From contig NZ_CP065546.1 of the NCBI RefSeq assembly GCF_015999545.1, positions 1,736,001-1,800,000 on the forward strand: DNA of 64,000 nucleotides, in the 5' to 3' direction. Below the pieces are notes generated by a model. The model saw nothing but the letters and a program-made list of their open reading frames with translations. It ran no database searches and was not told where the DNA came from. Origin of the DNA: Lysinibacillus sp. JNUCC-52 (GTDB taxonomy: Bacteria > Bacillota > Bacilli > Bacillales_A > Planococcaceae). This document shows positions 1-64,000 of the stretch, in pieces; the stretch's first letter is position 1, and each line of letters opens with the position of its first letter. A program made the translations under genes and the position numbers.

Positions 1-117
1 TACTAGCTGTGGTACTAAAATCGTTGACCCGAACATGGCAAACATGTGTTGAAAACTTAATGTCACCAATTGGACTGGAGTCGGTTTATCATTTACATCT
101 AACACTGCCTTTGACAT
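1..117 (-). CDS. pyrP: Uracil permease, N-terminal fragment (cut by left edge)
   Basis: The first 39 codons of an NCS2-family uracil/proton symporter, which imports uracil for pyrimidine salvage. The visible N-terminus contains FQHMFAMFGSTILVP, the conserved first membrane segment of UraA/PyrP proteins. The ATG at 115-117 is preceded by GTGAGGAAAC, a good ribosome binding site. It starts only 20 nt after the pyrR stop, so the two genes are almost certainly one transcript governed by the attenuator upstream of pyrR. The rest of the gene lies outside the window. pyrP is expected after pyrR in Bacillales; the short gap leaves no room for the second attenuator that B. subtilis has there. Confidence 0.9.
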   Translation of the reverse strand, partial: MSKAVLDVNDKPTPVQLVTLSFQHMFAMFGSTILVPQLV

Positions 118-137
118 AACGTTTCCTCACTTTATAG

Positions 138-695
<558 letters not shown>

Positions 696-826
696 CTAGA
701 ATCTATTTTCAGTGTTGTCCATAATGCGCAACTTTTATCAAAAAGAATTCCTGATGAAAGCTTTGTAGCACATTCGGATTGTTACGCGATGCTCCCTAAG
801 TCGTTAAGCATCATTGTCAACGGCAT

Positions 827-953
827 AAAAAAACCTCTCGAGGCGAATAGCCTGAGAGGGTTGAGTACGTGTTTAAATAGCATGTCGAAAAAATTTGCAG
901 CACAAATTTTTGCAACACGTTCACATGTACCTTCTCAGCCTCTCTGGACTGCC
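827..953 (-). promoter_or_regulatory. PyrR-dependent transcription attenuator in the pyr leader
   Basis: Read on the minus strand, 931-953 contains the PyrR binding loop CAGTCCAGAGAGGCTGAGAA, matching the known anti-antiterminator consensus (AGUCCAGAGAGGCU). About 70 nt downstream, 827-860 forms an intrinsic terminator: CCTCTCAGGC pairs with GCCTCGAGAGG (one bulged C) and is followed by seven T. UMP-bound PyrR should stabilise the first hairpin and let the terminator form. The segment lies between rluD (stop at 1023) and pyrR (ATG at 680). No strong sigma-A promoter was obvious in 954-1022, so transcription may come partly from the lspA-rluD unit. Confidence 0.9.
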
Positions 954-1022
954 ATTAAAGGTGAATATTAAATTAAAGTCGTTCATTCACTTTCGTTAGT
1001 ATAGACCTTCTTTAAATATTCG

Positions 1023-1934
1023 TCAATCCTTATTTCGTAATTCCTCTAATAATTGTACATAATCGACAGGAAGTGGTGCTTCAAACTCCATATATTCACC
1101 TGTTGTAGGATGATTAAATCCTAAAATTCCTGCATGTAATACTTGTCCACCAAAATCAATTGTCTTTCTCGGTCCATATTTTGGATCACCGACAAGTGGG
1201 AAACCAATATAATTCATATGCACGCGAATTTGGTGTGTACGTCCTGTTTCAAGGCGGCATTCTACAAGTGTGTAATCACCGAAACGTTCAATAACTTGGA
1301 AGTGTGTTACCGCATGTTTTCCTTTATCAACAACTGCTTGCTTTTGACGATCCTTTTGATCGCGGCCAATCGGTGCGTCAATCGTCCCTTTATCATGTGC
1401 AATATGTCCATGAACAAGAGCTGTATATTTACGCGTTACCGTTTTGTTCACAAGTTGATCGACTAACGATTCATGCGCCACATCGTTTTTCGCTACCATC
1501 AGTAAACCTGATGTATCTTTATCAATACGATGTACAATACCTGGGCGCATTACACCATTAATGCCCGATAAATCTTTACACTGATACATTAAACCATTCA
1601 CAAGTGTACCTGTCATATGACCAGGCGCAGGATGGACAACCATACCCTTTGGTTTGTTGACAACGAGCACATCCGCATCTTCATAAACAATATCAAGTGC
1701 TAGGTTTTCAGCGATTACATCTAAAGGTTCTGCCTCTGGCACGATGATTTCTACTACATCGCCTGCTTTTACCTTATATTTCGCTTTTACTGTCTCACCA
1801 TTTACTTTAACAATTCCTTCTGTAATCCAATTGCTAATTTGTGTACGAGACCATTCTGTTTGTATACTTGAAATCGCTTTGTCAATGCGCTCTCCTTGCT
1901 GTTGTTCTTCGATTGTGTATGATACTTGCGTCAT
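1023..1934 (-). CDS. rluD: RluA-family 23S rRNA pseudouridine synthase (RluD/YlyB type)
   Basis: 303 residues. An N-terminal S4 RNA-binding domain (about residues 15-70) is followed by a pseudouridine synthase domain. The catalytic motif HRIDKDTSG is at residues 135-143 with the nucleophilic Asp138. The protein isomerises uridines in large-subunit rRNA. It corresponds by position to B. subtilis ylyB. Its ATG overlaps the lspA stop in an ATGA (1931-1934), so the two are translationally coupled. The exact rRNA target cannot be read from the sequence. Confidence 0.93.
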   Translation of the reverse strand: MTQVSYTIEEQQQGERIDKAISSIQTEWSRTQISNWITEGIVKVNGETVKAKYKVKAGDVVEIIVPEAEPLDVIAENLALDIVYEDADVLVVNKPKGMVVHPAPGHMTGTLVNGLMYQCKDLSGINGVMRPGIVHRIDKDTSGLLMVAKNDVAHESLVDQLVNKTVTRKYTALVHGHIAHDKGTIDAPIGRDQKDRQKQAVVDKGKHAVTHFQVIERFGDYTLVECRLETGRTHQIRVHMNYIGFPLVGDPKYGPRKTIDFGGQVLHAGILGFNHPTTGEYMEFEAPLPVDYVQLLEELRNKD

Positions 1935-2410
1935 TGTTTCACCTGTTTCTTTTCTTTTTTATCTTCGGCGATTAAACCAATCATTAATACGACAACGGCA
2001 ATTGTTAATGCTGCATCCGCAATATTAAAAATTGGGAAATCGTAATTCATAATAGGGATTAATACGTCGACAAAATCTACTACTTCTCCTCTAAATAAAC
2101 GATCAATAAAGTTACCAACGGCGCCGCCCAATAACAGCATTAAACCCACTTGGAAAAGAGGCTTGCCCTTTGCTTCTTTATGATAAAAGTAAATGATGGC
2201 GCCAATAACAGCAATTGTCACAATGGAAAATAACCACATTTGCCCTTCTAGCATTCCCCAAGCTGCACCTCTATTGCGATGCGATAAAATGCCAAACCAT
2301 GGATCCCATACGGAAATGCGTTCACCAAACTCCATATTTTTCACAATTAGCCATTTTGTCCATTGATCTAAAATAATCACAAAAGCGGCCAATCCATAAT
2401 ATTTATACAC
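1931..2410 (-). CDS. lspA: Lipoprotein signal peptidase II
   Basis: 159 residues from the GTG at 2410. Four membrane segments are visible. The catalytic aspartates are in EVVDF (Asp112) and FNIADAAL (Asp132), and GNFID is the conserved third motif. The enzyme removes signal peptides from prolipoproteins after diacylglyceryl modification; CtaC in this window has a lipobox and is a likely substrate. A GTG six codons upstream (2428) is possible, but GGAGGA sits 6 nt before the 2410 GTG and inside the longer reading, so the shorter start is preferred. It forms a unit with rluD. Confidence 0.94.
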   Translation of the reverse strand: MYKYYGLAAFVIILDQWTKWLIVKNMEFGERISVWDPWFGILSHRNRGAAWGMLEGQMWLFSIVTIAVIGAIIYFYHKEAKGKPLFQVGLMLLLGGAVGNFIDRLFRGEVVDFVDVLIPIMNYDFPIFNIADAALTIAVVVLMIGLIAEDKKEKKQVKQ

Positions 2411-2644
2411 AGCTATTCCTCCGATCACTCAACATCTTACCTATTCTACCATAAGAGCTTATATAGCAATAACTAATATAACATGAAAATATGACGGAAA
2501 CACAAGGCTGTGGCCCAAAAGCAAAAATCGGCGTGCTTAATCAATCGTTCTGTCAAAAAAATCACATAAACGCCATGCCTTGTCCAAAAAAGTTCAATAA
2601 GTTGTCCCCTATTTTGGACGACTTCTACGCAAAATAGGAAGCCG

Positions 2645-2805
2645 TTGATTGCCGTTCCAGACGCTCCCTTTCCGCAGGCACAGCTCCAACTAATTTTTGC
2701 GGCAGAAGCCGCAAAAATGGATTTTCTGCTCGTACTGTTCCCACAGGAGTGTCGCGCCTTCCACTCCAATTAACTAGTATCGCCTGCTCATAAAATAGAC
2801 TGCTC
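2645..2805. repeat. Dispersed Bacillaceae intergenic repeat, copy 1, with internal hairpin
   Basis: The 2411-2963 gap holds no convincing gene. At 2645-2805 is a repeat whose ends read CCGTTCCAGACGCTCCCTTT on one side and CAGGAGTGTCGCGCCTTCCA on the other. A second, diverged copy is at 46459-46596 in the same orientation. The style (GGAGTGGAAGGCGCGACACTCC on the minus strand) is that of an intergenic repeat common in Bacillus relatives. This copy alone has a perfect 11-bp stem with a 4-nt loop (2693-2703 / 2708-2718) in its middle. Short open frames in this stretch have no recognisable domain and are treated as spurious. Confidence 0.7.
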
Positions 2806-2963
2806 CTAAAAAATACATGAGGTGATGATAACTCTTTTTGCCTTTCCTCCCAAAAGTATCCGTGTTGGGCTTGCCTCGTGAAAAATATCCAACTTTGCAT
2901 AGCCCAATAGACGATTGCGGACACATAACTTTAAAAGAAGCATTAATTGATTGACTCAAAATA

Positions 2964-3016
2964 AAAAGACAGTAGACCAACTCCATCTTCTTTGAGTTGG
3001 TCTACTGCCTATTTTT
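2964..3016 (-). terminator. Intrinsic terminator of the symporter operon
   Basis: On the minus strand, GGCAGTAGACCAACTC and GAGTTGGTCTACTGTC form a near-perfect 16-bp stem around a short loop, followed by CTTTTTATTTT. It lies about 40 nt past the symporter stop at 3055. Confidence 0.9.
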
Positions 3017-3054
3017 TACAATTTATTACCAAATAGTGAAAGTTGTATCAGGAC

Positions 3055-4623
3055 CTATACCGTTTCAGATTCTTTCGAGTGTACGCGCTTCATAAAATCA
3101 TTTACATCTGCAGGGACTTTCCGATCTAACAATGACACAATAATGACAGACAGGAAACCTACTGGAACTGTTATAATACCTGGAATTTTAAATTGTAAGA
3201 AACTTGGAAGTGTTCCTGGTAAAAAAATCATCCACATGGAGACAACAAGGCCAATCACCAATCCTGCAATAGCCCCTTTTTCAGTCATCCCTCGCCACCA
3301 AATTCCTAAGATGAAAATCGGTGTAAATGTACTCGCAGCAACTGTAAATGCTAAAGCGACTAAATGACCGATAGAAGCATCTTTAACAAGTAAACCTAGA
3401 CCGCCATAAAGAATACCTAAAATAACAATAGCTACTTTTCCAGCAACTACTCGCTGTTTTTGCGTAATATCTTTTTTCATAAAGCTAGCATATAAATCAT
3501 GTGCTAATGCACCAGAGCTTGTAATAAATAGGCCTGATAAATTAGAGAAGATAGCAGCAAATGCCCCAGCAATAACGAGGCCGAGAAGCCAGTCGCCTCC
3601 TAAGGCAAGCGCAGTTGTTGGAATAACCATGTTATTGCCACCAAGTACTAAATCTCTCATTACTTCTTCACTCGCACTACCTGAGATGAAAATAGCACGA
3701 CCAACAACGCCTAAAAATACTGCTAATAAGAAAAACGTACTGGCAATTCCGATGGCCATTAAAGCGGATTTACGGGCAGCCTTAGCACTTGGATTTGTAT
3801 AAAAACGCAATAAAATATGCGGTAACCCAATAGTACCTAGCGCTAAACCGATTGTCATACTGATTGTTTGCCAAAACGTTGGGAAATAAAAGCCTGTCCC
3901 CGTCCATGCCGCACCATCAAAGTTTACATCACTACCATCCAATGCATAAGGTGATGTACCTGTAATAGGACCGTTAAAAGAATTAATAGCTGCTAAAATT
4001 TTATCGTAATGCAAGCCCCCATACATTGCTGCAATAAGCATGACAATGAACGCGCCTAGACGAATCCAAAGCTCTAATGCCTGGTTGATTGTCGTTCCTT
4101 TCATTCCGCCTATTCCTACATAGAAAATCATCACTACACATGTAAAGATAATGCCGAATTCATAAGATGTACCAAAAAACATACTTAATATTTGTGCTGC
4201 CCCTAATAGCTGTGGAGCCGCATAAAATCCTGAAATCGCTAATACAACAATAACTGCGGCTAAGCGTGCTCGTCTACTATGAAAGCGATAGGCTAAAAAG
4301 TCTGCCACTGTAAATGCACCAAAGCGTCTTAATGGGCCCGCAACAAAAATAGCTAGTAAAGTTAAACCGATGGAGAAGCAAAATGCATAATATGCACCAT
4401 CATAGCCTAACTGAAATGTTAAACCAGCAATTCCTAAAAATGTTGCTGCACTTAAATAGTCTCCCCCAATGGCTGACCCATTCGTAAACCATCCGAAACT
4501 CCGTCCCCCAACGAAGAAATCAGATGCCGTTGTATTTTTTTTCGTTAAATACGTAATGTACACAATCGTTCCCATTAGTGCAATGGTCAACAACATCTTT
4601 GGTTCTAATAGCGTCTCAATCAT
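3055..4623 (-). CDS. Sodium:solute symporter, acetate-permease (ActP/YwcA) type
   Basis: 522 residues with about 13 hydrophobic segments. DFFVGGRSFGWFTNGSAIGG and DYLSAATFLG near the N-terminus are typical of the SLC5 sodium/solute symporter family, and the closest match by character is the ActP / B. subtilis YwcA branch. It probably imports a monocarboxylate such as acetate or pyruvate, but the substrate is inferred. It is preceded after 21 nt by a DUF485 gene, the standard partner of this branch. The ATG follows GGGGGCAGTTGA. The pair, with the divergent regulator at 5145, sits between lspA and ileS, where B. subtilis has only ylyA. This points to a module inserted in this lineage. Confidence 0.88.
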   Translation of the reverse strand: MIETLLEPKMLLTIALMGTIVYITYLTKKNTTASDFFVGGRSFGWFTNGSAIGGDYLSAATFLGIAGLTFQLGYDGAYYAFCFSIGLTLLAIFVAGPLRRFGAFTVADFLAYRFHSRRARLAAVIVVLAISGFYAAPQLLGAAQILSMFFGTSYEFGIIFTCVVMIFYVGIGGMKGTTINQALELWIRLGAFIVMLIAAMYGGLHYDKILAAINSFNGPITGTSPYALDGSDVNFDGAAWTGTGFYFPTFWQTISMTIGLALGTIGLPHILLRFYTNPSAKAARKSALMAIGIASTFFLLAVFLGVVGRAIFISGSASEEVMRDLVLGGNNMVIPTTALALGGDWLLGLVIAGAFAAIFSNLSGLFITSSGALAHDLYASFMKKDITQKQRVVAGKVAIVILGILYGGLGLLVKDASIGHLVALAFTVAASTFTPIFILGIWWRGMTEKGAIAGLVIGLVVSMWMIFLPGTLPSFLQFKIPGIITVPVGFLSVIIVSLLDRKVPADVNDFMKRVHSKESETV

Positions 4624-4644
4624 TCAACTGCCCCCTTTAATGAA

Positions 4645-4974
4645 CTACTTATTTGACATTTCATATTTTTTCAAACGTTTTTCATATAAAGCCGTATGCA
4701 CATAAGCAATAACAAAGGCCATCACCATCATGACAATTGTAGTGACAAACCATGTTACAGTCATGCCTCCCCATACTTTCTTAAAGGCAAATTCAGGAGC
4801 GAACCAATTCATTACTGGGATACTAAAAATTAAAATAAAGTAAAATACCGTTAAGCTAAAGCCTGTAGTAAACTCATCCTTCATAATTTTATGTGTTGTC
4901 GGATCTAACGGTGGCAAATCTCTAACATCCACAGTCCCCGCTTCCACATACTCATAATCATGACTCCCCGCCAT
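4645..4974 (-). CDS. DUF485 small membrane protein, symporter partner (YwcB/YjcH type)
   Basis: 109 residues with two hydrophobic segments (about 41-61 and 75-95) flanked by a charged N-terminus and a Lys-rich C-terminus. DUF485 proteins are encoded immediately upstream of ActP-type symporters in many bacteria; their role is not established, but an accessory function for the transporter is assumed. The ATG follows AAGGGGGTTAGTACT. It is the first gene of a two-gene operon, transcribed away from the regulator at 5145. Confidence 0.85.
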   Translation of the reverse strand: MAGSHDYEYVEAGTVDVRDLPPLDPTTHKIMKDEFTTGFSLTVFYFILIFSIPVMNWFAPEFAFKKVWGGMTVTWFVTTIVMMVMAFVIAYVHTALYEKRLKKYEMSNK

Positions 4975-5071
4975 AGTACTAACCCCCTTTAGTCTAGGTG
5001 AATAATTATCTGAAATTTCAAATTATTATTCACTACAACTATTCTATTCTATTTTTCTAATAATATAGGTA

Positions 5072-5102
5072 CAATATTTTGCTGTATTAGTACAAAATAT
5101 TG
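5072..5102. promoter_or_regulatory. Inverted-repeat operator candidate between symporter operon and regulator
   Basis: CAATATTTTG at 5072-5081 and its exact reverse complement CAAAATATTG at 5093-5102 are 21 bp apart start to start, two turns of the helix. The element lies in the 170-bp divergent region between the DUF485 gene and the AraC-type regulator. The spacing and location fit a dimeric regulator binding site. The binding protein is inferred to be the adjacent regulator. Confidence 0.5.
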
Positions 5103-5144
5103 CTATTTTAAGTTAAAATACTTTTATTAAACTTCTTTTTATTT

Positions 5145-6398
5145 TTGGATTTTAGAAAGGGGCTGTTTAGCATTTTAAACGTCGTATGGTACGTTGAGAA
5201 TTCAATTGAGAAACAGCAAATGATAGGATGGTTAGAAGAATTCCTCCCGTATACATTTATCGAATGTACACAACCAAGCGCACAAGAGGTGGCAATTTTC
5301 GTCTATGAAATTAACCATTTATTTGATTGGGTAAAGGTCAAACGATTAAAGAAAAATTATCCTAATAGTATTATTGTCCCTATTGTTGCAGTACACTTAA
5401 CCTATTCAGCAGGTATTGCCATTGAATTAAATTTACTAGCACTTCTTATTAAACCTTTGCAAAAACAAAAATTTTTACGAATTGTAAAAAAGCTTTATGC
5501 ATCCTATAAAGATCAGCAAGCAAGTACCGTTACGATGCTTGAGCTGTCACAACAAATCCCTCACAATCATACATCACCATTTCGCGAAGCTTTTTTGAGA
5601 CGGCTAATACGGGGAGAAATAAACAGTGAACAGGAAATTGTACAAGCTTCATCGTTTTTATCTTCTGACTGTATTCCAAATATCGTATTTTTAATCCAAG
5701 GCTATGTAGATGCTCAACAAAACCGACCGATACTCCATGACGCAAGTAGTGTAATTACCAATATTTTTCGTCAGCATTTTTCGGACAAAGCCCCGCTGTC
5801 CTTTTTAAATTTTGAGCGATATTTATTAGTGCTCATGCGGATACCGCAGACGTATACATCATTTAAGCATTGGACAGATGGTGTCACTACTTTAATGACT
5901 GTTATCGAACTTTTGAAAAGAGATTATAATATCCACCTTTTTATAGGCATCGGTGGTGTTTTTACGCACGCTATGCAAGTTAAAGAATCTTACAGTCAGG
6001 CTAGAAAAGCTCGTAGAAAACCACCTGTAGATAATATTCACATACGATTTTATGAAGATTTAACAAAACATGAACAGCTACAAAAGGCTATTCAATATAT
6101 TGAGGAGCATTACGATGAGCAGCTAGTTGTTAGTGATGTCGCCAAATCAATTAATTTTAGTCCTACTCACTTTAGTCGCTTATTTAAAAAAGAAACTGGT
6201 CGTAATTTTGTTGATTATGTAGCGTTTACTCGCATTATTAAAACACTCCCTTCCTTACGCAAGTTTGACTACACCATTGAAAAAATTTCAGCAAGTTCTG
6301 GTTTTAATACACCCAATTATTACAGTCTTACTTTTAAAAAATATGTGGGGATTTCACCAACCGACTACCGCAATACAATTGAAATATTGTTTAAGTAA
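5145..6398 (+). CDS. AraC-family regulator with receiver-like N-terminal domain
   Basis: About 417 residues. The C-terminal 100 residues are a two-helix-turn-helix AraC domain (QLVVSDVAKSINFSPTHFSR, then a second helix pair ending YVGISPTDYRN). The N-terminal 120 residues look like a degenerate CheY-type receiver, without a clear phosphoacceptor Asp pocket; the middle has no domain I recognise. It is divergent from the symporter operon and is the likely controller of it. The start is uncertain. TTG at 5145 gives the longest reading, but the best ribosome site (AGAAAGGGG) lies just inside it, so a start a few codons downstream at an unusual codon is possible. Confidence 0.8.
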   Translation: MDFRKGLFSILNVVWYVENSIEKQQMIGWLEEFLPYTFIECTQPSAQEVAIFVYEINHLFDWVKVKRLKKNYPNSIIVPIVAVHLTYSAGIAIELNLLALLIKPLQKQKFLRIVKKLYASYKDQQASTVTMLELSQQIPHNHTSPFREAFLRRLIRGEINSEQEIVQASSFLSSDCIPNIVFLIQGYVDAQQNRPILHDASSVITNIFRQHFSDKAPLSFLNFERYLLVLMRIPQTYTSFKHWTDGVTTLMTVIELLKRDYNIHLFIGIGGVFTHAMQVKESYSQARKARRKPPVDNIHIRFYEDLTKHEQLQKAIQYIEEHYDEQLVVSDVAKSINFSPTHFSRLFKKETGRNFVDYVAFTRIIKTLPSLRKFDYTIEKISASSGFNTPNYYSLTFKKYVGISPTDYRNTIEILFK

Positions 6399-6520
6399 AG
6401 ATGATACTGAATGTTTGGTTGCTAAACAGCTTCGTGCAGACTTCCTCGCTTACCTCCCATTCAATGATCCTTTCCACTATCGTACGAAGAAATCGGTATG
6501 TTCAAAGCTAGTCAAACATA

Positions 6521-6559
6521 AAAAAAGAGCAGTCGATTTCATCTCGACTGCTCTTTTTT
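6521..6559. terminator. Bidirectional terminator between the regulator and ileS
   Basis: A perfect 16-bp stem (6521-6536 with 6544-6559) of AAAAAAGAGCAGTCGA and its complement around a 7-nt loop. It gives an A-run/T-run on both strands and can serve the converging regulator (+) and ileS (-). Confidence 0.92.
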
Positions 6560-6571
6560 ATTTCATCATTT

Positions 6572-9340
6572 TTATACGTAATACTTCTCAACAACTTCTG
6601 CACAGCGAGCACATACTGTTGGATGTGCATCATTCGCTCCAACTGTTGCCGAAATTGACCAGCAACGCTCACATTTCTCACCTGTTGCTTTTTCAACAAC
6701 AATTGATACATGTTCTAAAGCTAGTGCTTCAGCAGGAGCTGATTCGATTGGTGCTACCCCAAAATTAGAAACGATTGAAAGCTGTGCAAAATCAATGTTC
6801 GCATCATTTAATAATGCTAAAACTTCTGGTTTTGCATAAACTGTTACTTTCGCTTCAAGAGACTTACCAATTGTTTTTGCATTACGTGCTTCTTCTAATG
6901 CTTTTAGAATATCATCACGTACATCAATAATTGTTTCCCATTTTTCACGTAACTCATCGAAGTTTGCTTGCTCATCTACTGAAGGGAAGTCCGTTAATTG
7001 AACTGATACCTCTTCCACAACACCTTGTGCATGTAAATAAGACCAAACTTCATCCGTTGTATGTGGAATAATTGGTGTCATAATTTTTACTAATGTCATT
7101 AATGTATCGTAAATAACTGTTTGCATTGCACGACGATCGTGATTGTCATGACCTTCAATATAAACAACATCTTTAGCGATGTCCAAGTAGAATGAAGATA
7201 GTTCTACAGCAACAAAGTTATTAACCGCATGGTAGACAGCAGCAAAATCATAACGATCATAAGCGCTACGCACTGTTTTTAATACATCTTGTAGACGCAT
7301 GTAAATGTATTGATCCATTTCACGTAAATCAGCATACGCTACACGGTCTTTTAGTGGATTAAAATCAGCTACATTGCCGTGTAAGAAACGGAATGTATTA
7401 CGGATTTTACGGTACACTTCAGATACTTGCTTTAACATATCCATTGAAATACGAACATCAGCAGTATAATCTACTGAAGCTACCCATAGGCGTAAAATAT
7501 CTGCACCGTATTGATCCATTACCTTTTGAGGAATAATTACATTTCCTAATGATTTACTCATTTTGCGACCATCGCCATCTAAAACGAAACCATGCGTTAA
7601 TAGACCTTTATATGGTGCATAGCCATTAATTGCGACAGACGTAATTAATGATGAGTTAAACCAGCCACGGTGTTGGTCAGAGCCTTCTAAGTAAAGATCT
7701 GCTGGATATTTCATACCACGTTCTACTAGTACACCTTGGTGAGATGATCCAGAGTCAAACCATACATCCATAATATCGTTTTCTTTTGTGAATTCACCAT
7801 TTGGACTACCTGGATGTGTAAAGCCTTCTGGTAATAATTCTTTTGCTGTCATTTGGAACCAAATATTTGATCCATGCTCACGGAATAGTGAAGAAATACG
7901 CGCAATTGTTTCTGGTGTAATAATTGGCTCACCATTTTCAGCATAGAAAATCGGAATTGGGACACCCCATGCACGTTGACGAGAAATAACCCAGTCTCCA
8001 CGGTCACGAATCATATTATAAAGACGCGTTTCACCCCAAGCAGGTGTAAATGCTGTTGATTTAACCGCTGCTAATAACTCATCACGGAATGCATCGATTG
8101 ACGCAAACCATTGTGGTGTTGCACGATAAATAACTGGTTTTTTCGTACGCCAGTCATGTGGGTAAGAGTGCGTAAAGAAGTTTAATTTTTCTAATGCGCC
8201 AACTTCTTCTAATTTGGCTGTAACCATTTTATTTGCATCATTGTAGAAGACACCTTCAAAGCCTGGTGCTTCGTCAGTATAACAACCGCTATTATCCACT
8301 GGGCTAAGAATTGGTAAACCGTATAACTTACCAATTTGATAGTCATCTTCACCATGTCCAGGAGCTGTATGAACACAACCAGTACCCGCTTCAGCCGTAA
8401 CGTGCTCACCGACCATGACAAGCGAATCACGGTCATAGAATGGATGTTGTGCTACGATGCGATCTAAAGCTTCCCCTTTTACTTCTTGGATCACTTCGTA
8501 AGATTCCCATTCAAGCTCTTTTGCCACTGTTTCAAGTAATTCTTTTGCAATAATGAACTTTTTATCCGCTACTGCTACAACAACATAGATGAATTCTGGA
8601 TTTAGAGAAATCCCTAAGTTTGCTGGTAATGTCCAAGGCGTAGTAGTCCAAATAATAAATTTCGCATCAGCTGGTACAACACCTTTTGCATCTTTAATCG
8701 CAAAGCTTACATAAATAGAAGCTGATTTTACATCCTTATATTCAATTTCAGCCTCTGCTAATGCAGATTCTGAAGATGGTGACCAGTACACTGGTTTTAG
8801 GCCTTTATAAATATAGCCTTTTTCAGCCATTTTACCGAACACTTCAATTTGTCGAGCTTCAAATTCTGGTTTTAACGTAATATATGGGTTTTCCCAATCA
8901 CCGCGAATTCCTAATCGACGGAATTGCTCACGCTGATTGTCGATTTGTTCATATGCATATTTTTCGCAAAGCTCACGGAATTCAGCAATGGACATTTCTT
9001 TACGTTTTACACCTTTGTTTGTTAACGCTTGCTCGATTGGTAAACCATGTGTATCCCAGCCAGGAATATAGTTAACATGGAAACCTGTCATTGAACGATG
9101 GCGTGTAATCATATCTTTCAGTACTTTGTTTAAGGCATGACCAATATGGATATCACCATTTGCATATGGAGGGCCATCATGTAGAACGTACTCAGGACGA
9201 CCTGCTGTACGCTCCATTTGTAATTTATTGATGTCCATCTCATTCCATTTTTCTTGCATTTTTGGTTCATTCGCTGGTAAATTTCCACGCATTGGGAAAT
9301 CCGTTTTTGGCATTAGTAAGGTTTCTTTATATTCAACCAT
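6572..9340 (-). CDS. ileS: Isoleucyl-tRNA synthetase
   Basis: 922 residues, the normal bacterial length. The class I signatures are HIGH at residues 65-68 and KMSKS near residue 595. A large CP1 editing domain lies between them, and a C-terminal zinc motif is seen as CERCWSI followed by CARCAEVV. The enzyme charges tRNA-Ile and edits misactivated valine. The C-terminal zinc domain and length match the B. subtilis type. The ATG follows AAAGGAGGAATTAACAA. Expression is controlled by the T-box leader at 9519-9790. The downstream neighbour is a symporter module instead of ylyA-lspA. Confidence 0.98.
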
Positions 9341-9518
9341 TTGTTAATTCCTCCTTTATTTTTTGCAAACAGAGAACAATTGCTAAGCATTTCATTACAT
9401 TGGACAAATTGTTGTGAGCACCAAGCAAAAGTAAATATGACACATCTTGTGCCAGTATTTTAAACTGCGCCTTTTTGCTATACTTTCCTAGTGACACGCA
9501 AAACAATCCAATAACAAC

Positions 9519-9790
9519 AAAAAAGCCTCTCCATCCCTAAAAGGGACGAGAAGCTTGAACTCGCGGTACCACCCTAGTTGTAGTACATAATTGTACTACC
9601 GCTTGAAAGCACGTTAACGTTGTGCGCTCCGAAATAACTTACTTAACGTTCAGTTATTTAGCTCAGAAGTGATTTTCTTTGTTAATTGCTTGTTTGGGCT
9701 CCCACTATCCCCAAATCGCTTTACTACACCTAACAAATACTGTCTTCGTCTCTGCCTATATGCATATCTGTTCTTTTTAATTACTATGAC
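9519..9790 (-). promoter_or_regulatory. T-box leader of ileS, Ile ATC specifier
   Basis: On the minus strand, 9561-9575 reads AGGGTGGTACCGCGA, the T-box antiterminator sequence that pairs with uncharged tRNA. It is followed by a terminator hairpin (9519-9556) in which AGCTTCTC...GTCCC pairs with GGGATG...GAGAGGCT before a T-run. The 3' arm of stem I holds GAAAATCACTTC, in which ATC followed by a purine (9671-9673) is the expected specifier position for isoleucine. Uncharged tRNA-Ile should favour read-through into ileS. The 5' boundary is approximate. The leader fills the gap between divIVA and ileS. Confidence 0.93.
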
Positions 9791-9868
9791 AATAGTATAT
9801 GGAAATCCATGTATGGCGTCAAGTCATATTCATTCAATGACTACTTCACTTTTTCGTCAATGGACCAT

Positions 9869-10393
9869 TTAAATTTCTTCTGATTCTTGTGCATCCTCAA
9901 CAGAAGACTGAATTTCTGTTAGATCAATATCATATTGCAATAAATGATCCCAGTCGTCTGCATTCAGTAAATCCAATTGTGCTTCGACAAGCATTTTAAA
10001 ACGATTGCGGAAAACTTTGGACTGCTTTTTCAGCTCATCTATTTCTATTGTTACTTTACGTGCTTTCGTTAACGCCTCATTAATAATACGGTCGGCATTT
10101 TTTTCAGCTTCTTTTACAATTAGCTTTGCTTCTTTTTGTGAATTTCTTCGTACTTCATCTGCTGCCTCTTGTGCGACAACAATTGATTTTTGTAATGTTT
10201 CCTCTAAAGAATTAAAATGTCTCGCTTGCTCTAAAGCCATTTCTAATTGCTTATCGACATCTTTTTTTTCACGTAGTAATTTTTCATAATCTTTAATGAT
10301 TTGATCTAAAAATTCATTTACTTCATCTTCAGCATATCCCCTGAAAGATTTTGTAAACTCCTTATTATGTATATCAATAGGTGATAATGGCAT
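9869..10393 (-). CDS. divIVA: DivIVA cell-division / pole-organising coiled-coil protein
   Basis: 174 residues from the ATG at 10393, which follows AAAGGAGAGAAGGATCGT. The N-terminal lipid-binding domain reads MPLSPIDIHNKEFTKSFRGY, typical of DivIVA with its membrane-inserting Phe and Arg. Long coiled coils follow (about 30-140), with an acidic tail at the end. The protein marks negatively curved membrane at the septum and poles and recruits Min and sporulation factors. An upstream in-frame start would add 20 residues but lacks a ribosome site. It lies between ylmH and ileS, as in B. subtilis. Confidence 0.96.
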   Translation of the reverse strand: MPLSPIDIHNKEFTKSFRGYAEDEVNEFLDQIIKDYEKLLREKKDVDKQLEMALEQARHFNSLEETLQKSIVVAQEAADEVRRNSQKEAKLIVKEAEKNADRIINEALTKARKVTIEIDELKKQSKVFRNRFKMLVEAQLDLLNADDWDHLLQYDIDLTEIQSSVEDAQESEEI

Positions 10394-10488
10394 ACGATCC
10401 TTCTCTCCTTTACAAGTACATTCGTAAGTTCTATTATACAATTGTTCTAACAACTTAGCAGTAAAAATAAATAGAAATTACATGTTTT

Positions 10489-11277
10489 TTAGCCTTTTTG
10501 GGTCAAACGACCGATTTGTAAACGAATTTTATCTTTCTTTGTTCGGCCTTCTGTCATTATTATTTTTACGCGACCACTACCTCGTACTGATAAAATATCA
10601 CCTTCTTGACATTCAAATGCAACACTATCTCGTTCAGTCCAGTTTACACGCACTTTTTTTCCAGTAATAAGTGCTTGTGCTTTTTGACGAGACACTTTTA
10701 ATACTGTTGCGATAATGACATCTAAACGCATAGAAGAAACGGTATGGGATTCTTCCTGCCAATCGTCTTCATTGTCAATAAGCGCTTGTGACTCTTTAAT
10801 TGATTCTACGTGTACTTTTATTTTGCCTATCCCTGTTAAATGAAGGCGTACATAGTCTGCTACTTCTTCAGCCACAACAAACTGTACTTGTTGCTCATTC
10901 ACCCGAATATCTCCGAATTTAGCTCTATCTAATCCTAATGATAATAGAGCACCGAGAACATCTGGATGGCGCAGTTGTACAAATCTTGCAGGATAGTGAA
11001 TAGTAAATACTGTTAACTGATAATCTTCCGCTTGCGGTTCGAAATATGTCGGGAAAATTAGCATACGTTGACGTTCTGCTTCATGAAACAAGCCATCACT
11101 AGTCGTTTGAAGCATATTGTTCTGCGTAATAACAGACTTTACGATAAAGCGCTGCCTTGGATCTAAAAAATCTGTAAGTTTCGGAGCATAGCGATCTTCC
11201 ACCTCACGTTGCCAGCTTACTACTTGCTCAATAAAAGGCTGCTCATCCTTCCTAAAATGTTGTATTAAATGCTCCAT
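10489..11277 (-). CDS. ylmH: YlmH, S4-domain RNA-binding protein
   Basis: 262 residues. The C-terminal S4 domain (about 185-250, MRLDVIIATVLKVSRQKAQA then KVRVNW) binds RNA; the N-terminal part is specific to the YlmH family. Homologues act on ribosome-nascent-chain/tRNA complexes in large-subunit quality control. The ATG follows GGGGTGAACAATAA. It belongs to the sepF-ylmG-ylmH-divIVA series, but a hairpin at 11351-11379 separates it from ylmG, so expression may be partly independent. Confidence 0.9.
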   Translation of the reverse strand: MEHLIQHFRKDEQPFIEQVVSWQREVEDRYAPKLTDFLDPRQRFIVKSVITQNNMLQTTSDGLFHEAERQRMLIFPTYFEPQAEDYQLTVFTIHYPARFVQLRHPDVLGALLSLGLDRAKFGDIRVNEQQVQFVVAEEVADYVRLHLTGIGKIKVHVESIKESQALIDNEDDWQEESHTVSSMRLDVIIATVLKVSRQKAQALITGKKVRVNWTERDSVAFECQEGDILSVRGSGRVKIIMTEGRTKKDKIRLQIGRLTQKG

Positions 11278-11350
11278 TTATTGTTCACCCCATCTACCTC
11301 ATCCAATTGAAACTATTAGTTTAGTTAAGTCTAGTATTCCCTTTTTACAC

Positions 11351-11379
11351 AAAAAATCCCCACTAATTGTGAGGATTTT
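11351..11379 (-). terminator. Hairpin terminator after ylmG
   Basis: On the minus strand, AAAATCCTCAC and GTGGGGATTTT form an 11-bp stem with one G-T pair around AATTA, ending in a T-run. It begins 3 nt past the ylmG stop. Confidence 0.8.
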
Positions 11380-11381
11380 AA

Positions 11382-11660
11382 CTAAAACATAAAGAATATT
11401 TTTTGAATCACAATAAAAAGCCCATTTTTAATAAAATTCAACATAAAAATTGCCACGATCGGAGAAATATCAACCATACCAATAGGAGGAATGATCTTTC
11501 TGAAAAGCCCTAAATATGGCTCGCATAGTCTTTCAAGAAAACGTCCAATCGCTGAACTTTGGGCGGCTGGTACCCAAGACATTAAAACATATGCTACTAG
11601 CATAAATGAGTACACAGTAAACGCTAAATCCACATAATGCAAAATTATATAAAAAGTCAT
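11382..11660 (-). CDS. ylmG: YggT/YlmG-family membrane protein
   Basis: 92 residues with two hydrophobic segments (about 10-30 and 62-88). The loop between them reads [21 protein letters not shown], matching the YggT signature. Family members sit beside sepF and are linked to envelope organisation; the biochemical role is unknown. It follows sepF by 20 nt in the same operon. Confidence 0.92.
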
Positions 11661-11680
11661 ATAAACTACAATCCTCGCTA

Positions 11681-12178
11681 TTAATTATCGTCTAAAATAA
11701 AATTTGAAATTTCTCCAGATACTTCTACATTATCTGGTGTGCATAAAAATATATCTTTCCCTATACGCTGAATGTCTCCACCTAGCGCATAGACGGTACC
11801 GCTTAAAAAATCAATAATTCGAATACCTTGTTCTCGTTCGATTCGTTGCAGATTAACAATTGTTGCTCGTTTGTTTTTTAAGTTTTCAGCAATATCCTGA
11901 GCCTCTGCATAAACTCTCGGTTCTACCAATACAACTTTTGCACCTTTTGTATTCATAGCTGCTTGTAAACTAACAATATTATTATTGGCTGTTGTACTTT
12001 GCGGTACAATTTCATGAATCTGTGCCTTACGTTCTTTGATAACCTTTTTAGATGGTTTAGCTGCATGAATCGGTTGTTGTTGCACGGGTTGTTGCTGTTG
12101 AATAGGAGCTTGCGTGATTTCTTCTTCTAGTTCTTCTTCAAGATAAAAGAAGTTTTTAATTTTATTTTTCATGCTCAT
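11681..12178 (-). CDS. sepF: SepF, FtsZ-associated septum protein
   Basis: 165 residues. An amphipathic N-terminal membrane anchor ([16 protein letters not shown]) is followed by a Gln-rich linker (about 25-55) and the SepF globular domain ([19 protein letters not shown] to the end). SepF polymerises into arcs that anchor FtsZ filaments and overlaps FtsA in function. The ATG at 12178 follows AGAGGGGAACAGG; a second ATG at 12172 is also possible. The gene overlaps the end of ylmE by 17 nt, indicating coupled translation. Confidence 0.95.
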
Positions 12179-12866
12179 CCTGTTCCCCTCTTTCATTTCC
12201 AACAAGAGCCGTTCCGACTCGAACGAATGTAGCTCCTTCCTCTACCGCTATTTCAAAGTCATTAGACATGCCCATTGATAACTCGGTACAAGGCGCGTGT
12301 GCGAATCCTCGTTCGGCTATTTGCTGTTGACATTGTTTTAATTGTTTAAAAACAGAGCGAATAATTGATTCGTCCTCTGTATTTGGTGCCATAGTCATTA
12401 AACCTACAACTTGAATTTTCGAGAAGTTTTGTAAAGATTCAATAAAAGTTACTGCGTCCTCTGGTGTTAAACCATGTTTTGATTCTTCACCTGACACATT
12501 AACTTGTACAAAACATTTTACCTGTTTTGTTGCTCTTTTTTCAATTTCTTCTGCTAAGCTTAGACGATCCAATGAATGTAAGTAATCAATTTCATTAATA
12601 ACTTGTTTTACTTTTCGCGTTTGTAATGATCCAATATAATGCCAATGTACATTAGCTTGAATGGCTTCAATTTTTTGTTTTAAGCCTTCAGGACGATTTT
12701 CACCTAAATGTATAAGCCCTGCATCAATTGCTTCTTGTGTTCTCTCAACGGAAACCTCTTTCGTAACAGCAATAATTTGAACATTAGTTGCCTCACGATT
12801 TGAACGCTGTTGTGCTGCTTGTATTTGATTATTAATTTTGTCTAAATTTGTTAAGATTTTCGTCAC
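12162..12866 (-). CDS. ylmE: YggS/YlmE-family pyridoxal-phosphate homeostasis protein
   Basis: 234 residues of the single-domain alanine-racemase-like barrel. The PLP lysine is in IIAVTKEVS (about residue 36), with HYIGSLQTRK and SMGMSNDFEIAVEEGATFVR as further signatures. The family buffers PLP and has no confirmed catalytic activity. The start is GTG (12866) with a weak ribosome site. In B. subtilis ylmD lies before ylmE; here it is missing. Confidence 0.94.
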   Translation of the reverse strand: MTKILTNLDKINNQIQAAQQRSNREATNVQIIAVTKEVSVERTQEAIDAGLIHLGENRPEGLKQKIEAIQANVHWHYIGSLQTRKVKQVINEIDYLHSLDRLSLAEEIEKRATKQVKCFVQVNVSGEESKHGLTPEDAVTFIESLQNFSKIQVVGLMTMAPNTEDESIIRSVFKQLKQCQQQIAERGFAHAPCTELSMGMSNDFEIAVEEGATFVRVGTALVGNERGEQDEHEK

Positions 12867-13036
12867 TTTTTTCCCAACTTTACAACTTAGTTTCCTTTAT
12901 TGTAACAAGCAACTCTTTATTTATCAATGAATAGCCTGACCTATAAATGCTTATACATTTTCGCTGCTCACACTAAATGAGGGGCTACAGACTTACTGTT
13001 CGGAAAATAGGAGCGAGCAGCACAAATGCCATGTTT

Positions 13037-13273
13037 CTACGATAATGCCTTTACTAGAATGACATCTTTGCCGACTACAAGAACATCCTTCATATACACT
13101 TTTCTAATCGATTCTTCGCCTCTGAAGAACCCTAAATATTTTCGAGGCTCTGCAATCATAAACGCCGTTACATAGCCCGTTTCTTTTGATACTTCTGCAT
13201 CTACAACAAAGCCTAAAAAACGTCCATTCCCTGCTTCTATTACTTCTTTTTGCTGTAACATTGAGAAACGCAT
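13037..13273 (-). CDS. ylmC: YlmC/YmxH-family PRC-barrel protein
   Basis: 78 residues from the ATG at 13273, which follows GGAGGGATACAA. The PRC-barrel-like fold is suggested by FLGFVVDAEVSKETGYVTAFMI and YMKDVLVVGKDVILV. Family members are sporulation-associated proteins of unknown action, conserved next to sigG in Bacillales. The longer reading from 13303 lacks a ribosome site. Confidence 0.88.
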   Translation of the reverse strand: MRFSMLQQKEVIEAGNGRFLGFVVDAEVSKETGYVTAFMIAEPRKYLGFFRGEESIRKVYMKDVLVVGKDVILVKALS

Positions 13274-13413
13274 TTGTATCCCTCCTACTAAATCAATTAC
13301 CATTGTGTTTATGTTGAGCTAAAACAATTACAATGCTTTTTGATTAGTTGCAGTATTGCATATAAAAATGTATGACTACAATCTTCATGTTTAGACGAAC
13401 GCAATGAAGATAA

Positions 13414-13442
13414 AATGCGCACCGAAGTTTCGGGTGCGCATT
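13414..13442 (-). terminator. Terminator of sigG
   Basis: AATGCGCACC and GGTGCGCATT (10 bp) enclose a 9-nt loop that can pair further, directly after the sigG stop at 13449; a short T-rich tail follows on the minus strand. Confidence 0.8.
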
Positions 13443-13448
13443 GTCTAC

Positions 13449-14222
13449 TTACTTATAATCTTTCTGCATTGTTTCAATGGCATTTTTTTCTAGACGTGAA
13501 ATTTGCGCTTGAGAAATCCCTAATTCTTTTGCAATTTCAGTTTGTGTCTCACCATAATAAAAACGCTTAGCTACTATCATTTGCTGACGAACATCCAATT
13601 TTTGTAAGCTATCCTTTACTGACACGTAGGCAACCCATTGATCTTCCGATACATCATCATCACGTAATTGGTCCATCATATAAACAGCGTCACCACCGTC
13701 TGCATAAATGGGCTCTTGTAACGAAACTGGGTCTTGAATGGCATCTAAAGCAAATAATACATCTTCCTTTTTCATGTCAATCATTTCTGCGATTTCTTCA
13801 ATCGTTGGTTCTCGCAAATTGTCGGTTATCCATTGTTCCTTTGCCTGCATCGCCTTATACGCAATATCTCTAAGAGAACGAGAAACACGTAGTGCATGAT
13901 GATCACGCAGATGGCGACGAATTTCACCAATGATCATTGGTACAGCATATGTTGAAAATCGTACATTATGCTTCAAATCGAAATGATCAATAGCTTTCAT
14001 GAGGCCAATACAGCCTACCTGAAATAAATCATCTGCCTGTTCACCCCTGTAGGCAAATCGTCCGACAATACTTAGCACTAACCTTAAATTGCACATTACA
14101 AGCTCTTCCCGAATCTCGGTTTCTCCTGCTTGTAATCGAATGAAGAGTTCCTTCATTTCTTCGTGCTTTAAAATTGGCAAAGTCGATGTATCTAAGCCGC
14201 AAAGATCTACTTTTGTTCGCAT
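13449..14222 (-). CDS. sigG: RNA polymerase sigma-G, late forespore sigma factor
   Basis: 257 residues. The N-terminus MRTKVDLCGLDTSTLPIL is specific to sigma-G. Region 2 reads DDLFQVGCIGLMKAIDHFD and region 4 ends in LGISQAQISRLEKNAIE. Sigma-G drives forespore genes after engulfment. The ATG follows CCGGAGGAATCGAAT. A SigF/SigG-type promoter lies in the 114-bp gap upstream, so the gene can be transcribed separately from spoIIGA-sigE, as in B. subtilis. Confidence 0.98.
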   Translation of the reverse strand: MRTKVDLCGLDTSTLPILKHEEMKELFIRLQAGETEIREELVMCNLRLVLSIVGRFAYRGEQADDLFQVGCIGLMKAIDHFDLKHNVRFSTYAVPMIIGEIRRHLRDHHALRVSRSLRDIAYKAMQAKEQWITDNLREPTIEEIAEMIDMKKEDVLFALDAIQDPVSLQEPIYADGGDAVYMMDQLRDDDVSEDQWVAYVSVKDSLQKLDVRQQMIVAKRFYYGETQTEIAKELGISQAQISRLEKNAIETMQKDYK

Positions 14223-14266
14223 ATTCGATTCCTCCGGATGTTATTCTCTGACTAAACCGTTACATC

Positions 14267-14294
14267 AGTTTGTCCGACAGAATCGAGAATATGC
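14267..14294 (-). promoter_or_regulatory. SigF/SigG-type promoter of sigG
   Basis: Minus strand: -35 GCATA (14290-14294) and -10 GGACAAACT (14267-14275), 14 nt apart. They match the forespore consensus GywTA ... gGnnAnAnT. The element is about 45 nt before the sigG ATG. Confidence 0.65.
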
Positions 14295-14336
14295 AGAAAA
14301 AATGCGTCCAATTTTAGGTAGGATAAATTTCCCTCT

Positions 14337-15044
14337 CTAAGATATTGGCTGATTCAAATTTTCTCGTAAATCTTGTATAATTTTCTTTTCTAACCTTGAA
14401 ATATATGATTGCGAAATGCCTAAATGATCTGCTACTTCTTTTTGCGTCATTTCGATTTTACCGTTTAATCCGAAACGACATTCCATAATATATCGTTCAC
14501 GTGCACCTAATAAATTAATGGCATGGAACATATGCTGACGTTCAATTTTCTTTTCAACATTGTCTAAAATAATATGTTCCTCTGTCCCTAAAATATCAGA
14601 CAATAATAACTCATTTCCATCTGCATCAGAATTTAGTGGTTCATCTAGTGAAACTTCACCCTTCATGCGACTTGTTTTACGTAAATGCATCAAAATTTCG
14701 TTTTCAATACAACGTGATGCATATGTTGCAAGTTTAATATTTTTATCGGTATTGAACGTTTCAATCGCCTTTATTAAACCAATCGAACCAATACTAATTA
14801 AATCTTCAATCGGCGTACCCGTATTATCAAAACGTCTAGCAATATAAACAACAAGACGTAAGTTACGTTCAATAAGTGTATCTCTAGCTCGTAAATCTCC
14901 GTTCATAAAGGATGCAATGACTGTGACTTCTTCTTCTCGACTTAGTGGCACTGGCAATGAATCATTTCCCCCTATATAGTACGTTTCACGACTCCGAAAC
15001 TTACCCCATAATTTTTTCAAGCTAGCAAGTAGCCTAAGAAGCAA
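14337..15044 (-). CDS. sigE: Pro-sigma-E, early mother-cell sigma factor
   Basis: 235 residues. The short amphipathic pro-sequence ([16 protein letters not shown]) ends before YYIGG, near the cleavage site used by SpoIIGA. Region 2 ([17 protein letters not shown]) and region 4 ([17 protein letters not shown]) are intact. The start is TTG at 15044 after GAGGGGGAGAACTA. The pro-sequence appears a few residues shorter than in B. subtilis. It follows the spoIIGA stop by 13 nt in the same operon. Confidence 0.97.
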
Positions 15045-15057
15045 TAGTTCTCCCCCT

Positions 15058-15891
15058 CTATGAGTTATTTGAAAGCGCTGAAAAATGTAAAATTGCTGCT
15101 GTGCTATGCGGAAAATTTTTAGCTTTTTTTGTTAATACGATATATTCATTTGTTTTTACTTGTGATGACTCTCCTTTAATGTGTAATTCATCAAAGCGAA
15201 AGCCTAAGACAACGGTTTGTTGTTGCACTGTATTGACATGAATAAATCGAATTAGTCGCTGATAATCTACTGAAAACATCGATACATCGTAAGGATCTGT
15301 TTCCTGCCATTGTAATAATGCATCTTGAATTGCTGTTGGTAAATAAGGTCGTAGTGCCGAATACGAAACAAAATGAACAGGTTTTCCTGACAACGGCTCG
15401 ATACATTGATTCCCTGTATCTACGAATGCCGAAAGTGGGATAACTTTATCAAAAACCTTTAAGGTCGTTTGAAATACAAACTGTCCACTTACACGCTCCA
15501 GCTTTACAAATCCCCATTGCTTATAAAATATAAGAAGATTACCAAATGCTAGCAACAAGCAAAGTACAATAAAGTGAATGACAGAAAGATTCTTTAAATA
15601 CGGTTGTAATGCTGTTAACAGTCCGCCAATAACAATCGTTGCAGTCAGTACAATAGGACCTTGCTTTTGAAAACTTCGAAGTTTAAAGCGAAAAGCTAGA
15701 CCAATTAGTACAATGAAACTTAGTACAATCGTAAGCAGCATGTGACCACCGATTACAGCTATAAAACTACTAATAATTGAACTCATTAATAATCTCGTAC
15801 TCTTTACATGTACGCCTGTAACTTTTGCTGTAAACGTCAATATTGCTAAATTATAAAGCGTATTAATGAGCACCAGCCATTCTCCATACAT
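15058..15891 (-). CDS. spoIIGA: SpoIIGA, pro-sigma-E processing aspartic protease
   Basis: 277 residues. Five membrane segments fill about residues 1-125, followed by a soluble aspartic-protease half with the catalytic motif AFVDTGNQ (Asp158). It activates pro-sigma-E in the mother cell after the signal from SpoIIR. The ATG follows TAGGAGGCGGCTGTT. Upstream are a TTGACA box and two near-consensus Spo0A boxes, suggesting the usual Spo0A-driven spoIIG promoter. Confidence 0.96.
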
Positions 15892-15938
15892 AACAGCCGC
15901 CTCCTACTTACAAAGTTAGCATGCCAGCGCCACAAATA

Positions 15939-15979
15939 TTGTCAAACAATCGCATGATTTCCTTAAAATGTTTTGACAA
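15939..15979 (-). promoter_or_regulatory. Candidate Spo0A sites upstream of spoIIGA
   Basis: On the minus strand, TTGTCAAA (15972-15979) and TTTGACAA (15939-15946) each match the 0A box (TTGTCGAA or its complement) at 7 of 8 positions. The second overlaps TTGACA, a perfect -35. No clear -10 is seen at 17 bp; B. subtilis spoIIG is known for an over-long spacer. Consistent with a Spo0A-activated spoIIG promoter, but not proved. Confidence 0.4.
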
Positions 15980-16002
15980 AAAACATCGTTTCCTTACACA
16001 AA

Positions 16003-16051
16003 AAGTGCCTGACACGCAAACAATTCTGAATTGTTTGCGTGTCAGGCACTT
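16003..16051. repeat. Perfect 49-nt palindrome of the GTGCCTGACAC repeat family
   Basis: Two exact 24-bp arms (16003-16026 and 16028-16051) around a single T. Each arm is one unit of the GTGCCTGACAC...CAAACAATTC repeat also found at 40633, 40743, 49398 and 49570. It lies between spoIIGA and the ftsZ terminator. It could form a long hairpin on either strand but lacks a typical T-run of its own. Confidence 0.8.
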
Positions 16052-16054
16052 AAA

Positions 16055-16090
16055 AAAACTCGTATTTTACAAATGTAAAATACGAGTTTT
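16055..16090 (-). terminator. Terminator of the ftsA-ftsZ unit
   Basis: AAAACTCGTATTTTAC and its exact complement form a 16-bp stem with a 4-nt loop, 2 nt past the ftsZ stop. The A/T flanks make it work in both directions. Confidence 0.88.
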
Positions 16091-16092
16091 GT

Positions 16093-17262
16093 TTATCCAC
16101 GATTTTTACGGTTACGTAAAAATGCAGGTACTTCTAGCATATCATCTTGTGCATAATTTTGATGATTTTGACGCTGTGGTTGTTCTTGCTGTACATGTAT
16201 CTCTTGACGCTGCTCACGAATAGGTGCTTGTTGTTGAGGCGCAGCTTGTCGATTATTATTAATGTTGTTAATGCTTGGTCGAGCATTTCCTCGATGTTGT
16301 TGTAACGCTTCTTCTGTGAAGCCAGTCGCAATCACGGTTACGATAATTTCGTCTTTTAAATTCTCGTTAATAACCGAACCGAAAATCATGTTAACTTCTT
16401 CATCTGAAGCCGATGCAACGATATCTGCAGCTTCTTGTACTTCAAATAAGCTAAGGTTAGAGCCACCTGTAATGTTCATTAGAACACCTTTAGCGCCATC
16501 AATTGAAGATTCAAGTAATGGGCTTGAAATAGCTTTTTTAGCAGCTTCTGCAGCACGATTTTCACCTGTTGCAATACCGATACCCATTAAGGCAGAACCT
16601 TTGTTAGACATAATTGTTTTTACGTCGGCAAAGTCTAGGTTAATCAGACCTGGTGTTGCGATTAAATCGGAAATACCTTGTACACCTTGACGTAAAACGT
16701 TATCCGCTTCACGGAAAGCTTCAAGCATCGGAGTCGATTTGTCGACAATTTGTAATAGCTTGTCGTTCGGAATGACGATTAATGTATCGACAGCTTCTTT
16801 CATACCGCCAATACCACCGATTGCTTGAGTTTGTCGTTTGCGTCCTTCAAAAGTGAATGGACGTGTGACAACACCAACTGTTAGTGAGCCTAAATCACGT
16901 GCAATTTGTGCTATAACTGGTGCAGCACCAGTTCCTGTGCCTCCACCCATTCCAGCTGTTACGAATACCATATCCGCACCGCGTAATACTTCTTCTAGTT
17001 GTTCACGACTTTCTTCAGCCGCTTTTTTCCCTACTTCTGGATTAGCTCCAGCTCCTAAACCACGCGTAAGTTTTGTACCGATTTGCAGCTTAATTTCTGC
17101 TTTCGATAAATTTAAAGCCTGTGAATCTGTGTTCACTGCGATAAAATCAACACCTTGTACACCATGCTCTATCATTCGGTTAACAGCGTTGTTACCGCCA
17201 CCACCCACACCAATGACTTTTATAACTGCAAGTTGATCAACACTTGTATCAAATTCTAACAT
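16093..17262 (-). CDS. ftsZ: FtsZ, tubulin-like division GTPase
   Basis: 389 residues. The GTP-binding tubulin signature [13 protein letters not shown] is at about residues 104-116, with [13 protein letters not shown] near the N-terminus and the T7 loop [12 protein letters not shown] Gln-rich variable linker (about 320-375) leads to the conserved C-terminal peptide [13 protein letters not shown], which binds FtsA, SepF and ZapA. The start follows GGGAGGAAAAAAGA. It is the last gene of the dcw cluster. Confidence 0.99.
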
Positions 17263-17315
17263 TCTTTTTTCCTCCCACGGTAACTCGACTCTGTATCATT
17301 CATTACGCATTCAAG

Positions 17316-18599
17316 TTAATCAAAAAATTTATCAAATAATTTTTTTGCTCTACCGATTACGCTTCCTTTTGATTCTGAAGGTGTAGCATATTCTTGCTTT
17401 TTAGATGCTGGTGCTTGAGCACCGACAACCGCATACTCAATAGGCTGCGTATTCGTACCTTTTCCATAAAAATCATCTTCTAGATAGGCGTAACGAATCA
17501 GTCCAACTGCCGTCGTAAATGAAGGCTCTCTAACGCCAATATAATCTGGAGTATATATTCTAACACGCGTTTGCAGTATTTGGCGTGCTAATTGAGCTAT
17601 ACCATCTAGCTTTGCCACACCACCTGTTAAAACAACACCACCTGGCAAATCTCGAACGCCTAGACGTGCTAACTCATCAATTACTAGTTCAAATAACTCT
17701 TCTAATCTAGCACCAATAATTTCTGATATAAAGCGTTGGCTGTACTGATCCCTTGAATCTGTACCAACAACTGGCACTTCAAAAAGTTCCTCGTCTGAAG
17801 CATCATCGTAAAAGGCATGTCCAAATTGGTGTTTAATTTGCTCCGCTTGATCTGTCGGTGTTTTTAAAACAATTGAAATGTCTTTTGTAATATGATCCCC
17901 ACCTACTGGAATGACCCCAGTATGTGTCAGTAGCCCCTCTTCAAATACCGCAATAGTTGTTGAGCCGCCACCTAATTCAATAAAGGCTGTACCTTGGTTT
18001 TTTTCATCTTCCGTTAATGCAAAATAACCAGCCGCAAGTGGTTGTAAATAAATCTCTCTAATGCTTAATCCCGCTTTCTCTACGCAACGAAGTACATTGT
18101 GTAACAACGTTTTAGAGGTCGTAATCATTGTCGCATCCATTTCGAGACGAATACCAATCATACCTCGTGGGTCTTTAATTTCGTCTAAATTATCTACTAT
18201 AAACTGTCTTGGAATGATGTTGACTAATTCACGTTCAGGAGGTATTGACATGACTTGTGCAGATTCTACCACTCTGTCTAAATCATCATCTGTAATTTCT
18301 CTATTTTCACTATTTACAGCGACAACACCTTTAACTAGTTGTAACATCGTCTGATTAGCTGGAACGCCTAAAACGACCTCATCGATTTGATAACCTGTCA
18401 TTCGTTCTGCTTGTTCTACTGCTTTTCGAATAGATTGAACTGTTGCATCAATATCAACAATTGCACCTTTTCGAACCCCATTCGATTTTACATTGCCGAC
18501 CCCAATTACATGTAATTGTCCGTCGCTCATTTCACCTATTAATACTTTGATAGAAGAAGATCCTATATCGAGTGATATATATAATTCTTGATGATTCAA
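17316..18599 (-). CDS. ftsA: FtsA, actin-like membrane anchor for FtsZ
   Basis: 427 residues. The actin-fold ATP site is seen in SLDIGSSSIKVLIGE (N-terminus), ELGGGSTTIAVF (about 207) and VVLTGGVAKLDGI (about 330). The C-terminal amphipathic helix GRAKKLFDKFFD is the membrane-targeting sequence. The start is TTG at 18599 after GGAGGTGCAGCGAAT. It precedes ftsZ by 53 nt. Confidence 0.98.
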   Translation of the reverse strand: MNHQELYISLDIGSSSIKVLIGEMSDGQLHVIGVGNVKSNGVRKGAIVDIDATVQSIRKAVEQAERMTGYQIDEVVLGVPANQTMLQLVKGVVAVNSENREITDDDLDRVVESAQVMSIPPERELVNIIPRQFIVDNLDEIKDPRGMIGIRLEMDATMITTSKTLLHNVLRCVEKAGLSIREIYLQPLAAGYFALTEDEKNQGTAFIELGGGSTTIAVFEEGLLTHTGVIPVGGDHITKDISIVLKTPTDQAEQIKHQFGHAFYDDASDEELFEVPVVGTDSRDQYSQRFISEIIGARLEELFELVIDELARLGVRDLPGGVVLTGGVAKLDGIAQLARQILQTRVRIYTPDYIGVREPSFTTAVGLIRYAYLEDDFYGKGTNTQPIEYAVVGAQAPASKKQEYATPSESKGSVIGRAKKLFDKFFD

Positions 18600-18694
18600 A
18601 TTCGCTGCACCTCCTTGAAAATGCTCTTAATTTCATTCTATTGTAAATCTTGCCTAATGTCTAAGCAAATCGAGTATTTTGGTCAATTTTTCTC

Positions 18695-19066
18695 TCATTC
18701 TATGGAAGTTTTTTTCTTATTGTGACGTTTCTCATCTAACCGAGTTAGTAAAATACGCCTAATTATTGCTATGTTTTGGAATAAACGTACTCCAAAGGCG
18801 AAAATGGCAGCTAAATACAAGTCCACCCCTAAATTCACCCCTATGAACGCCAATCCTGCCGCAAGAACTATATTAAAAAAGAAACCTGATACAAATACTT
18901 TATCGTCATATACTTGTTGTAATTGAGCTCGAATGCCTCCAAATAACGTATCTAATGCAGCCAGCACTGCTATTGACAAATAATTTTCATAGATAGAGGG
19001 AATTTGGATATTTGTTAACAAGCCTAGTGCTAGTCCAAATACCAAACCTAAAAATGGTAGCCACAT
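18695..19066 (-). CDS. sbp: Small basic membrane protein Sbp (DUF1290)
   Basis: 123 residues with three or four hydrophobic segments and a very basic tail (RRILLTRLDEKRHNKKK). GLALGLLTNIQIP and AALDTLFGGIRA are DUF1290 signatures. It is conserved between ylxX and ftsA in Bacillales; function unknown. The ATG follows AAGGAGATTAATAT, 3 nt after the ylxX stop. Confidence 0.9.
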   Translation of the reverse strand: MWLPFLGLVFGLALGLLTNIQIPSIYENYLSIAVLAALDTLFGGIRAQLQQVYDDKVFVSGFFFNIVLAAGLAFIGVNLGVDLYLAAIFAFGVRLFQNIAIIRRILLTRLDEKRHNKKKTSIE

Positions 19067-19069
19067 ATA

Positions 19070-19789
19070 TTAATCTCCTTTTTTGACCTCTGTTAAATAA
19101 TCATTCGTCAATGGTTGATCGAATGCCGGTATAGTTAACTGTGCAGTAGGCTCCTCTATCACTAATTTAAAATTATCTAAATAAAATGAATCGATAAATG
19201 ATGAAGCTTGAATAGAATTATACATTTTTTGTGCTGCCTTAAAAGTGCTTGTCCCAACATAAATTTCGAAGGGTGGTGATGAAAGTGCCACACTATTCAC
19301 CGTTGTTTTCCCATTGATGTCTCTAATGGCTGATGTATGAACAATGCGATTCCCATCAATGGCAACACTAGCAGCATCATATTTAAATAATTCATTTAGT
19401 AATTGGGTAAGTAAATCTGGAGAGATCTCTTTCATTTCATACCCCATTGCAACTAATTCTGGTGCTGGCTCCACTCGGAGTACTACCCCTGGACCTGTAA
19501 TATCCGTTAAGCCTGCCTGCTGTTTTAATTGATTGACTGTGTCATTTAAAACAACTTGTAAATTAGCTTTTTCAGATTGCTCATAGCGACCCATTACCTC
19601 ATTAAGTGAGCGAATATCTGCTAATAATGTGGAATGCCTTTGCTTTTCTTCTGCTAATTCCTCTCGTATGGCCCAAATATCTCGTGTATCTCGCTCAGCT
19701 GGTTTTTGAATGGTATTGTATTGTACCGCTATCATCAAACCGATAATAAATAGCACGATCGTTATTCGGGTGTACATATTTTTTTTCAA
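19070..19789 (-). CDS. ylxX: DUF881 protein, YlxX-like
   Basis: 239 residues from TTG at 19789, which follows GGAGGGGCTATT; the longer reading from 19819 has poor spacing. One N-terminal membrane segment and a coiled coil (about 40-75) are followed by the DUF881 domain with LTDITGPGVVLRVEPAPEL and AASVAIDGNRIVHTSAIR. Paralogue of the next gene. Both are conserved in the dcw cluster, with no defined activity. Confidence 0.88.
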   Translation of the reverse strand: MKKNMYTRITIVLFIIGLMIAVQYNTIQKPAERDTRDIWAIREELAEEKQRHSTLLADIRSLNEVMGRYEQSEKANLQVVLNDTVNQLKQQAGLTDITGPGVVLRVEPAPELVAMGYEMKEISPDLLTQLLNELFKYDAASVAIDGNRIVHTSAIRDINGKTTVNSVALSSPPFEIYVGTSTFKAAQKMYNSIQASSFIDSFYLDNFKLVIEEPTAQLTIPAFDQPLTNDYLTEVKKGD

Positions 19790-19938
19790 AATAGCCCCTC
19801 CTAGACGTATCGCAAACAATTTCTCCTTGATATCGTTAAATTTAGATGTTGAACTGTAATATGAACAATTTTTATCTAGGACATCCGTGGGAGGCTTTAC
19901 CTAATTTTCATCCCATGTTATTCATGGAATAACAGTCG

Positions 19939-20673
19939 TTAACTTTCTACTTTTACATTTGGCATTGTTAACTTTTGGTTTTCTTCTAATGACACGACAA
20001 TATTGTCATTTAACAGTTGATCTACTACGCCACCACTTAAGTTCAGTGAAGCACGGAGTGTTGTTGAATCCCCTATAGCCTCAATTACAAAGGGGGCAGG
20101 ATGTTGCTTGCCGTCAATTGTAATAACAGGTCCATTACATCTTATATAAGAATTGGCCATGACCCGTTGCCCGTTAATGGCAATCGCCTGTGCTCCAGAA
20201 ATTTTTAATTCATTCAATAATTTAAACACATGGCTTTCATGGACGATATAATCATTAGGATTTACAGATTTAGGGTCGTAATCACCATCTTGAAGCGTTA
20301 TACGTATACCCTTTCCTTCTGAACTTAAATCACCTAATAGTAAACGTAAGTCTTCTGCTTCTTGAACTAATTGCTTCGATTCCTTTTCATTCGAGGCGAA
20401 ATCTTTTTCGTAATTCCGAATCTTTTCTTGTAACTTGTTCGCCTCTTCTGTGAGTTCTTTATTGCGCTCTTGCTGTTCAATCAGCTCCTCACGATACGTA
20501 TCTTCTTGCTCAAATAGCTCAGTTTTAATGGAGCTAGTTTGTCGATTGTCTTTTGCTTGGTTGTAAGAATAGCCGATGATAAACCCAGTAGTTATACAAA
20601 CGATGAGGAGCTCAAATTGTTTCCTCGTAAAGAAGTTCCCTTTGCTATTCTGTTTCTTGTTGTTCATCTTCAT
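19939..20673 (-). CDS. ylxW: DUF881 protein, YlxW-like
   Basis: 244 residues. One membrane segment (about 18-38), a long Glu/Lys coiled coil (50-105), then a DUF881 domain (GKGIRITLQDGDYDPK, AQAIAINGQRVMANSYIRCN). The gene overlaps the end of divIB by 29 nt. ATG at 20673 and ATG at 20667 are both possible; AGGAAG is better spaced for the second. A 149-nt gap without a recognised feature separates it from ylxX. Confidence 0.88.
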   Translation of the reverse strand: MKMNNKKQNSKGNFFTRKQFELLIVCITTGFIIGYSYNQAKDNRQTSSIKTELFEQEDTYREELIEQQERNKELTEEANKLQEKIRNYEKDFASNEKESKQLVQEAEDLRLLLGDLSSEGKGIRITLQDGDYDPKSVNPNDYIVHESHVFKLLNELKISGAQAIAINGQRVMANSYIRCNGPVITIDGKQHPAPFVIEAIGDSTTLRASLNLSGGVVDQLLNDNIVVSLEENQKLTMPNVKVES

Positions 20674-21499
20674 TCACTTCCTGGTTGGCCGCATTTTCAT
20701 CAGGGTTGTCCTTTTTTGCATCAGGGTTGTCCTCCATATCAATGCTGACTTTATTGTACTCATCATTAAATGGACGGTAATATGAGCCAACCTCGATGTC
20801 GATAACACCCTTTTCTAAATTTGCTATTTGCGCAACAATTGAAGGATAATAATTTAGCTTATCAGCTAATGTTGGAATAACTGCACGAACTTCATAGCCG
20901 TCATTCATATAAAGCTTGACCGCATTAGGATTAGCCTCATTACTATTCGTATTTACTTGTGAGATTAAAGCTAATACCTCTGGTTTTAACCGTGCTAATT
21001 GTTCTACAAGCTTGTTAATGGTTTTTTCTCCTGTAATGCCCATAAATACAGGTGCATCAATTGGGATATTGTCGCCAGCTTGTTCAAACTTCTTCCCGTT
21101 CTCCAACAATGGGTAGTAAGTTCCGTCACCAGCTAGATACGCAACTTTTTTCCATTCCTTAATATCAATCGTGACGCCGCGCAGCCATTTACGCTTGACA
21201 TGAGCCTCTTGCACCCATTTGTCTTTTAGTAATGCCTGCTCTACATCTTTTACCGTAAAACCCCACATCGACTTTCCTGGTGCAAGGGTACTAGCCTCCA
21301 GATAATACTGTTCGTCAGCTAGTTGGGCACCGTTGACCGTAATGCTTTTAATATCACTGTAAGGAGATTGAAAATAAAGGAGTACAGCTAGCACTAAAAA
21401 GAAAAGTAATATTAGGACAATGAATTTGCGATTTGTACGCTTTTTTCGTCGCTGTTTTAGCGTAGGAATGCGATCTTCTATATCAATTACTTTCTCCAT
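20645..21499 (-). CDS. divIB: DivIB/FtsQ cell-division protein
   Basis: 284 residues. Cytoplasmic basic N-terminus, one membrane segment (about 26-46), a POTRA domain (SDIKSITVNGAQLADEQYYL) and the FtsQ beta domain. The acidic tail contains two near-identical DNPDAKK/DNPDENA units from a short tandem duplication. The protein works with FtsL and DivIC at the septum. The ATG follows AAGGAGGAGTACTTTTT. Immediately upstream is spoVE, whereas B. subtilis has murG and murB here. Confidence 0.94.
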   Translation of the reverse strand: MEKVIDIEDRIPTLKQRRKKRTNRKFIVLILLFFLVLAVLLYFQSPYSDIKSITVNGAQLADEQYYLEASTLAPGKSMWGFTVKDVEQALLKDKWVQEAHVKRKWLRGVTIDIKEWKKVAYLAGDGTYYPLLENGKKFEQAGDNIPIDAPVFMGITGEKTINKLVEQLARLKPEVLALISQVNTNSNEANPNAVKLYMNDGYEVRAVIPTLADKLNYYPSIVAQIANLEKGVIDIEVGSYYRPFNDEYNKVSIDMEDNPDAKKDNPDENAANQEVNEDEQQETE

Positions 21500-21521
21500 A
21501 AAAAGTACTCCTCCTTTATAT

Positions 21522-22601
21522 TTATTTCGCTAATTGATAAATAATACCTATTATTAACCACATTGTTACTAAAGATGTTCCACCATAGCTAATAAAAGGT
21601 AATGTGACACCCGTTACAGGAACCAATCCGATAACGACAGCTATATTTAAAAACGCCTGTACAGTTAACATTGTCACAAGTCCAATAATGGCATAATAGG
21701 ATGTTCGTGTTTTAGCCTGTACCGCAAATTTATAACCAGCGTATATTGTCAGTACAAATAGTGCTAAAATAACGAGCCCACCTACCAAACCAATTTCTTC
21801 TAAAATAATCGCGTAAATAAAATCATTTTGCGGCTCAGGTAAATAAAGAAATTTTTGCCTACTTTGACCAAAGCCATGTCCAAAAATCCCAGCAGGGCCA
21901 ATTGCCATTAAAGATTGTACAGCTTGAAATCCACTTACTAATGGGTCTGCCCAAGGATCGAGAAACGCTTCAATACGTTTAAGTCGATACGGGGCTGTTG
22001 CAATCAACCCAACTAATCCAGCAACTCCAGCTACCATTATCATCGCATAAAGCTTTAATGGATACCCTGCCACAAATAACAATAAAAAAACTGATACTAC
22101 AAGTATAAATACAGAGCCAAAATCAGGCTGAAGCATTATTAATACAACGGGTAATACCACGATTACAGCATGTCGCCAATTAACGATTGGCGTACCAGTT
22201 TTGTGCTGCGCCAATATATGACTGATGTACACTAGCACTGTAATTTTCGTTAGTTCAGCAGGCTGTATCGTTAAAGGGCCTACACCAATCCAGCTTTGAG
22301 ACCCATTTCGTTCAAGTCCAATGCCTGGTATCAGTACAAGGACTAGTAACACTAACGAAAAAATATACGCCATTTTCCAAAAGGATTGCTCTTTTAATAT
22401 GTTTAATCGAATGGTAATAAAAAACACTACGATGCCTACCACAAAATACATACTTTGTTTCATATAAAACGGCATCTTTCCACTATAATGAACGGCACTC
22501 CAATAGGTACCTGCAGAATAGACGAAAATAATGCCGATTATTGATAGCATCAATGTTGTGACGAGCAATAAATAGCTTTCTTTCCCTCTCAGTAATGCCA
22601 T
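21522..22601 (-). CDS. spoVE: SEDS-family peptidoglycan polymerase (SpoVE/FtsW)
   Basis: 359 residues with about ten membrane segments. SEDS signatures include QPDFGSVFIL, PEPQNDFIYAIILEE and GVTLPFISYGGTSL. SEDS proteins polymerise glycan strands from lipid II together with a class B PBP. By position this is SpoVE, the partner of SpoVD in spore cortex synthesis; it may also serve as the vegetative FtsW, as the sequence alone does not separate them. The ATG at 22601 has a close ribosome site (GGAAGG). Confidence 0.9.
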   Translation of the reverse strand: MALLRGKESYLLLVTTLMLSIIGIIFVYSAGTYWSAVHYSGKMPFYMKQSMYFVVGIVVFFITIRLNILKEQSFWKMAYIFSLVLLVLVLIPGIGLERNGSQSWIGVGPLTIQPAELTKITVLVYISHILAQHKTGTPIVNWRHAVIVVLPVVLIMLQPDFGSVFILVVSVFLLLFVAGYPLKLYAMIMVAGVAGLVGLIATAPYRLKRIEAFLDPWADPLVSGFQAVQSLMAIGPAGIFGHGFGQSRQKFLYLPEPQNDFIYAIILEEIGLVGGLVILALFVLTIYAGYKFAVQAKTRTSYYAIIGLVTMLTVQAFLNIAVVIGLVPVTGVTLPFISYGGTSLVTMWLIIGIIYQLAK

Positions 22602-22641
22602 CCTTCCACATCAAGTATATTCTAAAATAGTTACAGGCTCA

Positions 22642-23991
22642 TTACAGCTTCATTACAGCATCAATAAAAACATCGCCACGTATTTCAAAGCTGTCATATT
22701 GATCCCAACTTGCACAAGCTGGTGATAGTAGAATAATGTCTCCTTCTGCCGACATCGGCGCAGCATAATGAACAGCATCTTCTACATTTTGAGCAATGAC
22801 CGTTTGCGAAACCCCACAAGACTTAGCGAATTCCACAAAACGTAAGCCCGTTTCACCGAACGCCACAACGCCTTTTACATGCCCCATACAAGGTCGTAGT
22901 TCTTCAAAAGAATGTCCGCGGTCTAAACCACCCGCAAGTAAAATTACAGGCGCTTGGAATGCGTCTAAAGCACTTTTTGTTGCTAAGCAATTTGTTGCTT
23001 TAGAGTCATTGTATATTTTTCGACCATTCCACTCGCGGACAAATTGTGTACGGTGACGAACACCGCCAAACTTTGCTAAAACTTCTTCCATTTTTGCTTT
23101 GTCACAGCCAATTAATATACAAGCTGCTACAGCTGCAAGAATATTTTCTAGATTGTGTTTACCAGGCAGCGCAATATTCGCTCGATCCATAAATGGCTCA
23201 CCTTGCCAATAGATTGTCGTATCATCAGCGCTAATCCCTTGTTCAGTGCGTCCATTAGAAGAAAAAGGCACTTTTTTTGCATTGGATTTTGCAGCATAAC
23301 CTACAACAATTGGCTGATCCGCATTATAAATGAAATAATCATTTTCATCCTGATTTCGTGTTACACCAAACTTTGCTTCAGCATAGTTATCAAATGTCCC
23401 ATGATAATCAAGATGGGCATCATAAAGATTTGTTAAAATAGAAATTTTTGGTTTAAAAGTTTTTGTACCCATAAGCTGGAACGATGAAAGTTCCGTAACG
23501 ATAACGTTATCTTCTTGTGCCTCTCTTGCTACACCGCAGGCTACTGTGCCGATATTCCCTGCGATTAATGGTTTTTTCGCACCATTTTCTAACATCTCAA
23601 AAATTAATGTTGTGGTTGTCGTTTTACCATTAGATCCTGTAATACCTATAAATGGTGCTTCGCTAATTAAATAAGCAAGCTCTATTTCTGTCCAAACAGG
23701 TATTTCGCGACTAATTGCATCCGCTACAATTTTATTGCTATAAGGGATACCAGGGTTTTTAACAACTAGCTCAAATCCTTCATCAAGTAAATCCTCTGGA
23801 TGACGACCACAAATAACCGTAATGCCTTTTTGCAGTAGACCTTGCGCATCAGGGCTTTCATCAAATGGCTTTGAATCATTGACTGTTACAAAGGCGCCAA
23901 GCTCATGTAAAATCTCCGCTGCTGCCACACCACTTTTAGCTAGGCCTAAAACAAGGACTTTTTTATGTTGTAAATCTGTATATTCTCTCAT
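22642..23991 (-). CDS. murD: UDP-N-acetylmuramoylalanine-D-glutamate ligase
   Basis: 449 residues from the ATG at 23991, which follows TCGGAGGCGTTCTT and overlaps the mraY stop by 4 nt. The longer reading adds 28 residues without a ribosome site. The Mur ligase ATP loop is FIGITGSNGKTTTT, followed by NLYDAHLDYHG and YNDSKATN. It adds D-Glu to UDP-MurNAc-L-Ala in the cytoplasm. Confidence 0.97.
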   Translation of the reverse strand: MREYTDLQHKKVLVLGLAKSGVAAAEILHELGAFVTVNDSKPFDESPDAQGLLQKGITVICGRHPEDLLDEGFELVVKNPGIPYSNKIVADAISREIPVWTEIELAYLISEAPFIGITGSNGKTTTTTLIFEMLENGAKKPLIAGNIGTVACGVAREAQEDNVIVTELSSFQLMGTKTFKPKISILTNLYDAHLDYHGTFDNYAEAKFGVTRNQDENDYFIYNADQPIVVGYAAKSNAKKVPFSSNGRTEQGISADDTTIYWQGEPFMDRANIALPGKHNLENILAAVAACILIGCDKAKMEEVLAKFGGVRHRTQFVREWNGRKIYNDSKATNCLATKSALDAFQAPVILLAGGLDRGHSFEELRPCMGHVKGVVAFGETGLRFVEFAKSCGVSQTVIAQNVEDAVHYAAPMSAEGDIILLSPACASWDQYDSFEIRGDVFIDAVMKL

Positions 23992-24962
23992 AAGAACGCC
24001 TCCGATAAGACTGCAATCAATGCTACTGCTAAAGCAGTTGACCAAAATACAAGTACAACTTTCCATTCTGACCAACCTGATAATTCAAAATGATGGTGGA
24101 TAGGACTCATTTTAAATATCCGTTTTTTACGAATTTTAAAGCTACCCACCTGTAAAATAACAGAAAGTGTTTCGATGACAAACACTAAGCCAACTAATAG
24201 TAGTAAAAACTCTTCTTTAACTAATACCGATACCATGGCTAGCGCACCACCTAGTGCAAGTGAGCCAGTATCTCCCATAAATACTTTTGCAGGGTTTGCA
24301 TTGAAAAGTAAAAATCCTAATAATGCACCTGTTACTGCAAATGTAAATAACGCGATATCTGCTTGACTTTGGAATAGTGCAATAACACCAAATGCCGCAA
24401 AAGCAATCGATGCCGTCCCTGCCACAAGACCGTCCAAACCATCTGTTAGGTTGACAGCATTGGAAAACCCAACTAACCAGAAAATCAAAAAGGCTACATA
24501 AAATACACCTAGATCAATTGTAAAATCTGTAAAAGGAATGGCTAAAGTTGTATCAAAAGAACTGAAGTGCAATAGGAAGTATGCAAGTATCGCAATAACG
24601 ATTTGCCCTACTAACTTTTGAATCGATGTTAAACCTAAGTTACGTTTAAAAATGACCTTCAGGCCATCATCTAAAAAGCCAATTAATCCGAAACCTGCAA
24701 GTACAAGTAGAAGGACCACCGTTTGCGTTGTTAATAAATCTAAAAAGCTTCCAATCGCCACCGTTGTGAGAATGATGGCTATTAAAAAGATAATGCCGCC
24801 CATAGTCGGTGTGCCAGCTTTTTTCATGTGTGATTTTGGTCCTTCTTCACGAATACTTTGCCCAAACTTCAATCGACGAAGAAGCGGAATACTAATTGGT
24901 GCCAAGATAACTGTTACTATAAAAGCAATAGCTAAAATGGTAAGTGTTGTTGCGAGTTTCAT
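23988..24962 (-). CDS. mraY: Phospho-MurNAc-pentapeptide transferase (lipid I synthesis)
   Basis: 324 residues from the ATG at 24962, after AAAGGAGATTTTTCA. About ten membrane segments. Signatures are KKAGTPTMGGIIF, NAVNLTDGLDGL (catalytic Asp region), FMGDTGSLALGG and MSPIHHHFELSG. It moves phospho-MurNAc-pentapeptide to undecaprenyl phosphate. The 125-nt gap to spoVD is where murE sits in B. subtilis; no remnant is visible. Confidence 0.97.
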   Translation of the reverse strand: MKLATTLTILAIAFIVTVILAPISIPLLRRLKFGQSIREEGPKSHMKKAGTPTMGGIIFLIAIILTTVAIGSFLDLLTTQTVVLLLVLAGFGLIGFLDDGLKVIFKRNLGLTSIQKLVGQIVIAILAYFLLHFSSFDTTLAIPFTDFTIDLGVFYVAFLIFWLVGFSNAVNLTDGLDGLVAGTASIAFAAFGVIALFQSQADIALFTFAVTGALLGFLLFNANPAKVFMGDTGSLALGGALAMVSVLVKEEFLLLLVGLVFVIETLSVILQVGSFKIRKKRIFKMSPIHHHFELSGWSEWKVVLVFWSTALAVALIAVLSEAFL

Positions 24963-25087
24963 TGAAAAATCTCCTTTAAATCTTGTTTCACTTTCTTCTT
25001 CACGAAAAAAGTACAAACCCTCATATATTTATTACTACCCTTCATAATAATAGTGGTTCTTTCCCTTTTTTTAAAGGTAAAGTTACG

Positions 25088-27004
25088 TTAGTTCACTAAA
25101 TATAAATGAATGGTGCCATCTTGCTTGATAACACTATCCACTTCAGGTAATTGACTACCAATTTTAGTCCCTTCCCCATGCCATTCAATGCGGAATGGAT
25201 AATGTTGCTTGGCAATATCATCCTTCGTTTGTCCTATGAAACTCGGTACTTTCACAGTAAGTGGGTCACCCCAACGATAATCTTTTTCAAGCTGTTCCTT
25301 CGATTTTTCAATGCCAACAAATGGTGCTGCATCTTCAATAATTTGGCCGACGATTGGAGCTGCTACAACACCACCAAATTGTGTTGTCTTTTTCGGATTA
25401 TCCACTGCTACATACACGACAATTTGTGGATTGTCTGCAGGCGCAAATCCTATAAATGATACGATATATTCACCATCTTTATACCGCCCATTTTCAACTT
25501 TTTGAGCTGTACCTGTTTTGCCTCCAATACGCAGACCATCTCGATATGCTTGTCGACCTGACCCTTTCGCAACAACCGACTCTAATGCCTCACGTACTTT
25601 TGCAGATGTTTCCTCACGAATTACTTGCCTTTTAATAACTGGTTCTGTTTCATTAATCGTTTCCCCAGTATCTGGGTTAAAGATTTTTTTCACAACATAT
25701 GGCGTATAGAGCTTGCCCCCATTGACGGCTGCAGCTACTGCTTGCACTTGTTGGATTGGTGTAACTGCTACACCTTGACCGAATGAGGTTGTCGCTTGTT
25801 CCACAGGGCCAAATGCGTCTTTAGAAAACAATATCCCTGAAGCTTCACCAGCTATGTTGGAACCAGTTTTTTCTCCAAAACCAAAGTCTTTAATATACTG
25901 TAATAATTTTTCTCCGCCTAAGCGTTGACCTAATTCAATAAAGCCTGGGTTACAAGAATTTTGTACGACTTCTAAAAATGTTTCATGCCCATGACCTTCA
26001 CGCTTCCAGCAGCGCAATCTAGCACCTGCAACCATTGTATAACCTTGATCGTAAAATGTATCTTTTTCTAAATCTACCAAGTTCTCTTCTAGAGCGGCAC
26101 TGAGTGTAATAATTTTGAAAGTTGAACCTGGCTCATATGTCATCCAAACAGGTAAATTTCGGTTATAAATAACAGGCTCGACTAACTGATATTCTGCAGG
26201 ATGAAAAGTTGGATATGAGGCTAAAGCTAGTATTTCCCCAGTATTTGGATTCATAGCAATCGCCATTGCTTGGTCAGCTTCATAGCGTTCCATTGCTTGT
26301 GATAGCTCACGTTCAACAACTTGCTGAACATCTACATCAATTGTTAGCTCTATCGTTGCGCCATCTTCTCCAGCTTTCCATGCACTTGCGACATTTGGTA
26401 AGTTATTACCTTTCGCATCTGTGAAAAGCCGTATGGCAGAAGAATTTGCTTGTAACAGCTTGTCGTATTCATATTCTATCCCAGCTAGCCCTTGCGCATC
26501 ATAACCTGTAAAACCTAAAAAGCGAGATAGTAGCGTACCATACGGATATTCCCTTGAGTAATCTACACCACTATATAGTCCTTCAATTTGCATCCCTTGC
26601 AATTCAACAGCCTTCTCATAGGAAATATTTTTCCCTTCAGGCGCTAGCTTTACTAAGTACGCCTTTTTCTGCATCTTTTCCAACAGTTTTTGTTCATCTA
26701 CTTCAAGTACTTGTGCAATTTTCGCTGCCGCTCCTGCAATATCTTTGCTTTGTGACGGCATAAAATACAGTGTAGGAGCTAGCTTGTTCGTCACAATACT
26801 GTTACCATCTCGGTCCGTAATATGTCCGCGTTCATTTGCAAATGGAATTTCACGATCCCAGTTCTCTTCTGCTTTTTGCGTTAACTCTTTTTGGTCAAAC
26901 ACTTGCAAAACAAATAACCGAATGACAATTGCAACCGCTACACACATAAACAAAACATATAAAATACGTAAACGCTTTTTGGAATGGATAGAAATCCACT
27001 TCAT
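25088..27004 (-). CDS. spoVD: SpoVD, sporulation class B penicillin-binding protein
   Basis: 638 residues, similar in length to B. subtilis SpoVD. One N-terminal membrane anchor, a PBP dimerisation domain, then the transpeptidase domain with STFK, NSCN and KTGTAQK. A single PASTA domain lies at the C-terminus (about 580-638), the usual mark of SpoVD against PBP2B, which has two. It crosslinks cortex peptidoglycan with SpoVE. A SigE-like -10 (CATACGTT) lies just upstream. Confidence 0.93.
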   Translation of the reverse strand: MKWISIHSKKRLRILYVLFMCVAVAIVIRLFVLQVFDQKELTQKAEENWDREIPFANERGHITDRDGNSIVTNKLAPTLYFMPSQSKDIAGAAAKIAQVLEVDEQKLLEKMQKKAYLVKLAPEGKNISYEKAVELQGMQIEGLYSGVDYSREYPYGTLLSRFLGFTGYDAQGLAGIEYEYDKLLQANSSAIRLFTDAKGNNLPNVASAWKAGEDGATIELTIDVDVQQVVERELSQAMERYEADQAMAIAMNPNTGEILALASYPTFHPAEYQLVEPVIYNRNLPVWMTYEPGSTFKIITLSAALEENLVDLEKDTFYDQGYTMVAGARLRCWKREGHGHETFLEVVQNSCNPGFIELGQRLGGEKLLQYIKDFGFGEKTGSNIAGEASGILFSKDAFGPVEQATTSFGQGVAVTPIQQVQAVAAAVNGGKLYTPYVVKKIFNPDTGETINETEPVIKRQVIREETSAKVREALESVVAKGSGRQAYRDGLRIGGKTGTAQKVENGRYKDGEYIVSFIGFAPADNPQIVVYVAVDNPKKTTQFGGVVAAPIVGQIIEDAAPFVGIEKSKEQLEKDYRWGDPLTVKVPSFIGQTKDDIAKQHYPFRIEWHGEGTKIGSQLPEVDSVIKQDGTIHLYLVN

Positions 27005-27028
27005 TCGACATCACACCTTGTTTTTTAC

Positions 27029-27036
27029 AACGTATG
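27029..27036 (-). promoter_or_regulatory. Candidate SigE -10 element of spoVD
   Basis: CATACGTT on the minus strand matches the sigma-E -10 (CATACAAT) at 6 of 8 positions in the 58-bp gap between pbpB and spoVD. The possible -35 about 15 nt upstream (GAATAG) is weak. spoVD is known to be sigma-E dependent in B. subtilis. Confidence 0.35.
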
Positions 27037-27062
27037 AAATAAAGTGGACTTCTATTCAGTGA

Positions 27063-29273
27063 CTATTCATCATCTACTTGTTCAACTTCTCCTTCAGATG
27101 GCGCTTCTACGTCTTGTACAAAGCTTTCAGCAGGTGTTTTCAATTTCACTACAATAGGTGAACTATCTGAAATCACCGTACCTGCAGATACACTTTGACT
27201 GACTGCAAAGCCCTCTCCAACAACTTCAATCTGAAGACCTGACATTGATTTGAAAACTAATAGATTACGCAACGACCAATCAGTAAAGTTTGGTAGCGCG
27301 ATATCACCTTCAGTTTTTAAAAATACAAAACTTCCTTTTACAAGCTTTTGTCCACCTTTTGGATATTGCTCTATAATTTTTCCACCAGTCCCGACAATAA
27401 TAGGATTCAATCCATCATTTGCTAGCTCTACCTGAATAGCTTCTGCATTTTGACCAGTATAATCATTTATATTTACATGATCTACATGCTGTACATCGTC
27501 TGGACTAATATTTAAATGTTTTAAACTATTGAGCATAACAGGCTTAAATATTTTTGACACAGGTACCGAGCCCAGTTCCCCTTTAAGCTTTGGTCTATCA
27601 ACTGAAACATACATAATTAGTTGTGGATCATCATATGGTGCCATTCCTAAAAATGAATACAAGTACTCGTTATTAAGATATCCACCATTTTCTTTAGGAA
27701 TTTGGGCAGTACCCGTTTTTCCTGCTACTTGATATTCATCGAGTACAAAATCCTTCGCTGTCCCGTATTCTGCCGTTAATGTTGAAGCAAGTATTTCGCG
27801 TACTTGTTTCGCTGTATCTGCCGAAACAGGCTGTCCCTTTTCAACAGGCTCATGCTGTTGAATCGTTTCATCCGTTGCTGAATCTACAATTCTATCAATA
27901 ACATATGGCTGCATCATCTTACCATCATTGGCAATCGCAGTCATCGCTTGTATAAGCTGTATCGGTGTCACTGTTGAACCTTGACCATATGTCGTTGTCA
28001 CTCGTTGAATAGGATACTTCGATAAAATAGTACCCGTTGCTTCATTCGGTAAATCAATCCCTGTTTTCTTACCAAAACCGAATTTATCTAAATAATCTAA
28101 AAATACTTCATCGCCAATGCTTTTTAATAAATTGGCCATCGCTGTATTTGATGAACGTTGAAAACCTTGTAGATAGGAAATCTTACCCCACCCAACTTTA
28201 TTATGATCTCGAATTGTTCTATCATGCACAGTGTATTGCCCTGACATATACTCATCATATGGCGCCCATTTATCAGTATCGATAGCAGAAGCAAGTGTGA
28301 ACGTCTTCATCGTTGACCCTGGTTCAATTGTTTCCTCTGTTACGGCATTGAGCCATTTCATATTCGAACTATCTCGTGTATCGGGGTTGAAAGTCGGACG
28401 CTGTGACATCGCTAAAATTTTCCCAGTTTTCGGCTCAGCTACTACAACTATCATAGATTCTGGATTATACTCCTGCTCTACTTGCGTCATCGCATCCTCT
28501 ACGAAACTTTGAATAGTTTTATCAATCGTCAAAAAGATATTATTGCCGTCTTTAGCAGGTGTAACCATTTTTTCACTATTCGGCAATAAATAACTAAAAG
28601 CGTCTGTTTGATATTTAACCTTGCCGTTGACACCCGTTAATTCCTTGTCATACGTAAGCTCTAAACCCATTTTCCCTTTCGTCGTTACAGTTCCATCCTT
28701 ATTATCCTCTTTCAATGCAAAGCCTATTAGATGCGAAGCAAAAATACCGTTTGGATAATAGCGTTTTAAATCGCTAACAAACAAAATTCCAGGTAATTTC
28801 AAGTCCTTAATTTTGGTCATTACTTCATGGTTAATGCCCCTGCCCGCAACGCCAAACTCCACCTGATATGGCAGTGTTCCATCACTGCGCAGCTTTGTTA
28901 GCCGCTTATAAATATCATCTTTTTCCATCGGTATATATTCTTCTAAAACTTCCGCCGTTTTTTCAGGATCTACAACATGATGTGGATTCTTTTCATCTGT
29001 AGTAGCCTTATCGCTGACTACAGCTATCAATCGATAACTGAGAGTATCTTCTGCAATAACTTGTCCATTTCTATCTAATATTTTCCCTCGGTTTGCTGTT
29101 ATTGCACTTTCCTTGTTATATTTAGCTGCTGCCTTTGCAGCAAGCGCTTGTCCTTCAACTTCACCTGTCGCCTGCAACGTAATCATTCTCGTAAATAATA
29201 GAAAAAAGAGCCCTCCATAAAAAACTAGTAATAGAAAGGCTCCCCATTGGAATCGAAATCGCTTTTTTTTCAT
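27063..29273 (-). CDS. pbpB: PBP2B, division-specific class B penicillin-binding protein
   Basis: 736 residues. N-terminal membrane segment, dimerisation domain, transpeptidase motifs STMK, SSN and KTGTAQIP, then two C-terminal PASTA domains (about 590-715) and an acidic tail. It is the septal transpeptidase partner of the division SEDS protein. Its ATG overlaps the ftsL stop by 4 nt. Confidence 0.96.
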   Translation of the reverse strand: MKKKRFRFQWGAFLLLVFYGGLFFLLFTRMITLQATGEVEGQALAAKAAAKYNKESAITANRGKILDRNGQVIAEDTLSYRLIAVVSDKATTDEKNPHHVVDPEKTAEVLEEYIPMEKDDIYKRLTKLRSDGTLPYQVEFGVAGRGINHEVMTKIKDLKLPGILFVSDLKRYYPNGIFASHLIGFALKEDNKDGTVTTKGKMGLELTYDKELTGVNGKVKYQTDAFSYLLPNSEKMVTPAKDGNNIFLTIDKTIQSFVEDAMTQVEQEYNPESMIVVVAEPKTGKILAMSQRPTFNPDTRDSSNMKWLNAVTEETIEPGSTMKTFTLASAIDTDKWAPYDEYMSGQYTVHDRTIRDHNKVGWGKISYLQGFQRSSNTAMANLLKSIGDEVFLDYLDKFGFGKKTGIDLPNEATGTILSKYPIQRVTTTYGQGSTVTPIQLIQAMTAIANDGKMMQPYVIDRIVDSATDETIQQHEPVEKGQPVSADTAKQVREILASTLTAEYGTAKDFVLDEYQVAGKTGTAQIPKENGGYLNNEYLYSFLGMAPYDDPQLIMYVSVDRPKLKGELGSVPVSKIFKPVMLNSLKHLNISPDDVQHVDHVNINDYTGQNAEAIQVELANDGLNPIIVGTGGKIIEQYPKGGQKLVKGSFVFLKTEGDIALPNFTDWSLRNLLVFKSMSGLQIEVVGEGFAVSQSVSAGTVISDSSPIVVKLKTPAESFVQDVEAPSEGEVEQVDDE

Positions 29274-29638
29274 TCTCCCGGCACTACCTTTACATTTTTC
29301 TCATTTTGAGTTAAACCGAGTTCTTTTGCTTTTTTCCATATATTTTCGTATGTAGAAAGTTCACTTACACGAACTGTCAAGTCAACATTCTGTTTTGCAA
29401 TCTCATCTGCCTCTGCTTCGATTTTTTGAATGTCCATGCTTGTCGTTTGAATTGCTGCTTGGTTGTTCAACACTAGTACTGACAATACAACAATAATGCT
29501 TACTAGTGCTAATAGCATCATCTTTTCAAACTTCTGGTTCGTTTTTTTACGACGTATGATAGTGGGTTGTGGACTAGGTGGTGTTAACGGTTGTTGCACA
29601 TGTTGCTGTTGGTGCTGCCTTACACGAACTGCTGCCAT
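29270..29638 (-). CDS. ftsL: FtsL division protein
   Basis: 122 residues. A Gln/Pro-rich cytoplasmic N-terminus (about 1-28), a basic stretch, one membrane segment (about 40-60) and an extracellular coiled coil ending ELGLTQNEKNVKVV, typical of FtsL. It forms a complex with DivIB and DivIC. It lies between rsmH (adjacent, no gap) and pbpB. Confidence 0.94.
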   Translation of the reverse strand: MAAVRVRQHQQQHVQQPLTPPSPQPTIIRRKKTNQKFEKMMLLALVSIIVVLSVLVLNNQAAIQTTSMDIQKIEAEADEIAKQNVDLTVRVSELSTYENIWKKAKELGLTQNEKNVKVVPGE

Positions 29639-30589
29639 TTACTCACGCCCTTTGTCGTTAATTTTCTCCACCACTCTAAGCTTTGCTGAACGTGCTCGAT
29701 TGTTTACTGCTAATTCTTCCTCAGAAGGTAGAATCGGCTTTCTAGATACAAGCTTTAAAGTCGGCTTCATGTCATCTGGAATTACCGGTAAATTTGGTGG
29801 TAATTCAGGTAAGGATGACGCTTCCTTAAAAATTGTCTTGCATAGGCGGTCTTCCAATGAATGGAATGTAATAACACTAATGCGTCCACCTACGTTAATC
29901 ATATCAATCGCATCGACTAATGAATCCTCCGCTGCACCTAGCTCATCATTTACAGCAATACGAATTGCTTGGAAGATGCGCTTTGCAGGATGTCCCCCTT
30001 TACGGCGAGCCGCTGCTGGTATACCCTCTTTAATTAGTTCCACAAGTTGTCCCGTTGTTTCAATCGGTGCCGTTTTACGAGCCTCTTCGATTTTACGAGC
30101 TACTTGCTTAGAAAATTTTTCTTCCCCATAACGGAAGAAAATACGGACTAAATCTTCGTATGCCCATTCATTAACGACATGATACGCTGTAAGCGCAGCC
30201 GTCTGGTCCATACGCATATCAAGTGGGGCATCATGATGATAGCTAAAACCACGTTCTGGTGTATCTAATTGTGGAGAAGAAACACCTAAATCATATAAAA
30301 TGCCATCTACCTCTTGGATACCAAGGGCTAATAGCTCTTCTTTTAAATAGCGGAAATTCGAATGCACAAATGTTACACGCTCTATATAAGGAGCTAAACG
30401 AACTTTCGCATTTTCAATGGCCGTTGTGTCTTGATCAAAACAAATTAGACGGCCTTTATCTGATAATTGTTGTACTAAATATTCACTGTGTCCTGCTCCA
30501 CCAAGCGTACAGTCCACATATACACCATCAGGATCGATGTTCAATCCGTCAACAGTTTCTTTTAATAACACGGTTGTATGATCGAACAT
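29639..30589 (-). CDS. rsmH: 16S rRNA (cytosine-1402-N4)-methyltransferase
   Basis: 316 residues. SAM site [14 protein letters not shown], then [29 protein letters not shown] and [12 protein letters not shown], all diagnostic of RsmH/MraW. It methylates C1402 in the ribosomal P site. It follows mraZ by 60 nt in the dcw operon. Confidence 0.97.
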
Positions 30590-30649
30590 ACCAATCGCTC
30601 CCCTCAGGCCTTTACTTTTTCAACTGACGTTTTCACGTTTAATACAAAG

Positions 30650-31081
30650 TTAAAAATCAAAGCCAATCATATTTTCTGCAATTTCATTAAAAGATTGTTC
30701 AGACTCTGTGAAATAAGTTTCCCAAGCATCTTTTGCCCATATTTCAATTCGATTCGAAACACCTAACACAACACATTCTTTTACTAGATGTGCGTGTTGT
30801 ACTAACGTCGAAGGAATATTAATACGACCTTGCTTGTCTATTTCTACTTCCGTCGCACCTGAAAAGAAGAACCTTGCAAAAGCACGAGTATCTTTCTTTG
30901 TCATTGGTAAACCTTTTAATTTTTCTTCGAGTTTTCGCCATTCATCCATAGGATAGCCAAATAAACAATTATCAAGTCCGCGTGTCACAACAAAGGTTTC
31001 ACCTAAGGCTTCACGAAATTTTGCGGGTACGATTAATCGTCCTTTTGCGTCAACAGAGTGTTGATATTCTCCCATGAACAT
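30650..31081 (-). CDS. mraZ: MraZ transcriptional regulator of the dcw operon
   Basis: 143 residues from the ATG at 31081. Two SpoVT/AbrB-like repeats: [20 protein letters not shown] (residues 1-20) and [14 protein letters not shown] (about 83). MraZ binds TGGGN repeats upstream of its own gene. Three such repeats at exact 10-bp spacing occur at 31110-31134. A GTG three codons upstream is also open, but the conserved N-terminus fixes the ATG. Confidence 0.97.
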
Positions 31082-31109
31082 GCTAGTCACCCCACTTTAT
31101 TAAATAATG

Positions 31110-31134
31110 TACCACATCGCCCCACTTTCCTCCA
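31110..31134 (-). promoter_or_regulatory. MraZ box: three TGGnn repeats at 10-bp spacing
   Basis: On the minus strand, TGGAG (31130-31134), TGGGG (31120-31124) and TGGTA (31110-31114) are separated by exactly 5 nt each, the layout of known MraZ operators (TGGGN-N5 repeats). The operator is 29-53 nt before the mraZ ATG. TACATTAT (minus strand, 31104-31111) overlaps it and may be the -10. Confidence 0.7.
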
Positions 31135-31217
31135 CTTTTTTTAAAAAAAACTTGACATTTTCACCTTTTATGTGTGTTTAGACCTTTAAGCGAAATTTTA
31201 TTTTGTGCTAAAGGGCA

Positions 31218-31250
31218 TAAAAAAAGAACTACCCTTAGTAGGATAGCTCT
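31218..31250 (-). terminator. Terminator of bshC
   Basis: Minus strand GAGCTATCC pairs with GGGTAGTTC (two G-T pairs) around TACTAA, followed by seven T. It lies about 85 nt past the bshC stop and upstream of the mraZ promoter. Confidence 0.75.
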
Positions 31251-31334
31251 CTATTTTCCTGTTAAACCGACAAATTTCTTCAAATCTATAATTCCAACAT
31301 GCCTTTAATAGTTCTAAAGATACATTTTTTATTC

Positions 31335-32951
31335 TTATAAATAAAGTAAATAGTGGTGATTTCCAACGCTATATGTTTTCTTGAGCATTTCATCAATTAA
31401 CGTAGGTCCAAACTCATTGATATATTGATAAGGATTATAAGAACGTTCTTGGAACCCATCATTTGGATATAGCTCATTTTGTAATGTCATAAATTTACGG
31501 ATAGTCGTCTCATGCTTGCTCAGCACCGTTTGTTCTACCTTTTGTTGCAAATACTCAAACTGCCTCACATGATTTTCTTTATTTTTTTCAAGTATTTTAT
31601 CTAGCGACATATGTTGTTGCGCGAAATATTGCTCAAGAGTAGCGTATTTTTCTAAAACTAGTTGTTGCATCTCTAGTATTTGACGTTTCGCCTCATCATC
31701 TTGAACTTCAGCAATAAATTGCTCCTTCAACGCCGTCGCCTTGCCATCCAATACATCCGTTACTGTTAAATGATATTCACCCAATAGTTGTTCTACATGT
31801 CGTGTAACAATCGTAATATTGAGACGTGGTGCAAAAATTGGCATTTGTAAACCTAATATAGAAAAGGCATCCTTTAATGTTGCCCAATATGCAAGCTCAC
31901 CTGGTCCACCAACAAACGCCAAAACAGGTAACGTCATTTCTTGCATTAATGGACGCGTTACAACATTATTACTTAATTGCTCTGTGTGTTTTTCCGCAAT
32001 TGTTAATAACTCTTCACGTGAAAGTTTGATATTTGCGGCTAAATTGATAAATTGATCGTGTCGTCTTTCTAGTAAAAAACGTTCTCCATCTTTGACATAG
32101 AACAGGTTCGCTGCATCATCAGTTGCTAAAATCGGCTTCCCGTAACCAGCACTTTCCAATACCGCTTCCTTTTCCGTTACTAGTTTTGCAATTTCCTCAC
32201 TATGGTTGATAAGCTGTACAAAATTATTACGTTCGTAATGACGGAAGTTCACATCTGCCGCATCAATCATGAGCAGCCCTTCTTCTTTAAACAACTCATT
32301 CATTAGTCGCGCAAAGAAATCTGTGAATGTTTCACTATTGTTCAATGCCTCCAATAGTTGATTGAACATTTTTTCAGTGTGTGCTGTTTCTCCAAAATCC
32401 TTAATGATCGTATTAATTAATTGAACCATCGCTTCTTTGTTTATGCTTGTTGTCGATGCCATTGTTTTTCTTCGCGAACGTTCACCATACGCACGTTTTT
32501 TAATATCCATATCATGCATTGTAAATGTATGGTTAATTTCCTCTAAGTCATGATCTTCTCCAGCTATCCAAAAAATAGGCACAACTGGTCGTTGAAGCTT
32601 TTCACTTTGTTCTTTTGCTAATGATATAACCGAAATTGCCTTATGAACCGAGTAAAGAGGGCCAGTTAATACACCCGCTTGTTGCCCACCGACAACCGCA
32701 ACAGCTCCTTGCTCTAGTTGTTGCAAATGCTCATTCGCTTTTTCTGATAAGCCAAGCGGCTCCATAAACTGACGAATTATTGCTGTTAATTCTTTTTGGT
32801 CACACGCTCGTTGCTCCAAATATTTCGCCCGCTTTTCAAACGATTTATCATTATACTCATATTCAAAAAACTCATGAATGGCAGTATTTGGCGACCAATA
32901 ATCTGCTAGCACACGATTTTTCACGGGTACTTGGATTGACTCCAGTTTCAT
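31335..32951 (-). CDS. bshC: BshC, putative cysteine ligase of bacillithiol synthesis
   Basis: 538 residues, the usual size. VVGGQQAGVLTGPLYSVHKA (about 87-106) and PIFWIAGEDHDLEEINHTF are strong BshC/YllA signatures. A long coiled coil runs at about 395-475. BshC adds cysteine to GlcN-malate, the last step to bacillithiol. The ATG follows GAGGAGTTTGTGTTAA. It lies upstream of mraZ as in B. subtilis (yllA), with panE and a DUF3397-like gene behind it. Confidence 0.94.
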   Translation of the reverse strand: MKLESIQVPVKNRVLADYWSPNTAIHEFFEYEYNDKSFEKRAKYLEQRACDQKELTAIIRQFMEPLGLSEKANEHLQQLEQGAVAVVGGQQAGVLTGPLYSVHKAISVISLAKEQSEKLQRPVVPIFWIAGEDHDLEEINHTFTMHDMDIKKRAYGERSRRKTMASTTSINKEAMVQLINTIIKDFGETAHTEKMFNQLLEALNNSETFTDFFARLMNELFKEEGLLMIDAADVNFRHYERNNFVQLINHSEEIAKLVTEKEAVLESAGYGKPILATDDAANLFYVKDGERFLLERRHDQFINLAANIKLSREELLTIAEKHTEQLSNNVVTRPLMQEMTLPVLAFVGGPGELAYWATLKDAFSILGLQMPIFAPRLNITIVTRHVEQLLGEYHLTVTDVLDGKATALKEQFIAEVQDDEAKRQILEMQQLVLEKYATLEQYFAQQHMSLDKILEKNKENHVRQFEYLQQKVEQTVLSKHETTIRKFMTLQNELYPNDGFQERSYNPYQYINEFGPTLIDEMLKKTYSVGNHHYLLYL

Positions 32952-33050
32952 TTAACACAAACTCCTCTACTCACTAAATCATCGTATTCCTTGTAAACAT
33001 TTTAATGCTATTATTTTAACGCTTCTGTCTCCAACATGAAAAGAAAATGC

Positions 33051-33446
33051 TTATACAGAGTGTAAATATTCTACAACAGATTGAATCATGCCGACTATAC
33101 AAATCAAAATATATGCTGCGCTAAGTACTAAAAATAAAAAACGCCAAATTTTCCGCAGTAGCGGCTTTACCTCAATTTCTCTTTTTGTACGCCAGTCTAT
33201 ATATGTAAAAACAATTGCCAGTATTATTGCTAGCATTATTAAAATAGCCCCAACATTCACTCCCCACAGCACTCCAATTGCCAACGGTACTGAAAAAAAC
33301 AAGCAGAACGTTGTTACATCAGATGCGGCTCCAAAGGCATGGGTACCACGAATATTAACCTTTCGACTAATAACATAGACAATGCCAAATAAAAGAATTG
33401 GACAAAAAATAATAACGCTGATGACTATATGTAAAAAATCTTTCAA
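33051..33446 (-). CDS. DUF3397-like four-helix membrane protein
   Basis: 131 residues with four hydrophobic segments (about 5-26, 45-60, 64-83, 100-122). The loop VNIRGTHAFGAASDVTTF between helices 1 and 2 is the most distinctive part. Small integral membrane proteins of this type (DUF3397) are found beside panE and bshC in Bacillales. No function is known. It overlaps the panE stop by 4 nt, so the two are co-translated. Confidence 0.72.
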   Translation of the reverse strand: MKDFLHIVISVIIFCPILLFGIVYVISRKVNIRGTHAFGAASDVTTFCLFFSVPLAIGVLWGVNVGAILIMLAIILAIVFTYIDWRTKREIEVKPLLRKIWRFLFLVLSAAYILICIVGMIQSVVEYLHSV

Positions 33447-34345
33447 GATTGCCCACCGCTCTCTTCAAGCGCTAGAACTTGGTGATATAAAGTTCGCAAT
33501 GTAGGTAATGGGTAACCATTTGCAGCAGCTTTTTGTAAAACTGCCCCAACAATTGTTTCTACCTCACTTTTTCTCCCTTGTATACGATCAGCTAGCATAG
33601 ATGAGGTATTCGCCGCTGTTTTTTCACACAAAGCGATTACTGCTGAAAACGGAATAGTACTTTCAATGCCTTTAAAAGCCTCTGTTAGCTCTTGATATAT
33701 GGTATGCATTAACAAGTATGCGTGCTTATTCGTAACTAACTCCCCATTCTTCATTTGCAAAACAGCTGTTATCGGGTTAATCATACAATTGAAAACTGCT
33801 TTTTCAAAAAGCATTTGTTCGGCGTTTTCAACCAACTCTATTGGAAATAACGGATTTTTCAAGTGTAGCAACTTTTCAAATACAACACTACTTCCACGCG
33901 CTACTCCTATTTTGCACAAACCCACGCCTCTATGTTGAACAGTTGTCAAATCAATAGTTTGCGCACCGAAAGAAACTGAGCAAAATGCAATTGTATTTTG
34001 TGGTAAGCGCAATGCCTCATCAAAATGCGCTAGACCATTTTGTACAAACAATACTGGCACTTCCTGAGGGAAACCTAATAATTGTTTATAGATATTTTGT
34101 AAATGACCATATTTTACAGCTACTACTATCAAATCTGGTCGAGGGAGCATCTCTAACTCAACGCTAGAAGCAATTTGATGGATTGTCTTTGTACCATCTA
34201 TATGGACTCTCGTTATATGCTTCAAATTAAGCTCATCGGCTTGTTCTTGTCTTCTTACAACTAACGTCACATCGAAACAAGCCTCTGCTAAGAAACTAGC
34301 CATTAGCTGACCGACTGCACCAGCTCCAATAACTACTACATTCAC
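33443..34345 (-). CDS. panE: 2-Dehydropantoate 2-reductase
   Basis: About 300 residues. The Rossmann NADP site VVVIGAGAVGQLMASFLAE is at the N-terminus. The ApbA/PanE C-terminal domain contains FEKAVFNCMINPITAVL with the catalytic Lys and RIQGRKSEVETIVG. It reduces ketopantoate to pantoate for coenzyme A. The GTG at 34345 is preferred, as GGAGGT lies 10 nt before it; an upstream GTG at 34363 overlaps that ribosome site. It corresponds to B. subtilis ylbQ/panE. Confidence 0.92.
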   Translation of the reverse strand: MNVVVIGAGAVGQLMASFLAEACFDVTLVVRRQEQADELNLKHITRVHIDGTKTIHQIASSVELEMLPRPDLIVVAVKYGHLQNIYKQLLGFPQEVPVLFVQNGLAHFDEALRLPQNTIAFCSVSFGAQTIDLTTVQHRGVGLCKIGVARGSSVVFEKLLHLKNPLFPIELVENAEQMLFEKAVFNCMINPITAVLQMKNGELVTNKHAYLLMHTIYQELTEAFKGIESTIPFSAVIALCEKTAANTSSMLADRIQGRKSEVETIVGAVLQKAAANGYPLPTLRTLYHQVLALEESGGQS

Positions 34346-34468
34346 AACGTTCGCCACCTCCACTTAATGTAAAGAGGCTATCTAAACAGTAATAAAAAAA
34401 CCTTTAAACAGCCTAAACTGAAGTACTAAACAACTTCTCCAGCATTTACTTGTCTCGTTCTACAATAC

Positions 34469-34574
34469 CATAAACACCATTTTCTTTACGCCATAGAAGG
34501 AGGTGCCTCAGAAATTCATCTGAGACACCTCCTTTTCAGGTGTTTCTATTATACAAGATTAGCTGGTGTTTATG
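34469..34574. other. Nested inverted repeats in the panE-gerR gap
   Basis: The 34346-34733 stretch has no gene. Outer arms CATAAACACC (34469-34478) and GGTGTTTATG (34565-34574) are exact complements. Inside, a 15-bp stem with one mismatch (34497-34511 with 34520-34534) is followed by TTTT on the plus strand. The inner hairpin resembles a plus-strand terminator, but no plus-strand gene precedes it. A small RNA or a decayed mobile element is possible; nothing identifies which. Confidence 0.45.
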
Positions 34575-34733
34575 ATACAAGAATGGTTATTTTCATCCAA
34601 TGTAGGTAAAATGTTGAGTCGACGTTAGCGTTTACATTCTATGACTTCTTTTGCATCATTTTCTTAAAAGACCTTACTCTTTCTTTGAAAAAGAACGTAA
34701 CGATCTACTTACAATCATTTTCCCTTCGACCCG

Positions 34734-35111
34734 TTAATCTTTCATTAAAGAATAGCCTTGCTGTAACCACTTCACTAGCTTTTCATGTTCATTTTGTAAT
34801 TCCCGATGTTTAATCTCAAGACTTTGATAAGCTTCTGTCAATTCATCAAAACTCGTTAACGCTAATTTCAAATGACTTCGCATAGATTGTTGAGGTTGAT
34901 TGCGAACAGCTAAAAGCGATTGACTATATTGCCCGCGTAACGTCTTGTTCCAACGAAAACCACACGCTTGTTTTGTACGTCCGAGTTCATCCGCAGCCAT
35001 TTCAAAAGCCTCTAACTGCGTTTTCCCATTTTGCACATTATGCAAGACGATTTCTGCTAATCTTTCATCGTCTTCCTTCGTCCATTGATCTTTTCTTTTT
35101 TTCAGTTCCAT
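34734..35111 (-). CDS. gerR: GerR/RsfA-family sporulation transcription factor
   Basis: 125 residues. The N-terminal Myb/SANT-like domain (about 8-60) reads WTKEDDERLAEIVLHNVQNG and LGRTKQACGFRWNKTLRGQY, the RsfA-family signature. A coiled coil follows (about 90-118). By position next to rpmF/ylbN and panE it is the counterpart of B. subtilis ylbO (gerR), a sigma-E-dependent regulator of mother-cell genes. The ATG follows GAGGGTGATAGATT. A SigE-like promoter lies upstream. Confidence 0.87.
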   Translation of the reverse strand: MELKKRKDQWTKEDDERLAEIVLHNVQNGKTQLEAFEMAADELGRTKQACGFRWNKTLRGQYSQSLLAVRNQPQQSMRSHLKLALTSFDELTEAYQSLEIKHRELQNEHEKLVKWLQQGYSLMKD

Positions 35112-35137
35112 AATCTATCACCCTCACATTTTTTACT

Positions 35138-35165
35138 ACTATATGCGTTATCAGGCAAAATAGAA
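35138..35165 (-). promoter_or_regulatory. Candidate SigE promoter of gerR
   Basis: Minus strand: -35 TTCTATT (35159-35165) and -10 CATATAGT (35138-35145), 13 nt apart. They resemble the sigma-E pattern (kmATATT, N13-14, CATACAAT). The -10 lies about 27 nt before the gerR ATG and downstream of the enoyl-CoA hydratase terminator, so gerR has its own transcription unit. Confidence 0.5.
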
Positions 35166-35175
35166 TCACAGGACG

Positions 35176-35213
35176 AAAAAAGACAGTGATTATGTTTGAA
35201 TGTAATCACTGCC
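35176..35213 (-). terminator. Terminator of the enoyl-CoA hydratase gene
   Basis: GGCAGTGATTACAT and ATAATCACTGTC form a stem of about 12 bp around a short loop, followed by TTTTTT on the minus strand, 9 nt past the stop. Confidence 0.85.
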
Positions 35214-35221
35214 ACTATACG

Positions 35222-35989
35222 CTATTTATTGTTCTTTTTAGTTAGAAAATTATTAACTGCCTCATGATGTGCTTCGCTCTCCCACAATTTTGCACATGTG
35301 CGAACTTCCTCCATTACACGCTCATACATATTACGTTCACGCCATTTACGAAGTTCAATTTCTTTATATGCCTTGTGCACAGAAGGATGAATTTTACGCA
35401 TATGTTCAATAAAATCATTTAACGCAAGTTGCTTCGATCCCTCAAATACGCGCATCGCCCAACCAATGTCATATAGTAATTCAGCTGGATATGGCTTTGC
35501 ATCCACTAGCATCTTCATTGCGCGATCATGACGTAAACCTCGTTCAAATAAGTATGTACCGCCACCCCATCCACTTGTAATTGCTAATGTCCCTTGAATA
35601 AAGCCACATTTAGCATGACTCGCCACTAAGCGAAAATCACAAGCAGTCGCTATCTCACAACCTCCACCTACAGCTGTTCCATTGATTAACGCAATCGTCG
35701 GTACTGGCAATGTAGCAAGATCATATAAAATCTCACCCATCTTACTTAACATACCAAACGCTTCATCTTCCGTTTCAAGGGAATGAAACTCCGATAAATC
35801 GCCACCTGAACAAAAGGATTTTTCCCCCGCTCCTGTCACGACTAAAAAACGTACATCGTCATGATTTTGTATATATGTAATTACTTCCCGAAGACCATTC
35901 ATTACCTCATCGTTCACAGCGTTACGCTTTTCCTCACGATTTATAGTAAATGTCATAATCCCATCTTGATTGTCAATTATATAAGCCAC
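35222..35989 (-). CDS. Enoyl-CoA hydratase/isomerase family protein
   Basis: 255 residues of the crotonase fold. Oxyanion-hole motifs are SFCSGGDLSEF (about 59-69) and NGTAVGGGCEIATACDF (about 105-121). A usual catalytic Glu region (GTLAITSGWGGG) is altered compared with classical enoyl-CoA hydratases, so the exact reaction is uncertain. The start is GTG at 35989 after AAGGGGGAACAGTA. It is a single-gene unit inserted between gerR and rpmF, which are close neighbours in B. subtilis. Confidence 0.87.
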   Translation of the reverse strand: MAYIIDNQDGIMTFTINREEKRNAVNDEVMNGLREVITYIQNHDDVRFLVVTGAGEKSFCSGGDLSEFHSLETEDEAFGMLSKMGEILYDLATLPVPTIALINGTAVGGGCEIATACDFRLVASHAKCGFIQGTLAITSGWGGGTYLFERGLRHDRAMKMLVDAKPYPAELLYDIGWAMRVFEGSKQLALNDFIEHMRKIHPSVHKAYKEIELRKWRERNMYERVMEEVRTCAKLWESEAHHEAVNNFLTKKNNK

Positions 35990-36154
35990 TACTGTTCCCC
36001 CTTAGTCCCCTTCAATTATGTTTAGTGTAATCGGAGCCAACTAAAAACCCCTAAGCCCCCACTGACTACAAGTTAAATAAATTGTATCACACAATTATTA
36101 TAGTACTATATAACTTTATAATATTTATTAAAAATTCTGTCACTTCACATAAAC

Positions 36155-36197
36155 AAAAAGGCTAGTAAAGAGCCATGGTCTCTCTACTAGCCTTTTA
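36155..36197. terminator. Terminator after rpmF
   Basis: AAAAGGCTAGTA and TACTAGCCTTTT form a 12-bp stem with a partly paired loop. On the minus strand it ends in CCTTTTTG. It lies 18 nt past the rpmF stop. The rest of 35990-36154 shows nothing recognisable. Confidence 0.85.
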
Positions 36198-36214
36198 AGT
36201 GAGCAAACACTGTA

Positions 36215-36388
36215 TTATTTGCTTACTACTTCTTTACCTTTGTATTGTCCGCAAGCTTTGCAAACACGGTGTGATAATTTTGCTTCACCACAGTTTGGGC
36301 AAGCTACCATACCAGGTACAGATAGTTTGAAATGCGTACGACGCTTTCTTTTTGCAGTTTTAGAAGTTCTTCTAAATGGTACAGCCAT
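36215..36388 (-). CDS. rpmF: Ribosomal protein L32, zinc-binding form
   Basis: 57 residues starting [20 protein letters not shown]. Two Cys pairs (CPNCG and CKACG) form the zinc ribbon, so this is the zinc-dependent L32 paralogue type. The ATG at 36388 follows AAGGAGGTGCCATCA. It follows ylbN by 24 nt, the standard pairing. Confidence 0.97.
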
Positions 36389-36412
36389 TGATGGCACCTC
36401 CTTACAGATCGT

Positions 36413-36946
36413 CTATTCGTCTGTTTGATCAAAATACTTAGCTAAATCAGCTAGTCTTGGATCCACTTTTGGTTCGTCAGTTTTTTTGTGAAGTTCCACG
36501 TCTTCATCAGTTGCGTAAGACCAGTTTTTACCACCATGCACTTGTCCTTCGGTATTCTCTTTGAATACTTGCATTGGGACCTCAAGAAGAACTAACTCCT
36601 CAATAACTGGCTTCATGTCGATAACATCACCATCTATATAGTGAATATCACCGTCATCTTCCCCTCTTTTTTCTTCGTCAATCCAGCTGAACATTTCAAC
36701 TGTCTCAACGTTGATAGGAAACTCAACATCTTCCCAAGTGCGAGCACACGGGAGTGTTAACGTAGCTGTCACAGTAAGCTGACAAGTCATTTGCGATGCA
36801 CCGAATGTACATAGCCCTTTTACATGAACGGGCGAAATTGCTCGAATATCCTGGTTTCGCTCCATCACCTCATCCAATTGGACATAGGTATCGATCGGCA
36901 TTCCGTCTTGACGGTATTTAGATAATTGATGAATTGACCATTTCAT
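36413..36946 (-). CDS. ylbN: YceD/YlbN-family DUF177 protein
   Basis: 177 residues from the ATG at 36946, which follows GAGGTGATTAAACGA. DUF177 signatures are CTFGASQMTCQLTVTATLTL and, in the C-terminal half, DPRLADLAKYFDQ. The family is encoded with rpmF in most bacteria and has been tied to 23S rRNA accumulation. The longer upstream reading has no ribosome site. Confidence 0.93.
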   Translation of the reverse strand: MKWSIHQLSKYRQDGMPIDTYVQLDEVMERNQDIRAISPVHVKGLCTFGASQMTCQLTVTATLTLPCARTWEDVEFPINVETVEMFSWIDEEKRGEDDGDIHYIDGDVIDMKPVIEELVLLEVPMQVFKENTEGQVHGGKNWSYATDEDVELHKKTDEPKVDPRLADLAKYFDQTDE

Positions 36947-37205
36947 TCGTTTAATCACCTCGAGACAACACTGTTGATTATATAATGTGTAAAAATAGAT
37001 GTCAAGATAATTTCTTGTCACCACTCGAAAACCCACCTATAATTAAGTACATCATAATTATGCTACTTAGCCACAATACACAACCTATACAAAAATTTCA
37101 ATAGCAATGTGCAAAGAATAGCTAAAGGCACTATAAAACTATTTGTAGCAACCTGATTGGTCAGAAACAAGTAGCACCAAATAGAAATAAAGGGGGTTTT
37201 ACGTA

Positions 37206-38417
37206 ATGAAAGCAGTTGGTATTGTTGTTGAATATAATCCTTTTCACAATGGACATGCTTATCACTTAGAACAGGCAAAAAAAGTAGCGCAAGCAGATAT
37301 AGCAATTGCTGTTATGAGCGGTACATTTTTGCAGCGCGGTGAACCTGCCATGGTAGATAAATGGACACGTACAAAAATGGCCCTCGCTAGCGGAGTTGAT
37401 ATTGTAATTGAGCTACCGTATGTCTATAGTACCGCACCCGCTACGGATTTCGCAAAGGGGGCGATTGCATTATTATCGGCAATTCGCTGTGATGCTTTTG
37501 CCTTCGGTAGCGAAGATGGCTCAATACAACCCTTTATGAATACGTACCAATTAATTACGAAGCACCGCACCGAATATGACGCACTTATTAAAGAAAGCGT
37601 TAAAACAGGTGTTAGCTATCCTAAAAGCTTACATTATGCCTATGAACAGCTTTCACAAAAGTTTCCTGCTACATACATTGACTTAGCACAACCAAACAAT
37701 ATACTAGGCTTCCATTATATTGAAGCGGCTATGACACTAGGGAGTGCTATTAAGCCTTTAACGATTCCACGTATAGCAGCAGGATATCACGACGCTATGC
37801 AGGAGGGCGCATCGATTGCAAGTGCCACTGGCATTCGTAAAGCACTTGCTACGACAGGCACATTACAAAGCGTTCGTGATGTACTCCCGCAAGCTTCCTT
37901 TCATTATTTGCAAGATTGGTATGAGCAACATAAAAATTTTGCTAGTTGGGAGGCGTTTTGGCCGTTTTTACAGTTTACCCTTATTCGGCATACAGCAAGT
38001 GAGCTAACGCGCTATGCAGAAGTAACAGAGGGCATAGAGCACGCACTACTAAAAGCAGCGAAGACGAGTAGCTCATTTAGTAGCTTTATGGAGAAAATAA
38101 AATCTAAACGCTATACATGGACACGTCTGCAACGCATGCTGACACATATTTACACTGGTTTTACGAAGGAGCAACTTAAGAGCTTCCAATCCCCTTCTAC
38201 AATTCGATTACTTGGCATGAGTACGCAAGGACAAGCGTACTTAGGTATGCATAAAAAAGACTTTACATTACCGTTAATAAGTCGCGTTGCTTCTACAAAT
38301 GATACTATGCTCGCTGTAGATATACACGCTGCTGAAGTATATAACTTTAGTATAGAGCAAGGGTCCCAGAAATCCCCATTACCAAAGGATTTCCAAACGC
38401 CACCAATTCGATTTTAG
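37206..38417 (+). CDS. tmcAL: tRNA(Met) cytidine acetate ligase (YlbM)
   Basis: 403 residues. The N-terminal nucleotidyltransferase motif GIVVEYNPFHNGHAYHLEQA contains HNGH. AVMSGTFLQRGEPAMVDKW and FAFGSEDGSIQPF are family signatures. The enzyme makes ac4C at position 34 of elongator tRNA-Met using acetate and ATP. It is divergent from ylbN and convergent with ylbL, as in B. subtilis. The ATG follows AAGGGGGTTTTACGTA. Confidence 0.94.
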   Translation: MKAVGIVVEYNPFHNGHAYHLEQAKKVAQADIAIAVMSGTFLQRGEPAMVDKWTRTKMALASGVDIVIELPYVYSTAPATDFAKGAIALLSAIRCDAFAFGSEDGSIQPFMNTYQLITKHRTEYDALIKESVKTGVSYPKSLHYAYEQLSQKFPATYIDLAQPNNILGFHYIEAAMTLGSAIKPLTIPRIAAGYHDAMQEGASIASATGIRKALATTGTLQSVRDVLPQASFHYLQDWYEQHKNFASWEAFWPFLQFTLIRHTASELTRYAEVTEGIEHALLKAAKTSSSFSSFMEKIKSKRYTWTRLQRMLTHIYTGFTKEQLKSFQSPSTIRLLGMSTQGQAYLGMHKKDFTLPLISRVASTNDTMLAVDIHAAEVYNFSIEQGSQKSPLPKDFQTPPIRF

Positions 38418-38496
38418 CAAATTAATACGATGCAACGTCTTCACAGCTGATTGAGTTATAGAGCAAACAACTACCTTAATAAACATCCAGCATAGC

Positions 38497-38536
38497 AAAA
38501 AGTGTTAGATTGATGGCCATCAATCTAACACTTTTT
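38497..38536. terminator. Bidirectional terminator between tmcAL and ylbL
   Basis: A perfect 40-nt palindrome: 20-bp arms beginning AAAAAGTGTTAGATTGATGG. A-run/T-run on both strands; it serves the two converging genes. Confidence 0.92.
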
Positions 38537-38562
38537 CTCTTTAAACAAACACAAATAGGCAT

Positions 38563-39609
38563 TTATTTAGCCTTTAATTGTTTTAAATACGCAATTGCAT
38601 CATCGACCGTTTTCACAGGTACAATTTTCATTTTTGTACCGATCTCTTTAGCCGTTTTCACTGCCGTTGCATAATTTGATTCTAATTCAGGATACTTCGC
38701 TTTCATTTCAGTTGAGATTTCATCATCAGGTGCAAAAAAGATTTCCATGCCATCTCGATCTGCTGCAATGATTTTGTAATCAATACCACCAATTCGCCCA
38801 ACTGTTCCATCAATAAGCATTTCACCAGTTCCAGCTACTGCATAGCCTTTTGTTAAATCCTCATCCAATAATTGATTTAAAATTTCCAGTGTAAACATAA
38901 GACCTGCTGAAGGACCACCAATATCTTCTGTATGCATTGTGACACTTGGATTCGTTTCAATCGACTTACTTTCTGCATAGGTAATACCTAACCCAGCTTT
39001 TTTTTGCTCTGTTTGAGGAATTTCTTTCAAAGTAATCGTTTCTTCTTGTTCTTTTTGATTTCGTAATAATTGAATGGTCACTTTGTCACCTATTTGTTTT
39101 GTTGACAACAAATCAACAAGCATTTGTTGATTCGAAATATCTGTACCGTCCACTTTTGTTATTTCATCACCAGCTTTTAATAAACCATCTGAGGCGCCAC
39201 CATCTAAGACATTTAATACAAATACACCATTGAAGTGTATCTTCGTCTCTAACCCAGCTCTTTGAAAGGCCACATATTTTGCATTAAATTGAGAGTCAGA
39301 CATTAACTTTAACTGTCGGATATTATATTCCTCGTCATCCTCTAATGGATTTCTTACTTGTTGAATATCCATTATTTTTTCATATTTTTGCGTTTTCGCC
39401 CATAGATACGAAAACGGTGTGGCTTGCTGCATAGCAACTGTCATTAAACTCATTGAGCCCGCTTCATCCGTATGATTATTAGCAACACTCACAAATTTAC
39501 TTACATCGTATGCACTTCCAGGCTTCATAATATACGCGTCTAGTCGGTATAGCATTAAAAAACAAAGCGCGACTAAAAACACTGCATAAAAACCAATTTT
39601 TTTCTTCAT
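38563..39609 (-). CDS. ylbL: YlbL, Lon-like PDZ membrane protease
   Basis: 348 residues from the ATG at 39609, after GGGAGGTGTCCATTCA. N-terminal membrane segment (about 5-25), PDZ domain (about 115-195, VLNVLDGGASDGLLKAGDEI) and Lon-type protease domain with the catalytic Ser in DIGGPSAGLMF and Lys in IDYKIIAADRDG. The site faces outside the cell. In B. subtilis YlbL takes part in degrading a cell-division inhibitor after DNA damage. Confidence 0.93.
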   Translation of the reverse strand: MKKKIGFYAVFLVALCFLMLYRLDAYIMKPGSAYDVSKFVSVANNHTDEAGSMSLMTVAMQQATPFSYLWAKTQKYEKIMDIQQVRNPLEDDEEYNIRQLKLMSDSQFNAKYVAFQRAGLETKIHFNGVFVLNVLDGGASDGLLKAGDEITKVDGTDISNQQMLVDLLSTKQIGDKVTIQLLRNQKEQEETITLKEIPQTEQKKAGLGITYAESKSIETNPSVTMHTEDIGGPSAGLMFTLEILNQLLDEDLTKGYAVAGTGEMLIDGTVGRIGGIDYKIIAADRDGMEIFFAPDDEISTEMKAKYPELESNYATAVKTAKEIGTKMKIVPVKTVDDAIAYLKQLKAK

Positions 39610-39729
39610 TGAATGGACACCTCCCAAGACGCATGCAAAAACCAGTAGTTCATGTTTTTGCCTTTTTCACATATATTAATTTTAGCATTTGCCTATGTGA
39701 ATGACAAAAAGTTGAAACGAGATGATCAC

Positions 39730-40629
39730 ATGTTTGCGACAATTCAAATAGCGCTCTGCATACTTCTTATCCTATTACTCTTGTTATTCCCACAAACTGC
39801 TCATACTGGTACAGATTTAGGATTGAATCTATTTATGGAGGCGTTATTTCCGTATTTACTACCTTATCTTATTTTAACGCAATGGCTACTTCGTTTAACC
39901 GCTCCCATGCGCGCAAAAACAAAACGAGTTTCTTTATACGTACAAGCCTACTTAATAAGCGCTCTCGGTGGTTATCCAACAGGAGCTACAACCATTGTGT
40001 ATCTAAAAAACAGTGGACAATTACACCCTAAAGAGGCAAACTTTTTACTCGCCGTTTGTCATGCACCTAGCCCTCTTTTTGTATTAGGCTTTGTTAGCCT
40101 TGATTTATTACACAGTAATACATTTGGTTGGCTGTTTTTATGTTTACTACATAGTTTTAATATTTGTTGCTTAGTAGTCGGTTATTTTTTATTTCGTAAA
40201 ACCGATCCACCTACTATTTCTATACACAATACCACCTTGTATTCATCCCCATTTTCAGAAAGCATAAAAGAAACAGCACCAACCATTTTGTTAGTTGGAA
40301 CGACCATTATTTTTTTCACTACGATTCAAACGATTTTACAACAAAGCTTAGATAAAATGTTGCCCAATCTTCCACAATCAGTCGAACATGCTATTGCCGC
40401 TATATTAGAAGTAACAAACGGATTAAAAATGACTGTCACAGAATTCGGAGATTTCCAGTACTTATCATTGCTGGTTGTCATTATGCTGACAATGCAAAGC
40501 ATTAGTATCCATTTACAAATTTTTGTAATTGCAAAATCAGCCAAGCTTTCAGTCAGACCATATATCAAATTTCGCCTTCTTAGCATAATCATTGTGCCTA
40601 CTATTTATGCTCTTTTTTTCTTAAAATAA
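39730..40629 (+). CDS. ylbJ: YlbJ sporulation integral membrane protein
   Basis: 299 residues with about eight membrane segments. SALGGYPTGATTIVYLKNSG and AVCHAPSPLFVLGFV match the YlbJ/nucleoside-gate-like family. It is required for normal sporulation in B. subtilis and is sigma-E dependent there. The ATG at 39730 follows GAGATGATCAC; an open frame back to 39652 has no ribosome site. It is divergent from ylbL. A repeat element begins right after its stop. Confidence 0.88.
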   Translation: MFATIQIALCILLILLLLLFPQTAHTGTDLGLNLFMEALFPYLLPYLILTQWLLRLTAPMRAKTKRVSLYVQAYLISALGGYPTGATTIVYLKNSGQLHPKEANFLLAVCHAPSPLFVLGFVSLDLLHSNTFGWLFLCLLHSFNICCLVVGYFLFRKTDPPTISIHNTTLYSSPFSESIKETAPTILLVGTTIIFFTTIQTILQQSLDKMLPNLPQSVEHAIAAILEVTNGLKMTVTEFGDFQYLSLLVVIMLTMQSISIHLQIFVIAKSAKLSVRPYIKFRLLSIIIVPTIYALFFLK

Positions 40630-40764
40630 AAAGTGCCTGACACTCACACAATTTTGTCTACCAAGACCGTTTGACTCCTGCAAAAAGCACGAAACGTAAG
40701 ACGCGACAAGGAAGGGTACGGCTTGTCACATGCCCGTAGAAAGTGCCAGGCACTCACACAATTA
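40630..40764. repeat. Repeat element: two direct GTGCC repeats flanking about 90 bp
   Basis: GTGCCTGACACTCACACAAT starts at 40633 and GTGCCAGGCACTCACACAAT at 40743, in the same orientation. The core between them contains GAAACGTAAGACGCGACAAG. The minus strand of the element at 49398-49590 has the same layout and a related core (AAAACGTAAGAGGCAACAAA). It starts immediately after the ylbJ stop and ends at the coaD terminator. A small non-coding element family is indicated. Confidence 0.75.
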
Positions 40765-40812
40765 AAAAAGGACTATAGACAGCACTCGGAATTTTCGAGT
40801 TGTCTATAGTCC
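40764..40812 (-). terminator. Terminator of coaD
   Basis: AGGACTATAGACA and TGTCTATAGTCCT form a 13-bp stem with an internal ACTCG...CGAGT stem, followed by TTTTTT on the minus strand, 8 nt past the coaD stop. Confidence 0.9.
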
Positions 40813-40820
40813 TCTATTTG

Positions 40821-41877
<1,057 letters not shown>

Positions 41878-41917
41878 AGATGTATTTCACCGTACTTTCT
41901 GTTACAAATAGAAAGCA

Positions 41918-41951
41918 TTTTTGCAGCGAAAGAACTCCTCCGCTGCAAAAA
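41918..41951 (-). terminator. Terminator after the stalk-domain gene
   Basis: TTTTTGCAGCG and CGCTGCAAAAA (11 bp, exact) around a 12-nt loop, directly after the 41953 stop and ahead of rsmD. AT-rich flanks suit either strand. Confidence 0.75.
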
Positions 41952-41952
41952 A

Positions 41953-43374
41953 TTATTCTTGTGCTTGTGTTAAAACTTGAATGCGACCATCACTTTTTTG
42001 TAGTTCTACTAAAAATAGTCGTTGTAGCCAAGCTTCTTCTACATAATAATGATCAACAATTTTTATAATTGGATCAGAAATTGTGGAATATCTACGTTGA
42101 TTGAACACGTAGAATCCAGATTCTTTCGGGAAGCGGAATGTTCGATTGTCACTATTTACATAATAACCGTTTTTCCCTTCGCCTGCTGTATATCCTAGGT
42201 AAGGTAGTAATGTGTCGGCACTGTATAATACTTGACCTTCATATAAAATAACATGCACATCTTTTTTATGAATGCCATCTACATAAATACTACGCTCATC
42301 TTCCATTAATAATGGATACGTACCATTTTCTTGTGCTGCATTTAATTGGAAATAAGAAGTTTTTCCATTCAACACAGTTGAAAGTAGCTTATCCATTGTT
42401 TCTGGAGAAATGGATTCTTGTCCTAGGTTATCCATCGCTTCCTGCCATGCTAACTGCTGGCTTGCAGTCATGTAGTCTTTTAATGTCTGCACCATTTCCT
42501 TTGTCTTCTCTGAACCAATCGTATCCTTCACTAAATAGGATGCCACAACTTCAGCCAACCATGCTGGTGAATTTTCAAAATTATATTGTGAATGAATTTG
42601 CGAAAGGATTACTTCTTGCTCAACTGCTTGTGCTGTGAGCGTTGGTAAAAATAATAAACGTTCGTCATGCTGCGCAACAGGATTTTTCTCTTGTATAATC
42701 GCAATATGCTCATCATTTAAAAACTTTAAATTTTCAAGTGACTTTAGGAAATCTTTTGAAATTGCTTGCTGTGCATAAATTGTTAACACAGGTGTTTGCT
42801 CTTGCGCTTTTAACTCACCAGCCTGCCAATATAAATCACTCGCTGTACCATTGCCGCTAAACATTGTGTAGTTAACAAGTGATAATTGTTGCTGACCAAC
42901 TAAAGGTAGACCTGTTATCCATTGTCCAACAGTTTTACTATCTGTTGAAATATGAATGACTGAATATGATACTTCTCCATTCGTTAACGTGGCAAAGATA
43001 TTTTGAAGCAACATTTTATCTTTTAGGCCACCCTCAATTGGGATTATGTATGAAACAGATTGTGATTTTGTTTCTCCTTTTTCAAAATAGGAGACTTCCT
43101 CAGATAAACGATTACAACTATTTTCGTTATCGATAAAACATGTTGGGTTTGTCGCATCTTCAGGCCATTTTATTTTTACCTTTTGATTTGGTAAGTTTTT
43201 AAAATGATGACGAATATCTAGACTATTTTCACGATAGACAATCTCAATTTCCTGCGAATAATGGAATGTACCATTTCCTGTCTCTAAATCCGATGAATAC
43301 GCCTGATATTGGAAAAACAACACACCCGATACAACTAATACTAAAATTGAAAAAAAGCTGACTGCAAATTTCAT
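41953..43374 (-). CDS. Membrane-anchored exported protein with C-terminal stalk-like domain, function unknown
   Basis: 473 residues from the ATG at 43374, which follows GGGAGGTCAAGCAC. One N-terminal hydrophobic segment (about 5-22) would anchor it outside the membrane. I do not recognise the large middle part (about 30-370). The last 100 residues (VILYEGQVLYSADTLLPYLG, then RTFRFPKESGFYVFNQRRY) resemble the copper-amine-oxidase-N-like 'stalk' domain of Bacillales surface proteins. Two cysteines (CFIDNENSC) may form a disulfide. It is divergent from the 43432 gene with 57 bp between the starts. It occupies a site with no counterpart in the B. subtilis ylb cluster. Confidence 0.75.
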   Translation of the reverse strand: MKFAVSFFSILVLVVSGVLFFQYQAYSSDLETGNGTFHYSQEIEIVYRENSLDIRHHFKNLPNQKVKIKWPEDATNPTCFIDNENSCNRLSEEVSYFEKGETKSQSVSYIIPIEGGLKDKMLLQNIFATLTNGEVSYSVIHISTDSKTVGQWITGLPLVGQQQLSLVNYTMFSGNGTASDLYWQAGELKAQEQTPVLTIYAQQAISKDFLKSLENLKFLNDEHIAIIQEKNPVAQHDERLLFLPTLTAQAVEQEVILSQIHSQYNFENSPAWLAEVVASYLVKDTIGSEKTKEMVQTLKDYMTASQQLAWQEAMDNLGQESISPETMDKLLSTVLNGKTSYFQLNAAQENGTYPLLMEDERSIYVDGIHKKDVHVILYEGQVLYSADTLLPYLGYTAGEGKNGYYVNSDNRTFRFPKESGFYVFNQRRYSTISDPIIKIVDHYYVEEAWLQRLFLVELQKSDGRIQVLTQAQE

Positions 43375-43431
43375 GTGCTTGACCTCCCGCAGCATGATAC
43401 TATGTGTATTGGAAAGGATGTGCAATATTAA

Positions 43432-43821
43432 ATGCCACAACAATTTATAGAATTAGGAGAAGGCTATGGCGATGTTTATGAACTACTTGAAATTATTAAA
43501 ACGAATCAAGGTCGCTTTCACCAAGCCTTTATACTAACATCTACAAAAGAAGATAAAAAGGTAGCTTCTTTAGCTATCGCTTTAAAACCAGTCGGAGACA
43601 GTAAATTCATGCCGATTTATATTTGTCGCGAAGGCATTCCATTCAATGAAGAAAAGCCTTCCAAACGTCAAATGATGTTCGAAGAAAGTATTGAACAACT
43701 AGGTCGAAAAGCGGTTGTTGTAGAAATAAAGCACTCATCTATATTTTCGGAGCCAAAACTATTTTATCAATACTTAATTGGAATAATGAGACTTCATCAC
43801 TATATTCCTGCATTAAACTGA
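43432..43821 (+). CDS. Conserved Bacillales protein of unknown function (DUF7147-like)
   Basis: 129 residues, soluble, no signal peptide. FIELGEGYGDVYELLEIIKTN and PIYICREGIPFNEEKPSKR look strongly conserved. Similar proteins have been labelled 'methylthioribose kinase' without support, as the length is far too short for that enzyme. The ribosome site (GGAAAGGATG) is rather distant from the ATG. It shares a 57-bp divergent promoter region with the stalk-domain gene and converges on ylbG with 2 nt between the stops. Confidence 0.7.
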   Translation: MPQQFIELGEGYGDVYELLEIIKTNQGRFHQAFILTSTKEDKKVASLAIALKPVGDSKFMPIYICREGIPFNEEKPSKRQMMFEESIEQLGRKAVVVEIKHSSIFSEPKLFYQYLIGIMRLHHYIPALN

Positions 43822-43823
43822 CG

Positions 43824-44096
43824 TTATAGCCCCGCTTTATAGTCGTATTCCTTCGCTTTATCTGGCTTTGCATTTTCGAACTCAGTTTTAACGAAGGGAC
43901 GATAAGATTCTACAACGTCTTTCACAAATGGAAGGCGTTGTAATTTTATTGTCATCATTTCAATGTCCTCTCGATTGCAATATAATACTACATACTTTTG
44001 CTTCCGAGAAATGTAATGAACATGACCATATTTTCGAAGTGATTTCGCATGTTTTAATTGATGGACGTAAACGATTAGCCCTTGTCGTTCGTTCAT
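43824..44096 (-). CDS. ylbG: YlbG, DUF2129 protein
   Basis: 90 residues from the ATG at 44096, after [34 protein letters not shown] and [12 protein letters not shown] are DUF2129 signatures. A small cytoplasmic protein, conserved in Bacillales beside ylbF and rsmD; role unknown. Confidence 0.9.
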
Positions 44097-44321
44097 ATAG
44101 TTTCCCCTCATTTCTTACATAAAAGCATACCATAGACCGGAAAATGATAGCAACAGAGTTTAGCTGACAGAACGCTCATTTTTCCGTTATAATGGAAAAG
44201 CATAGCGCGTTTATCGACAGATTTACTTTCTCTCATGCTAGATAAAAGTGCTTTAGCTTGAACATTGCAAGTGAATTCGCCAGCACCTTTTATATTAATT
44301 TGATTGTTAAGGAGGACGAAT

Positions 44322-45227
44322 ATGGGTAAGAAAACGAAGATAGCTATTGCAATAGCAGCAGCCAGTGCAGCTGCTTGGGCAGGTAGTAAAGCTATTTCCA
44401 AACCTCAACAGCGTGAAGGGAAACAAGCATTACAATTTGATCGCCCGATCATTCTCGCACATCGTGGCGGAGCACATTTAGAACCTGAGCATACAATGCT
44501 TGCTTTTGAAAAATCTGCACAATTAGGTGTAGATGGCTTTGAAATAGACATTCGCTTAACTAAAGACGAAGAAATTATTGTCTTCCATGATGCTACCGTA
44601 GACCGTACGACTGATGGCTATGGATCCGTATCAGAAATGACATTAGCAGAAATAAACGCATTGAATCATGGCTATCAATTTGAAGACTTAGCAGGTGAGT
44701 TACCTTATAAGGATAAAAAAGTTGACGTTGTTACACTACGTGAACTACTAGAAAGCTATCCAAATATGTTAATCAATATTGATATTAAAGATGCACCAGA
44801 TACGTATGAAGGTAGTTTAATGCCTTCAAAACTATGGCGATTAATAGAAGAACTTCATGCAGAGGATCATGTCGTTGTTACTAGCTTTTATGGTGAACAA
44901 ATTGACCGTTTTAATTTATATGCGCAAAATCAAGTTGCGCTTGGCGCAGGTGAATCAGATGTACGCAAAGCATTTGCTTCATTCTCAAGTCAATTCGGAC
45001 ATTTATATCATCCAAAAGTAGACGTATTTCAAATTCCTCCAAAATCAGGTGTTGTTTCGCTCGATTCACCAAAGTTTATTCAGTTTTTAAATAACTTAAA
45101 CATCCCTGTCCATTATTGGACAATTAACGATTCTGTAACGATGAGTAAATTAATTAATAACGGTGCAAAAGGAATTATTACCGATCGACCTGATATTGCA
45201 GTTGAATTACTACAAGAACATGATTGA
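44322..45227 (+). CDS. Glycerophosphodiester phosphodiesterase family protein
   Basis: 301 residues from the ATG at 44322, which follows AAGGAGGACGAAT. An Ala-rich N-terminal hydrophobic stretch (about 5-24) suggests membrane anchoring or export. The GDPD catalytic set is visible: ILAHRGGAHLEPEHTMLAF, DGFEIDIRLTKDEEIIVFHD and, near the C-terminus, HYWTINDSV. It hydrolyses glycerophosphodiesters to glycerol-3-phosphate and an alcohol. It and the next gene are inserted between ylbG and ylbF. Confidence 0.92.
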   Translation: MGKKTKIAIAIAAASAAAWAGSKAISKPQQREGKQALQFDRPIILAHRGGAHLEPEHTMLAFEKSAQLGVDGFEIDIRLTKDEEIIVFHDATVDRTTDGYGSVSEMTLAEINALNHGYQFEDLAGELPYKDKKVDVVTLRELLESYPNMLINIDIKDAPDTYEGSLMPSKLWRLIEELHAEDHVVVTSFYGEQIDRFNLYAQNQVALGAGESDVRKAFASFSSQFGHLYHPKVDVFQIPPKSGVVSLDSPKFIQFLNNLNIPVHYWTINDSVTMSKLINNGAKGIITDRPDIAVELLQEHD

Positions 45228-45231
45228 AGAC

Positions 45232-45272
45232 ATAAAGGTAAGAGCAACTATCGTATATGCTCTTACCTTTAT
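45232..45272. terminator. Bidirectional terminator, GDPD / dehydrogenase
   Basis: Perfect 15-bp stem (45232-45246 with 45258-45272; ATAAAGGTAAGAGCA) around an 11-nt loop between two converging genes. Confidence 0.88.
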
Positions 45273-45284
45273 CTTTTAATAATA

Positions 45285-46340
45285 TCATTGAGATAATTGA
45301 GCTAAAATTGCATCCGTTACCTCCCTCATTGTAGCAGTTCCCCCTAAATCTCCAGTTTTTATGCCTTGCGCCAATGTCGCCTCCATTGCATTTAACACTT
45401 TAGTACCGAGCTCTTGATAACCTAAAAAATCAAGCATCATTTTACCTGTCCATATTTGACCAAGCGGATTAGCAATTCCCTTACCCGCTATATCTGGCGC
45501 GGAGCCATGCACAGGTTCAAACATAGAAGGATATTCGCGTTCAATATTTAAATTAGCTGCAGGAGCAATACCGATACTTCCCATTATAGCTCCACCTAAA
45601 TCTGTTAAAATATCGCCAAATAAATTAGAAGCAACGATTACATCAAAGTTTTCTGGTTTCATCACTAGGAAAGCTGCTAGCGCATCAATATGATTCGTCG
45701 CTTGTCCAATCGCTTCATAATCTTTACCGACTTCTTCAAAAACCTCATCCCAAAATGGCATACTGTAAGTTAAACCATTGGATTTTGTTGCACTTGTAAC
45801 ATGCTGACGACGTGTTTTAGCCATATTAAAGGCATAACGCATCGCACGTTCAGTTCCTTTTCTCGTAAAGATGGCGTTTTGTATAGCAATTTCATCCTGG
45901 CCGCTATGAATACGACCACCACTCTCCGAATATTCTCCTTCTGAGTTTTCACGTACTACAACAAAGTCAAAGCCATTTGGGTTACGTAATGGCGATGGTA
46001 AACCTTGTAGTAGCTTTGCTGGACGTACATTAATAGATTGCTTCATTTCACGGCGAATTTTAATTAGTAATCCCCATAAGGAAATATGGTCTGGTACTAA
46101 ATTCGGCATTCCGACCGCACCTAAAAAGATTTGGTCATAGCCCTTTAATAGTTCAATCCCATTATCAGGCATCATTTTCCCTGTTTCTAAATAATAATCA
46201 CAGCCCCAAGGAAATGTTGTCCATTCAAATTGAAAACTTCCATCTAATTGTGCAACCTTGTCTAAAACTTCTATCGCTGCTGGTACTACTTCTTTTCCAA
46301 TACCGTCCCCTGGAATAACAGCAATTCGATATGTATTCAT
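45285..46340 (-). CDS. Tartrate/D-malate dehydrogenase (YcsA type), isopropylmalate-dehydrogenase family
   Basis: 351 residues from the ATG at 46340, after GGGGGCAATGAA. AVIPGDGIGKEVVPA, VVVRENSEGEYSESGG and the metal-binding ASNLFGDILTDLGG mark the beta-decarboxylating dehydrogenase family. FEPVHGSAPDIAGKGIANPL is shared with LeuB. The substrate loop is that of tartrate/D-malate dehydrogenases rather than LeuB or Icd. It oxidises D-malate or tartrate with NAD. No leucine genes are nearby, which supports this. Confidence 0.87.
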   Translation of the reverse strand: MNTYRIAVIPGDGIGKEVVPAAIEVLDKVAQLDGSFQFEWTTFPWGCDYYLETGKMMPDNGIELLKGYDQIFLGAVGMPNLVPDHISLWGLLIKIRREMKQSINVRPAKLLQGLPSPLRNPNGFDFVVVRENSEGEYSESGGRIHSGQDEIAIQNAIFTRKGTERAMRYAFNMAKTRRQHVTSATKSNGLTYSMPFWDEVFEEVGKDYEAIGQATNHIDALAAFLVMKPENFDVIVASNLFGDILTDLGGAIMGSIGIAPAANLNIEREYPSMFEPVHGSAPDIAGKGIANPLGQIWTGKMMLDFLGYQELGTKVLNAMEATLAQGIKTGDLGGTATMREVTDAILAQLSQ

Positions 46341-46458
46341 TTCATTGCCCCCTTTTCCCAACTTTTCTTACATACTTACTATATAATTTTTATTGTAAAA
46401 AAAATAGAAGCAGTATCCATTTGATATGCCTCTACCTAGTACATAGAAATATGACACA

Positions 46459-46596
46459 TTGATTTCCGTTCCAGACGCTCTCTTTCCGCAGGCACGGCTT
46501 CAACTCATTTTAGCTCTTGCTTTTACTGCAGGAGTGTCGCACCTTTCATTCCAATCAACTAGTAGCATCTACATATAAAATATTTTGCTCCTTCCC
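46459..46596. repeat. Dispersed Bacillaceae intergenic repeat, copy 2
   Basis: The 46341-46628 gap has no gene. TTGATTTCCGTTCCAGACGC at its left end and CAGGAGTGTCGCACCTTTCA further right match copy 1 at 2645-2805 in order and orientation. This copy lacks the internal perfect hairpin of copy 1 and is more diverged in the middle. Confidence 0.7.
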
Positions 46597-46628
46597 TACT
46601 TAAAATAAGGTTATGAATTTATACAACA

Positions 46629-46662
46629 AAAGACACAACACCTCGAGAGGTATTGTGTCTTT
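46629..46662. terminator. Terminator after ylbF
   Basis: AAAGACACAACACCTC pairs with GAGGTATTGTGTCTTT with one mismatch across a 2-nt centre. On the minus strand it ends in TCTTTTGTTG, 35 nt past the ylbF stop. Confidence 0.75.
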
Positions 46663-46696
46663 ACAATGAAGCAGTGTCATTTTGATACGATTTCTA

Positions 46697-47143
46697 TTAT
46701 GCAGAACAGGAGCATGAGCCACCTGACCCACAACCGCTTCCACATGAAGAATTGGATGCGAAAAACGGATTACTTACTGGTACTTTTACTGCTTCAGAAA
46801 CAGTTTTCCCAATAAGCAAGCTTATTTCATCTAGTAAATCTTGAAAATCATTTTCAGCTAACTTTAATGCTGAAATCTTTTCATTTAAATCGAGTGAGCG
46901 CTTTTGCTGACGAATCGATTTCATAATTGTATGATAATCCGGATGATATTTTCCGAAACGTTGTACATCTTCGTATTGCTCCTTCATGCGACCAAATGCA
47001 TAAATAGCTTCAACCAGCTCACTATCGCTATAAACGGCATTATACGCTAACCTAAGCGTATTCGCAGGTTCGGAGGAAAGAATCATTTCGCAAAGCGCAT
47101 CTGCCTCATCTAAAATGATTGCCCATTCAGAGGTTATCATCAT
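46697..47143 (-). CDS. ylbF: YlbF/RicF, RNA-maturation regulator with Cys-rich tail
   Basis: 148 residues. A helical YlbF/YmcA domain (about 1-115) is followed by a Gly/Ser/Cys tail, SCGSGCGSGGSCSCSA. In B. subtilis YlbF, YmcA and YaaT form the Ric complex, which binds iron-sulfur clusters and directs mRNA processing by RNase Y, affecting sporulation, competence and biofilm. The cysteines here are plausible cluster ligands. Confidence 0.92.
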   Translation of the reverse strand: MMITSEWAIILDEADALCEMILSSEPANTLRLAYNAVYSDSELVEAIYAFGRMKEQYEDVQRFGKYHPDYHTIMKSIRQQKRSLDLNEKISALKLAENDFQDLLDEISLLIGKTVSEAVKVPVSNPFFASNSSCGSGCGSGGSCSCSA

Positions 47144-47229
47144 TTTAATTCCCCCAATCTAATACCCATCATAACAGATTTTATGGTAATTTTACATTAT
47201 TGATATTTCTAAATGAAGGAGTTTTAAAA

Positions 47230-47733
47230 TTGGTAACATCATCTAAAGGACAAATTGAAGAATTACTCGCTACTATTTTACAAAATAGTACAGCGGAGGA
47301 TGAGGAAGTATTATTACACTTGCTAAATGGTATTCACGATAAACAACAAGGTATACATCGCCGTTATATCAATGCTGCTTTACATATGGTAGGCAACTTC
47401 GAGCCAGACAGTAGTGAAGTACGGATACCGATTACGCCCGTGATTCACAATACCATTAAAGTTCCGCATGGAGGGATTATTGCGACAATAGCTGATGCCG
47501 CAATGGGCGGACTCGCATCGCGTTCTGTTCCAGCAGGCTTTAATGTTGTGACAACAAATATTAACGTGTCCTATATCGCCACTACAACCAATAAAGAGTT
47601 AATTGCACGAGGTCGTTTTGTTCATAAAGGACGTCAAACACTTGTAATGGAATGTGACATTGAGGATGAAACTGGTCGTAAACTGGCAATTGCCACCGCT
47701 TCGTTCTTCGTTATTCAGCGCCGTCAGTCATAA
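47230..47733 (+). CDS. Hotdog-fold (PaaI-type) acyl-CoA thioesterase
   Basis: 167 residues from TTG at 47230, which follows GAAGGAGTTTTAAAA. The hotdog helix with VPHGGIIATIADAAMGG (HGG motif and catalytic acid) and TNINVSYIATTTNKELIARG are typical of PaaI thioesterases. Substrate unknown. Its last 23 nt overlap the end of murE on the other strand, an unusually tight convergent arrangement with no terminator between. Confidence 0.87.
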   Translation: MVTSSKGQIEELLATILQNSTAEDEEVLLHLLNGIHDKQQGIHRRYINAALHMVGNFEPDSSEVRIPITPVIHNTIKVPHGGIIATIADAAMGGLASRSVPAGFNVVTTNINVSYIATTTNKELIARGRFVHKGRQTLVMECDIEDETGRKLAIATASFFVIQRRQS

Positions 47734-49180
47734 CAGAGAAATAATCTTTAATACATTGTTGATCGGAAAAAGGGAATTTTTGATTTTTTATTTGCTGTGT
47801 TTGTTCATGCCCTTTTCCGGCAACAAGCACAATATCTCCTTTTTGCGCTTTAGCCAATGCTTGATGGATCGCAACTTTACGGTCTAAAAAAATTTCATAA
47901 TATTGCTGTTCTGAAAAACCAGCAATAATACTTTCATTAATTACTATAGGGTCCTCATCTCTTGGATTATCAGTTGTTAAAAAAATAACATCTGCATACT
48001 TGCTTGCTACAGCACCCATTGCAAAACGTTTTGCCTTATCTCTATTGCCACCACAACTAAACACAAGGTAGATGGTCTTCTTACTATCAAAGGTTTGTAA
48101 TACTGCCTGCAATGCCTCTGCCGTATGTGCGTAATCTACATACACTTCAATCCCTAGTGGGTTATCTATGCGCTCTAGTCTACCTTCTGGTAATCTTAGT
48201 TCCCACATATGTTCAGCTACTTCATCCATCGAGAAGCCTAAACGCCACACCGCCATGAATGCAGCTACTGCATTTTGCACATGATACTTACCAACAAAAG
48301 GTATGGCAATGATGTGCTCAGTCGTTGACGTTTGCAAACATAGTACAGTTTTTCCAATGGTTTCACTCACAATTTGGATATGTAAATCATTGTGATTGTC
48401 AAAGCCAAATGAGCAAGATTTTTTCTTGTCGTAAATACCAACGGATCGGCAAAAATTATCGTCTCCGTTTAACACAATTTTTTTAGATAAATCGGCTAAC
48501 CTTTTTTTAGCACGTTTGTACGCTTCTAGCCCTCCATGGTCTTCTATATGATCCTCTGATAAATTTAGAAATACTCCACAATCAATGTCGCAATGATCAA
48601 GTCTATGTTGTTGCAATCCCATTGAGGAAGCTTCTAAAACAACATGTGTAACACCTTGACGAACACATTGTTTTAAAATAGGATGGAGCTCTTTTGCTTG
48701 TAATGTTGTTAATTGCTCATATTCTGTTTGTTGTTTTTGCCCATTAACAAAGAAGCCTACTGTTCCAATAACTGCTACATTTTTATGTAAAGCCTTTAGT
48801 AATTGGCTTACAAAATGACTTACTGTTGTTTTTCCATTCGTTCCTGTTATGGCAATTACCGACAAAGCTTCAGCTGGAAAAGCAGCTAGCTTTGCGCTTG
48901 CATATGATAAAAACAAAGCGGTATTCGGTACCCAAACGAAAGGAATGTTTTGATCGCTGAATGGTATTGCAATACTTTCCTCGGATACGACGGCCGCAGC
49001 TCCTCTTGCCAGTGCTTCTTTTACAAAACGACTGCCCGATGTTTTTTTTCCTTTTCGCACAATAAAAATATCTCCAGGTTTCACCGCTTGTGCATAATCC
49101 TCTACACCAGTAATGATTGTGCGAATGGATCCACCAGTTACACTACATGGCCAATCTTTCAATAGCTCAGCTAATTGCAA
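47711..49180 (-). CDS. murE: MurE-type UDP-MurNAc-tripeptide synthetase, meso-diaminopimelate-adding signature
   Basis: 489 residues. N-terminal UDP-binding domain (residues 1-100), central ATPase with P-loop GTNGKTT (113-119), and C-terminal substrate domain. Residues that contact meso-DAP in known enzymes are present: GGNRDKAKR, DNPR (404-407) and GKGHE (455-459). Lysine-adding enzymes of the S. aureus type have DNPA and SKGRE instead. The start is TTG at 49180 after AAAGGAGGATGAGACA. It is a single-gene unit far from the dcw cluster, which lacks murE. A terminator closes ylbC upstream, and a CATATGATA -10 element suggests mother-cell transcription. A role in making DAP-containing spore peptidoglycan is inferred. 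Confidence 0.93.
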   Translation of the reverse strand: MQLAELLKDWPCSVTGGSIRTIITGVEDYAQAVKPGDIFIVRKGKKTSGSRFVKEALARGAAAVVSEESIAIPFSDQNIPFVWVPNTALFLSYASAKLAAFPAEALSVIAITGTNGKTTVSHFVSQLLKALHKNVAVIGTVGFFVNGQKQQTEYEQLTTLQAKELHPILKQCVRQGVTHVVLEASSMGLQQHRLDHCDIDCGVFLNLSEDHIEDHGGLEAYKRAKKRLADLSKKIVLNGDDNFCRSVGIYDKKKSCSFGFDNHNDLHIQIVSETIGKTVLCLQTSTTEHIIAIPFVGKYHVQNAVAAFMAVWRLGFSMDEVAEHMWELRLPEGRLERIDNPLGIEVYVDYAHTAEALQAVLQTFDSKKTIYLVFSCGGNRDKAKRFAMGAVASKYADVIFLTTDNPRDEDPIVINESIIAGFSEQQYYEIFLDRKVAIHQALAKAQKGDIVLVAGKGHEQTQQIKNQKFPFSDQQCIKDYFSVMTDGAE

Positions 49181-49204
49181 TGTCTCATCCTCCTTTCAGT
49201 TCTC

Positions 49205-49230
49205 TATCATATGACGGCTTTTGTAACGGT
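49205..49230 (-). promoter_or_regulatory. Candidate mother-cell (SigK/SigE) promoter of murE
   Basis: On the minus strand CATATGATA (49205-49213) fits the sigma-K -10, CATAnnnTA. It also matches the sigma-E -10 at 6 of 8 positions. CACC with the AC pair at 49229-49230 lies 15 nt upstream, near the expected sigma-K -35 (mACm). The element is 25 nt before the TTG start. The -35 is a weak signal by nature. Confidence 0.4.
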
Positions 49231-49351
49231 GTGACGAAAAATGTAGATGCCTCCTCATACCAGTTAAACGGGCTATTTTAAAGGTGGAATCTTGCAATCC
49301 ATTAACCAGTACAAAAAATATTAGTCGTTCGATTTTGCCGATTTTAAGCAC

Positions 49352-49387
49352 AAAAAAAGATTGTCTTGAATTAATCAAGACAATCTT
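49352..49387 (-). terminator. Terminator downstream of ylbC
   Basis: AAGATTGTCTTGA and its complement (13 bp) around ATTAA, followed by TTTTTTT on the minus strand. It separates ylbC from murE. The 49231-49558 gap otherwise holds the repeat element at 49398-49590 and nothing else recognised. Confidence 0.9.
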
Positions 49388-49397
49388 CTATAAATAA

Positions 49398-49590
49398 AAT
49401 TGTTTGAGTGCCTGTCACTTAACATGGGCACTATATCGAAAAAATCCAATTCGCTTTTCAGTAAGCGGCTAACCTCGCTGTCGTACAGTTTGTTGCCTCT
49501 TACGTTTTGAGCTGTTCCCGCATAAATTTTTACTTAGTTAACCCTACTGGTAGCGCCGTTAAAATTCAGAATTGTTTGAGTGACTGTCAC
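49398..49590. repeat. Repeat element with direct GTGCC-type ends, running into ylbC
   Basis: AATTGTTTGAGTGCCTGTCA (49398) and AATTGTTTGAGTGACTGTCA (49570) are direct repeats about 172 bp apart. The layout matches the element at 40630-40764 in inverted orientation. The right-hand repeat lies inside the 3' end of ylbC and encodes its last residues. CAAACAATTCTGAAT next to it is identical to the arm of the palindrome at 16003-16051. Confidence 0.75.
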
Positions 49591-50683
49591 TCTCAGTTTC
49601 TTCTACGGATTCTTCACTATCATCTTTTTCCTTCGATGGCTCCATAAAAATTTGTGTATAGTAATTTAAAAAGACACCTGATCCTACAGCAGTATATTTA
49701 TCGTTTAAAATCACTTTGCGATGTTCAGGTGAATTTAGCCAGCCATGCATTGCTTCAATCGCATCAAAGTATGCTGTGGCAAGGTTTTCATTCGCATTAC
49801 TATAAGCAATTTCTTGTGAGTCTAAACGTTTCTTTAAATCTCCATTTGTTGGAGACTCATGACCAGAAAAATTTTGCACCTTCATATCTTCACTGTGCAA
49901 TTTAGCTACTTCCTCTAATTTTTCATCAAATGCCAACGGCGCTAAATCATGATGAACACGCGTGACATTAATTAAATCATCAAGCTGTGCCGTACTAGCT
50001 TCATTGATGTCCTGCTGTAAAAATGAGGAAGGCGGTGTAGGACTAACAAGCTCCCCTTGATAAATCATTTCGTAAGGTTGATGAAGTACGAGCGTCTCGC
50101 TATCAGTGAAGCGAACACCTTGTAGTGCACTCGTTTCGCTATCAATATAAAGCTGTGCAAACAGCCCATCAAATTTTATAAGTAGTCTAGTCTGCATATC
50201 TTCCTCACTCATAGAGAAAATGAAAATATTCTCCCCGACATTGGCAGCTACTTCATAATCAATAATGGTCATTCGGTAAATATCGTCCCGCTTCTGACCT
50301 ATTTTAAAAGGTGTAGCATCTAGCTTATCACCCGCTATGTATACTTGTGTCACAACATCATTTTGCACACCTAACATAAAAAATGTTGATACACTTGTTT
50401 TATAAACCCACCATTCGTAACCAAACGATGAAGGCTCTTTCCTTGCTGGTTCACCATATTGTTCTAAGACAACTTGTATTCCTTGGCCAATTAATGTCGA
50501 CATACCACTTTGCGGACGTGTCATCGCTCCAACTTCTGGCTGCTCCAGTTCTGTTTTCGGAATAATATTTGAACTGGCATTTGGCCCTTCTAGCGGCTCA
50601 TTTTCCTTGGGCGTACTAAAGAACATAAAGCCGATAAACGCAATCGTTGCACAGGCAATTAAAATGCGAAATAAAGCTTTCAT
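49559..50683 (-). CDS. ylbC: YlbC, CAP-domain (SCP-like) exported protein
   Basis: 374 residues. One N-terminal membrane segment (about 5-23), a CAP-associated domain (about 65-205, IGQGIQVVLEQYGEPARKEP) and a C-terminal CAP/SCP domain (about 230-350) with HSEDMKVQNFSGHESP and ENLATAYFDAIEAMHGWLNS. CAP proteins of Bacilli are extracellular with unknown activity. The acidic tail ending DSHSNNSEF is partly encoded by a dispersed repeat. The ATG follows AAAGGGGTCGAGT. Confidence 0.9.
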   Translation of the reverse strand: MKALFRILIACATIAFIGFMFFSTPKENEPLEGPNASSNIIPKTELEQPEVGAMTRPQSGMSTLIGQGIQVVLEQYGEPARKEPSSFGYEWWVYKTSVSTFFMLGVQNDVVTQVYIAGDKLDATPFKIGQKRDDIYRMTIIDYEVAANVGENIFIFSMSEEDMQTRLLIKFDGLFAQLYIDSETSALQGVRFTDSETLVLHQPYEMIYQGELVSPTPPSSFLQQDINEASTAQLDDLINVTRVHHDLAPLAFDEKLEEVAKLHSEDMKVQNFSGHESPTNGDLKKRLDSQEIAYSNANENLATAYFDAIEAMHGWLNSPEHRKVILNDKYTAVGSGVFLNYYTQIFMEPSKEKDDSEESVEETESDSHSNNSEF

Positions 50684-50737
50684 ACTCGACCCCTTTCTTC
50701 CCCATTATTGTAAGTTATTATATCAATTGTAAACGTG

Positions 50738-50783
50738 TTGACACAATGTTGTCATTGCAACAATGTCAAATATGCTCTATTAT
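50738..50783 (+). promoter_or_regulatory. Candidate promoter with overlapping inverted repeat, yugN-like gene
   Basis: TTGCAA (50755-50760) and TATTAT (50778-50783) are 17 nt apart, a fair sigma-A pair. TTGACA-C-AATGTTG on the left mirrors CAACAA-TGTCAA on the right around 50750, an imperfect inverted repeat overlapping the -35. Possible operator; the regulator is unknown. Confidence 0.35.
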
Positions 50784-50830
50784 AAAAATGAGCGTATACT
50801 TTGTACGAAAAGCTAAAGGAGGATTATTAG

Positions 50831-51232
50831 ATGTATTTTGAGAATACTAACCTTGAAAATTTAACAGCTGACCAAGAACTAATTGAAAACATTATGAAAA
50901 ATAATGGATTAGAATGTGACGGTGCTTGGGATTACGAACGCATGACTTTCGACCGTCGTTTCGATACTCGTGAAGGCCGTTACTACCTACGCGTATTCGC
51001 ATATGCGCAATCAGGTGATGTTGGTGCACACGATGCTGTCCTTACATTAATGAAACCAGCTCTTGGTAAATACTACTATCCACATGGTGTTGAGTATGGT
51101 GACGATGAAGTGTTCCCAGCTCATCTTGTAAAAAAATGTGATGAAATCTTAAAAAAAGTAAGATTAGACTTAGAAGCATTCGTAGTTGAGTCTCCTTCTA
51201 ACAAAAAAGCGTTGGAAACTGTTAACGCTTAA
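50831..51232 (+). CDS. YugN-like family protein
   Basis: 133 residues, soluble. GAWDYERMTFDRRFDTREGR, YYLRVFAYAQSGDVG and GKYYYPHGVEYGDDEVFP are the family's conserved blocks. Function unknown; widespread single-copy protein in Bacillales. The ATG follows AAAGGAGGATTATTAG. It is a one-gene unit closed by the hairpin at 51351. Confidence 0.88.
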   Translation: MYFENTNLENLTADQELIENIMKNNGLECDGAWDYERMTFDRRFDTREGRYYLRVFAYAQSGDVGAHDAVLTLMKPALGKYYYPHGVEYGDDEVFPAHLVKKCDEILKKVRLDLEAFVVESPSNKKALETVNA

Positions 51233-51350
51233 GCCAATGTCTTTGCATATTAATGACCTAAAACGATGGCATTGATGCTACAATAAGTTCATGTTTACTT
51301 GCTGCTAAAATGCAAGCTGTCATAAAAATGTATATGTATGATTATTAAGA

Positions 51351-51376
51351 AAAGACTGGTGGTCCAGTCTTTTTTA
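51351..51376 (+). terminator. Terminator of the yugN-like gene
   Basis: AAAAGACTGG and CCAGTCTTTT (10 bp) around TGGT, followed by further T. It lies about 120 nt past the stop. Confidence 0.8.
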
Positions 51377-51441
51377 TTTTGAGTAAAAAAATTTTTTCTT
51401 CTCATACTAACTATATCTTTCAAATGATGTAGGTGAGATAC

Positions 51442-52506
51442 TTGATAGAATTTTTTAAAAGACCCTTTTTTCGCCATCCTATAATCGTTATCGCTATAGG
51501 ATTAATTTTACTTTGGTTTTTATCCTTATCTTTTCCTATACTTCTTGCCTATGTAACCGCACTATTATTAGAGCCTTTCATTATTCAAATGAGCGAACGC
51601 TTTCGAAAAAAGCGTAAAATCATTGTCTCCATTTTTTTAGTTTTCTTTTTTTGTATAACATTACTATTATGTATTCTCATTGGCTATATAAGCTGGAAAC
51701 AGTTTTCATCATTTATTATTCATATTCCAGATTATCTTAACCAATTGTCAGCACTATGGATTCAAATCCAATCCAAGCTAGCCAATTATACGTACCATTT
51801 ACCTTTAGATCTTGTGGCACAAATTCAAGTAATGATTGGACGAGGACTATCTTCCATTGAAAAATTTGCACTTTCCTTAACAAATATTAATGATTGGTCG
51901 TCGTTACTCTCCTATATACCATCTCTGTTATTTGATATTTTCGTGTATTGGATAGTGCTATATATGCTACTTTTAGATTTACCATCCATCAACCAAAGAT
52001 TATTGGCACCAATCCCTTTTCATTACCACCAAAAAATCCTTTTTATCGGAGAGCGTGTTAAAGTGGCATTATTCGGCTTTATAAAAGCTCAATTACTTGT
52101 TGGAATTTGTATATTTGCAGTCGCCTTAATATCGTTTTTTTTATTAAAAACACCATTTCCCTTTATATTAGCACTTTTAATTGTCGTCTTAGATATTATT
52201 CCCTTTTTAGACTCATTTATTTTACTGTTACCTTGGGCAATTTACAAAGCGTTTACTGGTGATTACGTCTTTGCTATTGCCTTAGTTGTGCTGACAGTCA
52301 TCCTATTTTTAATACGTCGTATGATTGAACCAAAAATTATTGGTGATAAAATTGGTCTTTCTTCGCTCTCCACTTTTATCGCAATGTTTATCGGCTTTAA
52401 AATATTTGGTTTTCTCGGTATTTTAATCGGCCCTCTACTCGTTGTCGTTGCTCTTTCTTTATTTAATCAGCCTTCTACAAAAAATCTCCCACCTTCTCAA
52501 GAGTAA
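51442..52506 (+). CDS. ytvI: AI-2E-family permease-like membrane protein, YtvI type
   Basis: 354 residues from TTG at 51442, after TAGGTGAGATAC. About eight membrane segments with a central soluble region (about 75-140). IGDKIGLSSLSTFIAMFIGFK and RRMIEPKI near the C-terminus mark the family. B. subtilis YtvI is a sporulation integral membrane protein; other paralogues (YueF, YdbI) are possible identities. Its last codons lie inside the terminator hairpin at 52479-52520. Confidence 0.75.
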   Translation: MIEFFKRPFFRHPIIVIAIGLILLWFLSLSFPILLAYVTALLLEPFIIQMSERFRKKRKIIVSIFLVFFFCITLLLCILIGYISWKQFSSFIIHIPDYLNQLSALWIQIQSKLANYTYHLPLDLVAQIQVMIGRGLSSIEKFALSLTNINDWSSLLSYIPSLLFDIFVYWIVLYMLLLDLPSINQRLLAPIPFHYHQKILFIGERVKVALFGFIKAQLLVGICIFAVALISFFLLKTPFPFILALLIVVLDIIPFLDSFILLLPWAIYKAFTGDYVFAIALVVLTVILFLIRRMIEPKIIGDKIGLSSLSTFIAMFIGFKIFGFLGILIGPLLVVVALSLFNQPSTKNLPPSQE

Positions 52507-52520
52507 GGAGGGAGATTTTT
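52479..52520. terminator. Bidirectional terminator overlapping the end of ytvI
   Basis: AAAAATCTCCCACC pairs with GGAGGGAGATTTTT (one mismatch) around a loop holding the ytvI stop codon. The convergent ctaM-like gene ends 4 nt beyond. The left arm codes for the last residues of YtvI. Confidence 0.85.
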
Positions 52521-52523
52521 ATG

Positions 52524-52985
52524 TTAAAATCCTAAAATCGCTTTAATAACAGACGTTGTTTCGCCTGGCTCAAATAATATATACAGTAACATGTACACCA
52601 TAACACCTGTTACGGCTACAAAGAACCAAATAATACTTGTAATTGGCCCAATACGCTTATGAAGCTTAATGTTTGTTTTTAAACCTGAAATAATACTAAC
52701 AAGTCCAAACACAGCTCCAACCGTTGCTAATGTAATGTGGAAAATTAAAAAGAATGTATAGTAAGGTTTTAAATCCTCACCGCCACCAAAAGCTGTATTA
52801 CCAATAAAGACCGTACGTGAAGCGTAGATGATAAAGAAGCAAAGTGCAGCAACACCAGCAGCTAACATAACCTTTTTATGTGCTTCTACTTTTCCCTTTA
52901 TAATTAAGCCCCAACCAATTGCTACAAGTACAGCACTTATTACAATAAATGATGTACTAATAGTAGGCAAAATTTGCAATTCCAT
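52524..52985 (-). CDS. ctaM: DUF420 membrane protein, CtaM/YozB-like oxidase biogenesis factor
   Basis: 153 residues with four or five membrane segments. LPTISTSFIVISAVLVAIGW and FLIFHITLATVGAV (histidine in a membrane helix) fit DUF420. CtaM is required for mature heme-copper oxidases in S. aureus and B. subtilis. Location next to ctaG supports the call. Confidence 0.85.
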   Translation of the reverse strand: MELQILPTISTSFIVISAVLVAIGWGLIIKGKVEAHKKVMLAAGVAALCFFIIYASRTVFIGNTAFGGGEDLKPYYTFFLIFHITLATVGAVFGLVSIISGLKTNIKLHKRIGPITSIIWFFVAVTGVMVYMLLYILFEPGETTSVIKAILGF

Positions 52986-53020
52986 TCACAAAACCCCTTA
53001 TACAAAATAAATTTCAATTA

Positions 53021-53950
53021 TTACAGCTGATGTTGATGTTCTCTTTCCCATTTCTGTTGGTGTGCCTTTAATGCATCGGCAGTAATTTTATCAGGGTCCT
53101 TTTGCTCAGAACGATACCATTTTGTAAAAATAGCGCCGATTAAAACACCAAAAATAAGCTCTTGTAAGATTTTCATAAGAACACCACCAAGTTGCTGATC
53201 CGCAGCAGGCTTCATATCTGTAAATAACTCTGGTCCAGATAAAGACAAGCCCGATAAAGTTGAGGCTGGTACACATAGCTCCATTGCTTTGAGCCAAGCT
53301 TCACCACTCGTATATGTTTCATACATAGCGTTAGGCGCAAAAATAATTAATGCACATGCAGGTGTAATTAAAACAGCATTGGCAATAATATACGCTAATT
53401 TATGCAAAGGTTTCATTTCATCACTATCTGGTATTTTTTGAATTAGAGGCCAGTACATTAAAACAGAAGAAACAAATAATACAAATGTATAAGTACCATG
53501 TAATGTTTCGTTTAATTTAATGTAATCTAATACTGATGGTAAATGGTAGATAGAAAATAAACCTATAAAAACAAATATCGCAACCACTGGTAATGTTAAC
53601 ACTTTAAATAAAGGTTTGACAACAGGCGCTTCAATAGCAACTTTCCACACCCACCATGGAATACCTTTAATTAAGAATATTGGCACAAGCAATAAAAGAA
53701 TCGCCATTTGGACCATATGCATTGTAAACATAATATGGGCCATTAAATCAATCGGAGAACCTTTAATAATATAAATCGTAATCATTGCCAATACAAAATA
53801 AATTGCTTCACTTTTTTTCAATGGCTCACTTACTTTAAAATCTTTACGCCATTTCGTTGTCACTAAAAAGTAGATCGCTGTTATAAAAACGAGAACCCCT
53901 ATTAAATACGGGCTCCATAAAGCTTGGAAACCAAATATACTAAGTGGCAT
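53021..53950 (-). CDS. ctaG: CtaG, cytochrome caa3 oxidase assembly factor
   Basis: 309 residues with seven membrane segments. DLMAHIMFTMHMVQMAILL and IPWWVWK are typical of the Bacillus CtaG family, which delivers copper to the caa3 oxidase. It is separated from ctaF by 328 bp containing the ctaF terminator. It therefore has its own promoter, unlike the contiguous ctaBCDEFG of B. subtilis. Confidence 0.92.
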   Translation of the reverse strand: MPLSIFGFQALWSPYLIGVLVFITAIYFLVTTKWRKDFKVSEPLKKSEAIYFVLAMITIYIIKGSPIDLMAHIMFTMHMVQMAILLLLVPIFLIKGIPWWVWKVAIEAPVVKPLFKVLTLPVVAIFVFIGLFSIYHLPSVLDYIKLNETLHGTYTFVLFVSSVLMYWPLIQKIPDSDEMKPLHKLAYIIANAVLITPACALIIFAPNAMYETYTSGEAWLKAMELCVPASTLSGLSLSGPELFTDMKPAADQQLGGVLMKILQELIFGVLIGAIFTKWYRSEQKDPDKITADALKAHQQKWEREHQHQL

Positions 53951-54230
53951 ACAATACGCGCTCCTTTAACTTTTTCCAGCATACATTCCTAACGCCTTAA
54001 GCGAGTGATGCATACCAAAATGTTTTACTTATCTTGGATACAAACTTCTACAAAATAAAGTTAAGCCTCTAGCGAATGTCGTGTTTTTTTAGCGTTAGCA
54101 CAATAAAAACGGGCACAATTAAACAGAGACATAATGAAAACTCAGTACTCCTATTATAAAACGCTTACAGCTATACTGCAATGAACGAACGGTGAACAAT
54201 TTACCAGCACTACATTGTATTAGCAAAACA

Positions 54231-54273
54231 AAAAAAAGCACGTCTCCGCGAAGAGCAGAGAACATGCTTTTTT
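54231..54273 (-). terminator. Terminator of ctaBCDEF
   Basis: AAAAAAGCATGTTCTC and GGAGACGTGCTTTTTT form a stem with two mismatches, followed by T on the minus strand, 6 nt past ctaF. The remaining 53951-54230 is AT-rich with no gene; it should contain the ctaG promoter, which I could not place. Confidence 0.85.
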
Positions 54274-54278
54274 GGTGA

Positions 54279-54623
54279 TTACCACCAAATAATTGTTAAA
54301 AATGCTAAGAAGAATGTAAATGCGATTAATATCCCCATCCACATAAAGAATCCAATAACACCACCGAAGTGTGTTTTTTTGTCTTCTAAGTGCATGAAAG
54401 CATAAAGTTGAAGAACAACTTGAACGCCTGCAAGCAATAACACAAATGGAGCTATTAAGTATTTAGAAAAACCAGCAGCAACGACAGCGAACGCGATAAA
54501 CGTTAAGAAAATCATGATCGCAAAGTTGATTACTTGTTTACGCATATGAACGGCATTATGATGACGATCATACTCGAATTGAGCTTGAGACTTAGCAACT
54601 ACAGGTGTATCGTGTGATGACAT
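54279..54623 (-). CDS. ctaF: Cytochrome caa3 oxidase subunit IV
   Basis: 114 residues from the ATG at 54623, after GGGAGTGATCGGATA. Three membrane segments; QVVLQLYAFMHLEDKK is the COX4-type signature. Its ATG shares one base with the ctaE stop (TAATG). Confidence 0.94.
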   Translation of the reverse strand: MSSHDTPVVAKSQAQFEYDRHHNAVHMRKQVINFAIMIFLTFIAFAVVAAGFSKYLIAPFVLLLAGVQVVLQLYAFMHLEDKKTHFGGVIGFFMWMGILIAFTFFLAFLTIIWW

Positions 54624-55249
54624 TATCCGATCACTCCCATCAAGTATACTACTGTAAAGATAAATACCCAAACAACGTCGATAAAGTGCCAGTATAATGC
54701 AGCCACAAAGAATTTAGGCGCATTGTACAAGTTAAGACCACGTTTAGCGTTACGAACAAGTAAAGTCGTAATCCATACTAAACCTAAAGTTACGTGGAAA
54801 CCGTGTGTACCTACTAGCGTATAGAACGAAGTTGCGAATGCAGATTGGTTAAATGTGAAACCAAGGTGCACATAGTGTTGGAACTCATAAATTTCTAGGG
54901 CAAGGAAGCCAAGACCTAAAAGTAATGTAATTGCTAACCAAGTTTGCATACCTTTGTAATTAAAGTTACGCATATGGTAGATTGCATAAACTGATGTCAG
55001 TGAAGACGTTAATAGTAACATCGTCATCGCAAATGCTAACGGTAATTCAAATAAACCTTGTGTTGTGAACTCCATGCCAGCTGGCCCTTTGTTCTTAAGT
55101 GCTAAGTAAGTCGCAAATAAACTTGCGAAAAGTACAACTTCACAGGCAAGGAAAATCCAGAAACCAACGACTTTATTTTTTCCTTCCATCGTTGCTTGTT
55201 CAGGATGATCTGGCCAAGTATGAGGAGTAAATTTAGTATTGATATCCAT
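54623..55249 (-). CDS. ctaE: Cytochrome caa3 oxidase subunit III
   Basis: 208 residues with five membrane segments. GFHVTLGLVWITTLLVRN and ALYWHFIDVVWVFIFTVVYL are subunit III signatures. Start and stop overlap the neighbouring genes by one base each (TAATG), a tight translational series. Confidence 0.97.
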   Translation of the reverse strand: MDINTKFTPHTWPDHPEQATMEGKNKVVGFWIFLACEVVLFASLFATYLALKNKGPAGMEFTTQGLFELPLAFAMTMLLLTSSLTSVYAIYHMRNFNYKGMQTWLAITLLLGLGFLALEIYEFQHYVHLGFTFNQSAFATSFYTLVGTHGFHVTLGLVWITTLLVRNAKRGLNLYNAPKFFVAALYWHFIDVVWVFIFTVVYLMGVIG

Positions 55250-57132
55250 TATTTATTTCCTCCTTTACCGTAAAGTTGTTCTTCAATTTCAAGAATGTCT
55301 TCTTTGTGTAAGTGGAAGCCATGATCGTCCTTAACAGAACGGAAAATCATCGCACCAAATGTAATAACAAGACCAATAATTAAAATGTAAATTGACCATG
55401 GTTTATCTGCATCTGGATTATAAAGTGCACCGAATGCTGCGATAAACATACCTAAAGAAATTACAAATGGAATTGCAGAGTTGTTTGGCATATGAATATC
55501 ACCTAATGGCTCAGCAAATGTAACATCTTTATTACCTTCTTGCTTTTCAATCCACCATGGATCAAGACCACGAACAAGTGGTGTTTGACGGAAGTTATAG
55601 AATGGAATTGGTTGTGGAATTGACCATTCTAAAGTACGTCCATCGCCCCATGGATCGCGACCTGCTGGTTTACCTTTGATAGACATTAAGCAGTTAATTA
55701 CCATTAAGATAACCCCAACACCCATCATCAATGCACCGATTGTAGAAATATAGTTGAACTGATCCCAACCTTGACCTTCCATGTAAGTGAATACGCGACG
55801 TGGCATACCCATTAAACCTAAGAAGTGTTGTACGAAGAATGTTAAATGGAATCCGATAAAGAATACCCAGAAAGTCAATTTACCAAGCGCTTCGTTTAAC
55901 ATACGGTTGAAGAAAATAGGCCAGTAGAAGTGCGCTGAACCGAATAGAGCAGTTACGATACCACCAACGATTACGTAGTGGAAGTGAGCAACGATAAAGT
56001 AAGAATCGTGTAATTGGTAGTCAAGTGGAGCAGATGCTTGCATTACCCCAGTAACACCACCCGCAACGAATGACGGGATGAAACCAAGTGCATATAGCAT
56101 TGGTGTTGTAACTTTAATAGATCCGCCCCAAATAGTTAAGATCCAGTTGAATACTTTCATACCTGTTGGAACGGCAATTGCCATTGTTGCAACAGCGAAA
56201 ATTGCGTTTGCAGTTGGCCCAAGACCAGTTGTGAACATGTGGTGAGCCCAAACCATGAAGCCTAGGAAACCAATTAAAATTGTTGCGAATACCATTGAAG
56301 AGTATCCGAATAGACGCTTACGAGAGAATGCTGGGATAATTTCCGAGAATAAACCGAAAGCAGGTAATACTAAAATGTAAACTTCTGGGTGTCCGAAGAT
56401 CCAGAATAAGTGTTCCCAAATTACTGTGTTACCACCCATTGTATGGTCAAAGAAGTTACCACCGAACATACGGTCAAATAACATCATTAATAAACCAATT
56501 GTTAATGGAGGGAATGCGAATAAGATTAACGCACTTGATACTAGAGCCGTCCAAGTGAATAATGGCATACGCATAAATGTCATACCAGGAGCACGCATTG
56601 TAATAATCGTTACGATAAAGTTAAGACCTGAAATTAACGTACCCGCCCCTGAAATTTGTAAACCAAGTACATAGAAGTCAATACCATGTCCTGGAGAATA
56701 TAAAGATAATGATGCATAAGATGTCCAGCCCGCATCAGGTGCGCCACCCATAAAGAATGATAGGTGAAGGAATACTGCACCTAGGAAGAACAACCAGAAC
56801 CCTAAAGAGTTAAGGAATGGGAATGCAACGTCACGTGCACCAATTTGTAATGGTACAAGCATGTTCATAAATGCGAATAGTAATGGTGTCGCGGCAAGGA
56901 ATAACATTGTCGTTCCGTGCATCGTTAATAATTCATTGAAAAAACCAGCTGAAACGAAATCGTTATTTGGTTTCATTAACTGAATACGCATTAATAACGC
57001 TTCAAAACCAGCGATAGCGAAGAACAATGTACCGGCTAATAAATACATTATTGCTAACTTTTTATGGTCAACAGTTGTAATGTAATCCCAGACAGCTGCT
57101 CCAAAGCCCTTTTTCTGTGTATATGAGCTCAC
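55249..57132 (-). CDS. ctaD: Cytochrome caa3 oxidase subunit I
   Basis: 627 residues from GTG at 57132, after GGGAGGTAAAAGTT. Twelve or more membrane segments. The heme a ligand is in LLTMHGTTMLFL, the heme-copper site has WIFGHPEVYILVLPAFG and VWAHHMFTTG, and the last ligands are in DSYFIVAHFHYVIVGG. It reduces O2 to water and pumps protons. Confidence 0.98.
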   Translation of the reverse strand: MSSYTQKKGFGAAVWDYITTVDHKKLAIMYLLAGTLFFAIAGFEALLMRIQLMKPNNDFVSAGFFNELLTMHGTTMLFLAATPLLFAFMNMLVPLQIGARDVAFPFLNSLGFWLFFLGAVFLHLSFFMGGAPDAGWTSYASLSLYSPGHGIDFYVLGLQISGAGTLISGLNFIVTIITMRAPGMTFMRMPLFTWTALVSSALILFAFPPLTIGLLMMLFDRMFGGNFFDHTMGGNTVIWEHLFWIFGHPEVYILVLPAFGLFSEIIPAFSRKRLFGYSSMVFATILIGFLGFMVWAHHMFTTGLGPTANAIFAVATMAIAVPTGMKVFNWILTIWGGSIKVTTPMLYALGFIPSFVAGGVTGVMQASAPLDYQLHDSYFIVAHFHYVIVGGIVTALFGSAHFYWPIFFNRMLNEALGKLTFWVFFIGFHLTFFVQHFLGLMGMPRRVFTYMEGQGWDQFNYISTIGALMMGVGVILMVINCLMSIKGKPAGRDPWGDGRTLEWSIPQPIPFYNFRQTPLVRGLDPWWIEKQEGNKDVTFAEPLGDIHMPNNSAIPFVISLGMFIAAFGALYNPDADKPWSIYILIIGLVITFGAMIFRSVKDDHGFHLHKEDILEIEEQLYGKGGNK

Positions 57133-57172
57133 AACTTTTACCTCCCTCAAAGTTTGTTACATAAACGAAAAA

Positions 57173-58261
57173 TTATTTCTCTACTGATAAGCCCATGATG
57201 TAAGTTGCAAGAGCTTGAATTTCTTCTTCAGATAAATCGCCATAGATAGGTGCAGTACCATCTGGATTCATCATTAAGTTACCTGGTTTATATTCACCTG
57301 GGTTTTTAATCCATGCTTGTACGTTTTCTTCAGTATGCTCTAAGAAACCTGCAACACGGTTACGGTCACCAAATGTAGTTAAGTTAGGACCTACTCCACC
57401 TGTACCGCCTACGCCTGATACAGCGTGACAAGCTAAACAGCTGTTAGCAAATGTTGCTTCACCAAGATCAGTTGAATCTTTTGAAGCAGTTTGTCCTTCA
57501 GTTGCTTTCATACTAGCTACCCAAGCATCAAATGCTTCTGGGCTAACTGTTTTTACTTTAAAGTCCATTAGTGCGTGTGAAGGGCCACATAGCTCAGCAC
57601 ATTTACCATAGAATACGCCATCTTTAAGATCTGCTGATTCTTTATCGAATACTAAATAGAATTTGTTTAAGTTTTCTACGTTCGTATCCATTTTACCGCC
57701 AATCGCGGGAATCCAGAATGAGTGCTTAACATCAGCAGCTTTTAAGTTAAAGTAAACTTTTTGACCTGTTGGTACTACTAATTCTTGCGCTGTTACAATC
57801 CCTTGGTTAGGATATTCGAACTCCCACCAGTATAATTTTGCCGTTACATTTACTGTTAGGGCCGTTTTGTTACCTTCTGCATCTACTTCATCCATTGCAG
57901 CAACATCTGCAAATTTATAAGTAGCAGTAACAACTGGTACAGCTAAAATTAATAATAAAATAATTGGAATAACTGTCCAAATTACTTCAAGTGTGTGACT
58001 ACCTTCTACTTGCTTAGGAATAACATTTTCGCCTACTTTTGAACGGCGGAATTTTAAGAATGCAAGTAAATAGATTACAGATACTATTACTACAACTAAC
58101 GTCATAATTCCAGTAGCCAACATTAATAGGTTAAATTGTTCTTTACCTACTTGACCAGATGGTTTTAGTGCAGAAATATATTCTTCACCACAACCCGAAA
58201 GGAAAACCATCATCACTGCTAGAAGTGAAAAAAGACGCCACTTTTTAAGCCCTTTCATCAT
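57173..58261 (-). CDS. ctaC: Cytochrome caa3 oxidase subunit II with fused cytochrome c
   Basis: 362 residues. Lipoprotein signal with lipobox LSGC (Cys24), two membrane segments (about 43-65 and 88-110), and a CuA domain with CAELCGPSHALM. A C-terminal cytochrome c domain has CLACH and a Met ligand region GNLMMNPDG. The fused heme c is what makes this a caa3 rather than aa3 oxidase. LspA in this window would process it. Confidence 0.98.
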   Translation of the reverse strand: MMKGLKKWRLFSLLAVMMVFLSGCGEEYISALKPSGQVGKEQFNLLMLATGIMTLVVVIVSVIYLLAFLKFRRSKVGENVIPKQVEGSHTLEVIWTVIPIILLLILAVPVVTATYKFADVAAMDEVDAEGNKTALTVNVTAKLYWWEFEYPNQGIVTAQELVVPTGQKVYFNLKAADVKHSFWIPAIGGKMDTNVENLNKFYLVFDKESADLKDGVFYGKCAELCGPSHALMDFKVKTVSPEAFDAWVASMKATEGQTASKDSTDLGEATFANSCLACHAVSGVGGTGGVGPNLTTFGDRNRVAGFLEHTEENVQAWIKNPGEYKPGNLMMNPDGTAPIYGDLSEEEIQALATYIMGLSVEK

Positions 58262-58357
58262 AGCTTAATTAAACCCCTCTTTCTTTGTTGTATTTTCATG
58301 TGTACCTAGGACATTGGTTCTATCTATATGAATTCTTGTGAAAGAAAGAATTCCAAA

Positions 58358-59275
58358 TTAGCTGAATACCGCAAATATTATGATAGCCACAAATAGTATG
58401 GTCATATGATTCAATGAATAAATAAACATTTTATTTGCCCACTTCATATCGTCTTTTGTGGTAAAGCCCTTTAAAGCTAGTAATAACCAGCCTACGTTCA
58501 AAGTAGTCGCAAGCACTAAGAATCCAGTTCCAAGCTCAGGTAAAAGGAACGGTAACGGTAATAATAAAAGAATCCAGAAAAACATTGAGTACTTCGTTCG
58601 TTTAAAACCTTTTACAACTGGTAGCATTGGTATATTAGCTGCACGATATTCTTCAGTACGTTTCATAGCAAGCGCATAAAAATGCGGTGGTTGCCATACA
58701 AACATGATAAGAAATAGGGCAAGTGCTCCTGGGCCCAGAGTAGGTTCCACTGCTGCAAAACCAATTACTGGTGGAATCGCCCCTGAAATACTTCCAACGA
58801 TCGTGTTACTAACATGCTTTCTCTTTGACCACATTGAATATAGAACAACATAAGCGAATATTCCAACTAGTCCCCACATGCCGGCCGCAAATGATGCCGT
58901 AAATAACAAAATTTCACCTACAATTAAAAATGAGAGGGCAATAGTCAATACAAAGTTCAGCTTAAATCTACCTGTTACTGTCGGTCTTGTCTTTGTGCGT
59001 TTCATAATAGGGTCAATATCTCGATCAATGAAATTATTCATTGCACCAGAACCGCCAATAATTAATGCAGCACCAAGCATGATACAAACTAAAACATCAA
59101 GCTCTTGCAAGAAATGTCTACCAGTAAATTGAAATGCTAGCCACATCCCTGTAAACGTTGTGACAAGATTCGAGTTGACGATTCCAATTTTTATTAGTGC
59201 TAAGAAATCTTTTACAACGGATGAAGTTCCTGGTTTAGTATTTCTAGTAGCTGAAAACGTACGACCGTTTGACAT
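58358..59275 (-). CDS. ctaB: Protoheme IX farnesyltransferase (heme O synthase)
   Basis: 305 residues from the ATG at 59275, after AAAGGAGAGGTAAC. The prenyltransferase Asp motif NNFIDRDIDPIMKRTKTRP and the second motif YSMWSKRKHVSNTIVGSISG are clear, with about nine membrane segments. It makes heme O, which CtaA turns into heme A. First gene of the ctaBCDEF operon. Confidence 0.97.
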   Translation of the reverse strand: MSNGRTFSATRNTKPGTSSVVKDFLALIKIGIVNSNLVTTFTGMWLAFQFTGRHFLQELDVLVCIMLGAALIIGGSGAMNNFIDRDIDPIMKRTKTRPTVTGRFKLNFVLTIALSFLIVGEILLFTASFAAGMWGLVGIFAYVVLYSMWSKRKHVSNTIVGSISGAIPPVIGFAAVEPTLGPGALALFLIMFVWQPPHFYALAMKRTEEYRAANIPMLPVVKGFKRTKYSMFFWILLLLPLPFLLPELGTGFLVLATTLNVGWLLLALKGFTTKDDMKWANKMFIYSLNHMTILFVAIIIFAVFS

Positions 59276-59611
59276 GTTACCTCTCCTTTCATTTTTGTAA
59301 GCATATTCCGCTAACAATAACTATAGCGAAATTTGCGATTGATTTCTAGACGTTTAGTGAAATTTAGATGAAGTTGTAAAAATTAGCTTTGTCTAGAAAT
59401 ATAATTAAAAACAACATATCTATAGTAAATCATTTTCCAAATTGAATTGTGAAGGTTAAAGCACGAAATTATGAACAATTTGTGAAATGGAATCAACATC
59501 TAAAACTCCCTACTCCTTACAAGTTGTTTTTTAAACGTATTTTAGATATTATCTAGTAGCAGAAACATTACTTTCATGTAATATTGATAGATAAAGTAGG
59601 TGACTCATTTT
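59276..59611. promoter_or_regulatory. ctaA-ctaB divergent control region with TTGTGAA repeats
   Basis: This 336-bp gap holds both promoters but no gene. Two TTGTGAA heptamers (59447-59453 and 59480-59486) lie 33 bp apart on the plus strand, three helical turns. They resemble half-sites of ResD- or Rex-type respiratory regulators. In B. subtilis ResD and CcpA act here. I see no clear CcpA site. Confidence 0.35.
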
Positions 59612-60535
59612 ATGCAACACAACAGGTATATGAAGTGGTTTGCTGTTGCCGCTACAGTGGGAATGCTCCTTATTTTACTAGGCGGGGCACTCGTTACTAA
59701 AACAGATAGTGGCTTAGGCTGCGGTAGAAACTGGCCAGATTGTAATGGATCTCTTATCCCAAAAGAAATTACAACAGAAGTATTAATCGAATTCTCGCAT
59801 CGCGTTGTCACAGGAGTCGTATCAATTTCAATTCTTGTCTTAACCATTTGGACATGGCGGAAACTTGGACATATTCGTGAAGTAAAATTTTTAGGCTTTT
59901 TATCGATGTTCTTCTTAATCGCACAGGCACTAATTGGAGCAGCTCAAGTACTATGGGGACAAGGAGACTTCATTCTAGCACTTCACTTTGGAATCTCACT
60001 TATTTCTTTTGCTGCCGTTCTTATTCTTTCTATGATTGTATTTGAAGTTGATCGAAAGTTTGATGCAGATAACGTATTTATTGGGAAAAAACTACGTTGG
60101 CATACAATTGCTGTCACAATTTATTCTTATTTAGTTGTTTATACAGGGGCACTCGTTCGACATACTGATTCTAGTTTAGTATGCCCAGACTGGCCATTTT
60201 GCTACAATGAAACACCGTTTGCCTCACCAAACAATATGTACGAATGGGTACAAATGGGACATCGACTTGCAGCTATTATTATTTTCATTTGGATTACATA
60301 CATAACTTGGCACGTAATAAAAGAATACAAACAACAACGTGTTATTTATTACGGCTGGATTATTGCTTTCATCATCGTTATATTACAAGTTTTAGCTGGT
60401 ATGTCAGTAGTCCTTACTAGATTGAATTTAACTGTAGCATTATTGCATTCATTGTTCATTTCTCTATTATTTGGTCTCCTTTGTTACATGATTATGCTTG
60501 TAGCACGTAGCAATTATAATGAAAAAAATAAGTAA
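59612..60535 (+). CDS. ctaA: Heme A synthase
   Basis: 307 residues from the ATG at 59612, after GTAGGTGACTCATTTT. Eight membrane segments in two four-helix halves. GGALVTKTDSGLGCGRNWPDC and GALVRHTDSSLVCPDWPFC carry the paired cysteines. Four His ligands occur in IEFSHRVVTG, LALHFGIS, QMGHRLAA and LLHSLFI. It oxidises heme O to heme A. Divergent from ctaB. Confidence 0.97.
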   Translation: MQHNRYMKWFAVAATVGMLLILLGGALVTKTDSGLGCGRNWPDCNGSLIPKEITTEVLIEFSHRVVTGVVSISILVLTIWTWRKLGHIREVKFLGFLSMFFLIAQALIGAAQVLWGQGDFILALHFGISLISFAAVLILSMIVFEVDRKFDADNVFIGKKLRWHTIAVTIYSYLVVYTGALVRHTDSSLVCPDWPFCYNETPFASPNNMYEWVQMGHRLAAIIIFIWITYITWHVIKEYKQQRVIYYGWIIAFIIVILQVLAGMSVVLTRLNLTVALLHSLFISLLFGLLCYMIMLVARSNYNEKNK

Positions 60536-60544
60536 CGTTTGGAA

Positions 60545-60574
60545 AAGGATTCGGCACTGTCGAATCTTTTTTTA
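60545..60574 (+). terminator. Terminator of ctaA
   Basis: GATTCG and CGAATC enclose a 7-nt loop, followed by seven T, 12 nt past the ctaA stop. The following 60575-60885 is AT-rich and I see no gene or repeat in it. Confidence 0.75.
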
Positions 60575-60885
60575 TTTACCCCACTTCATGCTCTTCTAAA
60601 AGAAAGAATTTTCACATGCATGAACTTTGTTAAGAAACAGTTAATTTATATTACTTTTTTGACACTTCATATAAATGGTTCTTAGTCCAGTCCCACTATA
60701 AATCCTTTCACAAGAAACTATAAATAATACAACAACAGCATCAACAAACATGAATCTGCTTATACCTTAAGCTAAAAAAAGTGGATTTCTTCATATATAA
60801 TAGTAAAATCGTTTTTACTATTAAAACGATTTTTATAGTGATTTAGATTATATTTCTTCTTGAGCACTTCCTACTATTCTTTTAC

Positions 60886-60935
60886 ATAAAAAAAAGGTTA
60901 GTAGTGTGCTATAGGAGCACACTACTAACCTTCTT
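60886..60935 (-). terminator. Terminator of pyc
   Basis: AAGGTTAGTAGTGTGCT and its exact complement (17 bp) around a 5-nt loop, followed by a run of T on the minus strand, just after the pyc stop at 60945. Confidence 0.93.
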
Positions 60936-60944
60936 CTATATTAA

Positions 60945-63900
60945 TTATTCAATTTCAATTAATAAGTCACCTGTTGAAATAGCATCGCCCGCACTTGCAT
61001 ATACCTCTTTTACAACACCGTCTTTTGGCGCTTGTACAGTTGTCTCCATTTTCATGGCTTCGGTAATTAACAAGTGGTCACCACGTTTAACAGGACTACC
61101 CTTAGATACTACGACCTTTAAAACAGTACCTGGCATTGTCGCCCCAATTTGATTTGGATTACTTGGGTCAGCCTTTAGTGCTATGCTGCCATCCACTTCT
61201 ACTGTCATATCTTGAATGACAAGTTCTCGTGATTGACCATTTAGCTCAAAGTACATAACACGTGTACCATCATGCTGTGGCTCACCAATCGATACTAGTT
61301 TAATAATTAACGTTTTACCTTTTTCAATCTCTACTTCAATTTCTTCACCTAGCTTTAAACCGTACAAGAACGTAGGTGTGTCTAAAACTGAAATATTACC
61401 AAATGACGCTACAGTTTTAGCATACTCTTCAAATACTTTCGGGTACAAAGCATAGGCAAGTAAGTCTTTCTTCGTAACAGGTCGATTTAATTTGTCCGCC
61501 AATACTTCCTCTAGCTGTTCAAAGTTCACTGGCTCTAACAGTTCACCTGGACGAACAGTAATTGGTTCGCGCTCTTTCAATACTACTTTTTGAAGCTCCT
61601 CGGGGAAGCCGCCATGTGGTTGCCCTATATACCCTTGGAATAATTCAATTACTGAATCTGGGAAATCAATTGTTTGTCCTCTTGATATAACCGTTTCTTC
61701 ATTCAACTCATTTTGCACCATGAATAATGCCATATCTCCAACTACCTTCGATGACGGCGTTACTTTTACGATGTCTCCAAATAATAAGTTTACACGTGAG
61801 TACATCCGTTTTACTTCATCCCATCGATCGCCAAGTCCAACAGCCTTAGCTTGCTGCTGTAGGTTACTGTATTGTCCACCTGGCATTTCATGGACATAAA
61901 TTTCAGAATGCGGACTAATCATACCGCTCTCGAAATCTTTATAGTATTTACGAACATCCTCCCAATAGTATGAAAGCTTTTCAAGCGATTCAATATCGGC
62001 ACGAATTTCACGTTGGCTACCCTTCATTGCATAATACAATGAGTTCGCACTTGGCTGTGACGTTAAACCAGCCATTGCACCGAGTGCTGTATCTAAAATA
62101 TCGACCCCTGCTTCAATCGCTTTTGCATATAAATAAATTCCGTTGCCACTCGTATCATGCGTGTGCAAATGAATAGGTAGGCTTGTCGCTTCTTTTAACT
62201 CTGAAATTAGGCGATATGCAGCTTCTGGCTTCAATAGCCCAGCCATATCCTTAATCGCTAAAATATGGGCTCCTGACGCCTCTAGAGACTTCGCCATATC
62301 TTTGTAATACTGTACGGAGTATTTCGCACGCCCATCATCTAAAATATCTCCTGTGTAGCAAATTGCAGCTTCAGCAATCTTGCCTGCATCTCTTGCCGCA
62401 TCAATTGCCACTTCCATACCTTTAATCCAGTTTAAGCTATCGAAAATACGGAATACATCAATGCCTGATGCAGCCGACTCAGCAATAAACTCTCGAATTA
62501 AATTATCTGGATAGTTTGTATAACCTACAGCATTCGCCCCGCGCACTAACATTTGGAACAGTACATTAGGTATTTGCGCACGCAGTTTCGCTAAACGCTC
62601 CCATGGATCTTCCTTTAAGAAACGATACGCTACGTCAAACGTTGCGCCTCCCCACATTTCAAGTGAGAAGAAGTTATGCATCATACGTGCAGTTTCATCT
62701 GCAATTTGGTACATATCTTGAGAACGTACGCGTGTTGCTAGTAAAGATTGATGTGCGTCACGGAATGTTGTATCCGTTAATAGCACATCTTGCTGTGCTA
62801 AAATCCATTTTTTCAGCCCATCTGCACCTTGTTCATCTAAAATTTGTTTTGTTCCTGATAGTGGCTGTCCTTTTAAATCTACTAGCGGTTTAATAGGCTG
62901 CGCAAAGATTGGCTTGGCCTTATTTTCTACACCAGGGAAACCATTTAACGTCACATTACCAATATAGCTAAGTAGTTTTGTTCCGCGGTCTTGGCGTACT
63001 GGGAAGTTAAATAATTCAGGCGTTGTATCGATAAAGCTTGTATCAAATGTGCCTTCGATAAAATTTTTATGAGTTACTACATTATTTAAAAATGGAATAT
63101 TTGTTTTTACCCCACGAATACGGAATTCTTTTAAGTTCCGATCCATTTTCGCTGCGGCTTCCTTAAACGTCATCCCTGAAGTTGAAATTTTTACGAGCAA
63201 CGAATCATAGTACGGTGTAACAACGGCCCCTTGGAAGCCATTACCAGCATCTAAACGAACACCGAAACCACCGCTTGAACGATATACCATTAGCTTTCCT
63301 GTATCTGGCATAAAGTCATTAGCTGGGTCTTCTGTTGTAACACGCGATTGGATTGCATAACCAATCATCGGAATATCCGCTTGTTGTGGAATATGAATTT
63401 CCTCGCTATGCAAGCCGTAGCCTGCCGCTACTTTAATTTGTGCATGTACAATATCGATACCTGTAATCATTTCCGTAATTGTATGTTCTACTTGAATGCG
63501 AGGGTTAACCTCGATGAAATAGAAATCATCGCCTGCAACTAAAAACTCGACTGTCCCTGCATTTATGTACGAGACATTTTCCATTAGCTGAACCGCAGCA
63601 TCACAAATCTTATTTCTTAAATTTTCTGAAATCGAATTTGATGGCGCGATTTCTACCACCTTTTGGTGACGGCGTTGGATTGAGCAATCACGCTCATATA
63701 AATGCACAATATTGCCCATTTTATCGCCTATAATTTGTACTTCAATATGCTTTGGTTGGAGAATGCACTTTTCTACATATACGTCATCCGAACCAAACGC
63801 TGCCTTTGCCTCTGACTTGGCACGTTCATAAGCGGACGCCACATCTTCCTTTGTTTGTACGACACGCATTCCGCGCCCACCGCCACCTAAGGAAGCCTTG

Positions 63901-64000
63901 ATCATAAGCGGATATCCATATTGCTCACCAAAAGCTTGTACTTCTTCTACAGAAGCAACTGGACCGTCTGTACCTGGAATGACAGGAATATTTGCTTTAA
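60945..64000 (-). CDS. pyc: Pyruvate carboxylase (5' end beyond right edge)
   Basis: About 1018 residues are visible of the roughly 1150 usual. The frame stays open to the window edge, reading KANIPVIPGTDGP upstream of the first internal ATG, so the true start lies outside. The ATP-grasp biotin carboxylase has MIKASLGGGGRGMR, the carboxyltransferase DTTFRDAHQSLLATRVR, and the C-terminal biotin carrier LITEAMKMETTVQAP with the biotinyl Lys. It carboxylates pyruvate to oxaloacetate. Position next to ctaA is conserved in Bacillales. Confidence 0.98.
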   Translation of the reverse strand, partial: KANIPVIPGTDGPVASVEEVQAFGEQYGYPLMIKASLGGGGRGMRVVQTKEDVASAYERAKSEAKAAFGSDDVYVEKCILQPKHIEVQIIGDKMGNIVHLYERDCSIQRRHQKVVEIAPSNSISENLRNKICDAAVQLMENVSYINAGTVEFLVAGDDFYFIEVNPRIQVEHTITEMITGIDIVHAQIKVAAGYGLHSEEIHIPQQADIPMIGYAIQSRVTTEDPANDFMPDTGKLMVYRSSGGFGVRLDAGNGFQGAVVTPYYDSLLVKISTSGMTFKEAAAKMDRNLKEFRIRGVKTNIPFLNNVVTHKNFIEGTFDTSFIDTTPELFNFPVRQDRGTKLLSYIGNVTLNGFPGVENKAKPIFAQPIKPLVDLKGQPLSGTKQILDEQGADGLKKWILAQQDVLLTDTTFRDAHQSLLATRVRSQDMYQIADETARMMHNFFSLEMWGGATFDVAYRFLKEDPWERLAKLRAQIPNVLFQMLVRGANAVGYTNYPDNLIREFIAESAASGIDVFRIFDSLNWIKGMEVAIDAARDAGKIAEAAICYTGDILDDGRAKYSVQYYKDMAKSLEASGAHILAIKDMAGLLKPEAAYRLISELKEATSLPIHLHTHDTSGNGIYLYAKAIEAGVDILDTALGAMAGLTSQPSANSLYYAMKGSQREIRADIESLEKLSYYWEDVRKYYKDFESGMISPHSEIYVHEMPGGQYSNLQQQAKAVGLGDRWDEVKRMYSRVNLLFGDIVKVTPSSKVVGDMALFMVQNELNEETVISRGQTIDFPDSVIELFQGYIGQPHGGFPEELQKVVLKEREPITVRPGELLEPVNFEQLEEVLADKLNRPVTKKDLLAYALYPKVFEEYAKTVASFGNISVLDTPTFLYGLKLGEEIEVEIEKGKTLIIKLVSIGEPQHDGTRVMYFELNGQSRELVIQDMTVEVDGSIALKADPSNPNQIGATMPGTVLKVVVSKGSPVKRGDHLLITEAMKMETTVQAPKDGVVKEVYASAGDAISTGDLLIEIE

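Follow-up and report, generated by a model that had tools for sequence, protein, structure and literature searches.

A second MurE gene in Lysinibacillus, predicted to add meso-DAP to spore cortex precursors, follows sporulation genes across its family

Introduction

The closest described system comes from the same genus. Linnett and Tipper (1974) and Tipper and Linnett (1976) reportedly distinguished two UDP-MurNAc-tripeptide synthetase activities in Bacillus (Lysinibacillus) sphaericus, a lysine enzyme said to work in growth and a DAP enzyme said to work in sporulation, the DAP activity being placed in the mother cell. That system has the same division between lysine and DAP as the one proposed below, but it is reported as activities in extracts, whereas we propose a gene, a promoter and a distribution for the DAP activity. 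The change from lysine to DAP activity is classical biochemistry. In the literature searched, largely that outside subscription journals, we found no publication assigning a sporulation DAP ligase to this gene.

Three further systems bear comparison. A DNPR motif is the mark of DAP-adding MurE enzymes, and the DNPR-type MurE proteins of other Bacilli have this motif, GKGHE and the protein family in common with the enzyme studied here, MurE1; MurE1 differs from them in lying outside the dcw cluster (a location checked among other Bacilli for one genome, G356), in having its own sigma-K-type promoter, in sharing only about 30-35% identity with those compared and in forming a separate clade. In Bacillus subtilis, the DapG aspartokinase and the spoVF operon supply DAP and the dipicolinate pathway in sporulation. 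The gene that adjoins MurE1 in several other genera is likewise aspartate-kinase-like (NF006068), but unlike DapG it is about 245 amino acids long, is missing the C-terminal part and is absent from the locus in the genome described here. The MurE of Staphylococcus aureus (PDB 4c12), an L-lysine ligase, is a relative of the second Lysinibacillus enzyme, MurE2; it has DNPA where MurE1 has DNPR, and its similarity to MurE1 is far lower (220.8 bits).

The stretch of DNA analysed, called the window below, is 64 kb long and covers bases 1736001-1800000 of a single-contig Lysinibacillus genome of 4,681,075 bases. A preliminary description of it had proposed that MurE1 is a sporulation DAP ligase set apart from the vegetative pathway, provided that the organism was a relative of Lysinibacillus sphaericus. 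The genome is indeed that of a Lysinibacillus, a genus whose vegetative wall contains lysine and aspartate instead of DAP according to two reports (PMC5011910, PMC10434897).

Results

MurE1 (47711..49180, minus strand) is annotated here, on the basis of models, motifs and its co-occurrence and co-loss with sporulation, as a predicted sporulation-specific UDP-MurNAc-L-Ala-D-Glu:meso-DAP ligase. The open reading frame is intact, encodes 489 amino acids and begins with a TTG codon preceded by a strong GGAGG ribosome site; read directly from the sequence, the ribosome binding site region AAAGGAGGATGAG lies at 49184..49196 on the minus strand, within a short leader. In profile searches, the protein matched the MurE model TIGR01085 over residues 22-480, effectively its full length (433.5 bits, cut-off 257.3), and the NCBIfam DAP model NF001126 (438.3 bits, cut-off 373). 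The Pfam models Mur_ligase, Mur_ligase_M and Mur_ligase_C were all matched and the ATP-binding GTNGKTT is present in the translation, as in a three-domain Mur ligase. DNPR occupies residues 404-407 and GKGHE residues 455-459, exactly where the preliminary description had placed them. Its statement that the window holds no other MurE was also borne out: used as a genome query, MurE1 gave two MurE-level matches, itself and one beyond the 64-kb window, and the other match within the window, far weaker, is murD. The nearest named relative is from Lysinibacillus mangiferihumi (96% identity), and Lysinibacillus accounts for 19 of the 20 named loci.

Upstream of MurE1 lies a CAP-domain gene (49559..50683, minus strand; Pfam CAP_assoc_N and CAP), which is ylbC-like and which synteny shows to be a conserved neighbour. 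Between the two is a terminator-like hairpin of 15 pairs followed by a T-rich run (49355..49389, minus strand), a consensus match only, the stretch scanned holding 2 such sites against a shuffle average of 2.0. On the downstream side, a convergent thioesterase gene (47200..47733, plus strand; Pfam 4HBT, synteny) overlaps the 3' end of MurE1 by 23 bp and is followed by a ylbF-like gene (46697..47143, minus strand; Pfam Com_YlbF, synteny), a conserved marker of that flank. Given the hairpin upstream and the convergent, overlapping gene downstream, MurE1 looks like a single-gene unit, as previously supposed. The dcw cluster, at 21.5-31.1 kb of the window, comprises mraZ, rsmH, an ftsL-sized open reading frame, pbpB, spoVD, mraY, murD and a spoVE/ftsW-like gene. 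Genome searches placed spoVD (25088..27004, minus strand) directly next to mraY (23988..25016, minus strand), with no murE between them. The cluster thus lacks murE, as had been said; the accompanying claim that MurE1 is far from it holds only in a relative sense, MurE1 being some 17 kb upstream of mraZ.

The match beyond the window (1917909-1919333) is MurE2, 133 kb from MurE1 and 32% identical to it, with DDPR in place of DNPR. Among solved relatives it is closest, by a wide margin, to a characterised L-lysine ligase, that of S. aureus (484 bits, the next at 301.5), and in alignment the lysine-adding MurE of Thermotoga maritima also has DDPR. A search for a second MurE of the lysine kind elsewhere in the genome had been suggested as a check, and such a gene is present, although with DDPR and not with the DNPA that had been guessed for its pocket. 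The gene prfC adjoins MurE2 in this genome and was found at 17 of 24 MurE2 loci examined; three of the other seven are from another family and three had only 1-kb flanks. As growth has its own lysine enzyme in MurE2, MurE1 needs another job. GKGHE, which the preliminary description had counted among the marks of DAP enzymes, is also carried by MurE2 and does not discriminate.

The DNPR of MurE1 aligns with DNPR in the DAP ligase of Mycobacterium tuberculosis, DDPR in the T. maritima enzyme and DNPA in that of S. aureus and, by this motif, MurE1 would belong to the DAP type. Overall scores do not place MurE1 clearly closest to DAP enzymes, with 244.7 bits against the M. tuberculosis DAP ligase, 237.2 against the T. 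maritima and 220.8 against the S. aureus lysine ligase. Because this score fits DAP and lysine enzymes alike, the DAP assignment rests on the motif together with the separate lysine enzyme and the context. Among the MurE1 sequences listed, D-N-x-R is kept in all, x being A, S or C in genera g14, g18 and g19, and GKGHE is kept in all except one copy with GKGNE (genome G020). The MurE proteins read from non-sporulating genera carry motifs of the DDPR, DDLN or DHPG type, and DNPR was found in none of them.

The distribution of MurE1 was followed, with MurE1, MurE2, SpoIVA and a spore sigma-K model as queries, in 250 genomes of the same family that were at least 90% complete, represented 19 genera and were drawn evenly from a larger group. 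A MurE of some kind is present in all 250, and MurE1 was called intact in 183: 174 by score alone (E<=1e-85), eight from split matches read as DNPR and one, in G020, by synteny and DNPR. A spore sigma-K/E match (E<=1e-60) was found in the same 183 genomes, and the remaining 67 have neither. Intact MurE1 thus accompanies the spore sigma match in 183/183 genomes and occurs in 0/67 of those where the match is missing, a sporulation-specific distribution; the sigma-K model also matches sigma-E, none of its matches passes the curated cut-off (the B. subtilis control included), and the call is not a strict sigK call. The agreement, 250/250, corresponds to a Fisher p of about 1e-62, which is overstated since the genomes are related. 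SpoIVA was detected in 186 genomes. The 64 that are missing it make up the whole of six genera (g7, 3 genomes; g8, 46; g9, 2; g10, 8; g13, 2; g16, 3), and none of them gives a MurE1 match stronger than 2.3e-71, which is where cross-matches to MurE2 fall. These 64 together with G001, G038 and G053 are the 67 genomes without the spore sigma match.

Twelve SpoIVA-positive genomes without a strong single MurE1 match, eight of g3 and four of g2, were considered as spore formers devoid of MurE1, and all were rejected as such. The eight of g3 carry a DNPR MurE1 whose match is split in two. In G020 (g2), a strongly diverged DNPR copy is in the syntenic position; it is the copy with GKGNE, it has a very long branch outside the MurE1 clade, and an aspartokinase relative adjoins it (tblastn, 122 bits). 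The other three of g2 have weak SpoIVA matches (G001, 1.9e-12; G038, 2.0e-56; G053, 1.1e-40) and no spore sigma match, and no DNPR MurE was found among the MurE proteins read from them. A different combination occurs in G098, a draft of about 160 contigs, where the MurE1 and sigma matches are strong and SpoIVA is weak (9.7e-36). On the MurE2 tree (33 rows, 31 labelled), the non-sporulating state needs 5 changes (4-6 in bootstrap trees), and several losses are likely, though the starred branches force only 2. The non-sporulating relatives have lost MurE1.

Outside Lysinibacillus, 38 MurE1 loci from 38 genomes of 11 genera were compared: a ylbC-like gene is upstream of MurE1 in 37 (L100 gave no ylbC match), and a ylbF-like gene is within 4 kb on its other side in 37, L112 being at a contig end. 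The same ylbC-ylbF locus is empty in 12/12 non-sporulators examined, from all six genera, with the thioesterase and/or ylbF next after ylbC. MurE1 fragments remain there in G001 and G038, the two genomes with weak spore-gene matches that were inspected at this place, and the G038 locus also holds aspartokinase fragments. A MurE-like fragment with an inner stop (L226) occurs in G031. A divergent gene of about 245 amino acids lies between ylbC and MurE1 in g3, g4, g5, g6, g12 and g17, and a motif search identified a divergent aspartokinase at 23 of the 38 loci, L131 of g12 being unmatched. The one copy scanned matched Pfam AA_kinase (114.6 bits, cut-off 24.9); its best NCBIfam match, the aspartate kinase model NF006068, stayed below the cut-off (264.9 bits against 474) because it covers only positions 2-245 of 405. 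Judging from these matches, the MurE1-linked aspartokinase consists of the catalytic domain only and lacks the C-terminal region, which has a regulatory role in aspartokinases. Aspartate kinase is the entry to the DAP, lysine and dipicolinate pathway. No aspartokinase gene is present at the MurE1 locus in the window, and because of this absence the neighbour supports the DAP reading by association only.

A predicted sigma-K promoter (49205..49234, minus strand), consisting of TCACA, 15 nt and TCATATGATA, ends 24 nt before the MurE1 start codon. It agrees at 12/12 positions with the consensus KCACM plus KCATANNNTA given in PMC3416734, at the 14-16 nt spacing given in PMC517825. No other 12/12 match to KCACM-N14-16-KCATANNNTA occurs on either strand of the window. 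The 74 distinct MurE1 upstream regions were obtained by collapsing duplicates; three loci of G004 (L160, L129 and L063), in which no start was found, were left out, and three of g3 (L074, L132 and L133), in which the automatic start looks misplaced, were kept. A 12/12 score was reached by 30 of the 74, against 0/1480 and 0/2220 shuffles. In Lysinibacillus, which contributes 32 distinct upstreams, the score is 12/12 in 30 and 11/12 in the other two, and the promoter block is conserved while its flanks drift. The upstreams of MurE2 (n=40) score at most 10. The exact -10 box CATANNNTA is found within 120 nt in 68/74 MurE1 upstreams, 0/40 MurE2 upstreams and 75/2220 shuffles; it is missing from six MurE1 upstreams, namely three of the 16 of g3 and all three of g12. 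Counting against a sigma-K assignment across the family, the -35 box is weaker outside Lysinibacillus. The pattern GTCACA-N15..17-CATANNNTA matches the genome only at the MurE1 site and is too strict for listing a regulon. Fractionation work that is reported to have placed the B. sphaericus DAP activity in the mother cell fits the description of sigma-K as a mother-cell factor in PMC517825.

Of 137 proteins, 102 were kept for comparison, near-identical Lysinibacillus sequences and duplicate loci being left out. A quick tree, from which 2 non-MurE and 15 redundant rows had been removed, was rejected as a guide to the origin of MurE1, the tree, with its very divergent rows, being dominated by long branches. 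In a careful tree of 51 chosen rows, the MurE1 sequences group together with 100/100 support on a long branch, apart from both MurE2 and the DNPR MurE of other Bacilli; support for their nearest neighbours is weaker (81/85 and 89/67). Between Lysinibacillus and g11, g14, g15, g18 and g19, the rows read share 46-57% identity in MurE1 and 74-81% in MurE2; as judged from these sequences, MurE1 has diverged faster than MurE2.

Discussion

Our analyses make it highly probable that MurE1 is a mother-cell meso-DAP ligase for the spore cortex, used only in sporulation. The tie to sporulation is drawn because MurE1 occurs together with the spore sigma match, has a sigma-K promoter and, in six genera, adjoins an aspartokinase; we infer the substrate specificity, the transcription by sigma-K, the mother-cell location and the cortex as destination. 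In the mechanism that we propose, MurE2 would make the lysine precursors for the Lys-Asp vegetative wall during growth. In the late stages of sporulation, MurE1 would be switched on from its own promoter by mother-cell sigma-K and would attach meso-DAP to UDP-MurNAc-L-Ala-D-Glu; the shared enzymes of the later steps (MurF, MraY and MurG) and the spore proteins SpoVD and SpoVE would then lead to a DAP-containing cortex. A lysine-walled bacterium keeps a second, separately controlled gene that very probably adds DAP in spore-making. The central proposal of the preliminary description, a sporulation DAP ligase apart from the vegetative pathway, is in this way supported, short of proof, by the lysine-type MurE2, the Lys-Asp genus, the co-loss and the sigma-K-type promoter, the last two being evidence additional to its own argument, and support for the link of MurE1 to sporulation now spans the whole family.

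In another reading, MurE1 is linked to sporulation but is transcribed by sigma-E, the early mother-cell factor, or also from a vegetative sigma-A promoter, and would not strictly be a late sigma-K gene. We regard this variant of the same explanation as improbable. Sigma-E and sigma-K have a CATA -10 core in common according to PMC3416734, and the B. subtilis cortex genes listed in PMC3533761 are sigma-E genes; nevertheless, sigma-E as reader of the MurE1 promoter was rejected, the best scores lying in the range of shuffles (12/15 in 11/74 upstreams, 12 or more in 78/740 shuffles). For sigma-A, a 9/12 match overlaps the predicted sigma-K site, which counts against our assignment, and 9/12 matches are commoner upstream of MurE1 (51/74) than in shuffles (272/740), an excess that is probably due to TATGAT inside the sigma-K -10 box; scores of at least 10 occur in 7/74 upstreams against 37/740 shuffles. 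Against both factors stands the perfect sigma-K match in nearly all Lysinibacillus upstreams.

Far less likely is a sporulation enzyme MurE1 whose substrate is not meso-DAP but another amino acid, such as lysine or ornithine. The failure of full-length similarity to separate DAP from lysine enzymes and the replacement of the DNPR proline in three genera would agree with this, but every MurE1 sequence listed retains the D, N and R of the motif, a lysine enzyme is already in the same cell, and the neighbouring aspartokinase opens the DAP pathway, though it is also a route to lysine and dipicolinate. Least likely of all, and very hard to uphold, is a general role for MurE1 in vegetative growth or salvage, serving minor wall DAP or peptide recycling, with its link to sporulation a mere correlation of ancestry or genome size. 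The genomes are related and the counts hence not independent; yet intact MurE1 is absent from every genome without the spore sigma match, one of 4.1 Mb included, the MurE2 tree requires about 5 changes of the loss label, MurE1 is found in fragments where spore genes are weak, and the sigma-K-type promoter is conserved. As for its origin, MurE1 might be the ancestral dcw murE, moved out when the lysine enzyme took over growth and not separately acquired, an idea that we hold with slightly more doubt than belief. In G356, which belongs to another family and carries SpoIVA, a DNPR murE stands inside dcw, between spoVD and mraY, and a MurE2-like gene lies 3.4 kb from prfC, an arrangement that looks like, and may show, the state before the move. 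On the other side, the tree keeps MurE1 apart from the DNPR MurE of other Bacilli, that of G356 included, in a separate, long-branched clade whose neighbours are less well supported.

Under the preferred reading of MurE1 as the cortex DAP ligase, a change in wall chemistry during development, described earlier as an enzyme activity, gains a gene and a switch. The distribution amounts to a strong natural experiment, in which MurE1 follows the spore sigma match through 250 genomes of one family and fragments are caught at the same locus. A broader reading, tentative and a little more doubtful than not, is that the spore cortex itself demands DAP: for just as long as it sporulates, a whole family with another diamino acid in its growing wall would retain a specialised DAP ligase under sigma-K control, joined in several genera by a pared-down aspartokinase, and would draw on two chemically distinct precursor pools, lysine from forespore MurE2 for the inner germ-cell wall and DAP from mother-cell MurE1 for the cortex. 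If so, chemistry would mark which spore layer is broken down at germination. The question of why the cortex must contain DAP becomes testable through one gene that is dispensable in non-sporulating relatives. More speculatively, DAP peptidoglycan can also come from a "lysine-type" bacterium, a point of possible relevance to immune sensing. A caution for annotation also follows from the profile searches. The NCBIfam L-lysine ligase model NF010628 (cut-off 536) is passed by neither MurE2 (427.3 bits) nor MurE1 (299.9 bits), and NF001126 fits MurE2 better than MurE1 (523.1 against 438.3 bits) and accepts both, so that the NCBI DAP-ligase model takes in both MurE enzymes of one lysine-type bacterium.

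The NCBIfam model for the DAP ligase, NF001126, accepts both the DAP-type MurE of the window (MurE1, 47711-49180, minus strand) and the lysine-type MurE encoded elsewhere in the same genome (MurE2, L002:1468-2949), and the automatic annotation of the vegetative enzyme, predicted to be MurE2, is therefore likely to be wrong. In six genera (L111-L129 and L132-L135), an aspartokinase consisting of the catalytic domain only is divergently oriented from MurE1, and the intergenic region between the two genes contains a conserved stretch in which a two-way promoter may lie. Two MurE enzymes also occur, in another arrangement, in a SpoIVA-positive genome outside the family (G356; L246 and L247), where a murE with the DNPR motif lies inside the dcw cluster and the second, lysine-type MurE is found 3.4 kb from prfC, possibly representing an intermediate state.

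Genera g2 and g5 harbor a very divergent MurE clade (L139, L141, L144, L145, L146, L060, and L220), scoring about 279-296 bits against TIGR01085, in which KDVV and GCQGMD replace the usual MurE motifs. Because no close match to MurE2 was found in these two genera, this clade may provide their vegetative MurE; its substrate could perhaps be ornithine, although this is a guess. Additional MurE-like ligases, up to five in a genome, are present in non-sporulating genomes of g8 and g13 (L196-L199, L217, L218, and L221-L225). These carry DDLN or DHPG motifs, some lack GKGHE, and they are possibly poly-amino-acid or secondary-metabolite ligases. Several Mur-ligase-like genes are also clustered in the Lysinibacillus sp. 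JNUCC-52 genome itself (G000:C1, ~750-758 kb; L004, L005, and L007). The proteins, named by eye, include Mur-ligase-like proteins of 461 and 466 aa, a 750-aa protein in which an ATP-grasp part and a Mur ligase appear to be fused, a 409-aa protein resembling ATP-grasp enzymes, and one resembling NlpC/P60 proteins. The cluster may produce a peptide, or a polymer related to the wall.
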